The notes under the pieces are model-generated. The model did no database searches. It was not told the DNA's origin and saw only the letters and a program-made list of their open reading frames with translations. A program made the translations under genes and the position numbers. Positions 1 through 64,000 of a stretch of DNA of 64,000 nt are shown in pieces. This DNA comes from Phycisphaerae bacterium (lineage in GTDB: Bacteria; Planctomycetota; Phycisphaerae; SM23-33): NCBI GenBank assembly GCA_011050235.1, contig DRGC01000064.1:1-64000 (forward strand), read 5' to 3'. Positions within the stretch are counted from its first letter, which is position 1. Every line of letters begins with the position of its first letter.

Positions 1-2
1 CC

Positions 3-212
3 ATCATGAAGCACAGCTACGGAGCCGCCGGGGTCGGCTTCGAGCTCGGCGATGCCAACGCCGACGGCCTTGTCGACGCCACGGACCTGGCCATCCTGAA
101 AGCCAGCTTCGGCTTCGAAGCCCCGACCGGCGCTGTCCCCGAACCCGCCTTCGCCTCGATGCTTCTGCTGGGTGCGGGCGCATTGCTGAGAAAGCGACGG
201 TCAAGTGTCTAG
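3..212 (+). CDS. Dockerin / PEP-CTERM secreted protein, C-terminal fragment
   Basis: The frame is open to the left edge, so the Met at position 6 is probably internal and only the last 69 residues or so are seen. A dockerin-like calcium-binding repeat (GDANADGLVDATDLAILK) is followed by VPEP, a short hydrophobic stretch and a terminal RKRR cluster. This tripartite tail is the PEP-CTERM sorting signal, which in known systems is cleaved by an exosortase during export. Dockerin repeat plus PEP-CTERM is a frequent pairing in Planctomycetota extracellular proteins. The function of the missing N-terminal part cannot be told. The tail identity is firm. Confidence 0.85.
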   Translation: MMKHSYGAAGVGFELGDANADGLVDATDLAILKASFGFEAPTGAVPEPAFASMLLLGAGALLRKRRSSV

Positions 213-366
213 GAGACCAACACACAGGCTACGGCGGGCCAGGCCCGCCACGCTTCTCCCCATGGCGGCCGCAGGCCTGGCGATCTTGAGACGACACCCG
301 CAGGTCCGCCGTGGTGGATCGTAGATCCCTTCGGGGCGCGGCTCCCGGCGACGCCAAGAGGAAACA

Positions 367-482
367 TAGGGACAGCCAACCTATTTCTGAAGCTGAAAGC
401 GCACCTGGGCCGCCGGCTGCGCCCACTACCCGTCGGCCGCCCGAAGAAGAAGCAAGAGAAGAGAAATAGGTGACTGTCCCTA
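367..482. repeat. Short inverted-repeat element, copy A
   Basis: This 116-bp element starts with TAGGGACAGCCAACCTATTT and ends with AAATAGGTGACTGTCCCTA, which are imperfect inverted copies of each other. The GC-rich core (cctgggccgccggctgcgcc, then an agaagaagcaagagaagag purine run) recurs in copies B and C. There is no room for a transposase, so it is MITE- or REP-like. It ends 18 bp before the start of the next gene. Confidence 0.75.
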
Positions 483-500
483 GTTGTAAAGGGATTTGCG

Positions 501-1121
501 ATGGTCATTGGCCCGGAGAACATCAGAAGTGTTATCAAGCCGCTGCGCCTCATCTTCTGGGGTGGGTTGTTGTGGATACTGGATTTCAAGGTCAGCCAGA
601 CCGTCAATGGGACGGGCTTCCAGTTCGACATCCTCAACGACACACTCGCGGCGGTGCTGGTGGCGTGGGGGGTGCTATCTTTGGCTCGATTCTCCGTTAG
701 CGACCGTTACACGTGGTGGATGAAAGCGGTTTGGGTCGTGTCGGTCATCGCCATCGTGAACACCATCCACGACCATTTCATCTACGACGTTCCCGAAGGA
801 ATCGCATTCCTGCAGTTGGTGCTGGAACTAGCCAGCTTGATTGCCATCGTGGTCTTCTGCACCGCCATGGGATGGTTCTGCGCGTGGGCCGGGCTGGAAC
901 GGTCTGGGCAAAGTTGGGCGGTTACGCGGATTCTGTTCATCGTTATCTATCTTGTTCCTTTGGGCCTGTTCTACCTGATCGCCGCGGGCGCCATCCTGAC
1001 CGGCAAGTTCTTCAATATTAACCTGGGGCCGGAGTGGACACTGTTGATCGTGGTGTTCTTCATCCCCATGATCCACCTGTTCATGTCCACCTCTCGAATG
1101 GCCAAAGAGGTCGAAAAATAG
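501..1121 (+). CDS. Six-helix membrane protein of unknown function
   Basis: The 206-residue product has about six hydrophobic segments (near residues 13-27, 47-65, 74-90, 104-127, 143-170 and 180-195) separated by short charged loops, so it should be an integral inner-membrane protein. I recognise no family. The ATG at 501 is preceded by AAAGGGA at a good distance. The stop codon TAG is the first three bases of repeat copy B, so the gene ends exactly at the inserted element. The two flanking repeat copies make it look as if this gene sits between two insertions. The gene is likely real; no function can be offered. Confidence 0.7.
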   Translation: MVIGPENIRSVIKPLRLIFWGGLLWILDFKVSQTVNGTGFQFDILNDTLAAVLVAWGVLSLARFSVSDRYTWWMKAVWVVSVIAIVNTIHDHFIYDVPEGIAFLQLVLELASLIAIVVFCTAMGWFCAWAGLERSGQSWAVTRILFIVIYLVPLGLFYLIAAGAILTGKFFNINLGPEWTLLIVVFFIPMIHLFMSTSRMAKEVEK

Positions 1122-1229
1122 GGACAGTCACCTATTCCTGAAGCCGGGGCCGGCCTGGGCCGCCTTCTACGCCCACGACCCACCGGCCGGGCGAAGAAGC
1201 AAGAGAAGACAAATAGGTGACTGTCCCTA
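1119..1229. repeat. Short inverted-repeat element, copy B
   Basis: This 111-bp copy has nearly perfect ends, TAGGGACAGTCACCTATT and AAATAGGTGACTGTCCCTA, with the same core as copy A. Immediately after it the string gtccctagttgt is duplicated (up to about 1246). The left end supplies the stop codon of the preceding gene. Confidence 0.8.
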
Positions 1230-1284
1230 GTTGTGTCCCTAGTTGTCCGCTCGCCGATCGCTCGCAGGGAGCTTGTTCGCGGGC

Positions 1285-2745
1285 CTATTGTGTTTCTTCG
1301 GTCGGTGCGGCTGACTGGGCGGGCTTGCCTTGGGCGAAGGCCTCGCGGATGCCGGTGGAGATGGCGGAGGTGCGGATCATCTCCGAATCGACGCGTTGGA
1401 ACAGTTCCTGACCCGGGGCCAGCCAGTAGCTGGCCCTGAAATCGCCCTCGCGCACGCCGTGGCTCCTCGCCGACTGGTCGAGGCCCCGTCGCTCGTTGCC
1501 CTTCCAGTCGCGGGTGTAGAGCTTCACCTTCGCGCCCTGGAAGGTGAGCACGACGTAGGCATTGTCGGTGGTTGAGTTGTTGACGACCATCACGTAGCGC
1601 TTGCCTTCGGCGTCGACGAACTCGCCGATGACCAGCTCACCATCACCCAAGGGGCGGATATTCTTCAGCACCTCGTTGGGCGTGAACGCCTGCCCGCCGC
1701 CGTAGGGTTTCGGGTAAAACGTCGTCCGCGTGGACGCCAGCCGCAGGAACAGGTCGCCGTAGCGCTGGTGAAATGCGCGGTGGACGATGCGAAGGTCGTC
1801 GTAGGTCTGCGTCTTCTCCCAGAAGGCGTCCACCGGCGGGAAGCGGTAGTTCCCGTGCGGGTCGCGCATGTAGTAGAAAAAGTACAGCACGCCCTGAGCG
1901 CCCGAGGCGACGGCGGTGTTGAACTGCCAGCGCAGGTCGTCGTAGCTGGGGCAGCGGTAATTGAAGTGCCCGACCGACAGCAGCGTCGCCCAGAACGGCA
2001 CGCCGTGCCGCCGGCCGCCCTCGCGCATCTCGCGCAGGTTGGTGTAGTAGATGTCCCAGCCGCTGGTGCCGGGGTGCATCTGGTAGTAGCAGTCGAAGCT
2101 GAGCAGGTCGACCTTGGCCACGCCGCCGGCGCCGTCGACGTAGTCGGAGTATTTCTCGACGCCGATGAACTCCTCGTTGCCCGGCTGGCTTGGCCCGAGG
2201 TTAATGAACGGCCTGGCCGGGAAGTCGGCGGCGGCCTGCTGGCGGCCAACGGCCTCGAACAGCCTGCGGGCGTATTCGCCGTTGGGCTCGTCGGCCGCTT
2301 GGTAGCCGAAGTAGGCCGGGTGGCGGCCGAAATCGTCGATGGCCTCCTGATGGCGATCGCTGCCGAATCGGCGGTCGGCGATGATCATCTTGATGTCCCG
2401 CTCGGCGGCCCAGTCCATCAGCTTGCTCATCAGCGCGTGCTGGGCGGGGTCGTCGGGGTCGAAGCCCGGCCCCCGCATGACCGTCGCGCCGACATCGGCC
2501 CAGTCCTGCACTTCCTGCTCGGTGACGTGGGCGGCATGCTCGGGATTGCCAAGCTTGAGGTAGTTCCAGAACCCCACGGGGAACTTCTTGAACTCGAACG
2601 ATTCGTTCTTTTCCAGGATGCGTTGGAGCGCATCGGCCGAGGGCTCGACGATGGGCTCGACGATGGGCATATTGACGGCCAGGTCGCCACAGCCGGCGAC
2701 AACGGCAAGCCCAACGCATGCAGCCACAATCACAAACAACTTCAT
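1285..2745 (-). CDS. Lipoprotein with glycoside-hydrolase-like TIM barrel
   Basis: The frame is open far upstream, but the ATG at 2745 has AGGAG about 10 bases before it and begins a lipoprotein signal peptide ending VVAGC, so the product is a 486-residue lipoprotein. The body alternates strand-like motifs typical of a (beta/alpha)8 glycosidase: GFWNYLKLG, ATVMRGPGFDPDD, DIKMIIADRRFG, YFGYQAADEPNGEY (a DEPN acid that could be the general acid), LLSFDCYYQMHPG, PFWATLLS and GVLYFFYYM. A beta-sandwich-like C-terminal part follows (YVMVVNNSTTDNAYVVLTF), as in beta-galactosidase-type enzymes. Substrate is unknown. It is divergently placed relative to the Gfo/Idh/MocA gene, with repeat copy C in the shared upstream region. 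The glycosidase assignment is an inference from fold-like motifs. Confidence 0.65.
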   Translation of the reverse strand: MKLFVIVAACVGLAVVAGCGDLAVNMPIVEPIVEPSADALQRILEKNESFEFKKFPVGFWNYLKLGNPEHAAHVTEQEVQDWADVGATVMRGPGFDPDDPAQHALMSKLMDWAAERDIKMIIADRRFGSDRHQEAIDDFGRHPAYFGYQAADEPNGEYARRLFEAVGRQQAAADFPARPFINLGPSQPGNEEFIGVEKYSDYVDGAGGVAKVDLLSFDCYYQMHPGTSGWDIYYTNLREMREGGRRHGVPFWATLLSVGHFNYRCPSYDDLRWQFNTAVASGAQGVLYFFYYMRDPHGNYRFPPVDAFWEKTQTYDDLRIVHRAFHQRYGDLFLRLASTRTTFYPKPYGGGQAFTPNEVLKNIRPLGDGELVIGEFVDAEGKRYVMVVNNSTTDNAYVVLTFQGAKVKLYTRDWKGNERRGLDQSARSHGVREGDFRASYWLAPGQELFQRVDSEMIRTSAISTGIREAFAQGKPAQSAAPTEETQ

Positions 2746-2871
2746 CTCAAACACACTCCTGATCGGACCCCATCCGGCGAGCGGATTGAGTGATGGCCCG
2801 GGGGTCGCATTCACGCAACGGGATCGTTGCTTGCTCCAGCGAATATAACCAGTTACAAACGCCCTGTCAAG

Positions 2872-2944
2872 CCGCCGCCTGCGCCCACGACCCGTCGGCC
2901 GGGCGAAGAAGAAGCAAGAGAAGAGAGATAGATGACTGTCCGTA
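2872..2944. repeat. Short inverted-repeat element, copy C (right half only)
   Basis: Only the core and right end are present: gcgcccacgacccgtcggcc, the gaagaagaagcaagagaaga run, and GATAGATGACTGTCCGTA followed by gttgt as in copies A and B. No left end is found in the preceding 100 bases, so it is a truncated or decayed copy. It lies in the divergent region between the lipoprotein gene and the oxidoreductase gene; the rest of 2746-3049 shows nothing else. Confidence 0.7.
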
Positions 2945-3049
2945 GTTGTCTCAGGAACACCTTCTTGGCCAGCCGCTTGCGCTTGCACTCCGCGGGTGGT
3001 AGTGCTATGCGTAGGTGCAGATTCGAGGTTCTTACGAGAAGGGACGTTC

Positions 3050-4117
3050 ATGACCAAATACAGTGCAGTTATTCTTGGTGCGGGCGGCAGGGGGCGGACA
3101 CATATCCGTGCGTTCCTGGCCAATTCCGATCGGTTCGAGTTGGTGGCTGCGTGCGACCGCGACAAGCCGCGAATGGAAGATGCGTTGAAGGAGGAGAATC
3201 TCTCTCTTCCCATCTACACCGACGCCGACGAGATGCTGGCGAAGACCAAGCCCGATGTGTTCTGCTTCGTCACCCAGCCCGACGTGCGGATCGAGATGGT
3301 CCGGCTCGGCGCGACCCATGGCGTCAAAGCGATTGCGTTCGAGAAGCCGATGGCCATAACTCTCGACGAGGCAACGCGGATCGAGAGCATCTGCCGCGAA
3401 GCTGACATCAAGGCCACCGTCTGTCACCAGCACAAGTATGCCGGTCACTGGCAGAAGGTCAAGGAGATCGTCGACTCCGGCCAGATCGGCCAGATCCGCA
3501 CCATCCACGCAACGGCGCGCGGCTGGTACTGGTACTACATCACGCATATCGTGAACTATGCCATGTGGCTTGCCGACTTCCCGAAGGCGAAATGGATTGT
3601 CGGCCACACGCACGGCCGCGATCTGCTGCTCGACTCGCATCCCTCACCGGACTACGTGATGGGCCAGGTCGGCTTTGACAGCGGCGTGCGGATGATCTTC
3701 GAATGCGGCCCGCTCGCGCCGTGTCTCGGGTGTCCTGACAACATCTGGGTGGACGCCGGGGCGATTGTTCACGGCACGGAGGGATTCGCCGAGGTGATCG
3801 TGGGCAAGGGCTGGCGCGCCATGACGAAAGAATCTGGCGGCAAGGTCATCGCCGACCCGAACTTCTCCCTCGAGCAGCACAACGAGACGGACCATTACAT
3901 CACAGCCCTGGCCGATTGGCTGGATGACGACAAGAAACCCCATCCGTGCAACGTGACCAACGCGCTGCACGGCTATGAGATCTGCATGGGCATGCTGATC
4001 AGCAGCCTGGACCATCGCACGGTCGTGCCGCCGGTCGACAGGTCCGTGCCCGTTCTCGAAAGGCTAAGACACGAACTGCCGGCCGAACCATTCACACCGG
4101 AGGATCCGTCATGCTAA
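3050..4117 (+). CDS. Gfo/Idh/MocA family NAD(P)-dependent oxidoreductase
   Basis: The 355-residue protein opens with a Rossmann dinucleotide-binding loop (YSAVILGAGGRGRTH), has the family's FEKPMA motif (the EKP lysine takes part in catalysis) and a C-terminal beta-sheet domain with HTHGRD and HGTEGFAEV. Enzymes of this family oxidise or reduce sugar, inositol or related hydroxyls. The ATG at 3050 follows GAGAAGGGA; an upstream in-frame ATG at 2996 lacks a comparable site. The stop overlaps the start of the next gene by 7 bases, so the two are translationally coupled and probably act in one carbohydrate pathway. Exact substrate unknown. Confidence 0.9.
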   Translation: MTKYSAVILGAGGRGRTHIRAFLANSDRFELVAACDRDKPRMEDALKEENLSLPIYTDADEMLAKTKPDVFCFVTQPDVRIEMVRLGATHGVKAIAFEKPMAITLDEATRIESICREADIKATVCHQHKYAGHWQKVKEIVDSGQIGQIRTIHATARGWYWYYITHIVNYAMWLADFPKAKWIVGHTHGRDLLLDSHPSPDYVMGQVGFDSGVRMIFECGPLAPCLGCPDNIWVDAGAIVHGTEGFAEVIVGKGWRAMTKESGGKVIADPNFSLEQHNETDHYITALADWLDDDKKPHPCNVTNALHGYEICMGMLISSLDHRTVVPPVDRSVPVLERLRHELPAEPFTPEDPSC

Positions 4118-4950
4118 GACTCGGTGGCCCCATATTCGAAGACTGCAGCAGCTACGAGGAAATGGCCCAAGCGCATCGCACTCTCGGCTACCGCGCCGCC
4201 TACTGTCCGGTCAACGAACTCGACAGCGACAAGATTGCCGACGCCCGCAAGGCGTTCGAAGCCGCGGACGTCAAGATCGCCGAGACCGGCGCGTGGGTGA
4301 ACCTGGTGACGCCGAACGAGGAGCATCGCAAGGCCAATATCGAACATACGGTCAAGATGCTGACCATCGCCGACGAGATCGGCGCCGGATGCTGCGTGAC
4401 CTTTATCGGCAGTTGGGACCCGGACACGGCCTTCGGCCCGCACCCGTCCAATCTGGCCCCCGAAGGATTCGACCTGGCCGTGGAAACGGTTCGCACTGTC
4501 ATCGACGATGCTGCCCCGAAGCGCGCAAAGTTCAGCCTGGAAATGATGCAGTTGGTATTGCCCGACAGTGTTGACACGTATGTTGAGCTTATCGAGGCGG
4601 TCGATCGACCGCAGTTCGGCGTTCACATGGACCCGGTGAACATGATCGTCTCGCCGCGACTGTACTACAGCACCGGCGACATGATTCGCGACTGCTTCGC
4701 GCGGCTGGGCGACAAGATCGTGTCCTGCCACGCCAAGGACCTCACCATGCGGGGCGATCTCGCACTGCACATCGATGAGATCCGCCCCGGCCTCGGCAAC
4801 CTCGACTACGCCGCCTTCCTCACGGGCCTGTCCAAGATGGACGAGCCGGCGCCCCTGCTCCTGGAGCATCTAGCCAGCGAAGAAGAGTACACCCAGGCCC
4901 GCCAGCACATAGTCTCCGTAGGCAAAGGCCTCGGCCTAAGCTTCGAGTAG
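4111..4950 (+). CDS. Sugar phosphate isomerase/epimerase family TIM-barrel protein
   Basis: The 279-residue product fits the AP-endonuclease-2 type xylose-isomerase-like TIM barrel: KFSLEMMQ and FGVHMDPVNM carry the acidic and histidine residues that usually bind a divalent metal, followed by SCHAKD and RPGLGNLDY near the C-terminus. The ATG lies inside the 3' end of the oxidoreductase gene with CGGAGGA just upstream, so the pair forms an operon. Such Gfo/Idh/MocA plus isomerase pairs are common in planctomycete and bacteroidete sugar catabolism, where oxidation and isomerisation steps are linked. Substrate unknown. Confidence 0.85.
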   Translation: MLRLGGPIFEDCSSYEEMAQAHRTLGYRAAYCPVNELDSDKIADARKAFEAADVKIAETGAWVNLVTPNEEHRKANIEHTVKMLTIADEIGAGCCVTFIGSWDPDTAFGPHPSNLAPEGFDLAVETVRTVIDDAAPKRAKFSLEMMQLVLPDSVDTYVELIEAVDRPQFGVHMDPVNMIVSPRLYYSTGDMIRDCFARLGDKIVSCHAKDLTMRGDLALHIDEIRPGLGNLDYAAFLTGLSKMDEPAPLLLEHLASEEEYTQARQHIVSVGKGLGLSFE

Positions 4951-5044
4951 ATACGGGTGTAGCGTATAGGTCAAGAAATCGGTTTTGTGTCCCTTGGTAA
5001 GTGTCGCTCGATAGCCCGGCCCTCGGCGCAAGCGGCGAAGGGCG

Positions 5045-5194
5045 CTACAGCAACCGTGCCAGAGCGATCCCGATGACAACAATAGCCAGACAGACAGCAG
5101 TTACGCCTAGCGTGCCATCGGCGGACAGCTCAAGGCGCTTGCCTTTGAGGTCCCAGTGGACCTTCAGACGATTTTCAGGTTGGGAGCGTGACAT
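5045..5194 (-). CDS. 49-residue single-helix membrane protein
   Basis: The frame begins ATG at 5194, directly after the TAG stop of the upstream gene (TAGATG, no gap), with GGAGGT six bases before it inside that gene's end. The product starts MSRSQPENRLKVHWDLKG, then LELSADGTLGVTAVC and a hydrophobic helix ending IALARLL. The perfect junction and the ribosome site argue that this small gene is real and coupled to its neighbour. The N-terminal half looks soluble and cytoplasmic and the tail is membrane-spanning. No homologous family is recognised. Confidence 0.7.
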   Translation of the reverse strand: MSRSQPENRLKVHWDLKGKRLELSADGTLGVTAVCLAIVVIGIALARLL

Positions 5195-5668
5195 CTAGGC
5201 ACCTCCCTTTCCGTTCTTCGCCAGCGTCTCAGCGAAAGCGTCAAACTGCGCCGTCGCCGCCTCGATCTCTTCCGCAAGCCGCATCTGCGACTTCTCGATC
5301 GCCTCGATAAGATCGGGGAACATCTTGACCGCCGCGATCTTGATCTTCAGCGGGGCTTTCTTGAGCGGCTTCCACTCCATCCCGTACTCCTCGGGGTACT
5401 CGGGATGGTAGCTACTCCAGGACAGCACCCATTGCTTGTCCTGGCGGTGCAATCGGATGGCCAGCTCCAACTGGTCCTTTTCTTCGGGGTCGGCATTGGG
5501 GTGGGCGCCGAAATGCACCGTGTCCACCCGGCCCTTTAGCGTGCCTAGGTAGACCTCGAATTGCTCGATCCTCTCTGTCAGTCCCTCCGCTGCCTCGCGA
5601 ACGCCGACTGCGTGATTCCGGATCGATTTGACGACTTCGGAGGCTGGACGATGTGGTTTCTTGGACAT
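5195..5668 (-). CDS. Hypothetical helical protein upstream of a small membrane protein
   Basis: The 157-residue product starting at 5668 (GGGAG upstream) is rich in Glu and Lys with long helical stretches near residues 10-45 and 105-150, and a middle segment LHRQDKQWVLSWSSYHPEYPEEY. It has no signal peptide or membrane segment. An in-frame upstream start at 5737 would add 23 residues but lacks a good ribosome site. It is immediately followed by the 49-residue membrane protein and probably works with it. Base composition is less GC-rich than most neighbours, which may point to transfer. I do not recognise the family. Confidence 0.65.
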   Translation of the reverse strand: MSKKPHRPASEVVKSIRNHAVGVREAAEGLTERIEQFEVYLGTLKGRVDTVHFGAHPNADPEEKDQLELAIRLHRQDKQWVLSWSSYHPEYPEEYGMEWKPLKKAPLKIKIAAVKMFPDLIEAIEKSQMRLAEEIEAATAQFDAFAETLAKNGKGGA

Positions 5669-6342
5669 GTGCGAACTCCCGGCCCTGTCAGGCCTGTACG
5701 CTGCCGTTGCACCGTTTGGAATTGGTGCAACGACCACTTATTTGTAGCGGGCCAGCTCTACGATAGAAATGGCATCCGCGTCGCAACGCGGCGACATTTA
5801 GATTATCTCAGGTTGGTCATCTGAAGTCAAGGCTGGAATCGCAGAGATAGATGGCAGCCGTCCCACCTTGTTGCGCAGTGGGTCAGCCGAAGGCGGGAGA
5901 GTCCCGTAGGGACGAATGACTGTAGCCCAGGCTTTCAAGCCTGGGAACGGTTCGGCGCAAGGAAAGAGAAGTCCCGTAGGGACGACTGAAGTGCGTGTCT
6001 TCTTTCAGTCGTCCCTACGGGACTTCCCACGTGTCGGGCGCGCCGGTCACCCTACGGATCTGTCCGTAGCTGCCGAGCCCCAAAGGGGCGCAATGCGCCA
6101 GCCCAGGGCGCCGGCTCGGCGCAGCCGGGGCAAGCCCTGGGTAGACGGTTCCCAATATGATCGAAGCCCTGAAGGGGCGTAATAACGTATGCCGTGGGTG
6201 TTCTCATTGCGCCCCTTCAGGGCTTCGCAATAGGCGGCCTCCGTCACCCCGGGCGTTGCCCGGGGCTGATGAATTCGAGCCCTTCAGGCTCCCACTTGCC
6301 TCCCCGCGTTTGGCACGCGCGGCGCGCAGGCCCACCTCACAG
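5669..6342. repeat. Intergenic cluster of palindromic repeats
   Basis: No convincing gene is seen here. The segment carries GTCCCGTAGGGAC at 5901 and 5971, and a perfect 23-bp stem between 5968-5990 and 6004-6026 with a 13-nt loop. It also has an 18-bp perfect inverted pair at 6162-6179 and 6210-6227 (AGCCCTGAAGGGGCG type), and CCCCGGGC-gtt-GCCCGGGG at 6247-6265. These are typical dispersed palindromic repeats of planctomycete genomes. Their transcripts would fold strongly, but there is no sign of a specific RNA family. Confidence 0.75.
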
Positions 6343-6353
6343 TCACCTATTTC
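6339..6353. repeat. Inverted-repeat end, copy D (solo end)
   Basis: CACAGTCACCTATTTC matches the left end of elements A and B. On the minus strand it reads AAATAGGTGACTGTG, and its TGA is the stop codon of the gene at 6343-6849. No core or second end is present. Confidence 0.55.
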
Positions 6354-6849
6354 GCGGCTGTCTCTTGTTGTTCCGCCGAAGACGTTTTGTCAGCAATAGA
6401 CACGCACATCCAACACATTCTTGCGGGCGCTCACAATTGAAGTCGCGCGGGTACTGAAGGAGTTGCCCGTTAACAAGAAACGGATCTCGAATTGGAATCG
6501 GGTCTTCTTTGTAAGCAGCATCTGCCTCGGCATGTCCTTCGCAGTGACAGGCGGGCGCGTGCAACCATGTCTTATGCGTCATGCCTGCGTTGATCGCGCT
6601 CTCATGCCGAGCCCGTGAGAGAACGTATCCAACAGCGCTCCTGGTTATCAGCATGGCGGAGGTGCGGTCCATGTCGATCACTATCTGCACCCGACTGGCC
6701 AGCTTCCTGACATCCTCGCCACACTGACCTCCCTCAACCAGCGTCGCTTGAAGTGCCTGCAAGATCGACGCATCAGCGCCCGTGAGGAACCCAAGCACGT
6801 CAATAACGCCGCTACTCTCCCAGACAGCTTTGATGATTGGGTCTGCCAT
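6343..6849 (-). CDS. Phage Mu F / head-morphogenesis C-terminal-like protein
   Basis: The 168-residue product contains, from about residue 70, TRSAVGYVLSRARHESA, GMTHKTWLHAPACHCEGH, PIPIRDPFLVNGQLLQYPRD and then a Cys-rich end (FNCERPQECVGCACLL). Spacing of the tryptophan, histidines, the D-PF-V-G motif and the YP-D motif resembles the C-terminal domain of phage minor head proteins (Mu gpF / SPP1 gp7 type). Those are normally much longer, and no other phage structural gene is nearby, so this looks like a standalone or decayed relative. It ends in RNR with the TGA supplied by repeat copy D. The family call is by eye. Confidence 0.5.
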   Translation of the reverse strand: MADPIIKAVWESSGVIDVLGFLTGADASILQALQATLVEGGQCGEDVRKLASRVQIVIDMDRTSAMLITRSAVGYVLSRARHESAINAGMTHKTWLHAPACHCEGHAEADAAYKEDPIPIRDPFLVNGQLLQYPRDFNCERPQECVGCACLLLTKRLRRNNKRQPRNR

Positions 6850-6861
6850 CAGGAAGAATGA

Positions 6862-6879
6862 GGACAGTCACCTGTTTCT
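6862..6879. repeat. Inverted-repeat end, copy E (solo end)
   Basis: GGACAGTCACCTGTTTCT matches the left end of elements A and B with one change. On the minus strand its TGA is the stop codon of the gene at 6868-7647, exactly as copy D serves the neighbouring gene. Confidence 0.55.
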
Positions 6880-7647
6880 GCGCGTCGCCTGCATCGACTG
6901 TTCGCTTCCCTTCTTGTTTATCATGATCGCGTCAAAATCCATCTCGGTGATCTGGTCTTCACGGACCTGCGTGTCGACCTCAATGAGACCCTCTTCATCA
7001 ACTCGGTGCACTCTCTGGTCGTGGCCTTTGACAAACACGTCCGAACCGACAAGATAGAACGATGCGCCCTGCGGTGCAGGAGTGCCGAACATAGTTACTT
7101 CCTTCGTCGTCAGGACTAGTCGTCCGACGGGCGTTGGTGTCTTGCACGATGCGAAGAAGGCGATATCGCCCACAATGAGGATGTTCTTGTGAACACCACA
7201 ATCAACGAACTCATCCACAGAACACGTGAGGAACTTCTTCGATCGCGCATCATAGACGAAGAACACCTCTCTCTCTTTGCCGAGACCAACACTCGCTACG
7301 AGGGCGACATACCGTGGGGATTGAAAGAAGGGGATACTGGAAGACACGAACTCGCCCGCGCAGAAGTCCAATAGATCACCAGACTGCGCCACAGCTGCCA
7401 TCAGAAATCGACCGAAGCGAAGATTGCCAGGTTCTCTGGCCTCCCCCCAGACCTCAACTCTGTCCCCATCTATGGCCGTAGACGCAATGAGTTGATAGTT
7501 TCCTTGCTGTTTGGTTTCTTCAAACGCAGCTTGCCTGGAGCTGCTCTTTGAGCAACCTGTCGCAATGGCCAAGCTAATGACAAGAAGTATACAGCCCGCA
7601 GGGCGGGTAACTTGTTGTCCACGGGGTCTAGTCGGAACGGTTACCAT
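6868..7647 (-). CDS. Hypothetical lipoprotein
   Basis: The 259-residue product begins with a positively charged start, a hydrophobic segment and the lipobox IATGC at about residue 32, so it should be lipid-anchored. The mature part alternates short strand-like segments (YQLIASTAIDGDRVEVWGE, PRYVALVASVGLG, VFFVYDARSKKFL, ASFYLVGSDVFVKG), suggestive of a beta-propeller or beta-sandwich, but no family is recognised. It ends RRNR-stop inside repeat copy E. It is probably separate from the upstream gene at 6343-6849, as both point the same way with only about 18 bases between them. Confidence 0.65.
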   Translation of the reverse strand: MVTVPTRPRGQQVTRPAGCILLVISLAIATGCSKSSSRQAAFEETKQQGNYQLIASTAIDGDRVEVWGEAREPGNLRFGRFLMAAVAQSGDLLDFCAGEFVSSSIPFFQSPRYVALVASVGLGKEREVFFVYDARSKKFLTCSVDEFVDCGVHKNILIVGDIAFFASCKTPTPVGRLVLTTKEVTMFGTPAPQGASFYLVGSDVFVKGHDQRVHRVDEEGLIEVDTQVREDQITEMDFDAIMINKKGSEQSMQATRRNR

Positions 7648-7783
7648 CTATCCTACCCACCTTCTTCCAATCAGAATCGCTCGCGCTTTCCGAAAGGGGC
7701 AGCCAGTGGCCCCGTACTGAAGGAACACGATATCGCCTTCGGCCTGTGGGGGCAAGGACTAATCGGGGGGGGCCGGGGGAAAT

Positions 7784-7805
7784 GGAACAGCCACGTATTT
7801 CGCGG
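7784..7805. repeat. Inverted-repeat end, copy F (degenerate)
   Basis: GGAACAGCCACGTATTTCGCGG is a diverged copy of the same left end, sharing the ATTTCGCGG continuation with copy D. The surrounding interval 7648-7912 holds no gene other than this remnant and the promoter at 7828-7855. Confidence 0.4.
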
Positions 7806-7827
7806 TTGGTGAGCGCGTGTGGGGAGC

Positions 7828-7855
7828 TTGTTCGGGGGCTGGCGGCTGGTACAAT
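7828..7855 (+). promoter_or_regulatory. Sigma-70-like promoter before the phosphodiesterase-like gene
   Basis: TTGTTC (7828-7833) and TACAAT (7850-7855) are separated by 16 bases and lie 58 bases before the ATG at 7913, which has AGGAGG at 7901-7906. Confidence 0.5.
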
Positions 7856-7912
7856 GGGCGTTAGCTTAGCGGCGTCCGTTGGGGGTTTGGCGGGCGGCCC
7901 AGGAGGTCATTG

Positions 7913-8737
7913 ATGGCGACACTGTGTGAGCGTGCTTTTGTGATCGGGTTGGACGGGCTTCGGGGCCCGGCTGTCGGTGAAGCTGAGACGCCTGTCCTCG
8001 ATGCATTCTGCGCCGAGGCGGCGTGGACCGACCGGGCGTCGTCGGTGATGCCGTCGTCCAGCTATCCGGCGTGGGGGTCGATGCTCCACGGCGTCGGGCC
8101 GGATAAGCATCAGCTCGGGGGCGAGACGCCGATCGCCGAGGATGCGGCCTGGCCGTCGTTCGTGAAGGTCGCCCGCCAGGCGCATCCGGAGTGGACCATC
8201 GGGGCCTTTAGCTGCTGGGGTCCCATCAACCGCGACCTGATCGAGGAATCGTGCAACTGCGTTCTGCGGACCGGCGGCGACGAGATCCTCGTCCCGGCGG
8301 CGGCCGACTTTATCCGCGATCAGAAGCCGGACCTGTTTTTCCTGCACCTGGACTACATCGATGGCGCCGGCCACAGCAAGGGCTACCACACGCCGGAGTA
8401 CGTCGCCGAGATCGAGCGGACCGACGGCTGGATCGGGCAGGTCCTCCAGGCCATTCGCGACATCGACGCGTATGACACCAGCCTCATTGTGATAGTCTCC
8501 GACCACGGCGGCTGCAAGATCGAGCACGAAAACGCCATCTACAACAGCCACGGCGAGGACAACCCCGACTGCATGGAGATCTTCTGGGCCGCTCGCGGGC
8601 CCGGGCTGGCCAGGGGCGTCCACCTCGACGGGCAGGTCAATATCGCCGATACCGCGCCGGTCGTCGCCCGCGCGCTTGGGCTGGCCGTCCCGCCCGGCTG
8701 GGATGCGGCCGAGGCCCCGGAAGGGGTGTTCGTCTAG
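7913..8737 (+). CDS. Alkaline-phosphatase superfamily phosphodiesterase/pyrophosphatase-like protein
   Basis: The 274-residue product matches the type I phosphodiesterase / nucleotide pyrophosphatase core: FVIGLDGLRG at the N-terminus (first metal aspartate), SSVMPSSSYPAWGSMLHG (candidate nucleophile Ser/Thr region), FFLHLDYIDGAGHSKGYH (second metal site, D and H) and VIVSDHGG (metal D and H). No signal peptide is seen, so it may act in the cytoplasm. AGGAGG precedes the ATG at 7913; a TTG at 7910 is an alternative one codon earlier. It hydrolyses phosphodiester or pyrophosphate bonds in relatives; the substrate here is unknown. Confidence 0.85.
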   Translation: MATLCERAFVIGLDGLRGPAVGEAETPVLDAFCAEAAWTDRASSVMPSSSYPAWGSMLHGVGPDKHQLGGETPIAEDAAWPSFVKVARQAHPEWTIGAFSCWGPINRDLIEESCNCVLRTGGDEILVPAAADFIRDQKPDLFFLHLDYIDGAGHSKGYHTPEYVAEIERTDGWIGQVLQAIRDIDAYDTSLIVIVSDHGGCKIEHENAIYNSHGEDNPDCMEIFWAARGPGLARGVHLDGQVNIADTAPVVARALGLAVPPGWDAAEAPEGVFV

Positions 8738-8752
8738 AGCGATGGGCACAAT

Positions 8753-8845
8753 CGCGTATCGCGCGGCGGGGCTCCCGTCCCGCCGCGTTGCGAAGCCAGG
8801 CAAGAGTTGGCGGGACAGGAGCCCCGCCAACCGATGCTGTATGAA
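8753..8845 (+). repeat. Left arm of a long inverted repeat around the prepilin-like gene
   Basis: This about 93-bp sequence (gcgtatcgcgcggcggggct ... caaccgatgctgtatgaa) is repeated in reverse orientation at 9990-10096 with only a few differences. Each arm itself contains a GGCGGGGCTCC / GGAGCCCCGCC palindrome. Confidence 0.8.
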
Positions 8846-8861
8846 AGGGCAGGCGGCAGGT

Positions 8862-9977
8862 ATGCAACGCAGAGACGCGGGCTTTACGCTGACGGAACTG
8901 CTGATCGTGATCGCGATCGTGGGGGTGTTGACCTCTGTGGTGGTGGTCGCGGCGCGCCGGATGGTGGCGTCGTCGCGCCGGGTCGTCTGCCAGACGAACC
9001 TTCACCAGATCCACGTGGCCTACGCGCTGCGCAAGGCGGACGAGTTGGCCAACAACATCGTCGTTCGCCGCAAAACGGGCCCGCTCGAAATGGGCGTGGT
9101 GGCCCGGCCGATCACGCGCAGCTCGTCCGACAGCGTCAGCGTGCTGCAGGCCTACGGGTGGGGCGGCGTGCTGCGGAAGTACATGGGCGACAACAATGCC
9201 GTCATGCAGTGCCCATCCGATGCCGAGCCTACCGACGCCTTCCCGGATATTCGCCTGCGCGTCTGGGGCAGCGGCGGGGCCGAGCACTCCGACTACGACC
9301 TGAACCTGACCAGCGGCTATCCGCACTGGGAATATGGATCGGCCGCCGAGATGGATCCCCAGCCGGGCATCTGGAAAGTGCAGGCGGGCCACAACCCGTT
9401 CGAGTTCCCCGAGAACCGCAACAACATCGATCGGCTCCCCAAGTACGAGCCCGTCGGCGACGGCAGCGAGTATTGGTACCTGGTCGAGACCGCCCGCTAC
9501 GGGGGCGACTACCACGCAGGCGGCGACCTGGACTACAACGACATCGTCTTCAAGATCACCGAGACCGCTACCGAGGTGCTGGTGGAGGCGTACCAGTTCT
9601 GGGTCGGCCAGACCTACAACCTCATTGGCCCCGATGGGACGATCTACGGCGACAGCAACCAGTCGGTCGGCACGGACAGCACCCGCGGGCCGTTCCGGTT
9701 TGCCCGGGTCGTTCTTAGCTACGGAATGAACTCCCAGGTGGTCGACCTGCCGCCGGCGGCGCGGCGAATCCTCGTTCTGGACTACGATGCGGAGGTCTGC
9801 TACACCGGCGACGATGTTGGCGTCAACGAAGGCTGGGCCAAGCTCCGCGACGGCCGCCATCTGGGCCGGTGCAACGTGCTGTTCGCCGGCGGCGACGTTG
9901 TCAGCTACGCCCCCGACGCCATCGACCCGGAAGCCTCGCAGGCGAACTACGAAACATACTGGGCCCCGCCCCGCTGA
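8862..9977 (+). CDS. Prepilin-type N-terminal cleavage/methylation domain protein
   Basis: The product opens MQRRDAGFTLTELLIVIAIV, the classic type IV pseudopilin leader: a short basic segment, Gly before the cleaved Phe, Glu at mature position 5, then a hydrophobic helix. The body of this 371-residue protein contains YDLNLTSGYPHWEYG, DYHAGGDLDYNDIVFKI and, near the end, HLGRCNVLFAGGDVVSYAP, which resembles the H-x-G-x-N-x-LF-x-DG tail of the abundant planctomycete DUF1559-type pseudopilins. The ATG at 8862 places the leader correctly; an in-frame ATG at 8841 is possible. These proteins are exported by a type II/IV-pilus-like machine. The gene is framed by an inverted repeat. Confidence 0.85.
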   Translation: MQRRDAGFTLTELLIVIAIVGVLTSVVVVAARRMVASSRRVVCQTNLHQIHVAYALRKADELANNIVVRRKTGPLEMGVVARPITRSSSDSVSVLQAYGWGGVLRKYMGDNNAVMQCPSDAEPTDAFPDIRLRVWGSGGAEHSDYDLNLTSGYPHWEYGSAAEMDPQPGIWKVQAGHNPFEFPENRNNIDRLPKYEPVGDGSEYWYLVETARYGGDYHAGGDLDYNDIVFKITETATEVLVEAYQFWVGQTYNLIGPDGTIYGDSNQSVGTDSTRGPFRFARVVLSYGMNSQVVDLPPAARRILVLDYDAEVCYTGDDVGVNEGWAKLRDGRHLGRCNVLFAGGDVVSYAPDAIDPEASQANYETYWAPPR

Positions 9978-9989
9978 GCTGCGGGCACG

Positions 9990-10096
9990 TTCGTACAGCG
10001 TCGGTTGGCGTCCCGATGTAGATCGGGACTGTCCCGCCAACTCTTGCCTGGCTTCACAACGCGGCGGGACAGGAGCCCCGCCGCGCGATACGCAAG
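9990..10096 (-). repeat. Right arm of the long inverted repeat around the prepilin-like gene
   Basis: The reverse complement of this segment matches 8753-8845, with an extra tcccgatctacatcggga palindrome inserted near one end. The two arms enclose the complete gene at 8862-9977. Confidence 0.8.
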
Positions 10097-10286
10097 CGTA
10101 CCTGGTGGCGCTGTCGCACGCTTGGGGCAATACCGTCATATTTGTTACGTCTTTAATTTGATATCAGGTGAACAGCCCCCCTACAGTTCAGTGAGGAGCC
10201 GTGAGGCCCCTCGGCTTCCAGGCCCGCTCGCTGAGGGCGGCCAAAGCCGTCAGGCTTGGCCTAGTGAGCAAGCTAGGGAGTAACGG

Positions 10287-10323
10287 GCAGGGGCGATCTA
10301 TCCTCCCGCCGGGTCGTCCCTGC
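10287..10323 (-). terminator. Hairpin directly after the TlyA-like gene
   Basis: A 10-bp stem with one G-U pair begins at the base after the stop codon of the minus-strand gene ending at 10324. There is no following T run, so it is a terminator candidate only by position. Confidence 0.35.
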
Positions 10324-10941
10324 TCACTTTTTGTCCCCGCCGGCTCGCGGCCGGGCGCCCGCCGGCCCGCCGCTCGCCCACAGCCAGTATTCCACGTTGT
10401 TGCCCTTTCCCCGTAGCGGCGACCGGGCCAGCGCCCGCAGATCGAAGCCAGCCGCGTGGAGATCTTTGCAGACGTTGCGACAGACGTCGGCGGCCTGCTG
10501 GTCGGTCAGCGGCGCTCGCCGGCGGCCTCGTGCGGGTCGCTCGCGCTTGGCCTGTTCGTAGTAACACTTCAGCAGCGACAGCACGCGCCCGCCCGGCTTT
10601 AGCCATCGCACTGCCGCCGGCAGGATGTAGGCCTGCGGCGTCCAGGCCATGTCGGCGGCGACCAGGTCCACCGGCTCGGGGATCTCGCAGTGCAGGGCGT
10701 TGGTGCGTTCCATCACGACCACGCGCGGGTGTTTGCGGAGCGTCCAGGCCAGCTCCCCATAGCCGGTGTCGATGGCGTAGACCTTCGCGGCCCCGCGCCG
10801 CAGCAGACAATCGGTGAACCCGCCCACATTGGCGCCGAAATCCGCACAGACCAAACCGGTCGGGTCGATGCCGAAAGCTTCCAGGGCGGCGGCGAGTTTG
10901 TCGCCGCCCCGACTGACGTACGGATCGCTGTGTGTCATCAT
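10324..10941 (-). CDS. TlyA/FtsJ-like rRNA 2'-O-methyltransferase lacking the S4 domain
   Basis: The 205-residue protein begins with PYVSRGGDKLAAALEAFGID and continues with CADFGANVGGFTDCLLRRGA (SAM-binding loop), KVYAIDTGYGELAWTLRKHPRVVVMERTNA and an LLKCYYEQ segment carrying the family lysine. This is the FtsJ-like catalytic part of TlyA, which in known bacteria methylates 16S and 23S rRNA ribose. Normal TlyA starts with an S4 RNA-binding domain of about 60 residues. Here an in-frame TAA lies 12 codons upstream of the start, so none is encoded. The C-terminal GPAGARPRAGGDKK is also unusual. A different RNA target is possible. Confidence 0.8.
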   Translation of the reverse strand: MMTHSDPYVSRGGDKLAAALEAFGIDPTGLVCADFGANVGGFTDCLLRRGAAKVYAIDTGYGELAWTLRKHPRVVVMERTNALHCEIPEPVDLVAADMAWTPQAYILPAAVRWLKPGGRVLSLLKCYYEQAKRERPARGRRRAPLTDQQAADVCRNVCKDLHAAGFDLRALARSPLRGKGNNVEYWLWASGGPAGARPRAGGDKK

Positions 10942-11120
10942 CGGCGCTACCTTTGATGGTGTTGTCGGGCCAGTTTACTGCGCCTGTGCGAGGGGGCGGA
11001 GAACTTCTCGGCGGGGCAGTCGGCGGTGGTGGGGCGCAGGGGGGGAGAAAACCGGCGCAAAGGACAACGCCCGCTGATACCCTCCGCGGGCGCTGGAGTG
11101 AGGGTTGAAGGTATCCGGGC

Positions 11121-11381
11121 CTAGGCCGTGGCCAGGCGCTTGGCCAGGCCGGCCTTTCTGCGGGCGGCGGTGTTCTTGTGGATAGTCTTCTTGGCGGCGA
11201 CCTGGTCGATCTGCTTGTAGACGAGCTTCAGTTGCTCGGCGGCCTTGGCCTTGTCGCCCGATTGCAGCGCCTCGTCAAATTCGCGCACGGCCTGCTTGAT
11301 GCGGTCCTTGCGCCAGCGGTTACGGGCCCGAAGCTTGACGTTCTGACGCATGCGTTTCTTGGCTGAAGGTAAGTTCGGCAC
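11121..11381 (-). CDS. rpsT: 30S ribosomal protein bS20
   Basis: The 86-residue basic protein begins MPNLPSAKKRMRQNVKLRAR and contains KTIHKNTAARRKAGLAKRL, both diagnostic of S20, which binds the 5' domain of 16S rRNA during assembly. Length is normal. Translation starts at GTG (11381), preceded by GAGAGG. A good promoter lies at 11442-11469, so it is probably transcribed alone. Confidence 0.97.
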   Translation of the reverse strand: MPNLPSAKKRMRQNVKLRARNRWRKDRIKQAVREFDEALQSGDKAKAAEQLKLVYKQIDQVAAKKTIHKNTAARRKAGLAKRLATA

Positions 11382-11441
11382 GACGATCCTCTCAGATTCG
11401 TTTCTGCGATCTTGTTATTCTTGGGCACGAACAGCCCGGCT

Positions 11442-11469
11442 ATTATAGCGATCGCCCAACCCGAGGCAA
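11442..11469 (-). promoter_or_regulatory. Sigma-70-like promoter of rpsT
   Basis: On the minus strand TTGCCT (11469-11464) and TATAAT (11447-11442) are 16 bases apart, with the -10 box about 60 bases before the rpsT GTG. Confidence 0.6.
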
Positions 11470-11489
11470 GCCGAAAGACCCCCCGGCGG

Positions 11490-12881
11490 TCAGGTCTTCG
11501 AACTCTTGTCGGGGCCCTTGCGGAGGCGGTCCAGCCGCTCGCGGACGTCCTTGTACTGAAAATCGATCTGGGCCAGACGCGAGAACGCATCCTGCGCCCG
11601 CTCCATCTCGTCCATCTTCTCCAGCACGTCGCCGAGGTTGTACAGCAGGTCCTTTGTCCGCTGTTCCGGCGCGTCGCCCTCCAGGGCCCGTTCGAACGTT
11701 TCGGCCGCCTCTCGCAGCCATCCTTTCTTGCCGAACGATAGCCCCAGGAACGTCATCGCCGGAAGCCGCCGCCGCGGATCGTTGCTCGCCTGCTGCAGCG
11801 ATGCGATCGCCTCGTCGTGGAGGCCGGCCATATACTGGCGCTTGCCCAGCTCGTACTTGATCGACAGGTCGGTCGGATAATTTACGGCGCGTTCGGCGTA
11901 TTCTTCCAGCTCGAAAGCCAACTGCCGCCGCCTCTGCTCGCGGGCCTCGGTGTCCTTGCCGGCGTCTTTGAGCTTGCGATTCGCCCGCGTCATCTGGCGG
12001 ATGCGGATGTCGCCGATCCGCATCTTGAACTGATACGACCCGGTCGCCTCGGTAGCCTGGGTGAGCGTCTCGATGGCCTGGTTCTCGTGTGTGTCGTCTT
12101 CGAACTTCAGCAGCGCCTCCACGTAGGCGTTGATCTTGCCCGGCACGGTCGGCGAGGCCAGGTACTCCGCCCGCATCTTTTCGACCTGCGAGGCCAGGTA
12201 CTCCTTGTCCTTGATCATCGAGTCTTGCTGGATCAACTCCTTTTGCCGATCCATGTCCTTGACGCCCTTGGAGAAATCTCCCTCCTCGCCGTACTTGCCC
12301 TTCTGGATCGTGAACTGCGAGGACATTTCGGCAACGAGATGACTGATGGCGGCATCATCGGGGTCGGCCTTCTTGGCCAGGTCGGCGGCCTCCAACGCGC
12401 GGGGGTAGACCTCCAACGAGGCGAAGGCCCGGGCGACCTCGACGCAGACACGCTTGTTGGGCTTGGACGCGACCTTCTGCGTTTCGACGATGACCACACC
12501 GATCCACTGAAGCGTCTGATGCAGTTCCAGCGCCAGGGTCGCCCGAAGAATCGTCAGCATCATCTCCACCGAGCCGGGCTCCTTGGCCAGCACGCCTTCA
12601 GCCTTGAGAAGGTTCTCAAGCTGGTCCTTGCCCGGCCGGGCCTTGAGCTTGTCGACCATGCCGGCGCCCTTGCCGCCCATCGCCTTGCGGTTCATCGCCA
12701 CCCTGCGCAGCGGCTCGTGGCCGCGCTCGACGTTATCAGGGTCGCGGCGGATCCCATCCAGGTACATCTGAATCGCGAAATTCCAGTTGCCGGTCTCGGC
12801 GACCTCCTCGGCGCGGGCGAAGAATGCATCGCCAGCTCCGGCAGCGGGCCCGGACGACGGCGTATCGGGTGTTTCACTCAT
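11490..12881 (-). CDS. Tetratricopeptide-repeat protein
   Basis: The 463-residue soluble protein has TPR-like helices at the N-terminus (ARAEEVAETGNWNFAIQMY, DGIRRDPDN), a central charged helical section with possible coiled coil (DMDRQKELIQQDSMIKDKEY, RREQRR-type segments) and a run of TPRs at the C-terminus (LSIKYELGKRQYMAGLHDEA, LPAMTFLGLSFGKKGWLREA, AEQRTKDLLYNLGDVLEK). TPR arrays mediate protein-protein contact. No catalytic domain or membrane segment is seen. It sits between rsmA and rpsT, all on the minus strand, which hints at a housekeeping role. Partner unknown. Confidence 0.85.
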   Translation of the reverse strand: MSETPDTPSSGPAAGAGDAFFARAEEVAETGNWNFAIQMYLDGIRRDPDNVERGHEPLRRVAMNRKAMGGKGAGMVDKLKARPGKDQLENLLKAEGVLAKEPGSVEMMLTILRATLALELHQTLQWIGVVIVETQKVASKPNKRVCVEVARAFASLEVYPRALEAADLAKKADPDDAAISHLVAEMSSQFTIQKGKYGEEGDFSKGVKDMDRQKELIQQDSMIKDKEYLASQVEKMRAEYLASPTVPGKINAYVEALLKFEDDTHENQAIETLTQATEATGSYQFKMRIGDIRIRQMTRANRKLKDAGKDTEAREQRRRQLAFELEEYAERAVNYPTDLSIKYELGKRQYMAGLHDEAIASLQQASNDPRRRLPAMTFLGLSFGKKGWLREAAETFERALEGDAPEQRTKDLLYNLGDVLEKMDEMERAQDAFSRLAQIDFQYKDVRERLDRLRKGPDKSSKT

Positions 12882-12945
12882 GATCGTTCCTTACAGCCCT
12901 ACTTGGCAGGCACCACTTTACTGGAGACCTGGGCGGCAGACAAGA

Positions 12946-13833
12946 TCAGTTGTCGCCGGCGCCGCCTCCCGCGGCGTGTGCAGCGGCGGCTAGGGCCGCG
13001 AACTGCTCAGGCTCGATGCGCTGGGCTCGGGATACCGGGTCGATTCCCACCACCTTCAAGGCCTGCGAGACGGCCTCATCGCGGCGAAAGATCGTCCCCA
13101 CCTGTTTGCGCCGCTGCGAAAAGGCCGTCCGCACCACATCCATCAGGCCGTCGAGATCGCCGATCCGCCCGGCGGCGTCGGCGTCGAAATCAATTCGCAC
13201 AATTCGGCTGGCGATCTTCGGCGCTGGCCAAAACGCGTTGGCCGGCACGACGGACCCGGGCGTCAGCTTAGCCAGCAGAGAGATCAGGACGCTGATCGGG
13301 CCGTAGTCGCTGCCGCCGGGCGAGGCGGCCAGGCGGTCGGCGACCTCTTTCTGCACGGTGAACGTCAGGCGGTCGAACCGGCACACTTCGGCTCCCCCGG
13401 CCAGGGCCCGCCACGCGGACTGAAGGCACAGCGCGACCAGGGGCGTGGCTATGCTGTACGGCAGGTTGGCGACCAGGTGCGCGTCCGGCCCGACGGCCTG
13501 CATGGCCGCCGGCGCCAGCGCGTGCTTGCCGGCCAGGATGTCGCCGACGACGATCGTCAGGTTGGGCCGATCGCCCAGACGGCGCCTGAGGATATCGGCC
13601 AGCCCGCGGTCGATCTCGCAGGCGACCACCCGGCCGGCGCGGGCCAGGAGTTCTTCGGTCAGTGAGCCGGTCGCCGGGCCGACTTCCAGAACGGTCCCCA
13701 CGCCCTCGCAGTCGGCCAGTTCGACCAGCCGCATCATCAGGTTGCGGTCGATCAGGAAGGACTGGCCCCACCGTTTGCGCGGGTGGATTCCCTGGGCCTC
13801 GAAAAGGCCGCGAAGCTCTCTGAGCGTTTGCAT
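12946..13833 (-). CDS. rsmA: 16S rRNA (adenine1518/1519-N6)-dimethyltransferase
   Basis: The 295-residue protein starts with PRKRWGQSFLIDRNLM, has the SAM site VLEVGPATGSLTEELL, the acidic VACEIDRGLADIL and the catalytic NLPYSIATPLV motif, all typical of KsgA/RsmA. The enzyme dimethylates two adjacent adenines in helix 45 of 16S rRNA. The C-terminal domain ends in SRAQRIEPEQFAALA, also typical. Length is within the usual range. The downstream TPR gene follows after about 60 bases on the same strand. Confidence 0.95.
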   Translation of the reverse strand: MQTLRELRGLFEAQGIHPRKRWGQSFLIDRNLMMRLVELADCEGVGTVLEVGPATGSLTEELLARAGRVVACEIDRGLADILRRRLGDRPNLTIVVGDILAGKHALAPAAMQAVGPDAHLVANLPYSIATPLVALCLQSAWRALAGGAEVCRFDRLTFTVQKEVADRLAASPGGSDYGPISVLISLLAKLTPGSVVPANAFWPAPKIASRIVRIDFDADAAGRIGDLDGLMDVVRTAFSQRRKQVGTIFRRDEAVSQALKVVGIDPVSRAQRIEPEQFAALAAAAHAAGGGAGDN

Positions 13834-13977
13834 ATCCCTGCAGCCGAAGCTCCCGGGGGAGCGGTCCTTGTGTGTGGGTCGCCGGGCCTCGATAACGGCC
13901 GTGGGCTCCTACGCCCCGGCGGCCGACAGGACGCTATCATATACAGCCGCGTGGCGCCGGGCGATGGTTGACCAGCC

Positions 13978-14421
13978 TTAGTCTTCCGCCTCGGCCAGCC
14001 AGGACCGGATCGTCGCGTCGATCTGATCGCGCACGCGGCGAAAGAGTGCGAGCTTATCCTCGTCGCTGCCGGTGGCGGCGGCGGGGTCGTCGAACGGCCA
14101 GTGCAGCCGTTGCAGGTCGGGTGAGCGCGGCCAGACGGCCGGGCAGGTCTCCTCGGCGTTGCCGCAGACGGTGATCAGATAATCCACCGTCACGGTTTCG
14201 AGCAGTTCGTCGACGTGCTTGGGCCGATGGCCGTCGAGGCTGATGTCGACCTCAGCCATCACCTGTTTCGTCCGCTCGGCGATGGGATGAGGGCCCGTGC
14301 CCGCGCTGTGGACCTCGAACCGGCCCCCGCCGTGGCGGCGGAGCAGGGCCTCGGCCATCTGGCTGCGACACGAATTGCCCGTACACAGAAACAGCACCAC
14401 ACGTTTTCGTTCGGCGTTCAT
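13978..14421 (-). CDS. arsC: Arsenate reductase / low-molecular-weight protein tyrosine phosphatase family
   Basis: The 147-residue protein carries the P-loop FLCTGNSCRSQMAEALLR near the N-terminus, ITVCGNAEETCP in the middle and HWPFDDPAA near residue 110. The P-loop cysteine plus the two cysteines spaced as in C-x6-C match the thioredoxin-coupled arsenate reductase of the Bacillus/Staphylococcus type, which reduces arsenate to arsenite. There are no arsB/acr3 or arsR genes in view, so the physiological role is not confirmed by context. It lies just downstream of xylB on the same strand with about 15 bases between. Confidence 0.88.
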   Translation of the reverse strand: MNAERKRVVLFLCTGNSCRSQMAEALLRRHGGGRFEVHSAGTGPHPIAERTKQVMAEVDISLDGHRPKHVDELLETVTVDYLITVCGNAEETCPAVWPRSPDLQRLHWPFDDPAAATGSDEDKLALFRRVRDQIDATIRSWLAEAED

Positions 14422-14436
14422 TGCTTGCGCTGCTGG

Positions 14437-15963
<1,527 letters not shown>

Positions 15964-16423
15964 CGTTCGTCTCCTTGATTGGTCCCCATTGAAACACGGG
16001 GCGTCGGCCCAGGCAAGGTTAGGACCGGAGGGCAAATGACCAACCTGCCTGCCGGTAGTCAGGTGCGGAGCAGAGCGACGTCCCCTCGGGGCCGAATGCA
16101 GCGCAGAGCGACGTCGCCTGGGGGCTGAATGTCGAATGGGGCAAGCCTTCGTGGAGGAGAATGGGGCGGCGGGGTCGGCGCGCCAACCCGCTTGGATGCG
16201 CCCCCCGTCAGTCATCGCCAAATCATACGCTGGCCAGACTGTCCAACCCATGTGTCCGTTGCCGCGGTGACGACAAATCTTCCCGGAGGGAAGATCCCCG
16301 TCCTTCCGCAGACAAAGACGAAGTCCTCTTACATCACTGGACGGAAATGTTGCCTGAAGGAAGAATTCCCGCCTGGCCGCCGAAACGGACATCTTCTTCA
16401 AGAAAAAAAATTGGAATTACTGC

Positions 16424-16452
16424 TTGTAGCCAGGCTGTGGGTGTGGTAAGAT
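16424..16452 (+). promoter_or_regulatory. Promoter of the hypermodification operon
   Basis: TTGTAG (16424-16429) and TAAGAT (16447-16452) have the ideal 17-base spacing. The -10 box lies inside the palindrome at 16445-16461. The start codon is 29 bases downstream of the -10 box. Confidence 0.55.
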
Positions 16453-16470
16453 TTTCTTACCAGTGGTAAG
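16445..16470. promoter_or_regulatory. Operator-like palindrome GGTAAG-N5-CTTACC with a third half-site
   Basis: GGTAAG at 16445-16450 and CTTACC at 16456-16461 form a perfect inverted pair; a third GGTAAG at 16465-16470 overlaps the ribosome site (TAAGGAG, 16467-16473). A dimeric repressor here would cover both the -10 box and the start of the message. The XRE protein encoded by the second gene is the obvious candidate ligand. Confidence 0.6.
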
Positions 16471-16480
16471 GAGCTTGGCC

Positions 16481-16765
16481 ATGACCAACAATGAAGCCAA
16501 AAAAGCCGTCATTACTGCCATTACCGACATACAAACGAAATCCGGGGACGAAGCGCCGAGTCTTCGTTCAAGCACGGTCGTCATCAACGGGGTCCCAGGC
16601 TTTGACAGCTTGCGCGGCCTGGAGCTTTCGGTTGCGATGGGTCGTTTATTCGAGATCGGGGATGATGTGAATATCTGTATTTCGGATGATGGCGAACGCG
16701 CGCTGACCGTCGCGGAGATTACCGACAAGCTGATGACGATGAAGCTGAAGTCTCAGGAGGAATAG
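16481..16765 (+). CDS. Acyl-carrier-protein-like protein
   Basis: The 94-residue acidic helical protein contains GVPGFDSLRGLELSVAMG; the DSL triad with Ser43 matches the 4'-phosphopantetheine attachment site of carrier proteins, and the following LFEIGDDVNI and LTVAEITDKLM fit helices II to IV of an ACP. It would hold an acyl or aminoacyl group as a thioester for transfer. No adenylating enzyme or phosphopantetheinyl transferase is encoded beside it, so the cargo is unknown. TAAGGAG precedes the ATG at 16481; a GTG at 16463 would add six residues. It is the first gene of a six-gene coupled operon whose other members point to pyrimidine modification. Confidence 0.72.
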   Translation: MTNNEAKKAVITAITDIQTKSGDEAPSLRSSTVVINGVPGFDSLRGLELSVAMGRLFEIGDDVNICISDDGERALTVAEITDKLMTMKLKSQEE

Positions 16766-16768
16766 ATA

Positions 16769-17113
16769 ATGGCGAAGAAGAAAGCACGCGATAGCATCGC
16801 AGATCGGCTCCGATCAGCCAGGGAGATGGCGGGTCTCTCCCAGGCCCAGGTTGCACGGATTCTGCATGTCCACCGTCCAACGATCACTGAGATGGAAGCC
16901 GGGAGAAGGAAGGTCTCGGCGGACGAATTACGTCAGTTGGCTGAGCTTTACGAGGTAGACATAGCATGGCTTGCTGGATCGCAGAGCACAGAGAACCAAC
17001 CAGGTGTCGAATTGGCCGCACGCGAGCTTGCAAAGCTGAAGAAGGACGATCTGGATCGGGTCCTCCAACTACTTCAATCCCTGCGCCGCGGCAAGGGGGC
17101 GGCAAGAGAATGA
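16769..17113 (+). CDS. XRE-family helix-turn-helix transcriptional regulator
   Basis: The 114-residue protein has a cro/C1-type HTH at about residues 10-66: IADRLRSAREMAGLSQAQVA, then ARILHVHRPTITEMEAGRRK and LRQLAELYEVDIAWLAG. The C-terminal tail (ARELAKLKKDDLDRVLQLLQ) is a likely dimerisation helix. AGGAGG lies before the ATG, three bases after the carrier-protein stop. Its stop overlaps the start of the ImmA-like gene by ATGA. XRE regulators paired with ImmA/IrrE peptidases are commonly repressors destroyed by that peptidase on induction. The palindrome at 16445-16470 is its likely operator, so the operon would be autoregulated. Confidence 0.92.
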   Translation: MAKKKARDSIADRLRSAREMAGLSQAQVARILHVHRPTITEMEAGRRKVSADELRQLAELYEVDIAWLAGSQSTENQPGVELAARELAKLKKDDLDRVLQLLQSLRRGKGAARE

Positions 17114-17955
17114 CTCCAAGGCCTCTCGAAAGAAGGGCGATCATCGCGGCTCTGAAGGTCAGGCAGGGCGCCGGGGTGCCCGACGACGTTCCGATCTGTT
17201 CGTACGACTTCGCCGTCAAGCAGGGAGTCGCCGTCCGTTTCATGCCCATTTCCAGCATGGAAGGTATCTATGATCGCCATTCGAAGACCATCGTCATTTC
17301 GTCGTTACGACCGTGGGGTCGTCGGGCCTTCACTTGCGCACACGAGTACGGACATCACGTCTTCGGCCATGGTGCCCACGTTGATGAGCTTCCGGAGGAG
17401 CGACAGGAACCACGTGCTCCCGAGGAACTACTTGCCGACCGGTTTGCGGGCTTTCTTCTCATGCCTCGGCTAGCCGTCCTGGATGGCTTTAGGAAACGAG
17501 GAGTAGACCCATCACGTTGTGGCCCCACGGATGCGTATATGATTGCCTGCTGGCTTGGGGTCAGCTATGGCGCGTTCTTAACACATGCAAGCCTTGCGGT
17601 TGGGGTCATGCCTAAGGGGGTTGCCGACGGCCTAAGAAGAGTCTCGCCGAAAGAGGTCAAGGCCGGACTCGCCCCCGGGTGTTTAGGAGATGAACTCATC
17701 GTGGTTGATGAGCACTGGGCAAATGCCCTTGACCTTGTCGTTGGTGACATTGCGATGCTTCCGGGAGGGACGATCGTTGAAGGTGCCGTCACAGAGACGA
17801 TCAACAAGACGTCAACAGCAACGTACGTTCGCGCTACGTCACGCGGAATTGGGCGAGCGCTACTAGGCCAATGGGCGGTAAGTATTCGCGTAATGCCTGC
17901 TGAGTATACGGGGCTCGCCAGATGCCGGCACATTCCGGAGGAAGACAATGCTTGA
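17110..17955 (+). CDS. ImmA/IrrE family zinc metallopeptidase
   Basis: The 281-residue protein contains AFTCAHEYGHHVFGHG, a zinc-binding HExxH site at residues 78-82, followed by ELLADRFAGFLLMP, the third-ligand helix typical of ImmA/IrrE proteins. In known pairs the peptidase cleaves the partner XRE repressor in response to DNA damage or a cell signal. The start at 17110 overlaps the XRE stop codon. The extra C-terminal domain (VSPKEVKAGLAPGCLGDELI onward, about 110 residues, strand-rich) may be a sensor for the inducing ligand. The frame is open upstream to 16966, but that part overlaps the XRE gene. Confidence 0.9.
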   Translation: MTPRPLERRAIIAALKVRQGAGVPDDVPICSYDFAVKQGVAVRFMPISSMEGIYDRHSKTIVISSLRPWGRRAFTCAHEYGHHVFGHGAHVDELPEERQEPRAPEELLADRFAGFLLMPRLAVLDGFRKRGVDPSRCGPTDAYMIACWLGVSYGAFLTHASLAVGVMPKGVADGLRRVSPKEVKAGLAPGCLGDELIVVDEHWANALDLVVGDIAMLPGGTIVEGAVTETINKTSTATYVRATSRGIGRALLGQWAVSIRVMPAEYTGLARCRHIPEEDNA

Positions 17956-18712
17956 TCCGGTCGTTATTACGTCACACTGCGCAACAATAGCCTGGGCAAA
18001 GGCTCTCATTCGAGTCTTGGGGCCCGGGGTAACTCCGTCGATACTCGTCCAAATCGAAGCGCCGGAAGGCCATATCAACGAGCACGACGATATTCGGTCG
18101 CTCCTGGCGCAAGCTCTCTCGCAGCGTGGCCTCTCTTCAATCGAGACGGTGGCAAATACCATTTTCCCCAATTCGCTGTGGAACCCGGGCCGCCCTCGCC
18201 AAGAGCTGTTTGACCGATACCGGGCTATCTGGCCTCGTGTCAAGAAATGCCGCGCCAACCACAACGGGGTCTATTTCCAGAGACTGATCGCTTTCCCCAA
18301 GTTTGGGGACGATGAAAGGAACCAACTTGACTATATCATCAACACCTACGCTAGCGGCAATCACCGGCACAGCGCTCATCAGGCGTCGATCTATGCACCT
18401 GCCGTAGACGCCACCAACCAAAGACAAAGAGGGTTCCCCTGCCTTCAGCAGGTGGCCTTCAGTATCGAGGGTGACAAGCTGACGGTCATTGGCTTCTATC
18501 CAACGCAGCACATCTTCGAGAAGGCGTACGGCAACTACCTTGGGCTGTGTCAGCTCGGAACCTTCATGGCACATGAGATTGGGATACCGTTTGCTGGAAT
18601 GCAATGCTTCGCAAGTCACCCCAAGGTTGGCGCAGCTGGCAAGACTGCTTTACGGCCGTTGGGACACCACATTGAGGGCTTCATCAGCACGTATGAAGCG
18701 AGGCAAACATGA
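17948..18712 (+). CDS. Thymidylate-synthase-like enzyme
   Basis: In this 254-residue protein the region from residue 163 (FPCLQQVAFSIEGDKL) to GN at 195-196 aligns without gaps to E. coli ThyA 144-177. Cys165 falls on catalytic Cys146, Lys177-Leu178 on Lys158-Leu159, and Asn196 on Asn177, which reads the uracil ring. The Arg166 and Asp169 positions are instead Pro185 and His188, and the FYPTQHIF...AYGN motif replaces YQRS...GLPFN. So it is a divergent family member, possibly a pyrimidine nucleotide hydroxymethylase rather than a housekeeping ThyA. GGAGG precedes the ATG, inside the end of the peptidase gene (8-base overlap). The alignment was made by hand. Confidence 0.75.
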   Translation: MLDPVVITSHCATIAWAKALIRVLGPGVTPSILVQIEAPEGHINEHDDIRSLLAQALSQRGLSSIETVANTIFPNSLWNPGRPRQELFDRYRAIWPRVKKCRANHNGVYFQRLIAFPKFGDDERNQLDYIINTYASGNHRHSAHQASIYAPAVDATNQRQRGFPCLQQVAFSIEGDKLTVIGFYPTQHIFEKAYGNYLGLCQLGTFMAHEIGIPFAGMQCFASHPKVGAAGKTALRPLGHHIEGFISTYEARQT

Positions 18713-19752
18713 GGACATTGGCCGAAGAACGGCCTTGCAGGCCATCCGAGCTCCGCAAGCGTTGGGCGCCTGTTGAGCCAACGGTCGTCTTTGATACCTA
18801 TTGGCGCTTCGCTGCCCAACGTCAAATGGTCTTCATGAAACGAGCCAGAGGCGACTGCGGACCGTGGACGGCTGATCCCATAGTCCAAACATATCGGTTC
18901 ACCAACGCGTATCGAGCATCTGATCGCGTTAGTCAGTACCTCATCCGTAACGTGATTTACGCCGGTGAGCGCCCGGCGGATGAGACCATCTTGAGAGTCT
19001 TACTGTTTAAGCTCTTCAACAAGATCGAGACGTGGGAACTGCTCTGCAATGAGTTCGGGGATGTGTCTCTTGGTACCTTTTCGGTCGATGCCTATGGTGA
19101 GGTCCTTTCAACCGCGATGGAGAGTGGGCTCCGCATATACTCGGCGGCATATATCATGCCGACCGGTGGCTCTCAGCTGGGGCATAGGCGAAAGCATCGC
19201 AACCACCTAGCGTTACTTGATATGATGATGGGTGCCGACGTCCCGGGGAAGCTGCAGCGGTGCTTGCGGATGGCCGATGCGTTCGACCTTCTGAAATCAT
19301 TCCCCACCATCGGTGATTTCCTCGCCTACCAGTTTGTCACCGATCTCAACTACACGGAGGTGATCGACTTTTCGGAGATGGACTTCGTTGTTCCCGGCCC
19401 TGGTGCCAAGAGCGGAATTCGAAAATGCTTCTCTGATCTGGGGGGTCTGACTGAGGAAGAAGTCATCTACCTTATGGCGCAACGGCAGGCAGAGGAATTT
19501 GAAGGTCTTGGGCTTCGATTTGAGGATCTCGGGGGGAGACCCTTGCAGTTGATTGACTGTCAGAACCTATTCTGCGAGACCGACAAGTATGCTCGACTGG
19601 CGCATCCGGGCATTCAGGGCATAGGTGATCGGACTCGTATCAAGCAGAAATTCCGGCCCAATCCAGGGCGGATCGACTACACATATCCCCCCAAGTGGGG
19701 CATCAATCAGAAGATCCAACAGCAACTCACTGGAGAAGAGGGTCAGGCATGA
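18709..19752 (+). CDS. DNA base hypermodification protein (5-hmdU DNA kinase helical / alpha-glutamyl-putrescinyl-thymine family)
   Basis: The 347-residue product has the family's conserved block at residues about 25-110: YWRFAAQRQMVFMKRARGD, PWTADPIVQTYRFTNAYRAS, DRVSQYLIRNVIY and LLFKLFNKIETWELL. This pattern is what is annotated as the helical domain of 5-hydroxymethyl-dU DNA kinase and the alpha-glutamyl/putrescinyl-thymine enzymes of phages. Those act on hydroxymethylated thymine in DNA, activating it for further substitution. Later segments, FLAYQFVTDLNYTEVIDF and DFVVPGPGAKSGIRKCF, are also family-like. No separate P-loop kinase domain is present. The start overlaps the previous stop (ATGA) and the stop overlaps the radical SAM start, so all three enzymes are made from one message. 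Confidence 0.78.
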   Translation: MRTLAEERPCRPSELRKRWAPVEPTVVFDTYWRFAAQRQMVFMKRARGDCGPWTADPIVQTYRFTNAYRASDRVSQYLIRNVIYAGERPADETILRVLLFKLFNKIETWELLCNEFGDVSLGTFSVDAYGEVLSTAMESGLRIYSAAYIMPTGGSQLGHRRKHRNHLALLDMMMGADVPGKLQRCLRMADAFDLLKSFPTIGDFLAYQFVTDLNYTEVIDFSEMDFVVPGPGAKSGIRKCFSDLGGLTEEEVIYLMAQRQAEEFEGLGLRFEDLGGRPLQLIDCQNLFCETDKYARLAHPGIQGIGDRTRIKQKFRPNPGRIDYTYPPKWGINQKIQQQLTGEEGQA

Positions 19753-20786
19753 AGGAAGAAGACATGCTTGGCGGCCCGTACCATCTGCGTGAGTTGAAAA
19801 TGGAGGTCACTCATCGGTGCTGCCTCCAATGTTTCCACTGCTCCAGTGAAGGTGGGCCACGAGAATCCCGCGAGATGTCGCTGGCCGACGCAATACGGAT
19901 TGTCCATGAAGCCAATGACATGCAGGTTGCGGAGTTGGCGATCTCGGGCGGAGAGGCCGTCATCTGGCGTGGCTTCGCGGAATTGCTGGACGTCATTGCA
20001 CAGTTGGAGATGAATGTGTCTCTGTACACATCAGGAGTTGGTGCGAGTATCCCAGCAGTCATAACGAGGATGGAGAGCATCCCCATCGCCCGATTGATCT
20101 TCAGCCTGTACAGCCACCGACCGGAGATACACGACCGTATTACGCAAAGGGAAGGGAGCCACAGTACGACGGTCGCCGCCATCGAGTCGGCCGTCGCGTT
20201 GGGGGTCCGAACAGAGCTACATTTCACAATCATGCGGTGCAACTACCGAGATCTGCTCGGAGTCTGCGAACTTGCTAAGGCCCTGGGGGTAAGCAAGGTC
20301 AGTGTCCTCCGGCTGGTGCCGCAGGGCCGGAGCCGTAATGCCACCGATGCCCGTTTCCTTGGCAGTGAGGACAATCTAGCACTCCAGGAGCTTGTGAAGA
20401 CTGCTAGAACGATCATCACTACCCGCGTCGGATCGCCATATGGGTTCCTGCACGTCAGCGACTCCCCGCAATGTAGTGCGGGAGTGGACCGGCTGATTGT
20501 CCTTCCAGACCTTTTGATTTCGCCATGCGATGCTTTCAAGCAGGTCAAACCACAAGATGTGGCGAGAACCGATGCCTATTCCAGATTGGACAAGTGGTCC
20601 CTGCGTGAGTGTTGGGAGCGGTCCCCTTATCTGCAGGCCATACGCCAACACCTAGAGGAGCCGCATGTCGCACCGTGCGAAGGATGTTCGGCCTTTGCCC
20701 GATGCTTCTCCGGCTGCACGGCACAGCGCTATCTTTCGCACGGGCAACTAGTGCGAGGCCCCGACCCTATGTGCCTTCGCGACTGA
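19749..20786 (+). CDS. Radical SAM/SPASM-type enzyme
   Basis: The 345-residue protein carries the radical SAM cluster motif C24-x3-C28-x2-C31 (THRCCLQCFHC), the ELAISGGEAVIW motif (GGE, SAM binding) and LIFSLYSHRPEIHDRIT. The Cys-rich C-terminus (APCEGCSAFARCFSGC and a final PDPMC) resembles a SPASM/twitch domain with auxiliary clusters. Such enzymes modify peptides, nucleosides or other substrates by radical chemistry. RiPP precursors are not visible nearby, and phage thymine-hypermodification pathways include radical SAM steps, so a nucleobase substrate is plausible. The ATG at 19749 overlaps the upstream stop. Last gene of the operon. Confidence 0.85.
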   Translation: MKEEDMLGGPYHLRELKMEVTHRCCLQCFHCSSEGGPRESREMSLADAIRIVHEANDMQVAELAISGGEAVIWRGFAELLDVIAQLEMNVSLYTSGVGASIPAVITRMESIPIARLIFSLYSHRPEIHDRITQREGSHSTTVAAIESAVALGVRTELHFTIMRCNYRDLLGVCELAKALGVSKVSVLRLVPQGRSRNATDARFLGSEDNLALQELVKTARTIITTRVGSPYGFLHVSDSPQCSAGVDRLIVLPDLLISPCDAFKQVKPQDVARTDAYSRLDKWSLRECWERSPYLQAIRQHLEEPHVAPCEGCSAFARCFSGCTAQRYLSHGQLVRGPDPMCLRD

Positions 20787-20997
20787 TCAAGCCGTTCCTT
20801 CTATTTCAGGTAGGGGGAGTGGGTCGCGACGCTGGGCGTCGCTTACGGGAGAACGCGGGCGCGCCGAGGTTCTCCTTTGGCATTGAACAGCGGCCGGCCG
20901 GGGTGGGTTGAGCACCTAGCTATCTGTTCTCTGCGTCTCCGTGTCTCTGCGGCCGTCTTTTTGGTATTCTTCTTGAGGCGTATGGGAAGGACAGATC

Positions 20998-21492
20998 ATG
21001 GCGAAGCCGCGAGCTAGTATTCCGTTGTTGGAAGTTGAGAACGTTCTGCCGATCGTGAGCAAGATATCGTTGTTCGGCGGGCTGAGCGAGAAGCAGCTTT
21101 ATACCGTGTTGCGGCTGTTGGAGACGGTCGACTACGATCGGGGCGAGTTCATCTTCGAGGCTGGGGATGCGCCGAGTGAGATCTACATCGTCTGGCAAGG
21201 CAGCGTGGAGTTGGTGCTGGATGCTAAGGGCAGCCCGCTGGCGGTGGCGGTGTTTGGGGTCGGCCAGTGCTTTGGCGAGACGGCCGTCATCGGCATCGAG
21301 CGACACACGGCGGCCACCGTCGCGAAAGAGGATACCAAGCTGATCGTCCTGCCGCGGGAGGGACTCTTCGGCCTGTGGGAGACGGACAAGGAACTGTTCG
21401 GCATGCTGGTGCTGAATATCGCCCGGGAAGCGTGCCGGCGGCTCCACCGCGCGGACGAGGCGATGCTGCACTATTTTGCGGATAGAAGATAG
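20998..21492 (+). CDS. Cyclic-nucleotide-binding-domain protein
   Basis: The 164-residue protein is a single cNMP-binding domain: ISLFGGLSEKQLYTVLRLLE, GEFIFEAGDAPSEIYIVWQG, SVELVL, VGQCFGETAVIGIERHTAAT (phosphate-binding cassette, FGE...R-TA) and a C-terminal helix. There is no DNA-binding HTH after it, unlike CRP. It may act as a stand-alone sensor or regulatory subunit. GGAAGG lies before the ATG. The intergenic gap from the radical SAM gene is about 210 bases and the composition returns to GC-rich here, so it is unlikely to belong to the operon. Confidence 0.88.
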   Translation: MAKPRASIPLLEVENVLPIVSKISLFGGLSEKQLYTVLRLLETVDYDRGEFIFEAGDAPSEIYIVWQGSVELVLDAKGSPLAVAVFGVGQCFGETAVIGIERHTAATVAKEDTKLIVLPREGLFGLWETDKELFGMLVLNIAREACRRLHRADEAMLHYFADRR

Positions 21493-21568
21493 AATCAGGC
21501 TTGGGGCTTGGGGCCTGGGGCTTGAGGTTTGGGGGAGGTGATTGCAGATTGTGGATTGCGGATTGCGG

Positions 21569-22795
21569 CTAGTCTGTCTCGGCGTCGGGGCGGGTGATGG
21601 TTACGGTGACTTTGGAGACGCGGTTTTTCTTGATGAGGAATTGGCCGGTGAAGATCACGCCGTCGGCGCGGGTCATGACCAGCTTGGGGAACTTGCCCGA
21701 TTTGTCCAGCTTCCAGGTCGGCGGGCTGGAGCTGGTGTCCCAGGTCAGGGAATCGATGCGTGCGAGGTTTTGCTTCAGCAAGGACTCCGGCAGCCACATC
21801 TTGCTCTTGACCGTCGGCAGCTTGAGCGTCCCGTCCCGCGCGGCGGCGATGAACTCATCCGCCGTTTCGAACGTCTGCTTCATGCCGTGGGCTCGCGCCA
21901 GGAAACTGGTCAGGGTGGCCACCGCCGTTTCGTAATAGGCTTCCAGACCCTCCATGGTCGGGTTGAGCGATCGGGCTAGCCACCACTTTTCATACTGGGG
22001 CCGAAGCTCGTTGAGGCGCTTGTAGAACTTTCTGACGGGGATCCGTTTGCCGCTGCGCAGGGCGACGATGTACTGCTGCAGCTCGGGCAGGTACTTGCCG
22101 CCCTCTGCGTGGGTCATGAAGTAGACGATCGACCAGGCCTGCATCTGGAGCTTGTAGTAGTGGCCTTGCTTGATCATGTCGTCCCATTCTTCATGGGACA
22201 GGCGGGTAATGGTATCGAAGGGGATCAGCTCCTTCTTTTCGATGTATTGCTGGATGGGCCAACTCATTCCCCCCTTCAATTGGCCGGAGACGTATCCGTC
22301 GCCGGTCCATTCGGCGAACTGGAAGTAGACGCCGTTGGCTTCGTCGAACCACCTGGGCGTATCCCGGCTGATGGTGTGGTAGGAGAACTGATGCCAGCAT
22401 TCGTGCTGCAGCAAGCGCCACATCTCCTCGATGTGATCCATCGTGACGTGGAGCAGGACCCCCTTGTCCGAATTGAAGCATCCCTGCATGTTGGCCGTCC
22501 CGTCCGCGTTGATGTAGTCCTGGCGGTCGGTGTACAGATACAGCGCCCGCTTGGCGCCGGTGCCGCGTTTCATCCGGGCCTTGTAGGTCTCGTACATGGA
22601 CGTTGCCCGGGCGGCGGCTTCGCGAGCGAACTCGACCTCCGCATCGGTGTGGAGAACGTAGTACTTGGTGTTGTAGGTCTTGAGCTTCCTCCTGGCCTGG
22701 GCTGTCGCCGCTGCGGCCAGTGCGAGCAACAAGAGGCCCGTCGCCCCAATGGTCAAGACCCACAGACGTCGATTATGCGTCACGTGATCGAACAT
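21569..22795 (-). CDS. Secreted zinc metallopeptidase-like protein (DUF1570-like)
   Basis: The 408-residue product starting at 22795 (AAGGGG upstream) has an N-terminal hydrophobic helix (LWVLTIGATGLLLLALAAAA) that is a signal peptide or anchor. The core holds LLQHECWHQFSYHTI, an HExxH zinc site, followed about 20 residues later by PRWFDEANGVYFQFAEW with the WFDEA glutamate expected of gluzincins. This matches the DUF1570-type peptidases common in Planctomycetota. It likely acts in the periplasm. Substrate unknown. An in-frame ATG at 22816 is also possible. Confidence 0.8.
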   Translation of the reverse strand: MFDHVTHNRRLWVLTIGATGLLLLALAAAATAQARRKLKTYNTKYYVLHTDAEVEFAREAAARATSMYETYKARMKRGTGAKRALYLYTDRQDYINADGTANMQGCFNSDKGVLLHVTMDHIEEMWRLLQHECWHQFSYHTISRDTPRWFDEANGVYFQFAEWTGDGYVSGQLKGGMSWPIQQYIEKKELIPFDTITRLSHEEWDDMIKQGHYYKLQMQAWSIVYFMTHAEGGKYLPELQQYIVALRSGKRIPVRKFYKRLNELRPQYEKWWLARSLNPTMEGLEAYYETAVATLTSFLARAHGMKQTFETADEFIAAARDGTLKLPTVKSKMWLPESLLKQNLARIDSLTWDTSSSPPTWKLDKSGKFPKLVMTRADGVIFTGQFLIKKNRVSKVTVTITRPDAETD

Positions 22796-23259
22796 GATGT
22801 CCCCTTGCCGCGCCAAGGCCCTTGGAGACCCTTACTCTAGCGAGATTATCCCTGAACTGGGGCGCCAGCACAAGGCAGCAGAAACGACTCACCACAAAGC
22901 TTGCCCGCCATAGCCTCCGGCGACGGGGGGAGCACAAAGATCACGAAGAGAAGAACAAGGCCGGTGAGATGCAGAGGCTGGGGTATTCCATAGCAGCGGC
23001 AGAATCTTTTCAGCTCGATTTGCTTGGGGGCAAATTGTGTCTTATGTTTCCATGTTTGCCCCGCCGCAGTGCGGCGAGGCAGGTCTGGGGGCGCCCGCTC
23101 TGTGGCGATCCATTCTCTTCTGTCCTTTGACATTCAGCATTCAGCATCCTCCTTCGCCAAGGCTTCGGAGGACAAGTTGGTCATTGGGCCTTGGTCATTT
23201 GTCATTAGCATGGTAGTCTGTCCCGCTTTATTCCAGAGCCCGGAACTGAGGCTTGAGGC
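22796..23259. other. Intergenic region with short repeats
   Basis: No convincing gene. It contains an ATTCAGC tandem (23132-23147), also found at 58538-58562, and a CCTCC-N14-GGAGG palindrome at 23148-23171. A minus-strand open frame at 22846-23133 has an atypical, low-complexity composition and no ribosome site. Confidence 0.5.
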
Positions 23260-23973
23260 GTGAGAGCAGAGACCCAAACGGAAAGTCCGTTCAAACAGGC
23301 CGTCGCGGCGGCGAAGGCTAATATTGTGCCTGCGATGGGGCTGTGGGCGGTGGCGGCGGCGATTATTATCGCCTACTACAACCACGCGCCGACGCAGGGG
23401 GTCTTCGACCGCATCGCGAAGGTCAAGGAAAGCTACGGCTATGCGTTTTCGGCGATCTCGACGCCGATCTTCGCGGTGCTGTTTCCGCTGGCGATCCAGC
23501 GGCTGATCAACGCGCTGAGGTCGAAGCGGATGCACGTCGAGCCGTGGTCCAACGTGCCGCTGATGGCTGTGTTCTGGGCCTACCGCGGGGCCGAGATCGA
23601 CGGCCTCTATCGCCTGCAGACGTGGGCGTGGGGCGAGGGGAAGGACTTCTGGACGCTGGCGGGGCAGGTGGCGATCGATCAGGGCGTGTACGTGCTGCTG
23701 TGGGCGATCCCGACGATTGTGTTGGTGCTGCTGTTCAAGGATTGCGGCCGCTCGGTCAGCCGCACGCGGCGGGAGCTCGGGCATCACTGGTATCGCACGC
23801 GCTGCGTGCCGATCTTATTCGTGAACTGGGTGGTGTGGATCCCGGTGGTCGTGGTGATCTACTCGCTGCCGCCGGGGCTGCGGGTTCCGGTGATGAACAT
23901 CAACGTCTGCCTGTTCATGCTGCTGGTGATGTTTCTGACCCGCGGGGACCGCGAGCTCGAGCCGGCGCCGTGA
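23260..23973 (+). CDS. Membrane protein of unknown function
   Basis: The 237-residue product (GTG start at 23260, GAGG upstream) has about five hydrophobic segments: near residues 21-39, 60-80, 138-157, 185-203 and 213-228. They are separated by a long amphipathic loop with WSNVPLMAVFWAYRGAEIDG and YRLQTWAWGEGKDFW. No family recognised. Coding character and the clean GC-rich codon use support a real gene. It stands alone, with an intergenic region on each side. Confidence 0.65.
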   Translation: MRAETQTESPFKQAVAAAKANIVPAMGLWAVAAAIIIAYYNHAPTQGVFDRIAKVKESYGYAFSAISTPIFAVLFPLAIQRLINALRSKRMHVEPWSNVPLMAVFWAYRGAEIDGLYRLQTWAWGEGKDFWTLAGQVAIDQGVYVLLWAIPTIVLVLLFKDCGRSVSRTRRELGHHWYRTRCVPILFVNWVVWIPVVVVIYSLPPGLRVPVMNINVCLFMLLVMFLTRGDRELEPAP

Positions 23974-24670
23974 TGGCGCTCGCCGCAGGCGAGCGGGCCT
24001 GGGGCTTGAGGGGCGCGGCTTGGGTCAGCGCAAAAAACCAGGCGGACAGCCGAGTGTAACCTCAGCTATCCGCCTCCTCCTTCTCCTACTAGACCTATAC
24101 CTCTACCTGTCGGACCTCGCGTGATTCCTCGGGGCGGCTGCAGTGCCTGCCAATGGCAGCAGCACGGTGAAGAACTTGGTGGGAAATTCGGTGGGACACT
24201 GGCCAGAGGGGATAGGGATACCGCGACCATCCCCCGGCCTCTCGGCCACAGACATCGCGATATGAGCGCACAGACTCCATGGTCTGTTCAAGGTTGGCCC
24301 TCCGTGCCAGAGAGTGTCTTTCGCCCGGTCTGTCTGGGCAGCCGGGGTACATAGACGCGACCCCTTCCGGGGCGAACGGTTTCTACATGCCGTACCGTAC
24401 CGGTCGTCAAGGCAAAGGGCAAGTTTTTTTTGGCCGAATATTGGGCCTATGCCGGCCCTTTCGGCGGCCCCTGTGGGGGGGGTAACGGCCTGAAAAGGGC
24501 CGCCGGGGGATGCCCACCATCACGGCCGGGCGGAGGCGACCTGCACACAGTTGCCCAAAGGGCAAGCCGGCGCCGGTCGCCTGTGAGGCCCCGGCTGAAA
24601 AGATTGGGCCGTCGCCGGGCGGACGGCTTAGAATAGTCGCCGACGAGAACCGCATCTCGAGGAGATCACC
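23974..24670. other. Long intergenic region with strongly structured segment
   Basis: No coding frame with a ribosome site is seen. From about 24440 the sequence can fold heavily. GGCGGCCC (about 24470) pairs with GGGCCGCC (about 24497). AGGCGACC (24534-24541) pairs with GGTCGCCT (24575-24582), enclosing TTGCCC-aaa-GGGCAA (24551-24565). A T8 run occurs at about 24424-24431. TTGGGC (24604-24609) and TAGAAT (24629-24634) could be a weak promoter for the next gene. A structured RNA is possible but unidentified. Confidence 0.4.
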
Positions 24671-25315
24671 ATGAACGTATTGGGCGTTTCATGCAGCCCG
24701 CGAAAAGACGCCACCACCGAGCGGCTGGTCAAGGAAGTGCTGGCCGGCGTCGATGGGGCCGACACCGAGTTTGTCTCACTGGCCGGCAAGAAGATCGGGC
24801 CCTGCATCGCGTGCCTGGGATGCGTCAAGGATAACGTCTGCGTGCTGAAGGACGACCTGGCTGATCTGCGGGGTAAAATCGTCAACGCCGATGCGTATGT
24901 GATCGGTGGGGCGAACTACTTTAGCGGCCTCAATGGGCTGGGGCGATGCTTCCTGGAGCGGTGGTATCAGTTCCGCCATCGCGAGGGCAAGTCGGTCGCC
25001 GGCAAGGTGGGCGTGGCTGTCGGTGTCGGCGGCGGCGACCCCAAGCCCGTGATCGAGGACATCCGCACGTTCTTTCAGTACAACCAGGTCGAGTGCCTCG
25101 CCGACGTCGTCGCCCAGGGCGCCGCCAGTTGCTTTGTGTGCGGCTACGGCGAGACGTGCACCGTCGGTGCGATCCACATGTTCTTCGGCCCGGGGACCAA
25201 GATCACCGATGACATCATCCCGTCGCTGGACAAGCAGCCTGAGTCGCTGGCCGCCGCCCGCGCCGCCGGCAAGGCGCTGTCCGACCGCCTCAAGAAGTTC
25301 GCGGTCGGGACGTAA
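24671..25315 (+). CDS. Flavodoxin-like NAD(P)H-dependent oxidoreductase / iron-sulfur flavoprotein type
   Basis: The 214-residue protein begins MNVLGVSCSPRKDATTERLV, the FMN phosphate-binding loop of NADPH-dependent FMN reductases. It then has CIACLGCVKDNVCVLKDDL, a cysteine cluster resembling that of iron-sulfur flavoproteins, and VIGGANYFSGLNGLGRCFLERW (flavin ring contact). It should bind FMN and possibly a [4Fe-4S] cluster and move electrons in the cytoplasm. GAGGAGA precedes the ATG. Physiological partner unknown. Confidence 0.85.
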   Translation: MNVLGVSCSPRKDATTERLVKEVLAGVDGADTEFVSLAGKKIGPCIACLGCVKDNVCVLKDDLADLRGKIVNADAYVIGGANYFSGLNGLGRCFLERWYQFRHREGKSVAGKVGVAVGVGGGDPKPVIEDIRTFFQYNQVECLADVVAQGAASCFVCGYGETCTVGAIHMFFGPGTKITDDIIPSLDKQPESLAAARAAGKALSDRLKKFAVGT

Positions 25316-25410
25316 ACGGCGCCATTGCTCGTGACGGGCGGGGCGATATGGTAGGATGACGGCGATCTGCGGCACCTGTGGCACCTGCGGCATGTAAAGG
25401 ATGACAGCCG

Positions 25411-26082
25411 ATGGCGCTGAGCAAAGACGAGAAGCGCCGTATCTACGAGACCGAGCAACTCCGTCTCAAGGCGAAGAAGGATTCCCAGAAGAGCAGCAAG
25501 GCCGGCTGTGGGTGTGTGGTGCTGGTGATCCTGGGCATCATAGCCGCCGGCGGGGCGTGGCTGAGCATGCGGGAAGAAAGTCCGGAGTGGTGGTCGTGGC
25601 TGAAGCCAAGGCGCTCGCCGGCCGATGACGTGATGGGCAGGATTCGCGCGGTCGCCAAACAGGCCGCTCCCGAGGGCCAGGGGCGGACCAGGTATCTCCA
25701 GATGGCGAAGATTCTCGCCGGGATCACCGATGTCGCTGTCCTGCGCGAGGTGTTCTACCGCTGCGTGCCGATCACGCGCCAATGGCAGGCGCGCCCGGGC
25801 GTCAATCCATACTGGCAGGCCGAGATGGCCGTCCTGTTCCGCCTGGCCGAGCTGCGCACCGATGCGTCGGCCAAGGTGCTCGTCGGCCTGCTTAGCGATG
25901 GGGACCTGCGCTGGGAAGGGGAAGCGGCGACGAATATCGGCACGGCCATCACCAGGTGCGGCCCGCCGTGCCTGCCGTATCTGGATAAACTCTCCGACGA
26001 CCACCCGCAGAAGAAGCTAGCCAACCGATCGGCCGCCCTCATCCGCGGCGGAATGATGGGCGGCGACACCGTTGACCCGTGA
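25411..26082 (+). CDS. Membrane-anchored HEAT-like protein
   Basis: The 223-residue protein has a charged N-terminus, a transmembrane helix (CVVLVILGIIAAGGAWL, residues 34-51) and a helical domain with short repeats (AKVLVGLLSDGDLRWEGEAA, RPGVNPYWQAEMAVLFRLAE) resembling HEAT repeats. It is probably anchored with the repeats outside or facing the cytoplasm; topology is uncertain. A cggcacctg tandem precedes the gene. Function unknown. Confidence 0.7.
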   Translation: MALSKDEKRRIYETEQLRLKAKKDSQKSSKAGCGCVVLVILGIIAAGGAWLSMREESPEWWSWLKPRRSPADDVMGRIRAVAKQAAPEGQGRTRYLQMAKILAGITDVAVLREVFYRCVPITRQWQARPGVNPYWQAEMAVLFRLAELRTDASAKVLVGLLSDGDLRWEGEAATNIGTAITRCGPPCLPYLDKLSDDHPQKKLANRSAALIRGGMMGGDTVDP

Positions 26083-26091
26083 CGGCCCTGT

Positions 26092-27585
26092 CTATTCCAG
26101 CGGGCGGACGATGGATTGGTTGCGGAGGTAATCGAAGAACGTCGCGGCGCTGCCCACACCGCCGCCCAGCCCGGAGAGATTGCATCCGCCGAACGGCACG
26201 CCCGGGGGGAACAGATTGTGGCCGTTGATCCAACTGCTGCCGGCCACCATCGCCTCAGCCACGCGGTTGGCCCGGCCCAGATCGGCCGTCCAGACGCTGT
26301 TGGCCAGGCCGTAGGGACAGTCGTTGACCAGTGCGACGGCCTCGGCCTCGTCGCCGAACGGTATGGCGTAGGCTGCGGGTCCGAAGATCTCCTCCTGCGC
26401 ACAAACGTTGTCCGGCGCGCCCGTCAGCAGCGCGGGGGTGATGTAGAAACCGTCGGGATGGTCGGCGACGGTCACCGGCCCGCCTTCCAGCAGGGCCTCG
26501 GCCCCATCCTTGCGGCCGCGCTCGAGATAATCGAGCACCCTTTCCCGCTGGGTCTGGCTGACCATCGGGCCCATCTGTGTGGTCGCCTCCAGGCCGTGGC
26601 CGATCTTCACGCTCTTCATCGCCTGGGTGGCTGCGGGGACGAACTTGTCCCACAGTTTTTTCTGCACCAGCCATCGCGTGGCCGTGCAGCAGACCTGCCC
26701 GGTGTTGAGCGTGACCGACTCGGTGAGTTTCTGGGCGACGACCTTGGGGTCCATGTCGTCGAAGACCACCGCCGCCCCCTTGCCGCCCAGCTCGAGCTTG
26801 ACGGGCACGAGGTTGGCCCCGCAGGACGAGGCGATCAGCTTGCCCACAGCCGGCGAGCCCGTGAACGCCATTCGCTTGATGCCGGTATGGGCGGCCAGGG
26901 CAGCCCCGGCCGTGTCGCCGAAACCGGGCACGACGTTGATCACGCCCGGCGGAAAGCCCGCCTCCTTGGCAAGCGCGCACAGCAATAGCGCCGATAGCGG
27001 GGTGTTCTCGGCCGGCTTGATCACGACGGTGTTGCCGGCCGCCAGCGCGGGCGAGATGTTCCAGCCCGCCAGCAGGATCGGGAAGTTCCACGGCAGGATA
27101 AAGGCGGCCACGCCGTAGGGCACGCGAATCTGCCGGGCCTCGAAGTTCGGTGTGGCGATCGGCTCGGAGTAGCGCGTATGCACCGCCAGGTCGGCATACC
27201 ACCGCAGCATCAGGGCGACGTTGGTGACGTCGAAATCGGCCTGGGGGATCGGCTTGCCGACATCCAGCGATTCCAACTGGATCAGCGCGTCGCTGTGAGC
27301 TTCGACCAGGTCGGCCAGGCGATGCAGAAGCACCGCGCGGTCCTTGACCGCCAGGCCTCCCCACGCCTCGGAAGCGAACGCTTTCTGCGCGGCGGCCACG
27401 GCGCGGTCGATGTCGGCGGCCTTGCCCTCGGCCACGCGGGCCAGCAACGCCCCGTCGCCGGGATCGAGCGTCTCGAACGTCCCGCCGTCGTCGGCGGGTG
27501 TCCATTGACCGTCGATGAACATCTGGACGGGATCGGGTTTGAGGAACTCGGCGACCTCAGGCAGGAGTTTGTCGCGGGCGGCCAT
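26092..27585 (-). CDS. NAD(P)-dependent aldehyde dehydrogenase
   Basis: The 497-residue protein has all core motifs of the ALDH superfamily: FILPWNFPILLAGWNISPAL, AFTGSPAVGKLI, KLELGGKGAAVVF (general-base glutamate) and ESVTLNTGQVCCTATRWLV with the catalytic cysteine. QEEIFGPAAYAIPF lies near the C-terminus. It oxidises an aldehyde to the carboxylic acid. Residues resemble betaine/aminoaldehyde and broad-range ALDHs but the substrate cannot be set. AAAGGAG precedes the ATG at 27585. It ends 10 bases from the convergent HEAT-like gene. Confidence 0.93.
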   Translation of the reverse strand: MAARDKLLPEVAEFLKPDPVQMFIDGQWTPADDGGTFETLDPGDGALLARVAEGKAADIDRAVAAAQKAFASEAWGGLAVKDRAVLLHRLADLVEAHSDALIQLESLDVGKPIPQADFDVTNVALMLRWYADLAVHTRYSEPIATPNFEARQIRVPYGVAAFILPWNFPILLAGWNISPALAAGNTVVIKPAENTPLSALLLCALAKEAGFPPGVINVVPGFGDTAGAALAAHTGIKRMAFTGSPAVGKLIASSCGANLVPVKLELGGKGAAVVFDDMDPKVVAQKLTESVTLNTGQVCCTATRWLVQKKLWDKFVPAATQAMKSVKIGHGLEATTQMGPMVSQTQRERVLDYLERGRKDGAEALLEGGPVTVADHPDGFYITPALLTGAPDNVCAQEEIFGPAAYAIPFGDEAEAVALVNDCPYGLANSVWTADLGRANRVAEAMVAGSSWINGHNLFPPGVPFGGCNLSGLGGGVGSAATFFDYLRNQSIVRPLE

Positions 27586-27639
27586 GATGGGCTCCTTTTG
27601 GGAACAGAATAAATTGAAGAGGGCTTGTCACTGCGGGGG

Positions 27640-28911
27640 CTATTGTAACATCTCGGCCGGCGGGAGGGCAAAAAGCTCTCGCAGGTCCATCACTAAGTAA
27701 GGCCCGGCCGAGGCCGGCAGGCGATTGACGGACACGTGCATTCGCATGGCGGCCGGCTCGAAGACGACGGCCTGGAGATTCATCAGCGGAATGCGGGTCC
27801 GATGCAGGGCCGCCTTGACGGCGGTGACATCCATGACGACCGGGCGGCCGTCATTGTCGCTGGTGAGGCGCTGGTAACGCGTGCATTGCTCGGGGTGGTC
27901 GGCCAACTCGGGCGTGCGGAAATGATTGGTCGCCACCAGCAGGCCGTCGGCGCCCGCCCGCCGAACGGCCGAGCCCTTCAGACCAAGCTCGGTCACCACC
28001 GCATCGTCTGCGTCGGCCATCATGACGTTCATCGGCGCTGCGTGCCGCTGGCCGCGGAGGATCGTTGACATCTCCTCGGCCGATCCTGCACGCTCGGCCG
28101 CCTGGCGGAGGGCGATTTGCATCGGCAGGCCCTTGGGGTGCAGTTGCGGGCCGGCCGCGTTGAACACCAGCATGTTGCCGAACGCCACGCCTGCGGCGCT
28201 GACGCCGGTGTAGGCCCCGATCACCCCCAAAACCCCCACCGCCGCGGTCGCGTGGCCGTCGGCTGGATGACGGACGGCCACCACCATGCCGCGGTCGGCG
28301 AACCCCATCGAGAAGAAGTCGCCGTTTCGCCCCATGACGATCCGCCCAGCGTCATTGCGGGCGGCCACCGTCGTGCAGGCCAGGCGCGTCACGACGTTCA
28401 GCGCCATCAGCAGCTCGACCGACACGCCCGCCGCGTCGGCGACGGCCGTGATCTCGGCGCGGGTCGCCTCCGGCACGTGCCGCGCGAGCTTGTTGGCCAT
28501 CGTGGCGAAGTGTTCGCCCATCCGGGTAGGGATGGCGGCCACGATACATTGCTCCATCGCCCGCAACGGCTCGGCCAACAGCCGGCCGTACTGATCGCCC
28601 ATGTCCGCCGGCGAGCCGTACAGGTGGACGATGGGCGCCCGTCCGCGGATTTCCATCCGCGCGTCAGCGGCCTCGGTCGGCCGGCGCATCAGGGAGTTGA
28701 GGCGATGATAGGCGCGGGTTGCCTCGCCCGCCCGCGCGGATAGCCCAAGTGCGTCGGCGGCGACCCCCATCAGGCGCAGCCCCAGCCACCGCGCGCACAA
28801 GGTGAACTCGACCATGCCCACCAGCAGGCTAAGCCACCGCCCCTCGCGCCATCGCCGCAAACGGATACGGCGCCTGGGCCGCAGGCCAGTTGAGTTTGTG
28901 TCGACTGTCAT
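27640..28911 (-). CDS. C45-family peptidase / acyltransferase-like protein
   Basis: The product (423 residues from the ATG at 28911, 441 from 28965) contains VHLYGSPADMGDQYGRLL, then NVVTRLACTTVAARNDAGRI, with a cysteine placed like the N-terminal nucleophile of the acyl-CoA:6-aminopenicillanic-acid acyltransferase (C45) family. MGRNGDFFSMGFADRGMVVA and MMADADDAVVTELG are also family-like. An N-terminal hydrophobic/basic segment (LLVGMVEFTLCARWLGLRL) may anchor it. In this family the proenzyme self-cleaves before the cysteine to free an Ntn nucleophile. Both starts have weak ribosome sites. Substrate unknown. Confidence 0.75.
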   Translation of the reverse strand: MTVDTNSTGLRPRRRIRLRRWREGRWLSLLVGMVEFTLCARWLGLRLMGVAADALGLSARAGEATRAYHRLNSLMRRPTEAADARMEIRGRAPIVHLYGSPADMGDQYGRLLAEPLRAMEQCIVAAIPTRMGEHFATMANKLARHVPEATRAEITAVADAAGVSVELLMALNVVTRLACTTVAARNDAGRIVMGRNGDFFSMGFADRGMVVAVRHPADGHATAAVGVLGVIGAYTGVSAAGVAFGNMLVFNAAGPQLHPKGLPMQIALRQAAERAGSAEEMSTILRGQRHAAPMNVMMADADDAVVTELGLKGSAVRRAGADGLLVATNHFRTPELADHPEQCTRYQRLTSDNDGRPVVMDVTAVKAALHRTRIPLMNLQAVVFEPAAMRMHVSVNRLPASAGPYLVMDLRELFALPPAEMLQ

Positions 28912-29241
28912 CCTGTCCGTAAGTGTACCCGAAAGATTCCCGGGCCCGAATCGATCACCGGGCAATTCGGCCGCGGACGAGACGCCCGCAACGGCTAGCC
29001 CGTCAGCAGGAGGTTGAACAGCCAGTGAGCGCCGATCGGCAGCAGCACGCTGCCACTGCGCAGGTAGAAACAGCCGAGCAGCAAATCTGTCAAGCGAACG
29101 CTACAATAGTCCGTGCCTCGGCCGCGGCGCTGAAGGCTAAGGGCGACCAGCGCCTACAGGACAGACGGTTGCCTCGCTCGGCTATTGCCCCTCGACGCGA
29201 TTCCGGCCGATCAAGTCGGAGTGACTGTTTGGAGTTGACGT
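28912..29241. other. Intergenic region holding a degraded gene
   Basis: Apart from the CPBP-like remnant at 28995-29153 nothing is recognised. GTTGACG and ATG ATG follow at the start of the methyltransferase gene. Confidence 0.5.
28995..29153 (-). pseudogene. Remnant of a CPBP-family intramembrane protease
   Basis: The minus strand encodes LTDLLLGCFYLRSGSVLLPIG-like sequence and then AHWLFNLLLTG before a stop at 28995. The G-x-YLRSGS-x-P-x-x-AHWLFN pattern is the last conserved block of CPBP (CAAX-like) proteases. An in-frame stop lies about 50 codons upstream and there is no start or N-terminal domain, so only a 3' fragment remains. Confidence 0.55.
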
Positions 29242-29901
29242 ATGATGCTCGAAGAAGCCAAGTGGTTGGCCGAGCGGCTGGCGGCTTTGCCGGACGGCGA
29301 CCTGTTTCCGCTGCTCAACGTCGGCAGCGGCTCGCTGGCGTTCCGGCGGGACGAGCAGTCGTACATCGACAAGCACGTCTTCGCCCCACTTCGCGCTCGC
29401 GGGGGCAGCGTGACGCACCTGGACCTTCAGGCCGGCGAGGGCGTCGACGTCGTCGGCGACATGACCGGACCGGCCGTGGCGGCCGATCTGTCGGCGCGGG
29501 GGTTCCGGACCGTCATCTGCAGCAATCTGCTGGAACACGTAACCGACCGCCCGGCCGTCTGTCGGGCGCTGCTGCGAGTTACACCTTCCGGGGGTCGTCT
29601 GTTCGTTTCGGTTCCGCTGGCCAATCCGCGCCATCTGTATCCCATCGACAACCTCTTTCGGCCGACCCCGGAAGAACTGGCGGCGTGCTTTCCCCACACG
29701 GAGGTCGTCGACGCCGCCGTGATCACCGAGCCGGAGACTTGCGGGCGGATGCTGCTTCGCCGGCCCCGCGACCTGGTGCTCTGGCTGGCGCGTTGCGCCG
29801 TGCCGTTCTATCGGCACGACCGCTGGGTCGCAGCGCTGGGCCATTGGCGATGGCTGGGCAAGCACCGCTCCACCAGCTGCATCCTGCTGCGAAAGCCCTG
29901 A
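29242..29901 (+). CDS. SAM-dependent methyltransferase (class I)
   Basis: The 219-residue protein has a class I methyltransferase layout: LFPLLNVGSGSLAFRRD (motif I), SVTHLDLQAGEGVDVVGDMT, RTVICSNLLEHVTDRPAVCR (EHV motif) and LRVTPSGGRLFVSVPLANP (post-motif). It probably methylates a small molecule or sugar, but the acceptor is unknown. Start at 29242 (ATGATG; the second ATG is equally possible). Confidence 0.8.
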   Translation: MMLEEAKWLAERLAALPDGDLFPLLNVGSGSLAFRRDEQSYIDKHVFAPLRARGGSVTHLDLQAGEGVDVVGDMTGPAVAADLSARGFRTVICSNLLEHVTDRPAVCRALLRVTPSGGRLFVSVPLANPRHLYPIDNLFRPTPEELAACFPHTEVVDAAVITEPETCGRMLLRRPRDLVLWLARCAVPFYRHDRWVAALGHWRWLGKHRSTSCILLRKP

Positions 29902-29987
29902 GCGTGACGTAGGGCCCGGCGAATCTGTTCGGCCCCGATCTATTGCAGTTTGTCCCTTCCTTGTATCGGCGGGTCCAATTGGTTGTG

Positions 29988-29993
29988 TATAAT
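29988..29993 (+). promoter_or_regulatory. -10 box before the small lipoprotein gene
   Basis: A perfect TATAAT lies 86 bases before the ATG at 30080. The best -35 candidate (TTGTAT at 29961) has a spacer of 21 bases, so the promoter is only partly convincing. Confidence 0.35.
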
Positions 29994-30079
29994 CGCCGCA
30001 ATGCCGCCCGACCGGCAAGTGGGTCCGACCGGCGCACGCTTCGCTTCCTTGGGAAGGGGCCGCGCGAAAGGAGATCGCG

Positions 30080-30202
30080 ATGAAAGCGACATGTCTTTGG
30101 GTCTTATTTGCGCTGATGGCGGCGCTGAGTGTCGGCTGCGAGCCTGAGTCGGGGGAGGTGGTCATCGACAGCATGATCGACCCAGCCCCGGCGGCGGAGT
30201 GA
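30080..30202 (+). CDS. 40-residue lipoprotein
   Basis: AAAGGAG precedes the ATG by seven bases. The product has a short signal peptide (MKATCLWVLFALMAALSVGC) with lipobox SVGC, leaving a mature peptide of about 20 acidic residues, ending DPAPAAE. It is probably a small outer-membrane or periplasmic lipoprotein. Function unknown. It lies 18 bases before the nuclease-fusion gene and may share its message. Confidence 0.7.
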   Translation: MKATCLWVLFALMAALSVGCEPESGEVVIDSMIDPAPAAE

Positions 30203-30220
30203 GGCGAGGAGATAGCCTAA

Positions 30221-31297
30221 GTGGACGTCGACCTGTCAACCGTCACCGTCGCAGCCACCAAGCCGCGGGGGAAGATCGCCCAGGGCCTCTCTGAGATGGG
30301 GATTCGCGTCGTGCCCATCGTCGAGGATGAGGGCAACGTCGACCGCTACGTGCTCAGCAAGCGCCTGGCCGTTGAGCGGCGGACGGGCGGCGGCTTTCTC
30401 AAGGGCATCATGGAAAAGACGCTGTTCACCAGCGCCATCTACCTGCGCGAGCATTTCCATATTCCCGTGCTGATCGTCGAGGGCAAGATCAACTACGAGT
30501 TCAGCATGATGACGCCGCCGGCGGTGCGGGGAGCGCTGTCGTCGATGATGATCCTGTACGGTCAGAGCGTCCTGGCCACCGCCGACGCCGCCGAGACGAT
30601 CGAGATCATCGCCATGATGGCCCGCCAGGAGCAGATCGGCATCCCCGGCATCTCGCTGATCCCCAAGCGGAGGGCCGCCACGCTGGACGACATGCAGCGC
30701 CGCGTCATCGAGATGCTGCCGGGCTGTGGGATGGTGCTGGCCCGCGACCTGTTGCAGCACTTCGGCAGCGTGCAGCGGATCGCCAATGCCAGCGACCAGG
30801 AGTTCCGCAGCATGCGGGGCATCGGCGCCCGCAAAGCCAAGGAGATCTGCAAGGTCCTGACGGCTGAGTACGAGTCGGTCGATACGGAGAAGAACCTCGA
30901 GGACGCCATCGAGGCCGACCCGAAGCTCCTCTTCCGCCCGCCGACCAAGCTGCTGGCCCGCCAGCACTACCTTTTCACCGAGGGCAGGGACCGACACTTC
31001 ATCGACCTGGTCTTCTTTAACCCCAAGGCCAACGAGCTAATCATCGTCGAACTCAAACGCGGCCGGCTGGAACCGGCCCACGAAGCCCAGCTCTGCCGCT
31101 ATCTGGACCACGCCCACCAATCGCCACTGCTCCGCGCCCACCTGGACAAGGGCGCGCAACTGCGCGGCTTGCTGGCAACGGTCGAGCCATGCGACTTCGA
31201 GCCGCGCGGAACCCACATCGGCGTGCAGATCGTCGACAGAGCCAAGGTCATCAAGACGCTCAAGAAGCTCCGCAAGCTCAGGCAATCGACAGAGTAG
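30221..31297 (+). CDS. ERCC4-like nuclease domain, HhH and NucS/PDDEXK-type domain fusion
   Basis: The 358-residue protein (GTG start) combines three parts. Residues about 10-150 resemble the ERCC4/XPF nuclease core: VDRYVLSKRLAVERRTGGGF, LREHFHIPVLIVEGK and LSSMMILYGQSVLAT. The usual ERKxxxD appears as ERRTGGG, so the acid is changed. Residues about 165-225 are helix-hairpin-helix pairs (LPGCGMVLARDLLQHFGSV, RSMRGIGARKAKEICK). Residues about 245-300 hold DRHFIDLVFFNPKANELIIV, then ELKRGRLEPAH, a restriction-like D...ExK site as in NucS/YhcG endonucleases. The first domain may be catalytically weak while the third looks intact. Likely DNA repair or branched-DNA processing. Confidence 0.75.
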   Translation: MDVDLSTVTVAATKPRGKIAQGLSEMGIRVVPIVEDEGNVDRYVLSKRLAVERRTGGGFLKGIMEKTLFTSAIYLREHFHIPVLIVEGKINYEFSMMTPPAVRGALSSMMILYGQSVLATADAAETIEIIAMMARQEQIGIPGISLIPKRRAATLDDMQRRVIEMLPGCGMVLARDLLQHFGSVQRIANASDQEFRSMRGIGARKAKEICKVLTAEYESVDTEKNLEDAIEADPKLLFRPPTKLLARQHYLFTEGRDRHFIDLVFFNPKANELIIVELKRGRLEPAHEAQLCRYLDHAHQSPLLRAHLDKGAQLRGLLATVEPCDFEPRGTHIGVQIVDRAKVIKTLKKLRKLRQSTE

Positions 31298-31339
31298 CCC
31301 CACCTGCCGACGCTATGGACTAACGCAACATGCGCTAGG

Positions 31340-32686
31340 CTACTTGCTCTTTGCCGGTTGTTCGTCTCTTCCGGCCTGTGGATTGACCACGCGTCCGGTG
31401 AACAGGATGACGCCGGTTGTGTTGTGACGGATGATGAAGACGAACGGGTGGTCGGCGCGGAAGCTTGGGGGGATGGACGTGGCGCCCATGCCTATGCCCG
31501 TGGCGGCGGCCGCTTCCGTGCCTTCTTCGTTGACCTCGACGAAGGCCTTGTGAACGGCGGCGGTGATGTGCAACCCATCATCCTTGGCCCGTTCGCTCAT
31601 GCCGGAAAAATCGGCGCGGCTGTTGAATGCGTCCGTCATGCCCATGGTCACCAGCGGCTTGTTGAGTTCGCCCATCCACGTCATCGTGAACTTCGGCAGC
31701 GCCACATCCAGCTTCATCTTCCGCATCGTGGCGAGCACCTCATCGGGTCCGGTCTTGGCCAGCCAGGCCTCCACGTCGGCCAGGCCATCGACGGCCTTGG
31801 GCAGGAAGACGATCATCGACACCTCATCCCCGGCGTAGGGCAGTGACAGGATCTGCGCGAAATCGGTCTGGGCCTGCGGGAAATGGTCCGTCTGGTGCAT
31901 CATCGCAACAGTGACCGTCTTGTCGGCGGAAAGCTTGAACGGCTCATCTCGCGTCCGGGCCTTCTTGAACGGCTTGGCCCAGGAGCCCTTGAAGTAGATG
32001 GCGTTGGTCAACACCAGCCGCGTCAGCGGATCCAGCGCACCGGGGGGGAGCAGGTCCTTGATCTTATCCTTGGTTTGATCGGCCACCCAGTCGTTGATCA
32101 TCTTGCGGGCGGCCTTGGTGTCGGCCTTGAAGTCCACCTGCCGCAGGCCGGCCCCATAGTTGTCCTGCGTGGTCGTCAGGAAATCAGTGCCCCACGGATA
32201 GCCCTTCTGGCCCCACAGGGCGTTGGCTATGCGGAGCTCATAGCCGGCCTTGTCATCGGGCCTCATCGCCGCCAGGAGTTTTCTGTAGGCCGGGTGCACG
32301 CGGTCCTGCGACCAGGGAACGTCGACAAGCTTCGTTCCCCGCGCCCTGGGCTGTTCCTGTTCTATGTGCTGGAGGGGCTGGTCGGTCGGCAGAAACAGGG
32401 CGGTCTGCATCTGCTCAGCGGTCTGGCCCTGCGCGCCTGCGTAGGTCATCGTCAGCGCGGTGTGGATGCTGGACGGCGAGAAGAAGATGTTCTCATCGTT
32501 GCCCTCGGCCAGCTTTGCATACAGGGCCCACGCGAACGTGTTGTTGGCTCGGGCGATCTGCTGGACGTCCTGGTCCGGCGGCTGGACCGGCTCGGAATCT
32601 TCAGCCCAGCCGCTCGTCAGAAGTGTCACACAGACGACAGTGGCCAGCAGCAGGGCGGACCTTCGAAACGTTGTTATCGCAGCCAT
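31340..32686 (-). CDS. Serpin (serine protease inhibitor)
   Basis: The 448-residue product has a signal peptide (LLLATVVCVTLLTSGWA) and the serpin fold signatures: NIFFSPSSIHTALTMTYAGA, LVLTNAIYFKGSWAKPF, HKAFVEVNEEGTEAAAATG and the terminal HPFVFIIRHNTTGVILFTGR. The reactive-loop hinge EEGTEAAAA has the small residues needed for loop insertion, so it is predicted to be an inhibitory serpin. The scissile region GIGMGATSIPPSF gives no clear P1 residue. It is exported to the periplasm or outside. The ATG at 32686 starts the signal peptide; upstream frame is non-coding. Confidence 0.93.
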   Translation of the reverse strand: MAAITTFRRSALLLATVVCVTLLTSGWAEDSEPVQPPDQDVQQIARANNTFAWALYAKLAEGNDENIFFSPSSIHTALTMTYAGAQGQTAEQMQTALFLPTDQPLQHIEQEQPRARGTKLVDVPWSQDRVHPAYRKLLAAMRPDDKAGYELRIANALWGQKGYPWGTDFLTTTQDNYGAGLRQVDFKADTKAARKMINDWVADQTKDKIKDLLPPGALDPLTRLVLTNAIYFKGSWAKPFKKARTRDEPFKLSADKTVTVAMMHQTDHFPQAQTDFAQILSLPYAGDEVSMIVFLPKAVDGLADVEAWLAKTGPDEVLATMRKMKLDVALPKFTMTWMGELNKPLVTMGMTDAFNSRADFSGMSERAKDDGLHITAAVHKAFVEVNEEGTEAAAATGIGMGATSIPPSFRADHPFVFIIRHNTTGVILFTGRVVNPQAGRDEQPAKSK

Positions 32687-32812
32687 GGCGGTCTCTTTGT
32701 CAGACGGCGGCGAATGGACCCCGGGAGTGTCCATTCATGCTAACCGTTTCGACCCCCGCAGGAAGCAGAAAGTTCGGGCGATTTCGATGCGTGCAGAGGA
32801 CCGACGAGGCCT

Positions 32813-32840
32813 TTGTTAACCCGAGCGACTCCATTATGAT
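32813..32840 (+). promoter_or_regulatory. Sigma-70-like promoter before the radical SAM gene
   Basis: TTGTTA (32813-32818) and TATGAT (32835-32840) are separated by 16 bases and lie 34 bases before the ATG at 32875. Confidence 0.55.
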
Positions 32841-32874
32841 TGAACCAGGCGCCGATACGTCGGAGTGACACCGC

Positions 32875-34335
32875 ATGCCGTCATTCGCCCATTACCAACC
32901 CGCCCACAGGCAGCGGCTGCAAGAACTGCTGGGGATGCCCCAGTGGCGGCGGCTAGCCGAGTGCGGGACGCTTGACCGATTGGCCGCGGACGTCACGACC
33001 CCGCCGGCCCAGCCCGACCTGCAGAAGGCGGCCAGCGCGTATCTGATCCACGTCAACGGCCCGGCCGTTCGGGCTCTGATCGATGAAGGCGTCACGGACG
33101 AAGACCAGCTCACCGAAGCCCTGGGCGATTGGCCAGCCGCCCTGGCCGGCGGCGAACGGTTCCCGATCGTCTTTCTGGGCCTGGCCGTCACGATGGACTG
33201 CTCGTTCTCGCCGCGATGTGTCTACTGCAACCAGCATTGGGTGGCGGGCGAGTTGGCCCTGGCCGACTGGAAACGCATCGTCGCCGAGGCCGCCGAGCCG
33301 GCGCCGCCCTATGTCTACATCACCGGCGGCGAGCCGTTGATTCTCGGCAGTGACATCTGGGGCGATGACGGCCTGGCGGCCTTCGCGACGCAGCTCGGCT
33401 GCGCGGTGAACATCAACACCAACGCCGAGTTGATCACGCCCGAGGTCGCGCTGCAGCTGACCAAGATCGGCCTGGCCCGGCTGCACATTTCGCTCGATAC
33501 CCCCGATCCGCAGCTCCAGGACCATCTATTGGGCGGCGCGGGCCGGACGGACGATGTGCTGGCCGGGGTCTACAACGTGCAAATCGCTCGCGAGCTGCTG
33601 GGCGTCAACCATCCGCAGATTCACGTCAACTGCGTGCTCACGTCGGAGAACATCCTTCAATTCCCGGATCTGCTCCGTTTCCTGCTGGAGATTCGCCAGG
33701 TCCGCCCGCTCGGATCGCAGGGGTCGCCGGAGGCGGGTGAGTTTTTCATGGGTGAGTTCGCCTTTCATCTCATTCCCGTCGGCGGGGCCGATAACGCGGA
33801 CCTTCGCCCGACGGCCGAGCAGTGGAAGCGCTTCTACAGCGAGACATGGGCCCAGGCCGAGGACATCTGGCACGAGTATCAGCTTGCCGCCGATGTCCCG
33901 ACGGCCGAGCAAAGACCCCTGACCGGCAGCCTGGGCGTGGCGGCCAGCCCATTCCTGCGCGTCGACCATCGGATGGACCTGGACGAATACTGCCGCCATG
34001 CCGCCCGCGGAGAGTACTGGGGCGGGGCGCTGTCGCAGCGCTGTCTGGTGGCGGGCTGTCAGGCCTTCATCCTGCCCGACGGCTCGCAGCATTGGTGCGG
34101 CGGGCGCGCCATCACTCGCCCCGCCCCCCTGGGCAACGTCAGGGAGGCCACAATCCGCGAGACGATCCGGGCCAACATCTCCCGCCTGGCCGAGTGCCCC
34201 AACGAGTTCTGCACCGGCTGCGCGGGAGCGACGTGCGTGATCAACCAGGTATCCCAGCGCGAGCTGCAGGACCAGATCCGCCAATGGCTGCAGCAGCGCC
34301 AACCTTCACCCAACCCCCAACCGCCGGCCGAGTAG
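32875..34335 (+). CDS. Radical SAM protein with a C-x5-C-x2-C motif
   Basis: The 486-residue protein has AVTMDCSFSPRCVYCNQHW, where the three cluster cysteines are spaced C-x5-C-x2-C instead of C-x3-C-x2-C. YVYITGGEPLI (GGE) and LHISLDTPDP are otherwise normal. The C-terminal part has a Cys cluster (SQRCLVAGCQ, HWCGGR and CPNEFCTGCAGATC) that suggests auxiliary clusters. About 100 residues precede the core (HYQPAHRQRLQELLGMPQW...), rich in helices. Promoter and ATG are well placed. It stands alone, so the substrate is unknown. Confidence 0.75.
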   Translation: MPSFAHYQPAHRQRLQELLGMPQWRRLAECGTLDRLAADVTTPPAQPDLQKAASAYLIHVNGPAVRALIDEGVTDEDQLTEALGDWPAALAGGERFPIVFLGLAVTMDCSFSPRCVYCNQHWVAGELALADWKRIVAEAAEPAPPYVYITGGEPLILGSDIWGDDGLAAFATQLGCAVNINTNAELITPEVALQLTKIGLARLHISLDTPDPQLQDHLLGGAGRTDDVLAGVYNVQIARELLGVNHPQIHVNCVLTSENILQFPDLLRFLLEIRQVRPLGSQGSPEAGEFFMGEFAFHLIPVGGADNADLRPTAEQWKRFYSETWAQAEDIWHEYQLAADVPTAEQRPLTGSLGVAASPFLRVDHRMDLDEYCRHAARGEYWGGALSQRCLVAGCQAFILPDGSQHWCGGRAITRPAPLGNVREATIRETIRANISRLAECPNEFCTGCAGATCVINQVSQRELQDQIRQWLQQRQPSPNPQPPAE

Positions 34336-34411
34336 ATGGCTGACATTGCGATCATCGCAGGTGTCCGGGTAAGATTGTCGCATCGGAAATGACCAGACAG
34401 CGGGAGTCACT

Positions 34412-35032
34412 ATGACGAAGGTCACGAAGGCCCATCGGGTGTTGTTCTTTATCAACCTGGCGATGCTGGTTGGCTTTGGGTGGGTTTTCGTGGCCAAGAT
34501 GAACTATGAGTTCATGGCCTATGTGGTAGTCGTCGGCGGGGCCATTGCTGCTGTCTGGCTGAGCCTGCCGCGCGTGCCGTATACGTTGGACTGTCTGATC
34601 GGCCTGACGCTGTGGGCGGGGCTTCACCTGGCTGGCGGAGGGATCCCCATCGGCGCAGAGGGCCGGCTGTACGACGTGATGATCTGGCCGCTCTGGGAGC
34701 ATTTGGAGATGTTGCGTTACGACCAGGTCGTGCATGTCTTCGGCTTTGGCGCCGCGACGCTATTGATGCATTGCTTACTGGCCAAGAGCCTGCGCCTCCC
34801 CGCGGCGGGCAAGGTGGGGCTGGTGATTGTGTTGCTCATGGCGGGCCTCGGGGTCGGCGCCTTCAACGAAATCGTGGAGTTCATCGCCGTGCTGTCGTTG
34901 CCCAAAACCGGTGTAGGCAGTTACACGAACACGGCCATGGACTTGTGCGCCAATTTCGTCGGCGCGATCCTGGCGGTAATCTATCTGGGCCTCCGCGGCC
35001 GGCTGACCAGGCCCGTCCAGCTAGTGGATTAG
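34412..35032 (+). CDS. DUF2238-like integral membrane protein
   Basis: The 206-residue protein has about six hydrophobic segments: residues 8-25, 32-50, 60-72, 108-125, 132-150 and 175-195. It also has the conserved-type motifs DQVVHVFGFGAATLL and GVGAFNEIVEFIAVL...NTAMDLCANFVGA, resembling the DUF2238/YjdF family. GGGAG lies before the ATG. Family function is not known. Confidence 0.7.
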   Translation: MTKVTKAHRVLFFINLAMLVGFGWVFVAKMNYEFMAYVVVVGGAIAAVWLSLPRVPYTLDCLIGLTLWAGLHLAGGGIPIGAEGRLYDVMIWPLWEHLEMLRYDQVVHVFGFGAATLLMHCLLAKSLRLPAAGKVGLVIVLLMAGLGVGAFNEIVEFIAVLSLPKTGVGSYTNTAMDLCANFVGAILAVIYLGLRGRLTRPVQLVD

Positions 35033-35176
35033 AACAACAGCCCAGGACCACCGGGATTGCGGAAATGAATGGGGCGGACGCGTCGGCGGCCGATCATCCA
35101 ACCTCAGCACCTAATCTCATAATCCTTCCAATCCACACAATCCCGCTCCCTCTTCTTTATCGTCCCTGCAGCCGCC

Positions 35177-36208
35177 TTACTCGCCGCCCTCTGCCGGCTG
35201 GGCCGGAAGGCTGAGAGCGAATGAGTCGTTCACCCTCGCCATGCCGTTGGACACGGTGAAGGCCGTAACCTCATCCACGTGCACGCCCGTTCGCTTGAGC
35301 CACCATGTCGTCGTATCGACCAGAAACAATCCCTCCCCGCGCGTATTGATCAGGAGCCAGTTGCCGGCCTTGCGAAGCTCCGTCGGCCAGCAGTAGTAGT
35401 AGTCCGGGTGAAAGACGACGAAGCATTCATTCGCGTCTTTGTCATACGCCCAGACCGCCCCTTTGAAGAAGGCCGTGTAGACAATGTCACCGTCGGCGAG
35501 TTGATCGTTGACTGAGGCCCGCTCTGGGTGACGGCCCGGGAGACGCCGAATAGTCATCGGGCCATCCGTAACGTCCCCGTTCGCCTGCGCCCAGAAGTAG
35601 GGAGCATACATCACATTGCCCGCATCCCAGCGTATGGCCTCTTCATCCAAGTAGCCGTACTTATGCTTGAAGGATTCCAGAAAGGCCCGCTCAGCCGCGA
35701 AACGTGAGTCGTTGAAGTTCGCCGACGGCTGCACCTCCGTCAGCGGATTGGTGGCTTCGTGCGACCGGATCAAGGCCAGCGTGACGACCTCGGCGGCGCG
35801 GGGGTTAATCACTCCCAGGTACGTTGTAGAGAATCCGGTCCCACCTTCGGCCCCAACCAGGACAATGGCTTGATCATCCTGACCGTAGAGATCTAGGGAG
35901 CCCAGTCGGGTCACGTCAAGAACGTCCTCGCACGGCACGTCGACCCGTTCACCGGAATCCCACTCAATCTGAATGCGATACGTCGCCCGCTCCTGAAGGT
36001 CGATCAAGACCGTGCCTGTCCGGCCTGGGCCAGCCTGGAAGGGGTATTCGTAGTGGTCCGAGCGCCCCGGCGAGGTAATTAGGAAGGCTACAGGTATTAC
36101 GACCTGCTCATCCCCGCGATTCTCCGTCCGGGCGTTGGACTTCTCTCTGCAGCCCATCACCAGGCAGGCGACCAATCCAACAGCAAGTAAGCGCTTTGCG
36201 TACGTCAC
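35177..36208 (-). CDS. Hypothetical lipoprotein
   Basis: The 343-residue product (GTG start at 36208, GGGGAG upstream) has a signal peptide with lipobox CLVMGC. The mature part is strand-rich: VVIPVAFLITSPGRSDHYEY, TGTVLIDLQERATYRIQIEW, AIVLVGAEGGTGFSTTYLGV. It ends in a loop of beta-strands with many Trp/Tyr (HPDYYYCWPTELRKAGNWLL). This is suggestive of a beta-sandwich or propeller but no family is recognised. Confidence 0.65.
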   Translation of the reverse strand: MTYAKRLLAVGLVACLVMGCREKSNARTENRGDEQVVIPVAFLITSPGRSDHYEYPFQAGPGRTGTVLIDLQERATYRIQIEWDSGERVDVPCEDVLDVTRLGSLDLYGQDDQAIVLVGAEGGTGFSTTYLGVINPRAAEVVTLALIRSHEATNPLTEVQPSANFNDSRFAAERAFLESFKHKYGYLDEEAIRWDAGNVMYAPYFWAQANGDVTDGPMTIRRLPGRHPERASVNDQLADGDIVYTAFFKGAVWAYDKDANECFVVFHPDYYYCWPTELRKAGNWLLINTRGEGLFLVDTTTWWLKRTGVHVDEVTAFTVSNGMARVNDSFALSLPAQPAEGGE

Positions 36209-36269
36209 GGCTTAACTCCCCTCTGCGGCTACACGGTTAGTTTCTTTGTACGCTTCACGCGTCGTTCTG

Positions 36270-37868
<1,599 letters not shown>

Positions 37869-37977
37869 GGCCGAAATCCTACTGACCGGCCAAATGGAAT
37901 GCTACACTCGTCGCTCGGCGAAGACACATGGATCGCCCCAGCTTCGGCAAGTTCCCAGCATCTCTGGAGGGACGCGC

Positions 37978-38006
37978 TTGTTGCTGCCATGGGCGCGACC
38001 TATAAT
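37978..38006 (+). promoter_or_regulatory. Sigma-70-like promoter of the RND efflux operon
   Basis: TTGTTG (37978-37983) and TATAAT (38001-38006) are exactly 17 bases apart, 40 bases before the adaptor ATG, which is preceded by AGGGAG. Confidence 0.65.
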
Positions 38007-38045
38007 GCAACGCACGTCGAGGCCTTGATATAGGGAGCCACGATC

Positions 38046-39641
38046 ATGTCTATGAAGTCTTGGGTTGTTCTGGGTGTTGTGGGAATGTCTCTGGCGGCTC
38101 CGGTCGGCTGTAAGCGCGACGTCGTACTGCCGCCGCAACCGCGACCGGTCACGGTGATCGAACTCCGCGTGTCCGAGCCGTCGCGATCGAGCCGGATCAT
38201 GGGCGTGGCGGAGGCCTGGGCCGAGCAGGACGTCGGCTTTGAGGTGCCCGGCCGCGTGATCTTTGTTGTCGAGGAGAACTCCCTCCTGCAGGGCCGCTGG
38301 GTCGAACAGGGCAAGGTGATCGAAAAGGGCGACGTGCTGGCGCGCCTCGACCGCGACCCTTACGAGGCCGCCTTGCAGACGTCCGAGGCGGAAGTCAGCT
38401 ACGCCGAGGTCAACCTGAAGAACATCTATCCCGCCGAGCTTGAACAGGCGGAGGCCCGCAGGAAGTTGGGCGAGGCCACCTACACCCGCATGAAAGAGGC
38501 CTACGATCGCAACGTGGCGACGATTACCGAGTTGGATGAGACCGAAGCCGAACGCGACGTCGCCCGCGCCGGGGTGGCCCGGGCCCAGGCCCAGATCGAG
38601 GCCGGCCGAGCCGGGGTGGAACGCGCCGAAGCGGGCCTGACCCAGGCCAAGCTGGACCTGTCCTACACGACGCTGTTGGCGCCATTCACCGCGGAGGTCG
38701 CCAAGGTAAATATTCGCGTCGGCGGCTATGTCAGGCCCGGCGACCCGGTCGCTCATCTGGTGACGATGGATCCCATCAAGATCAACGTGACCGTCTCGGG
38801 CGAGACCAGTCGCACGATCAGCACGGAGGATGCAGCGGATATCTTTATTCGCGGCCGCGCCGAGCCCTTGCCGGGGTCGGTCTATCTGAAATCCACCACC
38901 GCCGACGCATCGACCCGCACCTTCACGATTACGCTGGTCACGAGGAACCACCGCGCCCCCGTCAACAAACCGGACGACCCAGCCGTTTACGGCCTGGCGA
39001 GAATCGAATCGACGTTGCCCGTTATCCGGCTCGACCCCGACAACAAGGCCTCGCTGTGGGTCGATGAACCGAGGTGCTTGCGCAAAGACGACAAGGGGTC
39101 CTTCGTGTGGGTCATCGAAGGGATTTCCAAGATGCAGGCCATCGACCCGGCCCGACCGATCTACACCGTTCGGAAAGTGCGCGTGACGCCGGGCAAGGGC
39201 CGCTTCAACCTTCAGGGCCTCTATATCCTGCGCGACCTGGCCGATCCCGGCGACCTGACCGATGACCGTTTGCTGGTCGGCGACCCGCCGGAAGGGCTCG
39301 CCGACGGCGATCGGATTGCGATCCTTCCCATGGACTGGGCGCTGCGGCCAGGCGCGTTGGTCCAGGTCCAGTTCCGCCGAGATAAGGTGGCCTCCGGGTA
39401 CTACGTGCCTTTCTCGGCCGTGATGCCGACCGGCGAGGATGGCGGGTATGTCATGGTCGTCGACCCCGAAAGCAACGCCGCCCGCAAGACCCCCGTGAAG
39501 ATGCGTGAGACGGTCGGCGATCTGGTGCGCATCGAAGGCGCCGACCTGGCCGACGGCGTGAAGGTCGTGGTGGAGGGCGTCCATTACCTGCAGGACGGCG
39601 AGGGTGTCAGCATTGTCTCGCGGGAGGCAAGGGCGCCATGA
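38046..39641 (+). CDS. RND efflux periplasmic adaptor (HlyD/MFP family) lipoprotein
   Basis: The 531-residue product has a signal peptide ending PVGC (lipobox). It has a barrel-sandwich half-motif around residues 55-105 (DVGFEVPGRVIFVVEENSLL, VIEKGDVLARLDRDPYEAAL), a long helical hairpin with regular Ala/Glu repeats, and the second half (YTTLLAPFTAEVAKVNIRVG, VRPGDPVAHLVTMDP). This is the layout of membrane fusion proteins such as MexA or CusB. It links the inner-membrane RND pump to the outer membrane. The stop overlaps the pump start (ATGA). No outer-membrane TolC homologue is adjacent. Confidence 0.93.
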   Translation: MSMKSWVVLGVVGMSLAAPVGCKRDVVLPPQPRPVTVIELRVSEPSRSSRIMGVAEAWAEQDVGFEVPGRVIFVVEENSLLQGRWVEQGKVIEKGDVLARLDRDPYEAALQTSEAEVSYAEVNLKNIYPAELEQAEARRKLGEATYTRMKEAYDRNVATITELDETEAERDVARAGVARAQAQIEAGRAGVERAEAGLTQAKLDLSYTTLLAPFTAEVAKVNIRVGGYVRPGDPVAHLVTMDPIKINVTVSGETSRTISTEDAADIFIRGRAEPLPGSVYLKSTTADASTRTFTITLVTRNHRAPVNKPDDPAVYGLARIESTLPVIRLDPDNKASLWVDEPRCLRKDDKGSFVWVIEGISKMQAIDPARPIYTVRKVRVTPGKGRFNLQGLYILRDLADPGDLTDDRLLVGDPPEGLADGDRIAILPMDWALRPGALVQVQFRRDKVASGYYVPFSAVMPTGEDGGYVMVVDPESNAARKTPVKMRETVGDLVRIEGADLADGVKVVVEGVHYLQDGEGVSIVSREARAP

Positions 39642-42600
39642 GCCTGACGTCCTTTACGCTTCATCGCAGGTCGGTGGTGCTGGCGATGTTGGCCGTCGCC
39701 GTGGCCATGGGGGTCTTTCGGTTTGTCACCATGCCGCGTCGCGCCGATCCATCGTTCACCATTCGCACCGCCCAGGTCATCACGCAGTGGCCCGGGAGAG
39801 ACGCCGAGCGCGTGGAGCGGCTGGTCACCGCCCCGCTCGAGAAGGCCATCAGCACCATCGAAGACCTGCGGATCGAGAAGTTCCGCTCCACCACCACGCG
39901 CGGGCAGTCCGTCATCTACGCCGAACTGAGCGCCACCATGTCCGCCGACAAGATCTCGGAGACCTGGGAGAAGGTCCGCGCCAAGGTCGAGCAGGCCCGC
40001 CAGGAGCTGCCGAAAGACATCGTCGGCCCCATCGTCAACGATGATTTCGGCGACCCGTCGGTGATGCTGCTGGCGATTCACGAAAAAGGCCGCGGCAAAA
40101 TGCAGCGGTACACGATGCGCGACATCGAAATCTACGCCGACTATATCTACGATGCCATTTCCCTGCTGCCGGGGGTCTTCCGCGCCGAGATCAGTGGCGT
40201 CCGGCAGGAGGCGATCTATCTCGAAACGACTCAGGAGAACTGGGCCGGCGTGGGGTTGACCCTCGACGAGCTCGGCAAGCTCCTGACCGCCCGCAACATC
40301 ACCGCCTCCGGGGGCAGTATTGAGACCGATCGTATTCGTATCGCCGTCGAGACGACCGGCGAGTTCGATGCCGTCAGCCAGATCGAATCCATCATCGTGC
40401 GCTACGATGCCTCCGGCGCGCCCATCTATCTCAAGGACCTCGGCATCACGGTTCGGCGCGATTATCAGGACCCGCCGACGATCATGGCCCGTTTCGGTGA
40501 CACCGAAGGAGACATCCCCTGTGTGATCGTGTCGTTCGTCATGAAGAAGACGGGCGTAAAGGTCACCGACCTGGCGGAGCAGGCCCGGCAACTGCTGCAC
40601 AGAATGCAATATGTCGACAAAGCCATTCCGCCCGACATCGCCATCGACACGGTCTTCGACGAATCGGTCTTCGTCGAGAACAAGATATCCGACTTCATGG
40701 TCAACGTGCTCCAGGCGATCGCCATTGTCGTCGCCGTGGCGATCCTGATGGCCGGTTTTCGCTCGGCGGCCGTCATGGCGGCGGCGATTCCGTTCGTGAT
40801 GATTATGTCGATCGGCATCTTCTCGTTCCTGGGCGTCGATCTGGAACAAATGTCCATCGCCAGCCTCATCATCGCCCTGGGCATGTTGGTCGATAACGCG
40901 GTCGTCGTTTGCGACAACGTCCGCCGCTTCCTCAACGAAGGCCACAGCCGTATGAAGGCCGTCATCGAAGGCGTCCGGCAGATTCAAATGCCTACGCTGA
41001 TGGGGACGTTGACGACCGTCTTCGCCTTCCTGCCGATGGCGTTTCTGATCTCGGGCGAAAAGGGCGAATACGTTTACTCCATTCCGACCGTCGTGTCGGT
41101 GACGCTGTTGAGCAGTTGGGTGTTGGCTCTGACGATCACGAGCCTGATGGCCTACTGGATGATCCGCCCCGATCCTCCCGCCGGGGCCAAGAAGCCCTCA
41201 CTGGTCGGGAAGTTGATACGCCTGCTGCGGCGTCGCAAGGGCGCGCCGCCGGCCGAAGCGGCCAAGCCCCAGACCGAATCCGGCACACCCCAAGCCGAAT
41301 CGGGCCTGATCCACGCCTATGGCAAGATCAGCGGAGTCTGCCTGGGCGCCAAACCCCTGGTGTTGGGCATCACGGCGGTGCTGCTGGTTGGGGCATGCAT
41401 GCTGCCGATCGGCTCGCAGTTCTTCCCCGATGACCTGCGCGACATCCTCTACATCGACGTCTGGCTGCCGGAAGGGTCGTCGCTCGAGATGACCAACCGC
41501 GCGACCGGCCAGGTCGAGGACATCATGCGGGAGCTGTCGCCCTACGAGGATGAGTCTTTCAGCGGCGAACGCCTGGCCAGCTACTACTCATCGGTCGGCG
41601 GGTCAGGGCCGCGGTTCGCCCTCGGTGTGGACCCGCAGCCGGCGCAGTCGAACTACGCGCAGATCATCGTCCGCACCACCGACCCGACCGTGACGGACCG
41701 GTACGTCCGGGAGATTCGGCGAGCGGCGGCCCGAAAGATCCCCGGCGCTCGTGTTGTCCCGAGCAAACTCGCCCTGGGGCCCTCCTCTGATCCGATCGGC
41801 ATTCGCGTCTACGGCACCAGTGCGACGGATCCGGGATTCGCCGACATGGCCAAGCTCCGCCAGCAGGCTGACAAGGTCAAAGCCCTTGTGCTCAACACGC
41901 CCGGGACCTGGAACGTTCACGACGTGTGGGGCGATCCCGGCTACCGGGTGGACGTCAAGATCGACCAGGACAGGGCCAATCTCGCCGCGGTCAGCAATGC
42001 CGGCATCGCCGAGAGCGTCAACGCCTATTACTCCGGCCATCATCTGACGGTCTATCGTGAAGGCGACCACAAGGTACCCGTGTTCTTCCGACTGCCCCCG
42101 GCCGACAGAGGACAAATCCACGACGAACGAACGATGTTCGTCGAGGGGACGGCGGGCAAGGTGCCTCTGGATAGCGTTGCCGAGATGCAGCCGAAACGTA
42201 CTATCCAGAAGATCGAGCGGCGTCAAAAGAACCGCATGATCGAGACCCGCGCCGAAGTCGATGACGGGCTGCTGGCTAGCGCCGTCCTCGCCGGGATGAT
42301 GCCCAAGCTGAATGAGATCGAAGCGACCTTCCCCCCGGGATACTCCATTGAAATCGGCGGTGAACAGGAAGACACCGTCGAAGCTCAGGGCGAACTGGTC
42401 TTCGCTTTCGGCGTCGGCGTGATGCTCATCATTCTGGTGCTGATCTACCAGTACAACAGCTTCATCAAACCGTTCATCATCCTGGCCACCGTGCCCATGG
42501 GCGCCATCGGCGCCTTCCTGGGGCTGTACGTCACCGGCAACGCGTTGGGGTTCATGCCGATGCTGGGATTGGTGTCCCTGGCCGGCATCGTCGTCAACAC

Positions 42601-42967
42601 CGGCATCCTTTATATGGAGTTCGCCGAGGAGAAGATCCGCAACAAGCTCATCGCCGGCGAAGACCTCGCCCAACAAGGCCAGAAGAGCTGCAACGGCCTG
42701 ACGCGCGCGGCGTTCCGCGGGTGCCTGGTCGATGCCGGCAAGCTGCGGCTGATGCCGATTCTGCTGACCGTCAGCACCACGGTGGGCGGGCTGATTCCGC
42801 TGGCGCTATTCGGCGGGCCGCTGTGGGAAGGAATGTCGTGGATGTTGATCTTCGGCCTGATCGTCGCGACGGCCCTGACGCTGCTGGTGCTGCCGGCTTT
42901 GTACGCATCCCTGGTGGAGTATGTCGGGCTGACGCTGGTCAAGCTTCCCCAACAAGACGAGGAGTAG
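39638..42967 (+). CDS. RND efflux transporter permease (AcrB/HAE-like)
   Basis: The 1109-residue protein shows RND architecture: first TM helix near residue 10-28, a large periplasmic domain, the helix cluster around 360-520 (VVVAVAILMAGFRSAAVMAA, IALGMLVDNAVVVCDNVRR with proton-relay acid residues, GTLTTVFAFLPMAFLISGE) and a second mirror half ending with ALTLLVLPALYASL. The motif DNAVVVCDN and MLGLVSLAGIVVNTGILYMEF are typical of the hydrophobe/amphiphile pumps. It is slightly longer than AcrB because of a proline/glutamine-rich insert (about residues 530-570). Translationally coupled to the adaptor. Substrates unknown. Confidence 0.95.
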   Translation: MSLTSFTLHRRSVVLAMLAVAVAMGVFRFVTMPRRADPSFTIRTAQVITQWPGRDAERVERLVTAPLEKAISTIEDLRIEKFRSTTTRGQSVIYAELSATMSADKISETWEKVRAKVEQARQELPKDIVGPIVNDDFGDPSVMLLAIHEKGRGKMQRYTMRDIEIYADYIYDAISLLPGVFRAEISGVRQEAIYLETTQENWAGVGLTLDELGKLLTARNITASGGSIETDRIRIAVETTGEFDAVSQIESIIVRYDASGAPIYLKDLGITVRRDYQDPPTIMARFGDTEGDIPCVIVSFVMKKTGVKVTDLAEQARQLLHRMQYVDKAIPPDIAIDTVFDESVFVENKISDFMVNVLQAIAIVVAVAILMAGFRSAAVMAAAIPFVMIMSIGIFSFLGVDLEQMSIASLIIALGMLVDNAVVVCDNVRRFLNEGHSRMKAVIEGVRQIQMPTLMGTLTTVFAFLPMAFLISGEKGEYVYSIPTVVSVTLLSSWVLALTITSLMAYWMIRPDPPAGAKKPSLVGKLIRLLRRRKGAPPAEAAKPQTESGTPQAESGLIHAYGKISGVCLGAKPLVLGITAVLLVGACMLPIGSQFFPDDLRDILYIDVWLPEGSSLEMTNRATGQVEDIMRELSPYEDESFSGERLASYYSSVGGSGPRFALGVDPQPAQSNYAQIIVRTTDPTVTDRYVREIRRAAARKIPGARVVPSKLALGPSSDPIGIRVYGTSATDPGFADMAKLRQQADKVKALVLNTPGTWNVHDVWGDPGYRVDVKIDQDRANLAAVSNAGIAESVNAYYSGHHLTVYREGDHKVPVFFRLPPADRGQIHDERTMFVEGTAGKVPLDSVAEMQPKRTIQKIERRQKNRMIETRAEVDDGLLASAVLAGMMPKLNEIEATFPPGYSIEIGGEQEDTVEAQGELVFAFGVGVMLIILVLIYQYNSFIKPFIILATVPMGAIGAFLGLYVTGNALGFMPMLGLVSLAGIVVNTGILYMEFAEEKIRNKLIAGEDLAQQGQKSCNGLTRAAFRGCLVDAGKLRLMPILLTVSTTVGGLIPLALFGGPLWEGMSWMLIFGLIVATALTLLVLPALYASLVEYVGLTLVKLPQQDEE

Positions 42968-42975
42968 CCCGCGCC

Positions 42976-43656
42976 CTAGTGCGGATCGGTCTGCTCGCCG
43001 CTGCGGTACATCGCCGCCAGCCGAGCGACCAGGATCGCCAGAAACAACGGGCCGACGACGGCCTCGGTGACCGCCAGCGATTTCGCCCACGGCGCCACGG
43101 GGATGAAGTCGCCGTACCCCAGCCCCGTGATCGTGATGAAACTGTAGTACGTGTAGTCCCCCATGGCGGCGTTCGGCGTCAGCCCCGTGATGGCGTCCGG
43201 GTCAAGCAACACGACACACTCGTAAGCGGACGCCCAGACGAACCCCAGCAACAGATAGGCGCTGACGGCTTGACAGAGCATTTTCCCCGTTACGCGCGAC
43301 GTTTGGAAGATATTGGCCAGCATCAGCACCGCCAGATAGAGCAGGAACACCGCTATCAATGCGCTGGCCAGAACGTCGAGCACAAGGCCAACGTCCCACA
43401 AACGGGTCAGCCAGTTCAGCACGATCACCGGCACGCCGAGCGCCGCCACCACAGTCAACGCCCGGCGGTTCTGGTAGACCGACATCACGGATGCGATCCC
43501 CACCAGCGTCAAGAACACGCCTGCCAGCAGGCCCGCGACGGCCATTCGCTCCATCGCCGGTTGGATCAGCAGCAAAGCAAGCAGACCGATCATCAGCCAC
43601 ATCGGATGATTGTAGCGGCGCCGAGCGACCGGTCGGCTGGAAGAGGTGTCGTTCAT
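42976..43656 (-). CDS. Potassium channel-like protein
   Basis: The 226-residue protein has about five to six hydrophobic segments followed by a pore loop: FITITGLGYGDFIPVA, where TGLGYGDF matches the K+ selectivity filter T-x-GYG. The last TM helix (VVGPLFLAILVARLAAMY) follows. The layout resembles a six-segment channel with a two-helix pore at the end and no cytoplasmic regulatory domain. It should conduct K+ across the inner membrane. GGAGG lies just before the ATG. It ends nine bases after the convergent RND pump stop. Confidence 0.88.
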   Translation of the reverse strand: MNDTSSSRPVARRRYNHPMWLMIGLLALLLIQPAMERMAVAGLLAGVFLTLVGIASVMSVYQNRRALTVVAALGVPVIVLNWLTRLWDVGLVLDVLASALIAVFLLYLAVLMLANIFQTSRVTGKMLCQAVSAYLLLGFVWASAYECVVLLDPDAITGLTPNAAMGDYTYYSFITITGLGYGDFIPVAPWAKSLAVTEAVVGPLFLAILVARLAAMYRSGEQTDPH

Positions 43657-43695
43657 CGCCTCCGATCCTAGGCGAAAGCGTTTCCCTGCGTCAAG

Positions 43696-44895
43696 TCAGC
43701 TACTGGTTGGCAGGTCGAAGCGGGCGTGGACCATGGCGAATCGATCGCATGTGTCGTCGAACGCTACCCGGGTCCGATCGCTGGTGACCAGATGAATCGT
43801 GTCGCCGTCGCCGTCCCCGCCGACCCGGTCGGGCCGAAGCGTGTGAAGGAGGCCGCCCTTGAGTCTCTCCGTGCCGGGCAAGTCCCAGTTGGCCGTCACC
43901 TTGAAGCCGTCCGCCTCGTCCAGGCGCCACAGATGCAGGCGCTCGGCGCCCGTCGCCCGTCCGGCCAGGTACCACCGGCCGTCGCTGCCGAGGAACATCC
44001 GCGCCGACTCGACGTCGATGCCGGGCTCGAACGTCTCGACCGACAAATCGGGCGAAATGCGCGAGATATAGAACGCAAAGGGCGTCTCTTGAGTGGCCTC
44101 GTAGGACTCATCTCCGCCACGGTGCTTATAGGCGACGAGGATGCTGCCGTCGGCTGCTTCGACCATGTCCCACAGCTTGGTCTGGCCGAATGTGCGCATC
44201 AGCCACGGCTGGACGGTCCACTGGCCTTCCATCAGGTCGTCGCACCGCGCCAGTTTCACCAGCCGCCAGTTGTAGTGCGGCTCGTTGGGCTCGACGGCCG
44301 GGTCGAGTTGGGTCGATTGCAGCACCACCAGCGCCTTTCGCCCGCGGACGATAATGCCCACGTAGCCGAAACGGCCTTCGGGCATTTCGAAGCGGCTCTT
44401 CCGCCACGAATCGGCGGCCGCATCGTAGAACACGCAGATCATGGCGTTGGGGAAGCGGGGCATGTGGTTGCAGTCTTCGGTGTGGATCAGCAGGTGGTTG
44501 CCGGCTGCGTCCACGCCCGTGCCCAGGTACGCGCACGTGCCGTCGTAGCAGCGGGTCCACGTATCCAGGTCCATGCCCGGCTCGGATCGCCACAGCGTGA
44601 CATAGTTGAAGTGTCGCGGACTAACGGTCCAGAACCGACCGAGATGATCGATGCAACTGGTATAGACGCGCGGGTCGATCACAGCCATCTGCTCCCACGA
44701 CCCGCCGGCGGACAGATCGCGACGGAAGATCACCCCATGATCGCGCCACACGTCGCCGCTGTTTTCGGGCGTCTGAATCTCGTTGGCTGCGAAGTACAGA
44801 ACGTTGTCGTACTTGAACAGCCGCGCTGAGTTCCAGCCGTGTAACGTCGTCGCGCCGATCTCGTCGACCACGCATTCAACGGTTACATCAATCAT
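43696..44895 (-). CDS. Sialidase/BNR-type beta-propeller-like protein
   Basis: The 399-residue protein is a succession of similar strand blocks with aspartates and Trp at regular spacing: GDVWRDHGVIFRRDLSAGG, IDHLGRFWTVSPRHFNYVTL, VDAAGNHLLIHTEDCNH, DSILVAYKHRGGDES and SDGRWYLAGRATG. This resembles a six-bladed propeller such as BNR-repeat sialidases or glycosidases of the GH43-like kind, but no catalytic motif could be set. No signal peptide. AAGGAG precedes the ATG. Confidence 0.6.
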   Translation of the reverse strand: MIDVTVECVVDEIGATTLHGWNSARLFKYDNVLYFAANEIQTPENSGDVWRDHGVIFRRDLSAGGSWEQMAVIDPRVYTSCIDHLGRFWTVSPRHFNYVTLWRSEPGMDLDTWTRCYDGTCAYLGTGVDAAGNHLLIHTEDCNHMPRFPNAMICVFYDAAADSWRKSRFEMPEGRFGYVGIIVRGRKALVVLQSTQLDPAVEPNEPHYNWRLVKLARCDDLMEGQWTVQPWLMRTFGQTKLWDMVEAADGSILVAYKHRGGDESYEATQETPFAFYISRISPDLSVETFEPGIDVESARMFLGSDGRWYLAGRATGAERLHLWRLDEADGFKVTANWDLPGTERLKGGLLHTLRPDRVGGDGDGDTIHLVTSDRTRVAFDDTCDRFAMVHARFDLPTSS

Positions 44896-45216
44896 TCCTC
44901 GCTCCTTCAGCGTCCGTAGGAAACGGGAATCCTAACCCCCTCTCGGGCGATGGGCAACGGATGTCGCCGGCAAAAGCGAAGGAAATCGACCCGTCGTGAT
45001 CTTATGAGTTCCTCTCACGCGGCAGCGGGTGTTTGGCTGGGTGTCCAAGAGCAGCTCGCCCACCCATCCGCAGCAGGCGGGTGCAGACACGGGTGGGCAA
45101 ATAGCGATTTGCTTTGTGAGATAGTTTGTGTTAGTAGTGTGTCTCGTATGCAGCCCGGTCGAGTTCGCCTAGGCCGGGCCGTTCAAGTTCATGGCGTGTT
45201 GTGAAAGGATGTAATA
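44896..45216. other. Intergenic region with a hairpin upstream of a Lys-rich protein
   Basis: No gene is seen. A stem GCCCACCC (45058-45065) / GGGTGGGC (45091-45098) encloses 25 bases. The rest is a T-rich stretch (gatagtttgtgttagtagtg) that may hold the promoter of the following gene. Confidence 0.45.
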
Positions 45217-45690
45217 ATGCCGAAGTCAAAACTATCCGGTTTCTCCCTCGACCAGCTCAAGGCCGAAATCAGTCGGCGCATCGTTGAGATCGACCGACTC
45301 ATCAAGCAGCGCAACGAACTGGAGCGTTTGTTGAGCGAGATCAACGGGCTCACCGGACGTCCGGGCCGCAAGGTCGGGCGGAAGAAGAAGCCCGGCAGAA
45401 AGCCTGGCAAGAAGGCTGGCAGAAAGCCCGGCAAGAAGGCTTCCAAGAAAGCCGTCAAGAAGGCCGGCAAGCGCGGGCCCCGCAAGGGCGGCGCGAGCCT
45501 CGGCGATATCATGGCCAAGGTGCTGGCCGGCAAAGCTGGCGTGAAGGTTGCCGCCGTGGTCAAGATGGTGCTGGCCGCCGGGTACAAGACCAAGTCCGCC
45601 AACTTCGGCGGGCAGGTCAGCCAGTGCCTCCGCCTCGACAAGCGGTTCCGCAAGGTCCGCCGCGGCGTGTTCGCGCTGAAGAAGAGCTAA
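45217..45690 (+). CDS. Lysine-rich histone-H1-like protein with HARE-type winged helix
   Basis: The 157-residue protein has three parts: an N-terminal coiled coil (residues 10-48, IVEIDRLIKQRNELERLLSE), a linker of KPGKK/RKPG repeats like the C-terminal tail of histone H1 (residues 50-95), and a C-terminal winged-helix-like domain (GASLGDIMAKVLAGKAGV, VKMVLAAGYKTKSANFGGQ, RFRKVRRGVFALKK) resembling the HARE-HTH fold. It should bind DNA non-specifically with the tail and perhaps recognise specific sites with the winged helix. GAAAGGATG lies before the ATG. Probably a nucleoid-associated protein. Confidence 0.75.
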   Translation: MPKSKLSGFSLDQLKAEISRRIVEIDRLIKQRNELERLLSEINGLTGRPGRKVGRKKKPGRKPGKKAGRKPGKKASKKAVKKAGKRGPRKGGASLGDIMAKVLAGKAGVKVAAVVKMVLAAGYKTKSANFGGQVSQCLRLDKRFRKVRRGVFALKKS

Positions 45691-45719
45691 CCGTCACCCG
45701 AGCAGGGGGGGCGCGTGCG

Positions 45720-46238
45720 ATGGCTGAGCAACCCGACCGTCCTACCGGCGAGTTGTCGATCGATACGCCGTCGGCCGACGATGTGCCGGCCATGGCGGCG
45801 TTCTATCGTGATCTTTCGCCAGTGGTCGTGCGCGCCTATCGCCCCTATGGATGGAAGGTGACCGAGCCGTCCCTCCGCGATGGTCCGTTCGCGCGCCTGG
45901 CCGACGGCGACGAGGCGGCGCTGATCTTACGAGACGACGCCCGCGCGATCTGGGGCCATGCGTTTCTGTCGGACGTCAAGAGCGGCGCCGCCCATTTCGG
46001 CATCGGCATTCATCAATCGCTGCTGGGCGGCGGCCTCGGCCGAAAGCTCATGGCCGCCCTGCTCGATCAGGCGGGCCGCGAATTGCAGTTGAAGGAAATC
46101 CGCCTCACCTGCGTACAGGACAACGCCGCCGCCGTGGACCTCTATCTGTCCTTCGGCTTCGAGAAAACCAAAGAGTTCATCGAAGAAAACGACGGCCTAC
46201 CCTACTTCGCCATGCGGAAGCTCGTAAGCGACGGGTAA
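45720..46238 (+). CDS. GNAT-family N-acetyltransferase
   Basis: The 172-residue protein has the GNAT layout: substrate-side loops, then IGIHQSLLGGGLGRKLMAAL (motif A, acetyl-CoA pyrophosphate-binding Q/RxxGxG/A), EIRLTCVQDNAAAVDLYLSF and GFEKTKEFIEEN (motif B). It transfers an acetyl group from acetyl-CoA to an amine; the acceptor is unknown. GGGGGG and the ATG at 45720 follow 30 bases after the Lys-rich gene stop, so they may share a message. Confidence 0.88.
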   Translation: MAEQPDRPTGELSIDTPSADDVPAMAAFYRDLSPVVVRAYRPYGWKVTEPSLRDGPFARLADGDEAALILRDDARAIWGHAFLSDVKSGAAHFGIGIHQSLLGGGLGRKLMAALLDQAGRELQLKEIRLTCVQDNAAAVDLYLSFGFEKTKEFIEENDGLPYFAMRKLVSDG

Positions 46239-46258
46239 CCCGCAAGGGCGGGCAATGC

Positions 46259-46307
46259 GTAGTGCGGAATGCGGAGTGGCGATACACCATCCCGCATTCC
46301 GCACTAC
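46259..46307. terminator. Bidirectional hairpin between convergent genes
   Basis: A perfect 16-bp stem (46259-46274 and 46292-46307) with a 17-nt loop lies between the GNAT gene and the minus-strand isomerase gene; it includes the stop codon of the latter (46304-46306). No clear T run, so a repeat-derived terminator is likely. Confidence 0.5.
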
Positions 46308-47095
46308 GGCCGATTCCGCTCGACCATCTCCGTCAGACCCGCGCCAACGGTAAAGGCGGTCTGGAGGAAGGCGGCTTCGTCTTCGTCGTCGCCGAGGGCG
46401 AGTTCCAGGCTGAGCGGCTTGTCGTAGGATGACGCCGCGATCAAGGCCGTCAGGCGGGCCCAGTCGATGTTTCCGCGAAACGGCGTGCGGTGCTGATCGC
46501 CGCTGCCGTCGTTGTCATGCAGATGCACGGCGATCAATCGATCCTTGAGGCGATCCAGGTGGGCCGCGCCGTCGGCTTTTGGCAAGTTGCCGTGGCCGCT
46601 GTCGTAGCACATCCCGACGGCGTCGGCGGGGAAGCTATCGAGCATTCGGCCGATCGCGTCCATCGGGCCGTTTTCCAGGGCGATACGGACGCCGGTGGCC
46701 CCAACGTCGGCGCGTAGCTCGTCCAGCGAGCGATGCAGATGATCCCACCCGGATTGATCATTGCCCCCCGGCACGTGCATGATGACAACTCCGCCGCCGA
46801 GGTCGGCCGTCATCCGAAGACGGTTGCGCACGAGGTCAACACCTCCCTGCCGCTGGGCGTCGTCCGACGACCACCAGCACATCGTCGGCCCGACGGCCCC
46901 GTGCAGGTCCAGCAGCTTCAGGCCCAGCTCGTCCAACTGCCGCTTGATCCGCTCGACGTCGACGGGGGTGTAGACCAGGTCCGTCATGCTCTGATGGCCC
47001 CAGTGAACGTGCGAAAAGCCCGCCTCGGCGATCCGCCGCAGGTGCGGGTGCGGGTCGTTGGTGTCGGATAGGTAGTCGGTCCTGACTGCCAGCAT
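46304..47095 (-). CDS. Sugar phosphate isomerase/epimerase-like TIM-barrel protein
   Basis: The 263-residue protein fits the AP-endonuclease-2 type barrel: GFSHVHWGHQSM, LKLLDLHGAVGP, GVVIMHVPGGND, VRIALENGPM (metal glutamate), VGMCYDSGHGNL (D and H ligands), IAVHLHDNDGSGDQH and a terminal LSLELALG. It probably isomerises a sugar or sugar phosphate. The stop is inside the hairpin at 46259-46307. No neighbour suggests the substrate. Confidence 0.85.
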   Translation of the reverse strand: MLAVRTDYLSDTNDPHPHLRRIAEAGFSHVHWGHQSMTDLVYTPVDVERIKRQLDELGLKLLDLHGAVGPTMCWWSSDDAQRQGGVDLVRNRLRMTADLGGGVVIMHVPGGNDQSGWDHLHRSLDELRADVGATGVRIALENGPMDAIGRMLDSFPADAVGMCYDSGHGNLPKADGAAHLDRLKDRLIAVHLHDNDGSGDQHRTPFRGNIDWARLTALIAASSYDKPLSLELALGDDEDEAAFLQTAFTVGAGLTEMVERNRP

Positions 47096-47171
47096 CAGTT
47101 GGTTTCCTCGCCAACGGCCCCGGCCGATGCGCGTGGGCGCAAGGGCGCGCGTCGCCCTTGGGACGGCCGGC

Positions 47172-47441
47172 TCAGGGCGTCGCTCGCTCGCCGGCCTCCG
47201 TGGGCGCCGGGGCCGGGGAGGCCGGGAGTTCCTTCGTCTCCGGCGGGCGGGCGGTTCTTACGGAGCGTATTGCCGGTGAGGTCGTGGGCGCCGGCCCGGT
47301 GGTTGGGGGCGATGAGACCATAACCGGCACAGGAGCTATCGAAGCTGACTCGGGCGCGGCAACCCAGAAGAAAGCGGCGCCGCCGGCAAGGACAACAACG
47401 ATGACGATGATGATGGTGGTTGTGATTTCGGTCTCTGACAT
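47172..47441 (-). CDS. Small single-pass membrane protein
   Basis: The 89-residue protein begins MSETEITTTIIIVIVVVLAG, a short acidic head followed by a strong transmembrane helix, then a Pro/Ala/Thr-rich tail of low complexity. GGAAAAGGAT precedes the ATG. The gene is short but the helix is clear. Function unknown. Confidence 0.55.
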   Translation of the reverse strand: MSETEITTTIIIVIVVVLAGGAAFFWVAAPESASIAPVPVMVSSPPTTGPAPTTSPAIRSVRTARPPETKELPASPAPAPTEAGERATP

Positions 47442-47506
47442 CTGCGTGATCCTTTTCCTGGCGAGGCCCTCTCCTCAGCCGCCCTGCGCTGTTCATTGCC
47501 ACATAG

Positions 47507-48310
47507 CTACTCGGCGCGGAGGGATTCAAGGGCCTTTTCTGCGGCCTCCTTGACCGCGGGAGTCTCGTCCTGGGTGATCGGGGAGATTGCGTCGATGGCC
47601 CGGGGGTCACCGATGGCGGCCAGCGCCTTGATGGCATCGCGGCGTAATCGCCAATTGTCCGAGTCCAGGCACGCCAGGAGTCGATCGAACATGCTCGAAT
47701 CCCCCATGCGCGCCAACGCGATGGCGGCGCGGGCTCGGATTTCAGCATCGCGATCGTCCAAGACCGTCCGCAAGGCCTCTTCTGCCACCGAGCCGGGAAT
47801 CGGGCCCAGCGCCACCGCAGCGCGGAGCCGGACTTCAGCATCGGGATCGTCCAAGACAGTCGGCAATGCCTCTTCCGCCGCCGAGCCGCCAATATCGCCC
47901 AGCGCCGAAGCTGCCTCACGTCGCAAGGCAACGCTACGACTGGTTAGCGCGTCGACCAGAGCTGGAATCATGTGCTTCCGCAGGGCTTTCACGGTCCGCC
48001 AGGCCTCTAGACTAACAGCATTCCCCGAATAGCGCACCCATCGCGATGGCCTCCAGGCCATCGTCTCGTCCGTCAATAACGCCACGACGTACGGCGCCGC
48101 CGCCTCGGCGTCCTTGCCCTCCAGGCTGCGAACAGCCAGGCACGCCTGCGCCCGGGACTGCGGATCCCAACTTGCCAGGTGCGAAATATACTTTTTGGCA
48201 TCGGCTGACGTCTCCGGCGGGACATCCCACAAGCTCGGCATGTGCGCCGGAGCGCACCCAATAGCCCACATGCACATCGCGACCGCAACAAGCTTCGTCA
48301 CGTTTCTCAT
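47507..48310 (-). CDS. HEAT-repeat lipoprotein
   Basis: The 267-residue product (ATG at 48310) has a lipoprotein signal (MRNVTKLVAVAMCMWAIGC), then helices with the HEAT consensus repeated at about 31-residue spacing: ALRREAASALGDIGGSAAEE, DAEVRLRAAVALGPIPGS, DAEIRARAAIALARMGDS and NWRLRRDAIKALAAIGDP. The repeats form a curved solenoid for protein contacts on the periplasmic side. Partner unknown. An upstream in-frame start at 48364 lacks a signal sequence fit. Confidence 0.88.
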   Translation of the reverse strand: MRNVTKLVAVAMCMWAIGCAPAHMPSLWDVPPETSADAKKYISHLASWDPQSRAQACLAVRSLEGKDAEAAAPYVVALLTDETMAWRPSRWVRYSGNAVSLEAWRTVKALRKHMIPALVDALTSRSVALRREAASALGDIGGSAAEEALPTVLDDPDAEVRLRAAVALGPIPGSVAEEALRTVLDDRDAEIRARAAIALARMGDSSMFDRLLACLDSDNWRLRRDAIKALAAIGDPRAIDAISPITQDETPAVKEAAEKALESLRAE

Positions 48311-48438
48311 GTCCAATGCTCCAACTATCCGCAACGCCGTCCTTGTTATCGGCGAGTATAGCACCGTTCACGACGAAGGCAATCCGCCATGATCGCCTTC
48401 TTGACGACAGCTCAGCGGACATGGTAGGCATATCGCCC

Positions 48439-49437
48439 ATGAATGCGATGACCCCACGCGAACGTTTCAAGGCGATCATGAACTTTCAGCCGTTCGATCG
48501 GCTGCCGGTGGTGGAGTGGTGCATGTGGTGGGACGAGACGACCGACCGCTGGGGCCACGATGGGCTGGCCGACGACCTCCGCGGGCGCGACCTGCAGCGA
48601 CACTTCGGGCTGGATATCTGGGTGCAGACCGGCATCGGCATGGGCCCGGTGCCCAACGTTACCATCATCGAGCCCGTCATTCGCACCATGGACGAGTACG
48701 TGGCCCTGGTCGCCGGCGGGCTCTATCCGCCCAACGACCAGGCCGTCGACCCGGCGCATTGGCAGCCGTACCTCGGGCCCCAGGCCGCCGGCGACATCGT
48801 TCTGTGGATGACGCTGGACGGGCCCTTCTGGTGGCCGCGGATTCTGCTGGGCGATCAGGAGATGCTGCTGATCTATTACGACGATCCGGAACTGATGCAC
48901 CGGATCATCGCCGACATGACGGCCTACCACCTCCGCACGGTCGACGAGGCGGTCAAGATCGTCAAGCCGGACTTCATGACCTGGGCCGAGGATTTCAGCT
49001 ACAAGCACGGGCCATTGATCGGCCGCGATCTGTTCGACGAGTTCAGCGCCCCCTACTACCGGGCGGTCAGCGACCGGCTGCACGAATACGACATTCCGTG
49101 CATCGTCGATACCGACGGCAACCCGACGATCGCGGTCCCGTGGTTTGTCGATTGCGGCGTGGATGGGCTGCTCCCCTGGGAGGCCCGCGCCGGCTGCGAC
49201 GTGGCGGCCGTCCGCAAGCAGTTCCCCAAACTCCTGATGATCGGCGGCTACGACAAGACCGTCATGTCGCGCGGCGAGCGTGCCATCCGAGCCGAGTTCG
49301 AACGCCTGCTCCCGACGGCCCGAACGGGCGGCTTCATAATAAGCTGCGACCACCAAACCCCACCCGACGTCTCGCTGGAAGACTTCCGACTCTACGTCCG
49401 CTTGTTCCACGAATACGCCAAAGCGGCCGCCTCATGA
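48439..49437 (+). CDS. Uroporphyrinogen decarboxylase (URO-D) family protein
   Basis: The 332-residue protein begins MTPRERFKAIMNFQPFDRLPV-like (typical opening of URO-D family members outside heme synthesis) and has PYLGPQAAGDIVLWMTLDGPFW, DFMTWAEDFSYKHGPLIG, DTDGNPTIAVPWFVDCGVDG and KLLMIGGYDKTVMSRG. Members of this family in Planctomycetota are usually methyltransferase partners or sugar/amine pathway proteins, and rarely HemE. The start at 48439 or 48448 is uncertain. A real HemE is typically longer in conserved sites not seen here. Confidence 0.8.
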   Translation: MNAMTPRERFKAIMNFQPFDRLPVVEWCMWWDETTDRWGHDGLADDLRGRDLQRHFGLDIWVQTGIGMGPVPNVTIIEPVIRTMDEYVALVAGGLYPPNDQAVDPAHWQPYLGPQAAGDIVLWMTLDGPFWWPRILLGDQEMLLIYYDDPELMHRIIADMTAYHLRTVDEAVKIVKPDFMTWAEDFSYKHGPLIGRDLFDEFSAPYYRAVSDRLHEYDIPCIVDTDGNPTIAVPWFVDCGVDGLLPWEARAGCDVAAVRKQFPKLLMIGGYDKTVMSRGERAIRAEFERLLPTARTGGFIISCDHQTPPDVSLEDFRLYVRLFHEYAKAAAS

Positions 49438-49489
49438 CGAACAACCCGATGGGCCACCTACGGCTTTGGCTGCGCCAGCGCCCCAAGGT

Positions 49490-49900
49490 CTAGTCCAGCA
49501 CGTTTGCCTCTCGGACCGTTCCGTCGTCGCCGAACTCGAGCGTGAGGCGGTAAGAAAAGACCATTAGCGCCTTGGGGTTGTAGCCCATGTAGCCGACCTC
49601 GTAAGTAATGGTACTGGTCCGGCCGGTGTCTTTGTCGGTGTCTTGCCAGTCGGGCGGGCCGAGCAGGTCGACCACCTCCTGCGTTGTCAGGCCCTTCAAC
49701 GGATGCTGGGCTAACAGGTCAACGACCATGTGGCCGCGGGTCCCGGCATCGGCAGCAGCCCACGCCGCCGGTGAGAAGGGCTTGGGGTCATACCCGTGGT
49801 AGGTCTTCCAGTAGGCGCAATACCCCCAGTAGCCGACGCTGCCGACAATGATCAGCAACGCCAGCAACGCCAGCAGAACAACATGTGATTTCGTCATCAT
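49490..49900 (-). CDS. Membrane-anchored BamE/SmpA-like small protein
   Basis: The 136-residue protein has an N-terminal transmembrane or signal helix (VVLLALLALLIIVGSVGYW) and a soluble domain with LKGLTTQEVVDLLGPPDWQ, TSTITYEVGYMGY and RLTLEFGDDGTVREANV. The G-x-T-x-x-E-V-x-x-L-G-x-P motif is typical of the BamE/SmpA fold. It would sit on the periplasmic side. Function is not inferable further. Confidence 0.7.
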   Translation of the reverse strand: MMTKSHVVLLALLALLIIVGSVGYWGYCAYWKTYHGYDPKPFSPAAWAAADAGTRGHMVVDLLAQHPLKGLTTQEVVDLLGPPDWQDTDKDTGRTSTITYEVGYMGYNPKALMVFSYRLTLEFGDDGTVREANVLD

Positions 49901-49911
49901 CGAACTCGCTC

Positions 49912-50793
49912 CTACCGAAGCCCGGCCACCCAGTCTGCAACGAGGGAGGCCAGTTGGTCTTCTTTGCCGGCGAAGTAGTGGTCGGTGGTCTTGATGATCT
50001 CGACGGCCAGGGGCGCGCCTGGGTGGCGGAGCTTTTCGAGCAGTTCGACGTTTTGCTCGATGCCGGTGGCGTAGCCGGCGTCGTCGGAGCCGAAGATCGC
50101 CAGGGCTGGGGTTGTCAGCTTCGGCCAGCTCGATTCGGCCATCACGTCGGGGTCGCTGAAGGCGAAGACCCCCGCAATGGTCGGATTGTCAAACATCGAC
50201 AGGAATGCAGCCGCACTGAGGAACCGTTCTGGGCGCATTGCGGCGGGATCGGCTTCGACGAGCTTGCGGGCTTCGGCCAATTGCTCCTCCAGCGGGGGGT
50301 CGCCGTCTTGGCGCAGATTGTGAGAGAGCGTGTCGCCGGGTGAGAGCACGATCAGGCCGACCAGATCGGCGTCGGTCGCCTGGGCGGCTACGTGTGCGAC
50401 CTTGACCGCCCCCGCGCTGTGACCGCTCAAAACAATCCGCCTGGCGCCCCGCTCGCGGGCGAAGGCCAGCCACGCGTCCAGGTCGCACGTACACTGGCTG
50501 AAGATGTCCCGCCGTGTGCCGATCTGCCAGCTCTCGCGCTGCGGGCCCGCGCTTCGGCCGATGACGTAGGCCTCCGCGTCGTGGCCGCGCGTGTTGACGG
50601 TCAGAAAGCTCACCCCCACCGCCGTCAGCGCCTCGGCCAGTGGATTGATGAACGGCTCCTGGTAGAAATTGCTGCACGCCCCATGCACGTGCACCACACA
50701 CGTCGACCCGCCGTCGGGCGCAGCGAACCACAGCCCATGATTCACCAACCCATCGGCCGTATCACACGCAACAAGTTCCGCCTTGATCGCCAT
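49912..50793 (-). CDS. Alpha/beta hydrolase
   Basis: The 293-residue protein has an oxyanion-hole segment (CVVHVHGACSNFYQEPFIN), SVLTVNTRGHD-type strand, the nucleophile elbow IVLSGHSAGAVKVAHVA (G-H-S-A-G), a LAIFGSDDAGYATG acid loop and a late histidine in TTDHYFAG. This is an alpha/beta hydrolase catalytic triad arrangement; it probably hydrolyses an ester or amide. No signal peptide. It is 11 bases from the neighbouring small protein gene on the same strand. Confidence 0.88.
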   Translation of the reverse strand: MAIKAELVACDTADGLVNHGLWFAAPDGGSTCVVHVHGACSNFYQEPFINPLAEALTAVGVSFLTVNTRGHDAEAYVIGRSAGPQRESWQIGTRRDIFSQCTCDLDAWLAFARERGARRIVLSGHSAGAVKVAHVAAQATDADLVGLIVLSPGDTLSHNLRQDGDPPLEEQLAEARKLVEADPAAMRPERFLSAAAFLSMFDNPTIAGVFAFSDPDVMAESSWPKLTTPALAIFGSDDAGYATGIEQNVELLEKLRHPGAPLAVEIIKTTDHYFAGKEDQLASLVADWVAGLR

Positions 50794-50821
50794 TTTGATC
50801 CCGCCTGATTTCGTCTCGCTT

Positions 50822-52081
50822 CTAGACCAGCCCCGCGACGCGGTTGTCCATGGCTTGTTGGTCGGCGGTGAAGGATAGCAGGCCGGCGAGGTTTAGGAGG
50901 GAGTCCAGGCCGATCTGTTTGGAGGCCAGGGCGTCGGCCCAGTTGGCGAGCTTGGGGATCTTGCCCTCGGCGGCGCTGGTGGCGAGCTGATCGGGCGTCC
51001 ATCGCGGGAGAAGATCGCCGCAGTTGCGGTCGGCCAAGAACGTGACCAGATCGTCCGGCCCCATCGAATCGAGGTCCTCGGCCTCCAGCGCGTCGACGCA
51101 GGCGATGAGCGCCTCGTCAACATCCCAAAGCGTTTCGAAACGGACGGCCGCCGGGTCGACGCCGTCGGCGAAGGTCGGTTGAAAGTCGACGCCCGTGCGG
51201 TCGGTGAGCTGATCGACCTCGAAGCCGGGGTAGAGGAAGTCCTTGGCGCTCTTGGGCGGGATGGTCAGCACGTCGACGCCGAGGGTGTCGCGGACCTGCC
51301 CGCCGCTGCGGATGCTGGCGGCGATCTGGCGGGCGGGGGTTTGGCCGGCCTGGCGCAGCTCGCGGATGATGCGCTGCGAGGCCATCATCGCCCGCTCGCC
51401 CACGAGCGCCCCGTCGCCGAGGCCGTTGTCGGCGGTGAAGGCGCCGAGCCGCCCCATGAACACGTTGACGAACTGCGGCTTGGCGATTCGGGCGATCACA
51501 TAGTTCTGCCTGGCCGAGAAGCCCAGCGTGTGGTTGACCGGAATCCCCTCGGCCGAGAGGCGCTGCGTCGCCAGCACGCCCGCCGGGGTGAAGGGGATCT
51601 TGACGATGAACCGCTCGGGACAGATCGCGTGGTATCGCTTGGCGGTCGCGACGGCGGCGTCGACGTCGTGGGCGAGGTCGGTGTGCTCCTCGACGGAGAC
51701 GAACGCGTCGAACTGCTCCACCAGCCGCAGGCCGTGATAAGCATTGAGGATGAAGGCCAGCTCGAGCAATTGCTCGCGATCGGTGAGCTTGGCGCCTTTG
51801 AGCGCCGCGGCAGCCTCGGGTACGAGCGCGTCGTAGGCGCCGGCCTGGATTTCCTTGTTCAGCAGCGTGTTGTTGGTCGTCAGGGCGGTGAACTCATCGG
51901 TGTAGAGGTGGCGGATGTCGGTGATGTTGCCGGTATCCAGCCACAGTTCGCTGCCGAGCTCGCCCGCCCGCCGCCACATCCCGTTGGTGCCGAACTGCCC
52001 GCCGCGCTTGCCGAAGTGCGGGGTGAAGTCCTTGCGGATGAACTCACTGATTCGGCCCTCGACGCTTGCAGCTAGTGACAT
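50822..52081 (-). CDS. Transaldolase family protein
   Basis: The 419-residue product starts MSLAASVEGRISEFIRKDFT (ATG at 52081; AAGGG upstream). It contains SELWLDTGNITDIRHL (first strand), TALTTNNTLLNKEIQ, ICPERFIVKIPFTPAGVLAT with the Schiff-base lysine in VKIPFTP, and IPVNHTLGFSARQNYVIA. Transaldolase transfers a dihydroxyacetone unit in the pentose phosphate pathway. The protein is longer than typical transaldolase (about 320) because of an extra C-terminal region, so it may belong to the larger subclass. xylB at 14.4 kb feeds the same pathway. Confidence 0.85.
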   Translation of the reverse strand: MSLAASVEGRISEFIRKDFTPHFGKRGGQFGTNGMWRRAGELGSELWLDTGNITDIRHLYTDEFTALTTNNTLLNKEIQAGAYDALVPEAAAALKGAKLTDREQLLELAFILNAYHGLRLVEQFDAFVSVEEHTDLAHDVDAAVATAKRYHAICPERFIVKIPFTPAGVLATQRLSAEGIPVNHTLGFSARQNYVIARIAKPQFVNVFMGRLGAFTADNGLGDGALVGERAMMASQRIIRELRQAGQTPARQIAASIRSGGQVRDTLGVDVLTIPPKSAKDFLYPGFEVDQLTDRTGVDFQPTFADGVDPAAVRFETLWDVDEALIACVDALEAEDLDSMGPDDLVTFLADRNCGDLLPRWTPDQLATSAAEGKIPKLANWADALASKQIGLDSLLNLAGLLSFTADQQAMDNRVAGLV

Positions 52082-52277
52082 GGGTCTGGCCCTTTCCGCC
52101 GGCCGATGTTGGGCCCGGTCCATACCACCTTAGCGGCCGGGCGGGCGCGAATCAAACTCCCATCGCAAGCCGCGACCGCAACGGGCGAACGGATTCAAGG
52201 AATCGCCGCCCGCTCGCCGATACACGGCATCAGAGCCTAGCTGCCCGCACACACATCTTTGTGCGCAGAGAGAGGCA

Positions 52278-52715
52278 ATGCACGAGACGCCACACCGACA
52301 TATGGGCCCCCTCGGTCCGCCTCCGCCGGCGCCCGAGCCGGCGTACTATGGGGCCGGGCCCATCGACCTGGCCGGCCACAGCGCCGAGCAGGTTGTGGAG
52401 ATTGTCCTGGGCGTGCTGTGCGGCCGCATGTCGGCCGACGCGGCCTGCCGGGCGCACGGCATCACGCGCGGGCAATACGACGTGTGGCATGGAAACTTCG
52501 TGGAGATCTGCTGGCGGTGCGCCCGCCAGAGGGGGGCCGTGGCGACCGGTAAACTGCGCCGGGCTCGGGACCAACTGGCGCCCCGTCTGCGGGAGGCCTT
52601 TGGCCTGATCCGGGCCGAGCCGCCCAGGGACATCTGGGCATGGGCCAACGAGCGGCTGGCTTCGGCATGGCGGCCGAGTGGACCGCTACCCCTTTGCGAT
52701 GTTAGTTTTTGTTAA
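52278..52715 (+). CDS. Helix-turn-helix, transposase-HTH-like small protein 1
   Basis: The 145-residue protein has, at residues about 35-80, HSAEQVVEIVLGVLCGRMSA and DAACRAHGITRGQYDVWHGN, an HTH of the kind found in IS3-type transposase OrfA (InsE-like). No catalytic DDE domain follows. GAGAGGCA precedes the ATG. It is a paralogue of the gene at 52948-53277 and both may be domesticated from a transposon. The basic Pro-rich N-terminus is unlike a transposase. Confidence 0.6.
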   Translation: MHETPHRHMGPLGPPPPAPEPAYYGAGPIDLAGHSAEQVVEIVLGVLCGRMSADAACRAHGITRGQYDVWHGNFVEICWRCARQRGAVATGKLRRARDQLAPRLREAFGLIRAEPPRDIWAWANERLASAWRPSGPLPLCDVSFC

Positions 52716-52799
52716 ATAGTTTCTTGCAGAAATTGGCCGCGAAGACCCCACAATGTAAGAGAATTACGAAAAAACCTACTTCTCAAGATGACTTCCTGG

Positions 52800-52828
52800 T
52801 TGTCTTACTTGGCGCTCGCACTTACAAT
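52800..52828 (+). promoter_or_regulatory. Sigma-70-like promoter before HTH protein 2
   Basis: TTGTCT (52800-52805) and TACAAT (52823-52828) are separated by 17 bases in an AT-rich patch (52690-52900). The ATG lies 120 bases downstream, implying a long leader. Confidence 0.55.
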
Positions 52829-52947
52829 AGGGTAGGACAACAGAACACATCTTACTAGTTGTGGAATCCGGTATCCCGCTGAGAATGCATATCTAAGTCG
52901 AAGCGCGGGAACACGTCGCGTAGGGAGGCGCACCGGAGAGAGAGCCT

Positions 52948-53277
52948 ATGGACTACATCAGCACAAACAACCCCGATGTATCCGATCTAGAAGCAGACAT
53001 TGTCGGCCCGGCGGGTCTTGCCGGGGGACAGACACTGGCCGACGGCACGAAGAAGTGGACGCCCAATCAGGTGCTCTGCATTGTACTTCGTGGCGTATGC
53101 GGCTTTGAGTCGGTGGCCGATATCTGTCAGCGAGAGGGCATCACGCGGGAGCAGTTCGACGCGTGGCGGAGGAAGTTCTCGCGGGCGTGCCAGACGTGGG
53201 CGACAGAGAATCAGCCGACCGACGCCCAGGGCTACCCCGTCGACGCGTACCCCGCAACGGGCTCGGCGGAGGCCTGA
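52948..53277 (+). CDS. Helix-turn-helix, transposase-HTH-like small protein 2
   Basis: The 109-residue acidic protein has an HTH at residues about 37-80: KWTPNQVLCIVLRGVCGFES, VADICQREGITREQFDAWRR, the same module as in the preceding gene (GIT-R-x-Q-x-D-x-W is conserved). GGAGAGAG precedes the ATG. It has no nuclease or transposase domain. Together the pair may regulate expression or be the remains of one mobile element that has been put to use. The upstream 230 bases are AT-rich and carry a good promoter. Confidence 0.6.
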   Translation: MDYISTNNPDVSDLEADIVGPAGLAGGQTLADGTKKWTPNQVLCIVLRGVCGFESVADICQREGITREQFDAWRRKFSRACQTWATENQPTDAQGYPVDAYPATGSAEA

Positions 53278-53310
53278 GTCACCGGGGGGTGGCTGTTAGG
53301 CGGCCCGATT

Positions 53311-54069
53311 CTAGCCGGTGTCAAAACGGACCACGTGTCCCTTCAGATTGGCGAAACGAAATTGCACGTACCCCTGACGCGTGTTATTCTCGCAAGCGAC
53401 TGAATAGTAAACCGTTAGGGACGGCCCATCTTTGTCGGCTGAAAATATTTCTTTCGCATAGCTGACCGATTTGAGCCGTCCTCTTTGACCGATGGTTGCG
53501 GCGATCATCAGCCCAAGTTGGTCTATCGGCAAATTGCGCTGCAGGTTCGGGTGCATCATCACATAGGCATCGCCGGGGCGATCCTTCAATAGATACGTCA
53601 GCAGTTGCTGGCCCCGCTGACGGTAGAGCTGCGTGTCGGCCAAGCCGGTGAACCAATCGTTGCCAAGTCGTTCGCTGGTGACCTCGAAGCTGTCGATCTT
53701 GCCGTCGCGAAAGACCACGTGCGATCGGGCAGCGCCCTTCTCGAAGTTCACGTTCGCCCGGGTGTCGATCCGCTGGGAACCGTTGACATCGGTGCGCTTG
53801 ACAAGAAGACCGTCCGCGCTGACATCGATGAATTTCCCCAGGCGCGTCTGGATTGCCGCCATCCAGGCGGCCAGGACCGGTCGGTCGATGTCGTCCCGCG
53901 CTTCGGCGGTCAGCAGGGCCAGCACCTTGTCCGGATCGCCCGATCCGACAGCTTTGAAGAACGCTCTCTGAGGTTGGGTGCCTCGGCTGGTGGACCACAG
54001 CCACTGCCCCCCCACCAACAGGGCAACCGCCACGACTGCGATCACTCCCACTACGGCGAAAGTCTTCAT
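53311..54069 (-). CDS. Membrane-anchored hypothetical protein
   Basis: The 252-residue protein begins MKTFAVVGVIAVVAVALLVG, an uncleaved signal anchor (ATG at 54069, AGGATC upstream). A domain starting PQRAFFKAVGSGDPDKVLAL follows and resembles the DUF4878/lumazine-binding-type alpha+beta domain. Later strands include VYYSVACENNTRQGYVQFRFANL. It would face the periplasm. No function can be proposed. It lies head-to-tail after the thioredoxin-repeat gene on the same strand. Confidence 0.65.
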   Translation of the reverse strand: MKTFAVVGVIAVVAVALLVGGQWLWSTSRGTQPQRAFFKAVGSGDPDKVLALLTAEARDDIDRPVLAAWMAAIQTRLGKFIDVSADGLLVKRTDVNGSQRIDTRANVNFEKGAARSHVVFRDGKIDSFEVTSERLGNDWFTGLADTQLYRQRGQQLLTYLLKDRPGDAYVMMHPNLQRNLPIDQLGLMIAATIGQRGRLKSVSYAKEIFSADKDGPSLTVYYSVACENNTRQGYVQFRFANLKGHVVRFDTG

Positions 54070-54186
54070 CTTCGGATCCTCAGGCCTGCGGACGGCCCGC
54101 ACTTTCGGGCGACATTCCACGGCCCCCCCTTCGCGCCTACAGGCGCGCCGCCCCAGTGCCTTCCGCCGCCGGCCGGATGTCGCCGT

Positions 54187-55413
54187 CTATTTCGCCGCCG
54201 CCACGAAGCCCTTGACCTTGCTGATGAAGCCCGTCGTCCCGCCGGCGACGTAGCCTATCATTTTCCCCAGCTCCTTGCCCTCGGCGTCGACGACGATCAT
54301 CGTCGGATACGCCCGCACGCCGTACTTCTGGGCCAGGGCCTGGTTCCGCTGTTTCCGCTGGGCCGATTGGGGCTTGCGGCGGGGGAAGTCGACCAGCACC
54401 AGCACGAGATTCTTGGCTGCGTATTTGTGAAACGCCTTCTTCGAGAAGACGTCCTTTTCCATCTTGATGCAGGGCGGGCACCAGTCGCTGCCGGAAAAGT
54501 CCAGCAGCATCGGCAACTCCAGCGCCGCCGCCAGGGCCTTGGCCTGCTCGTAGTCTTCGGTCCACTTGCCGTCGTAGGTCAGCTCGGGCAGGGACTCTTG
54601 CAGGCTGGCCAGCAGCTTGCCGGTCTCCTCGTCGCCGGTGGCCTGCATCAGCAGCTTCTTGCCGTTGCGGCTGACCAGCAGGACACGACTTTCCTTGTCG
54701 ACGTGGAGCTTGCTGACGACCTTGGCGAACCTCTTGGCCTCGGCGTCGTCGGTGTCGGAGATATCCATATGCACCGCGACTAGGCGAGTGTGGGTCAGCT
54801 TGATGAAATCGGCGTCAGCGAAGAGGCCTTCCTTGACGGTCTTGGCTTTGTCGGCCGAGTCGGTCGCCACGATCAGCACGGGGCGCTTGGTCTCCTTGGC
54901 GGCCTTGCCGGCGGCATCCAAGCTGCTCATCAGGCGCGGCTTGGTTTCATCGACGGGGCGCTGGTCGATGATGTTCTGGGCATTGACAATCCATGCCTCG
55001 GCGCCGCCGCGACGGTAGCCGCTCTTGCCGATCACGCCGCCCTTTTCGTCGAGGAACAGAATCGTCGGATAGCCCGTGACGCCGTACTTCTTCCGGAGTT
55101 TCTGGTTCTGCTTCTTGAGCTTGGCGGGCAGGACTTTGGATCTGGGGAAGTCCAGGACCAGCAGGATGACGTTCTCGCCCGCCCACTCCTTGAACGCGCT
55201 GGTGGAGAAGACTTCCTTGTCGAGTTTTTTGCACCACCCGCACCAGTCGCTGCCGGTGAAGTCCGCCAGGATCGGCTTGCCGGTCGCCTCGGCCTGGGCC
55301 ACAGCGTCGTCGTAGGACGTCAACCACCCCGCCGCCGCCGAAGCCGGCCGGTTCACTGTCAGCACCACCGCCGCCAGCAACAAGATCGCGACAAATATTC
55401 CAAGTTTGCGCAT
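54187..55413 (-). CDS. Multi-domain thioredoxin-like secreted protein
   Basis: The 408-residue product has a signal peptide (ATG at 55413; LLLAAVVLTV...ASA). It has two thioredoxin folds with active sites SDWCGWCKKLD (about residue 55) and SDWCPPCIKME (about residue 310). Between them a third thioredoxin-like domain (PVLIVATDSADKAKTVK...VDKESRVLLVSRNGKK) lacks the CxxC. The order Trx - inactive Trx - Trx suggests an internally repeated disulfide reductase or isomerase in the periplasm. Each active domain is followed by YGVTGYPTILFLD / YGVRAYPTMIVVD with the conserved cis-proline. Substrate unknown. Confidence 0.87.
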   Translation of the reverse strand: MRKLGIFVAILLLAAVVLTVNRPASAAAGWLTSYDDAVAQAEATGKPILADFTGSDWCGWCKKLDKEVFSTSAFKEWAGENVILLVLDFPRSKVLPAKLKKQNQKLRKKYGVTGYPTILFLDEKGGVIGKSGYRRGGAEAWIVNAQNIIDQRPVDETKPRLMSSLDAAGKAAKETKRPVLIVATDSADKAKTVKEGLFADADFIKLTHTRLVAVHMDISDTDDAEAKRFAKVVSKLHVDKESRVLLVSRNGKKLLMQATGDEETGKLLASLQESLPELTYDGKWTEDYEQAKALAAALELPMLLDFSGSDWCPPCIKMEKDVFSKKAFHKYAAKNLVLVLVDFPRRKPQSAQRKQRNQALAQKYGVRAYPTMIVVDAEGKELGKMIGYVAGGTTGFISKVKGFVAAAK

Positions 55414-55753
55414 GACGCACCCTTTCATCATATCACACCGCCCGCCGTCGCAGCCGACAGGGCCTCGCGCCTGTGCGCAGCCCCATCCGCCGACGATCGG
55501 AGCCGGCGGCCTATAGGTCCACTTAATTCTAGTTACTCTGACCCCCAGTCACAAGAAAACCCAACCCCTTCTGCCACGCACGGGGCCAGTCTGCAGTGCG
55601 CAGGCTATCCCCAGGGAACGTTCGGCCCATAAGAAACAGGAGCAGGATTGTGGGATTGACAGGATGAGGGGATGCTTCTTTGGGGTTGCTCCCTGTGCTG
55701 TCCAGGCCAGTCGACTATAATGCGCGAGCACATGAAAAACTTAGGGGCTATAG
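55414..55753. other. Intergenic region upstream of the AlbA_2 gene
   Basis: No gene with a ribosome site. A TATAAT occurs at 55716-55721 close to the following gene, with no good -35 partner. The remainder shows no repeat or structure that I could identify. Confidence 0.4.
55716..55721 (+). promoter_or_regulatory. -10 box before the AlbA_2 gene
   Basis: A perfect TATAAT is 32 bases before the ATG at 55754. The -35 region lacks a good match at 16-18 spacing. Confidence 0.3.
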
Positions 55754-56923
55754 ATGATCACGACGCCGATTGCTAGCATAACCAAACAAGATATCGAAGG
55801 CTTGGTGACTAACAAAGTCATAGAAAGCCGCTACATCGAGTACAAGCGAGACTTGCCGACGAGCAAGGGGGACAGTGACTTCAAGTGCCTGGCTGAAATC
55901 TGCGCTTTCGCCAACACTGATGGCGGGCACATTCTCTTCGGAGTACCTGAACATCAGGGGGTTCCGATTCCGCCTCTCGGACTTGGTAGTATTGATGTTG
56001 ACCAAGAGAAGGAACGCCTGAAGAACCTGATTCGAGACCGTATCGTCCCTCGATTGGCCTCCCCCGAGATGAAAGTCATCTGGGACCTTCAAAACGGGCC
56101 AGTACTGGTCCTACACATACCGCGGAGTTGGAGTGCGCCGCACATGGTGACCGGAAAGAAGTTGTCGTTCTACGTTCGAACGAGCAGTGGAAAGGACCCC
56201 ATGGATTATCGACAACTCAATGATGCCTTTCTCGTCCGGGGCGAAACATCAAGGCGACTTCGACAGTTTCGCGACGAACGCGCGGCAAGTCTCTTGGGGT
56301 CTAACATCCAGTCCCCCATTGCGCTTCCCTCTGAGCCGTTGGCCCTGTTGATCATCTACCCGCTGAGCGCCTGCTCCGAAACGTCGTTTATCAACATGCA
56401 GAACTTCAGTCCACGCGACGTGCGTCTGCCACCGTTAGGATTCGACGGTGGGGATCGTCGGTACAACATCGACGGGTATCTGGTCTACTATCAGGGAAGG
56501 GGCGGCCAGCAGTTGCGCTCAGGGTATTGCCAGTTACATAGGAGTGGGGTGATCGAAAGCGCATCGTCTGCCGTATTTGTAGACACACAGCATGGTCGTA
56601 TGCTTTCCATCCCTCTCTTCGAACGGTACACGGTGGAAGCCGTGAAACAGTATCTGGCTTCGCTTGAAGCCCTGGAGGTCCAGTTGCCAGCCTTCGTCAT
56701 GGGAGCCATCGTGGGCGCAAAAGGAATGGGCCGCGCCGGAGGGTACAGGGATGATCATCCGATAGATCGCGACATCGTCACGCTACCCGACGTAATCGTT
56801 GAAGATTTTTCTTGTGACGTCCCTCGAACTCTTCGTCCCTTATTTGATGGTGTCTGCAACGCCTGTGGCCTACCTGGCAGCACCAGCTACAACGAAGAAG
56901 GGGAATGGCAGGCCCGAATGTGA
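55754..56923 (+). CDS. Schlafen AlbA_2-domain putative ATP-binding protein
   Basis: The 389-residue protein starts with an AlbA_2 domain: VIESRYIEYKRDLPTSKG, FKCLAEICAFANTDGGHILF, GVPEHQ and, later, VLVLHIPRSWSAPHMVTG. ESRYIEYKRDL...EICAFANTDGG is the family's signature. The C-terminal half (from about residue 190) is a variable, strand-rich region without recognisable domains. AlbA_2 proteins are often found in regulatory or defence contexts and in mobile regions. The gene is AT-richer than its neighbours and stands alone, suggesting transfer. Function unknown. Confidence 0.75.
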   Translation: MITTPIASITKQDIEGLVTNKVIESRYIEYKRDLPTSKGDSDFKCLAEICAFANTDGGHILFGVPEHQGVPIPPLGLGSIDVDQEKERLKNLIRDRIVPRLASPEMKVIWDLQNGPVLVLHIPRSWSAPHMVTGKKLSFYVRTSSGKDPMDYRQLNDAFLVRGETSRRLRQFRDERAASLLGSNIQSPIALPSEPLALLIIYPLSACSETSFINMQNFSPRDVRLPPLGFDGGDRRYNIDGYLVYYQGRGGQQLRSGYCQLHRSGVIESASSAVFVDTQHGRMLSIPLFERYTVEAVKQYLASLEALEVQLPAFVMGAIVGAKGMGRAGGYRDDHPIDRDIVTLPDVIVEDFSCDVPRTLRPLFDGVCNACGLPGSTSYNEEGEWQARM

Positions 56924-57025
56924 AGAGATCCACAACGTTCTTCGCCTTCATCGCATCCCAAAGGCGCGTGTGAACTTCACTTCACATGGATCTCCCGAGC
57001 CCTTCGGAGTGTTTGGCGCAGACTC

Positions 57026-58450
57026 TTACCCCAGCTCCCGACCGGCGGCGGCCACGATCTCGGTGATGGCGCGGTCGAGGTCGGGGGGGATGGGGTTGGC
57101 TTCGGGAGCGGCTAGGAGGTCGTCGCGGCGTTGGCGGCAGCGATGTTCGGTGTCGGTTGCGCCGCCGTCGGCCCAGACCTGGTAGAACTGGCGGTCGAGC
57201 AGTTTGGGGAACCACAGCTCCTTGCGGAAGTGCTCGGCCGTGTGCATGCGGTCGATGAACGTCCCGCCCGGGCCCGCGTCGACGATCTCGGAGAGGCCGA
57301 ATGCCTCGTCGGAGAAATCGATCTCGCGCAAGGCCGACTCGACGTAGGCGATCACCTCGTCCTGGAAGATCAGCATCTCCAGGCTGGTGGCCTGGTCGAC
57401 GCCGGAGATGCCCATGTGCCCGAAGACATCGGCCCCGGCCGCCGCGGCCAGCATCAGCGTCGCGCCGGCCTCGAGGCCCGCCTGGCCGTCGGGTCGCTTG
57501 GAATCGGTCAGGCCGACGTTGACGTAGACGGGCAGGCCGTAGTGCTTGCCCATCTGCGTCATGGCCACGCCGAAGATCGCCTGCTCGGGCCCGGCGAAGA
57601 TCAGTTGCGTCGTCTGCATGTCGAACGCGTGACAGATGCCCCCGTAGCAGACGCCCATGCCCTCGCGGATCAGTTGCGTGATGCAGACGCCGGCCAGGAT
57701 CTCGGCGTTCTCGAGCGCCATCGTGCCGGCCAGCGTGGCCGGGGCGCTGAGGCCCATCTGCGCCATCGGGCCGATGGGCACGGGCAGGTTCAGCCGCGCC
57801 GTCTCGAACAGCAGATCGATGCCGTCCAGCGGGAACCGCAGCGGGCTGATGGGCTCGAGGAACGGATAGAAGATCGGATATTGCTCCGCCGCCCGCTCGT
57901 CGCCGCGAAGCGCGATTGTCATCTCGACCAGGTAGCGGGCGGATGCGCGGTCGTGCAGCCAGAAGTGGATGGGCTTGGTCGTATGGCGGATCATTTCGGC
58001 CATGACGGCCACGCAGCGATACGCCGGCGGCAACTCCTGCGGATCGGTCATCGCGCCGACGATGTTGATGTGGTCCAGCGCCTCGCCGACCCGGCAGGCG
58101 GTCATAACGTCGGCGAGCGTGGCGTAACGCCGCTGGCCGCCGGGCGTGTCCACCCACATCGCCTCGCCGGCGATCGAGTTGTAGTTGCGCTTGCCGGCGC
58201 CGAACTCGGCGGTCTTGTCGACGTCGCGGCCATAGATCGTGAACCGCTTGCCGGCCGACGCCAACGACCGGTCGATCAACTCCGGCGGAATGCGAACAAT
58301 CTGCGTGTCACGATCGACGGCCGCCCCGGCCTCGACGAAACGCGACAACATCTCCTCGTGCGGCACGTGCACGCCCACGCGCTGGAGGATCTCGCGAGAG
58401 GTCTCATCGATACGATGGATCTGCCGGTCTGTGAGAGCTTGGGTCTTCAT
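57026..58450 (-). CDS. MttB-family methyltransferase (non-pyrrolysine)
   Basis: The 474-residue protein is related to trimethylamine methyltransferase MttB: RYNYNSIAGEAMWVDTPGG-type motif, LEPISPLRFPLDGIDLLFET, IREGMGVCYGGICHAFDMQT and FSDEAFGLSEIVDAGPGGTF. The reading frame has no internal UAG, so it is a pyrrolysine-free member; relatives demethylate quaternary amines such as glycine or proline betaine. A cognate corrinoid protein is not visible nearby. An ATG at 58450 is preceded by an AT-rich hairpin-like repeat. A GcvT-like protein is encoded at 59.7 kb, a possible C1 partner. Confidence 0.85.
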   Translation of the reverse strand: MKTQALTDRQIHRIDETSREILQRVGVHVPHEEMLSRFVEAGAAVDRDTQIVRIPPELIDRSLASAGKRFTIYGRDVDKTAEFGAGKRNYNSIAGEAMWVDTPGGQRRYATLADVMTACRVGEALDHINIVGAMTDPQELPPAYRCVAVMAEMIRHTTKPIHFWLHDRASARYLVEMTIALRGDERAAEQYPIFYPFLEPISPLRFPLDGIDLLFETARLNLPVPIGPMAQMGLSAPATLAGTMALENAEILAGVCITQLIREGMGVCYGGICHAFDMQTTQLIFAGPEQAIFGVAMTQMGKHYGLPVYVNVGLTDSKRPDGQAGLEAGATLMLAAAAGADVFGHMGISGVDQATSLEMLIFQDEVIAYVESALREIDFSDEAFGLSEIVDAGPGGTFIDRMHTAEHFRKELWFPKLLDRQFYQVWADGGATDTEHRCRQRRDDLLAAPEANPIPPDLDRAITEIVAAAGRELG

Positions 58451-58452
58451 GG

Positions 58453-58562
58453 GAATGCTGAATGATAAATGCTGAATGGTGAATTAGGACAGCAAAAGAA
58501 AGGCCGCGCCCGACCGTTTTCCGGCAAGGCGCAGCCGATTCAGCATTCAGCATTCAGCATTC
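58453..58562. repeat. Inverted repeat with ATTCAGC tandems
   Basis: GAATGCTGAATGATAAATGCTGAAT (58453-58477) is matched in reverse by the ATTCAGC-x3-ATTC run at 58538-58562 (25 bases, two mismatches). It forms a 60-base-loop hairpin between the MttB gene start and the next minus-strand gene's end. The same ATTCAGC tandem occurs at 23132-23147. Confidence 0.6.
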
Positions 58563-58580
58563 GCCGTTCGGCGTTAGCCG

Positions 58581-59423
58581 CTAGTCCTGCTTGACGAGCG
58601 TTTGCTTGCTGCGGGTGACCTGCAATTCGACGTTGGCCTGGCGGTTCTCGAACAGCGAATAGGAAATCTCGATGAGTTCCTTAGCCTCGTCGGGCGTCAT
58701 CGTGCCGACGGTGATCATGTCCTGCGGCCGCAGCGTCGCCCACGAGAACGCCAACCCAACAAATGGATGCAGCCGGCCGGCTGCGAAGGGCTTGATCGTG
58801 ATCACGGGATTCTTGGCGTTGCGGATGATGTGGTTGACCCAGTCGATCTCGATCGGCATCATGAACCCGGCCGCATTGTAGATCGAGATATACGTGCCCA
58901 CATCGAGCTTGGTTTCGTCGGCGAAGACAATGCTCTCCGGCTCGTGGGTCGACAGGCCCGGGATCATGTCGCGCTCGCGGATCATGGCGCAAATCTTGTC
59001 CATGCCGCGGATCACGCGGGCGCGCTTGTCCAGCATCGTGTCGGTGCTGGAGGTGTGGGGCATAACCAGCGACGAGCCGCGCTTGGCCTCCAGGTCGAAG
59101 ATCTCGGCGTTCTTCGCGTCGGCCTCGGGGCTTTCGTTGACGTCGATGCCGGGCGTGGAGATGATGATCATCTTCCTGCCCGTGCGCTGCTGGGCATCCT
59201 GGACGGCCTCGTACATCCGGTCGTTGGCGATGAAGCCCACAATCGCATCGATGCCGTGCTCGAGGAAGACCGCCAACACGTCGGCAATCTGGGAGACCGA
59301 CCGGTCGCTGATCAACTTGTCTCGCGAGGGGCTCTGATGCGAAAAGCCCAGGAACCAGTTCGTCCCGATCAGCATGCGGGGCAGGGACAGGTCTTCGACC
59401 ATCGTGCGCGGAAACTCGGGCAT
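58581..59423 (-). CDS. Hypothetical TIM-barrel-like protein
   Basis: The 280-residue protein shows repeated strand/helix blocks of a TIM-barrel type: MLIGTNWFLGFSHQSPSRD, IDAIVGFIANDRMYEAVQDA, MIIISTPGIDVN, MIPGLSTHEPESIVFAD, NPVITIKPFAAGRLHPFVGL and ITVGTMTPDEAKELIEISY. The opening GTNWFLGFSH and terminal TVGTMTPDEA pattern resemble aldo-keto-reductase- or DUF-type barrels known from Planctomycetota. No catalytic residue could be fixed. AAAAGGAG is before the ATG at 59423. It precedes the MttB gene on the same strand, so they may form an operon. Confidence 0.65.
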   Translation of the reverse strand: MPEFPRTMVEDLSLPRMLIGTNWFLGFSHQSPSRDKLISDRSVSQIADVLAVFLEHGIDAIVGFIANDRMYEAVQDAQQRTGRKMIIISTPGIDVNESPEADAKNAEIFDLEAKRGSSLVMPHTSSTDTMLDKRARVIRGMDKICAMIRERDMIPGLSTHEPESIVFADETKLDVGTYISIYNAAGFMMPIEIDWVNHIIRNAKNPVITIKPFAAGRLHPFVGLAFSWATLRPQDMITVGTMTPDEAKELIEISYSLFENRQANVELQVTRSKQTLVKQD

Positions 59424-59696
59424 TATGCTCTCCTTTTACAGGATCGTTCTCTAACGCGGCCAGTGTTAACTACAATCAGGCATTATCAGGCATTCAACCT
59501 ATCGGCATTATACTATCTTTGCCAGAATTTCAGCCGGAAACCGCACAAAATCCTGCCTCTATCAGTGTTTGAGTGGGTGGGCCCGGGGGTTTCATCCCCC
59601 TCGGCTGGCGGCGATGCCGAGCGGCGATCTGTCCATGGGGTCTTGCGGCGCGAATTGCGCGTGCACATGCACTCGCTTAGCGGTTAGGCTGATGGC

Positions 59697-60419
59697 ATGT
59701 CGGACGACGCTCACAAATTGGCGTTGCATGACGGGCATGTGCAAGCTGGGGCGACGATGGCCATCCGCGACGGCTGGTGGCTGCCGGAGACCTACGGCGA
59801 TGTCGACGCCGAAGTCGCCGCCGTCCGCGCGCGGGTGGGCGTGTTCGATCGCTCACACCTGGGTCGGATTCGCATCCAGGGCGACGGCGCGCTGGATCTG
59901 CTCGAGCAGGTCTGCACGGCCGACGTCGCGCGGCAGGAGGATGACACGGCCTTGCTGACCGATATCCGCGACGAGGCCGGCGGCGTAATCGACACGGGCT
60001 TTCTCCTGCGGCTGGAGCCGTTTTGGGTTTTCACATCCAACGCCGCTGCGCGCGAGGCCGTCGTGGTGCGGTTCAGCTCGCCGGCCGACTCGCTGGGCGC
60101 CAAGGTCGACGACCAGACGTTCAAGACGTCTATGCTGACGGTGGCCGGCCCGGGGGCCCCGGAACTTCTCGACGCCTTCCTGCCCGAGAAGGTCTCCGCC
60201 CTCCCGCGTCGGGCTGCACGCATGGGCATGATGATGATCGCCCGCTACATCGCCATGCGAACCGGCTCGACGGGGCTATGGTCGCTGGAAGTCATGGTGC
60301 CCAACATGCTCATCGGCGAGGCGTGGCGGCACATCATGCAAAAGGCTTCCGACGACGGGTTGCCCCTGATCGGCACGGCCGCCCAGGACATCCTTCAGGC
60401 CGAGGCCCCCCTCGCCTGA
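59697..60419 (+). CDS. GcvT-like aminomethyltransferase family protein (short)
   Basis: The 240-residue protein fits the folate-binding N-terminal part of glycine-cleavage T-proteins: GWWLPETYGDVDAEVAAVRA, VGVFDRSHLGRIRIQGDGAL and TADVARQEDDTALLTDIRDE. The C-terminal barrel domain of a normal T-protein (about 360 residues) is missing. YgfZ-like proteins have a similar shape. It may handle one-carbon units or Fe-S cluster repair. Start at 59697 is weak. It lies just before lysS with the same orientation. Confidence 0.78.
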   Translation: MSDDAHKLALHDGHVQAGATMAIRDGWWLPETYGDVDAEVAAVRARVGVFDRSHLGRIRIQGDGALDLLEQVCTADVARQEDDTALLTDIRDEAGGVIDTGFLLRLEPFWVFTSNAAAREAVVVRFSSPADSLGAKVDDQTFKTSMLTVAGPGAPELLDAFLPEKVSALPRRAARMGMMMIARYIAMRTGSTGLWSLEVMVPNMLIGEAWRHIMQKASDDGLPLIGTAAQDILQAEAPLA

Positions 60420-60432
60420 GGGGCTGGGGGCC
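60404..60432 (+). terminator. Hairpin at the end of the GcvT-like gene
   Basis: GGCCCCC (60404-60410) pairs with GGGGGCC (60426-60432), spanning the stop codon. No T run follows, so this is a weak terminator candidate. Confidence 0.3.
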
Positions 60433-60558
60433 GGCCTTGACTTGCCCACATCGGCCGTCGATGATGCTCCTTTTGAACCCGCGCGAAATGCCGCTTTTTG
60501 TGTAGCACGGACCCCCGCCCCGCCTCCGGGGCCAGCGGCCCGCGCTTCGAGGAATCGC

Positions 60559-62019
60559 ATGCTGGAAAAGGTCCAGGAAGACAGACTCAAGAAGCTCGAG
60601 CAGGTCCGCCAGCTCGGCGTCGACCCCTATGGCGGGCGATACGACACCGCCGAGCCGATCGCCGACGTGCTGGCCCGCTTTGGGGATGACGCCGAAGGCC
60701 AGACCGCCGACATCGCCGGGCGGCTGATCCTGCGCCGAAAAATGGGCAAGATGATGTTCGCCCATCTGCGCGATCAGTCCGGGCAGATGCAGATCGCCAT
60801 GCGAAAGAACGACCTGGACGAGACGACCTGGCAGCTGGCTACGCTGCTGGACCTCGGCGACATCATCGCCGTGGCCGGTCGGCTCGAGCGGACCAAAACC
60901 GGCGAGATCACCGTCTGGGCCGACAAGCTGACGCTGCTGTGCAAGAGCCTCAACCCCATGCCGGAGAAGTTTCACGGCCTGGTCGACACCGAGACCCGCT
61001 ACCGCCAGCGCTACCTGGATCTGATGGCCAACCCCGAGTCGATGGAGGTCTTCCAGAAGCGCATCGCCATCATCGAGCACATCCGTGGCGCGCTTAGGGG
61101 GCGCGGCTTTATCGAAGTCGAAACGCCCATGCTGCAGGCGATCTACGGCGGGGCGGCGGCCAAGCCGTTCGTGACCCATCACAACGCCCTGGACTGCGAC
61201 CAGTTCCTGCGGATCAGCCCCGAGCTGTTCCTCAAGCGGCTGCTCGTGGGCGGGATGGAGAAGGTCTTCGAGATCAACCGCAACTTCCGCAACGAAGGCC
61301 TGTCCACCCGCCACAACCCCGAGTTCACGATGCTGGAGCTTTACCAGGCCTACGCCGACTACAACGTGATGATGGAGATCACCGAAGAGCTGATCGCCAC
61401 GGCGGGCGAGCAGGTCGCCGGGTCGCTGCAGTTGCCCTTCGGAGATCGGACGATCGATTACACACGGCCCTGGCCGCGGAAGACCTATGCCGATCTGATG
61501 GCCGAGCACGCCGGTGTGGATATAGCCGACGCCGACGCCGTGCGGGCCAAGGCGCGCGATGTGGGTGTCGAGGAGGCCGGCAAGGACGACGCCGTCGTCG
61601 TGCATGAGATCTTCGAGACCGTCGTCGAGGCGAAGCTGGCTGCGCTGGATACACCGGTGTTTGTGGTCGATTACCCCGCGGCCCTGTGCCCGCTGACGCG
61701 GCGCAAGGCGGACGATCCGAGCATCGCCCTGCGGTTCGAGCTTTACATCGCGGGCATGGAGATCGCCAACGCCTACACCGAGCTGAACGACCCCGCCGTC
61801 CAGGAAGACAATCTCGGCGGCCAACTCCGCGGCGAGGACGCCGACGAAACGATGCGGGTGATGGACGAGGATTTCATCGCCTCACTCCGCCACGGCATGC
61901 CGCCGGCGGGGGGGCTGGGTATCGGTATCGACCGCGTCGTGATGCTGCTGACCGACCGCACGAGCATCCGCGACGTCATTCTGTTTCCGATGCTTCGGCC
62001 CGAGCGGGCGAAAGGATAA
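60559..62019 (+). CDS. lysS: Lysyl-tRNA synthetase (class II)
   Basis: The 486-residue protein has the OB-fold anticodon-binding part (FAHLRDQSGQMQIAMR) and the class II catalytic motifs: motif 1 (HIRGALRGRGFIEVETPMLQ), motif 2 (INRNFRNEGLSTRHNPEFTM) and motif 3 (GLGIGIDRVVMLLTDRTSIR). It charges tRNA-Lys with lysine. The ATG at 60559 has GAGG upstream; the frame is open further back with no coding character. Length is normal. The Lol-type permease gene follows after 10 bases. Confidence 0.97.
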   Translation: MLEKVQEDRLKKLEQVRQLGVDPYGGRYDTAEPIADVLARFGDDAEGQTADIAGRLILRRKMGKMMFAHLRDQSGQMQIAMRKNDLDETTWQLATLLDLGDIIAVAGRLERTKTGEITVWADKLTLLCKSLNPMPEKFHGLVDTETRYRQRYLDLMANPESMEVFQKRIAIIEHIRGALRGRGFIEVETPMLQAIYGGAAAKPFVTHHNALDCDQFLRISPELFLKRLLVGGMEKVFEINRNFRNEGLSTRHNPEFTMLELYQAYADYNVMMEITEELIATAGEQVAGSLQLPFGDRTIDYTRPWPRKTYADLMAEHAGVDIADADAVRAKARDVGVEEAGKDDAVVVHEIFETVVEAKLAALDTPVFVVDYPAALCPLTRRKADDPSIALRFELYIAGMEIANAYTELNDPAVQEDNLGGQLRGEDADETMRVMDEDFIASLRHGMPPAGGLGIGIDRVVMLLTDRTSIRDVILFPMLRPERAKG

Positions 62020-62028
62020 ATCGCGGCG

Positions 62029-63675
62029 ATGTACAAGCTGCTGCTCTGCCTTCGATACTTGCGACGCCAGCGGCTGGCCTACCTGGCCGCGGCGGGGGTG
62101 GCCCTGTGCGTGTTCATGATGCTGGTCGCCGTCAGCGTGATGAACGGCTTTCTCCACAAGGTCGAAAAGGCCGCCAAGGGCCTCCACGGCGATATCATCA
62201 TCGAACCCAACGGCCTGCGGGGGTTGAAGTTCTACGACAAGCTCGCCGAGCGCGTCGTCGCCGAGGTCGACGCCGTCCAACACGCGTCGCCGTTTATTCT
62301 CAGCTACGGCATCCTGCGCGTGCCGGGCCAGGACCACTATCGCCAGACCGTTCAGATCGCCGGCATCCGCCTGCCCGACCGCGCGAAGGTCTCCAACTTC
62401 GAGCAGGGCCTGTTCGTCCAGAGAGACTGGCCCGAGCCGACCTTCAGCCCGCCACATAAAGACATGCAGAAGCGGGCGGCCGAGCATCGCGAGTTGGTCA
62501 CGGCCATCATCGAGCGCGAAAAGGCCGGCCGAAATTTCGCCGACCTCCCGGCCGACAAGCAGACGCTCGTGGATCGGCTGGAGACGGCCAGGAGCTTTCT
62601 CCTCAAGGGCTGGGCCAACCTCGAAAACGCCGACACCAACGCCAAGCTGCTGGCGGAGCTTGAGGCCCAACTGGCCGCCGCCGACGCTGAGGGGCGTGAT
62701 TCGCCCTATCTCGAAGCGCGCATCCAGGAACTGGAGATGAGGACCGTCGAGCCGTGGCCCAACCACGTCATCCTCGGGCTGGGCATGGAGGGGATGGGCT
62801 TTCGGACCGACCAGGGCGAGACCGTTCGCGTGCTCGGGCCGGGCAACAAGGTCACGCTCTATGTCTTTCCGCTGGGCCGGCACACGCTGACGGATATGTC
62901 GCCCAACATTCAGCGGTTCACCATCGTCGATGACTGCTCGACGGATGTGTACAGCTTCGATTCGCAAACGGTCTACGTGCCGTTCGACGCGCTGCAGCGG
63001 CTCAACAACATGGGGCCCGTCCCGCGGGCCGACGGCACGGTCGCCCCGGCCCTCTGCAGCATGGTCCACGTGAAGGTCGACGAGGCGTTTGCCGACTGGC
63101 GGGCCGTCCGCGCCGTTCGCGACGAGGTCCGCCGCGTGGTGGCCGATTTCTACGAGCCCGCCCAAGCCAAGAACATCAACGTGCTGACGTGGCGCGAGAA
63201 ACAGGACAAGCTGGTCAGCTCCATCGAATCGCAACGGATGCTGGTGATGATCATGTTCGGCATCCTGTCGCTGGTGTCGGTGCTGCTGGTGTTCGTGATC
63301 TTCTACATGGTCGTGGCGCAAAAGACCCGCGACATCGGCGTGCTCAAATCGCTGGGCGCATCCGGCAACGGGGTGGCGGCGATCTTTCTGGCCTTCGGGG
63401 CCGTCATCGGGCTTGTCGGCGCGATCGTCGGCGCGATCGGCGGCTGCCTGTTCATCCACAATATCAATGCGGTCCACGATGCTCTTTACAATTGGCTGGG
63501 CTTTCGCGTCTGGTCGCGCGAGAGTTTCTTCTTCGACCGCATCCCCAACGAGATCGACGTGTCGGTGGTGTCGCTGGTGGTGGGCGGGGCGATTGTCGCG
63601 GCCGTGGTGGGCGCGCTGGCGCCGGCGATTCGGGCCGCCCGCATGGAGCCGGTGGAGGCCCTGCGCTATGAGTAA
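62029..63675 (+). CDS. LolC/LolE-type ABC transporter permease
   Basis: The 548-residue protein has an N-terminal TM helix (YLAAAGVALCVFMMLVAVSV), a large periplasmic domain, and three TM helices at the C-terminus in the FtsX/MacB-type unit (FGILSLVSVLLVFVIFYMVV, GVLKSLGASGNGVAAIFLAF, IRAARMEPVEALRYE). This is the layout of lipoprotein-releasing LolC/E. The periplasmic domain is longer than usual by about 100 residues of charged helical sequence (around residues 145-245, ERKAG... and LLAELEAQLAAADAE). The stop overlaps the start of the ATPase gene. It probably releases lipoproteins or a similar substrate. Confidence 0.9.
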   Translation: MYKLLLCLRYLRRQRLAYLAAAGVALCVFMMLVAVSVMNGFLHKVEKAAKGLHGDIIIEPNGLRGLKFYDKLAERVVAEVDAVQHASPFILSYGILRVPGQDHYRQTVQIAGIRLPDRAKVSNFEQGLFVQRDWPEPTFSPPHKDMQKRAAEHRELVTAIIEREKAGRNFADLPADKQTLVDRLETARSFLLKGWANLENADTNAKLLAELEAQLAAADAEGRDSPYLEARIQELEMRTVEPWPNHVILGLGMEGMGFRTDQGETVRVLGPGNKVTLYVFPLGRHTLTDMSPNIQRFTIVDDCSTDVYSFDSQTVYVPFDALQRLNNMGPVPRADGTVAPALCSMVHVKVDEAFADWRAVRAVRDEVRRVVADFYEPAQAKNINVLTWREKQDKLVSSIESQRMLVMIMFGILSLVSVLLVFVIFYMVVAQKTRDIGVLKSLGASGNGVAAIFLAFGAVIGLVGAIVGAIGGCLFIHNINAVHDALYNWLGFRVWSRESFFFDRIPNEIDVSVVSLVVGGAIVAAVVGALAPAIRAARMEPVEALRYE

Positions 63676-64000
63676 ACCGGCCATCCAGACCCACGAGCTG
63701 CACAAGTCGTACCGGCTTGGCAAGACGACGCTGCAGGTGCTTCGGGGCGTCAGTTTTCGGGTGGCTGCCGGCGAGTTCGTCGCCATTGTCGGGGCCTCCG
63801 GCAGCGGCAAGAGCACGCTGCTTCACCTGGTGGGCCTGCTGGACCGCCCGGACAAGGGGCGCGTCGTCCTCGACGGCGTCAAGACCGACAAGCTGTCGGC
63901 CGGGCGACGCAACCGGTTGCGGTGCGAGGACGTGGGGTTTGTTTTTCAGTTCTACCACCTGCTGGGGGAACTGAAGGTGATGGAGAATGTCCTCCTGCCC
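63668..64000 (+). CDS. lolD: LolD-type ABC transporter ATP-binding protein, N-terminal fragment
   Basis: The gene starts at ATG 63668, inside the permease end (8-base overlap), and runs off the window. Visible features are IQTHELHKSYRLG, VAIVGASGSGKSTLLHLVGL (Walker A), and the Q-loop FVFQFYHLLGELKVMENVLL (the Q and HLL...NV pattern of the LolD/MacB/FtsE subfamily). It would energise the partner permease. Only about 111 residues are seen. Confidence 0.92.
   Translation, partial: MSKPAIQTHELHKSYRLGKTTLQVLRGVSFRVAAGEFVAIVGASGSGKSTLLHLVGLLDRPDKGRVVLDGVKTDKLSAGRRNRLRCEDVGFVFQFYHLLGELKVMENVLLP

Follow-up and report, generated by a model that had tools for sequence, protein, structure and literature searches.

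The stretch of DNA analysed here (the window; 64,000 nucleotides of contig DRGC01000064.1 from a Phycisphaerae bacterium) contains six coupled genes (16481-20786, all on the + strand) which, on balance, are best read as a mobile and self-contained operon that is induced by stress and makes a hypermodified pyrimidine, most likely for anti-phage defence. This operon probably yields an unusual modified pyrimidine as part of an inducible antiviral response, through relatives of enzymes with which phages disguise their DNA and through a dedicated carrier protein. The anti-phage reading draws on a gene order shared among phyla, a dedicated operator, a regulator pair resembling capH/capP, the attachment serine of a carrier protein and its nearby ACPS genes, and the altered active site of a thymidylate synthase-like enzyme (TSL). 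It further draws on homology to phage enzymes, nucleotide-related accessory genes, carriage on plasmids and viral contigs, defence neighbours, and defence domains validated in the available part of an earlier study (PMC13092281). Counted against it are that the window operon has no nuclease or other killing effector, no recognisable gene for loading the carrier and no kinase, and that the genes directly flanking it are housekeeping genes. Hypermodified thymines are known as a disguise of phages; if our reading is true, hosts also make hypermodified bases, on demand, from genes silenced by a repressor until DNA is damaged.

Operon organization

An earlier sequence-only reading had proposed six coupled genes that make a hypermodified pyrimidine under XRE-ImmA control. 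The operon is borne out by gene coordinates, family matches, composition and recurring gene order, and open reading frame calls together with family searches confirm that it is real. That proposal as a whole stands only in part: its kinase and hydroxymethylase elements are not supported, 'chromosomal' is too narrow, and its product stays a prediction. The order carrier-XRE-ImmA-TSL-PF18723 recurs in dozens of loci across at least 11 bacterial phyla, a strong co-conservation, and so the operon is not a chance arrangement. The cassette (GC 0.53-0.58) is GC-poor, with GC3 values of 0.59-0.65 for its genes versus 0.81-0.90 for neighbouring genes.

Operator and regulator pair

The promoter/operator region (16424-16480, + strand) contains a perfect palindrome, TGGTAAGA-TTT-TCTTACCA (16444-16462), which overlaps a -10-like TAAGAT, and a third operator half-site, GTGGTAAG (16463-16470). 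A GTG at 16463 falls inside this half-site, and the ATG at 16481 was taken as the carrier start. GTAAGANNNTCTTAC occurs a single time in the 4.0 Mb genome, and in 48 of 72 loci the region upstream of the cassette's first gene has the core TAAGN5CTTA, compared to 0.15 expected (chance expectation of 0.0021 per 240 nt). Because the palindrome is conserved, unique in the genome and shares its core with so many loci, the operon carries its own predicted operator over the promoter and is, judging from these motifs, a self-regulated cassette.

The XRE-family HTH repressor (16769-17113, + strand, 3 nt after the carrier gene) is CapH-like, matching HTH_31 (4.6e-15) and PADLOC capH (9e-13). It adjoins a CapP-like ImmA/IrrE (M78) metallopeptidase (17110-17955, + strand, joined by an ATGA overlap), which matches Peptidase_M78 (PF06114; 4.4e-12) and PADLOC capP (5e-13) and bears the HExxH motif expected of such pairs as HEYGH; its zinc-site residues are 96-97% conserved across the family. 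The proposed XRE-ImmA control is therefore supported, and the conserved operator strengthens it. In the resting state, XRE would bind the palindrome TGGTAAGATTTTCTTACCA over the -10 region and silence the operon. CapP and PprI are ssDNA-activated proteases (PMC13373217; PMC10904395), and by analogy with these studies ssDNA or DNA damage would activate the ImmA-type protease, which would cleave XRE in the way that CapP cleaves CapH and PprI cleaves DdrO, leading to derepression.

Carrier protein and TS-like enzyme

The first gene encodes a carrier protein (94 aa; 16481-16765, + strand; PGFDSL motif) that is predicted to be phosphopantetheinylated at an invariant serine. This attachment serine, in a DS(L) motif, is 100% conserved and the sole invariant residue of the family. 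The window carrier searched alone had no family match; a PDB search with the family profile gave acyl carrier proteins (1.6e-7), 4 of 34 members match PP-binding, and one orthologue is named 'acyl carrier protein' by NCBI. Dedicated holo-ACP synthase (ACPS) genes are found nearby in 30 of 87 loci, and the window host genome has one AcpS. Most of the TSL loci first scored as carrier-negative also have a carrier-like gene, and the remainder are mostly truncated.

TSL (17948-18712, + strand, 8-nt overlap with the ImmA gene) had no match in a Pfam search and matches TIGR03283 (3e-10) and phrog_5131 thymidylate synthase (2e-6), while a Foldseek search with its AF2 model (pLDDT 94.5) retrieved TS, MilA and dCMP/CMP hydroxymethylases at 6e-8 and weaker. 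The TS-fold assignment thus holds after both profile and fold searches. Like classical TS and dUMP hydroxymethylases, the family keeps the catalytic Cys165 and the uracil-selecting Asn196 (75 of 75 sequences), but the RSxD motif of those enzymes is lost, with the phosphate-Arg present in 3/75 and the folate-Asp in 0/75. Both residues are present in 22 of 22 canonical TSc7 sequences, in the TS of the same genome and in the SN1 hydroxymethylase. Without the phosphate-Arg and folate-Asp, TSL probably does not act as an ordinary folate-dependent hydroxymethylase. The earlier assignment of this role to the gene is not sustained; the true hydroxymethylase homologue is TSc7, a separate optional gene that is absent from the window operon.

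PF18723 protein, radical SAM enzyme and proposed chemistry

The next product (18709-19752, + strand, ATGA overlap with the TSL gene) is an HMUDK_hel/aGPT-Pplase1-related protein, with residues 26-303 matching PF18723 at E 8.7e-108 (360 bits versus a curated cut-off of 25), and its placement in the 5-hmdU-kinase/aGPT-type family holds. The family profile (HMK) matches SN1/M6 aGPT-Pplase1 (2e-29) and CBA120 orf156 (2.5e-46), which supports the suggested relation to phage thymidine hypermodification. A P-loop kinase domain is absent from this product and from the whole window operon; at 35 of 87 other loci a kinase adjoins it or is fused to it. As the window gene has the helical domain only, with neither the P-loop domain nor the partner kinase of a complete 5-hmdU DNA kinase, 'kinase' was rejected as its function. 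In the PF18723 tree, the branches near the window sequence are poorly resolved, and so a donor lineage is not named. A PDB sequence search with the profile found nothing. A fold search with the protein gave no significant match; most of its 50 rows were OGG1-type glycosylases, a weak resemblance to HhH DNA glycosylases.

The last gene (19749-20786, + strand, ATGA overlap with the PF18723 gene) encodes a radical SAM/SPASM enzyme that matches Radical_SAM (PF04055; 2.6e-15) and, with scores below the cut-off, mycofactocin/PqqE-type rSAM-SPASM profiles. Across 10 loci, C24, C28 and C31 of CxxxCxxC are invariant, and C242, C260, C288, C310, C313, C319, C323 and C342 are at least 90% conserved, giving the C-terminal SPASM cysteines. 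This third slot is nearly exclusively occupied by MazG-MazG_C, canonical TS plus kinase, or rSAM/SPASM, and the accessory genes are all nucleotide-related, such as dNMPk, TSc7, Nmad2, MazG_C and DCD beside PF18723.

In the proposed mechanism, TSL would attack uracil C6 through its conserved cysteine and put a group on C5; the phosphopantetheine carrier would supply or hold this group, and in this operon rSAM/SPASM would mature it. The PF18723 protein, kin of phage enzymes acting on 5-hydroxymethyl-dU in DNA, would then engage the modified base, and the product would change freshly synthesized phage DNA or the pool of its precursors. We infer this reaction order, DNA as the final substrate, and the defence role. 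Single point mutants in the conserved operator, attachment serine and catalytic cysteine would allow each step to be tested in laboratory strains. More tentatively, TSL may be a new TS-fold type that has abandoned folate and takes its C5 unit from the dedicated carrier (rSAM/SPASM-matured here), writing with PF18723 a carbon-chain base into phage DNA during infection. If this is true, the host uses carrier-protein chemistry on nucleic acid against phages.

A rather unlikely alternative is that the product would be a diffusible small molecule instead of modified DNA, either a nucleotide or a nucleoside, which would act as an antiviral chain terminator, an antimetabolite or a signal and be sensed by accessory TIR, SLOG and Nmad2 proteins. 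TSL is similar to MilA, a CMP hydroxymethylase from nucleoside-antibiotic synthesis, and accessory MazG, DCD, kinase and TIR-SLOG suggest nucleotide pools and sensing, but the phage kin of PF18723 act on DNA (PMC6449724) and the window operon has no SLOG/TIR. Similarly, the rSAM enzyme weakly matches prokaryotic viperin profiles (7e-11), but is closer to SPASM enzymes.

Spread, mobility and neighbourhood

Conjugative plasmids and viral contigs also carry copies of the cassette; the operon moves horizontally and the description 'chromosomal' is therefore too narrow. Within the class, about 15 of 298 genomes have strong TSL matches. This sporadic spread, plasmid and viral-contig carriage and the phage-derived enzyme families make it improbable that the operon has a role apart from phages, in host-DNA stress or repair or in secondary metabolism, even though its control is of the DNA-damage type and a carrier with an rSAM enzyme recalls natural-product pathways. 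Members of the family share a conserved left flank (xylB) but not the right one, and so no clean empty site was found. Flanking proteins were scanned in bulk, and their joint alignment carries no meaning as an alignment.

Some copies have Gabija, ThsB, TIR-SLOG or AbiEii as defence neighbours (flank counts without a control set). Self-marking restriction-modification, in which host DNA would carry a mark set by the cassette and DNA lacking it would be destroyed by a variable effector, was rejected as the main reading and is very improbable, since an operon kept repressed until induction is ill suited to self-marking, a conserved nuclease is absent and most loci share no common effector, despite the relation to DNA hypermodification and the Nmad2-ThsB_TIR pairs and methylases near some copies.

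Comparison with known systems

Phages with hypermodified thymine have PF18723-homologous enzymes (PMC6449724, PMC9476957), and the pathways of M6/SN1, ViI/CBA120 and phi W-14 share TS-superfamily, aGPT-Pplase1/HMUDK and radical SAM enzymes with the cassette. Unlike these pathways, the cassette has a carrier, XRE-ImmA control, its own operator and a TSL without RSxD, and the window operon has no P-loop kinase; the window and SN1 rSAM enzymes are unrelated at profile level. TSL is like MilA CMP 5-hydroxymethylase and thymidylate synthase in fold, catalytic cysteine and asparagine at the uracil-selecting position, but differs in the loss of the phosphate-Arg and folate-Asp throughout its family. 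The regulators follow the CapH-CapP and DdrO-PprI gene order, HTH then M78 protease. Unlike CapH-CapP, however, they govern a biosynthetic operon rather than CBASS, and are placed after a carrier gene, with the conserved operator GTAAGA-N3-TCTTAC. A literature search by Pfam names found no paper, and Iyer in 2013 and Burroughs in 2015 may have drawn related operons. Both the carrier and the lost folate site of TSL suggest enzymology that is undescribed in the literature searched.

In phage SP-15, an 'acyl carrier protein reductase' gene (129) adjoins the hydroxymethyl-dU synthase gene (130; PMC5977210), and by gene description its 5-(4,5-dihydroxypentyl)uracil offers a likeness, a carbon chain on uracil C5, from a pathway that is itself unproved. 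The DefensePredictor study (PMC13092281), in the part of its text available, validates TS, dNMP kinase, 5-hmdU kinase and Nmad domains in E. coli anti-phage systems and predicts systems with aGPT-Pplase, MazG, MazG-C and dUTPase, domain families shared with the accessory modules of the cassette; that part of the main text does not mention the carrier, the XRE-ImmA pair or TSL. Two related loci had no DNA-level match in E. coli, and so the link to the validated systems is at domain level only. As far as this source goes, the kind of defence is therefore known, and its carrier-dependent, self-regulated form is new.

Operon structure and protein families

Six forward-strand genes at 16481-20786 encode, in order, a phosphopantetheine carrier protein, an XRE regulator, an ImmA (M78) protease, a thymidylate synthase (TS)-like enzyme (TSL), a PF18723 protein and a radical SAM/SPASM enzyme. 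Three of the five junctions are ATGA overlaps, a fourth overlaps by 8 nt and the other is a gap of 3 nt, which bears out the coupled operon proposed by the sequence-only reading. The composition unlike the flanks that it described is likewise confirmed: GC3 is 0.59-0.65 in the six genes and 0.81-0.90 in the flanking genes tested, so the cassette is foreign to the surrounding region. Housekeeping genes flank it here.

Profile searches of the window proteins gave clear matches for the XRE HTH, M78 protease, PF18723 (8.7e-108) and radical SAM families, no Pfam match for TSL, and no family match for the carrier searched alone. The predicted TSL model (pLDDT 94.5) resembles dCMP hydroxymethylase, MilA and TS in structure comparison, in agreement with the TS-like assignment first made. 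The carrier family profile recovers acyl carrier proteins (1.6e-7), the attachment Ser alone is invariant in the family, and 30 of 87 compared loci have a PF01648 holo-ACP synthase gene within 7 kb. NCBI labels some cassette relatives 'acyl carrier protein', 'thymidylate synthase' or 'putative DNA base hypermodification protein'.

Active site and the PF18723 protein

TSL residues were compared with 22-23 canonical TS/hydroxymethylase homologues (TSc7), the hydroxymethylase of phage SN1 and the TS of the host. Cys165, Asn196, Asp154, Tyr109 and Arg112 are each kept in 75/75 TSL proteins, but the RSxD motif, present in 22/22 TSc7 proteins, is lost (Arg 3/75, Asp 0/75). Classical TS enzymes use this Arg to hold the 5'-phosphate, and their Asp touches the pterin of the folate. 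The TSL Cys therefore probably still attacks a uracil ring, but with a different donor or substrate. Because the carrier is found with TSL in nearly all loci, a natural guess, offered here as a hypothesis, is that the donor is carrier-bound. In phage SP-15, uracil C5 bears a five-carbon chain, and a gene named as an ACP reductase adjoins the hydroxymethyl-dU synthase gene (PMC5977210). The host's only detectable thymidylate synthase (contig C89, L104:7324-8226) is divergent (PF00303 score 68 bits), and no ThyX turned up in its genome.

The PF18723 protein has phage homologues: aGPT-Pplase1 in the M6-like group and a protein in Ackermannviridae; both groups carry 5hmdU-derived bases (PMC6449724, PMC9476957). 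In other loci (such as L020) it is fused to a thymidylate-kinase-like domain, a fusion absent from the window protein. Fold searches returned insignificant matches only, mostly OGG1 glycosylases, which would fit a base-flipping scaffold and does not show one. A single cluster in Brevibacterium phage LuckyBarnes (L108) combines the PF18723 protein closest among phages with TS and two glycosyltransferases, which suggests a glycosylated hypermodified base.

Conservation and exchangeable modules

Scanning GTDB genomes with the PF18723 protein as query yielded 375 relatives, from which 80 loci were taken, and Planctomycetota genomes were added. Profile searches of 87 loci found the carrier in 65, XRE in 72, ImmA in 72, TSL in 75 and PF18723 in 87, so that the expected co-conservation is found, in a single gene order. 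Most TSL loci without a carrier match hold a carrier-like ORF missed by the profile or end at a contig edge; one (L085) lacks both XRE and carrier. Phyla named among the loci include Pseudomonadota, Cyanobacteriota, Planctomycetota, Chloroflexota, Verrucomicrobiota, Bacteroidota, Acidobacteriota, Thermodesulfobacteriota, Myxococcota, Balneolota and Bacillota (some being MAG names), and strong TSL matches occur in about 15/298 Phycisphaerae genomes.

Three XRE-ImmA-TSL-MazG_C cassettes (L182-L184; carrier read in L184) have no PF18723 gene immediately nearby, and TSL is absent from some PF18723 loci. The core unit is thus carrier-XRE-ImmA-TSL, with PF18723 usually added, and TSL can apparently work without the PF18723 protein. 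The third slot holds MazG-MazG_C in 52 loci, canonical TS in 23 (22 with a dNMP kinase) and radical SAM/SPASM in 10; MazG and TS co-occur in four, and radical SAM with neither. Since these labels switch several times along the PF18723 tree, the modules have been swapped.

Several accessory genes recur. A ThsB-type TIR accompanies Nmad2 in 14/14 Nmad2 loci, and TIR-SLOG (LD_cluster2) proteins (L052:3015-5126; L050, L058, L077, L088, L012), possibly sensors or effectors for a modified nucleotide, adjoin such pairs and PF18723. A calcineurin-like phosphoesterase fused to a thymidylate-synthase domain lies beside one cassette (L052:11538-13721), with two further copies clustered (L024, L030), and DUF1643 or DUF1643-like proteins repeatedly adjoin cassettes (L022:12473-12979; L021, L029, L039, L102, L184). 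A variant on Rhizobium plasmid pRlX4 (L099:1-7923) comprises caspase-family, pYEATS, ACPS, XRE, ImmA, C1 peptidase, a two-ORF split TSL, DCD and PF18723; its C1 peptidase is also present in planctomycete loci L079 and L094.

Control and likely role

A perfect palindrome, TGGTAAGA-TTT-TCTTACCA, lies at 16444-16462 as a putative operator, adjoined by a third half-site, and GTAAGANNNTCTTAC occurs once in the genome. TAAGN5CTTA precedes the first cassette gene in 48/72 loci, with about 0.15 expected (0.0021 per 240 nt, from its rarity elsewhere in the same loci). As read from the upstream sequences, most sites follow a TTGACA-like box by 16-17 nt, which puts TAAGAT at the -10 position. Regulator and putative operator thus travel together, the best new evidence for the XRE-ImmA control originally proposed.

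Cassette copies occur on conjugative plasmids and in viral contigs, and in two loci (L101, L102) the adjoining ORFs, judged from their sequences, resemble structural genes of phages. By raw count, integrases are 5/91 flank proteins; a raw listing of other neighbours includes Gabija, ThsB, AriA, Schlafen families, TIR-SLOG and AbiEii. That the cassette is widespread and self-regulated is well supported; base modification and a role in defence are each likely. In the searched literature, whose earlier coverage is incomplete, no report was found of the operon as a unit, the operator, the carrier or the TSL active-site change. The DefensePredictor study validated anti-phage systems of E. coli with TS, dNMP kinase and 5-hmdU kinase domains; the figure that shows these also names Nmad, and further systems with aGPT-Pplase, MazG, MazG-C and dUTPase are predicted there (PMC13092281). 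The XRE-ImmA pair itself resembles CapH-CapP, and CapP, like PprI, is activated by ssDNA (PMC13373217; PMC10904395).
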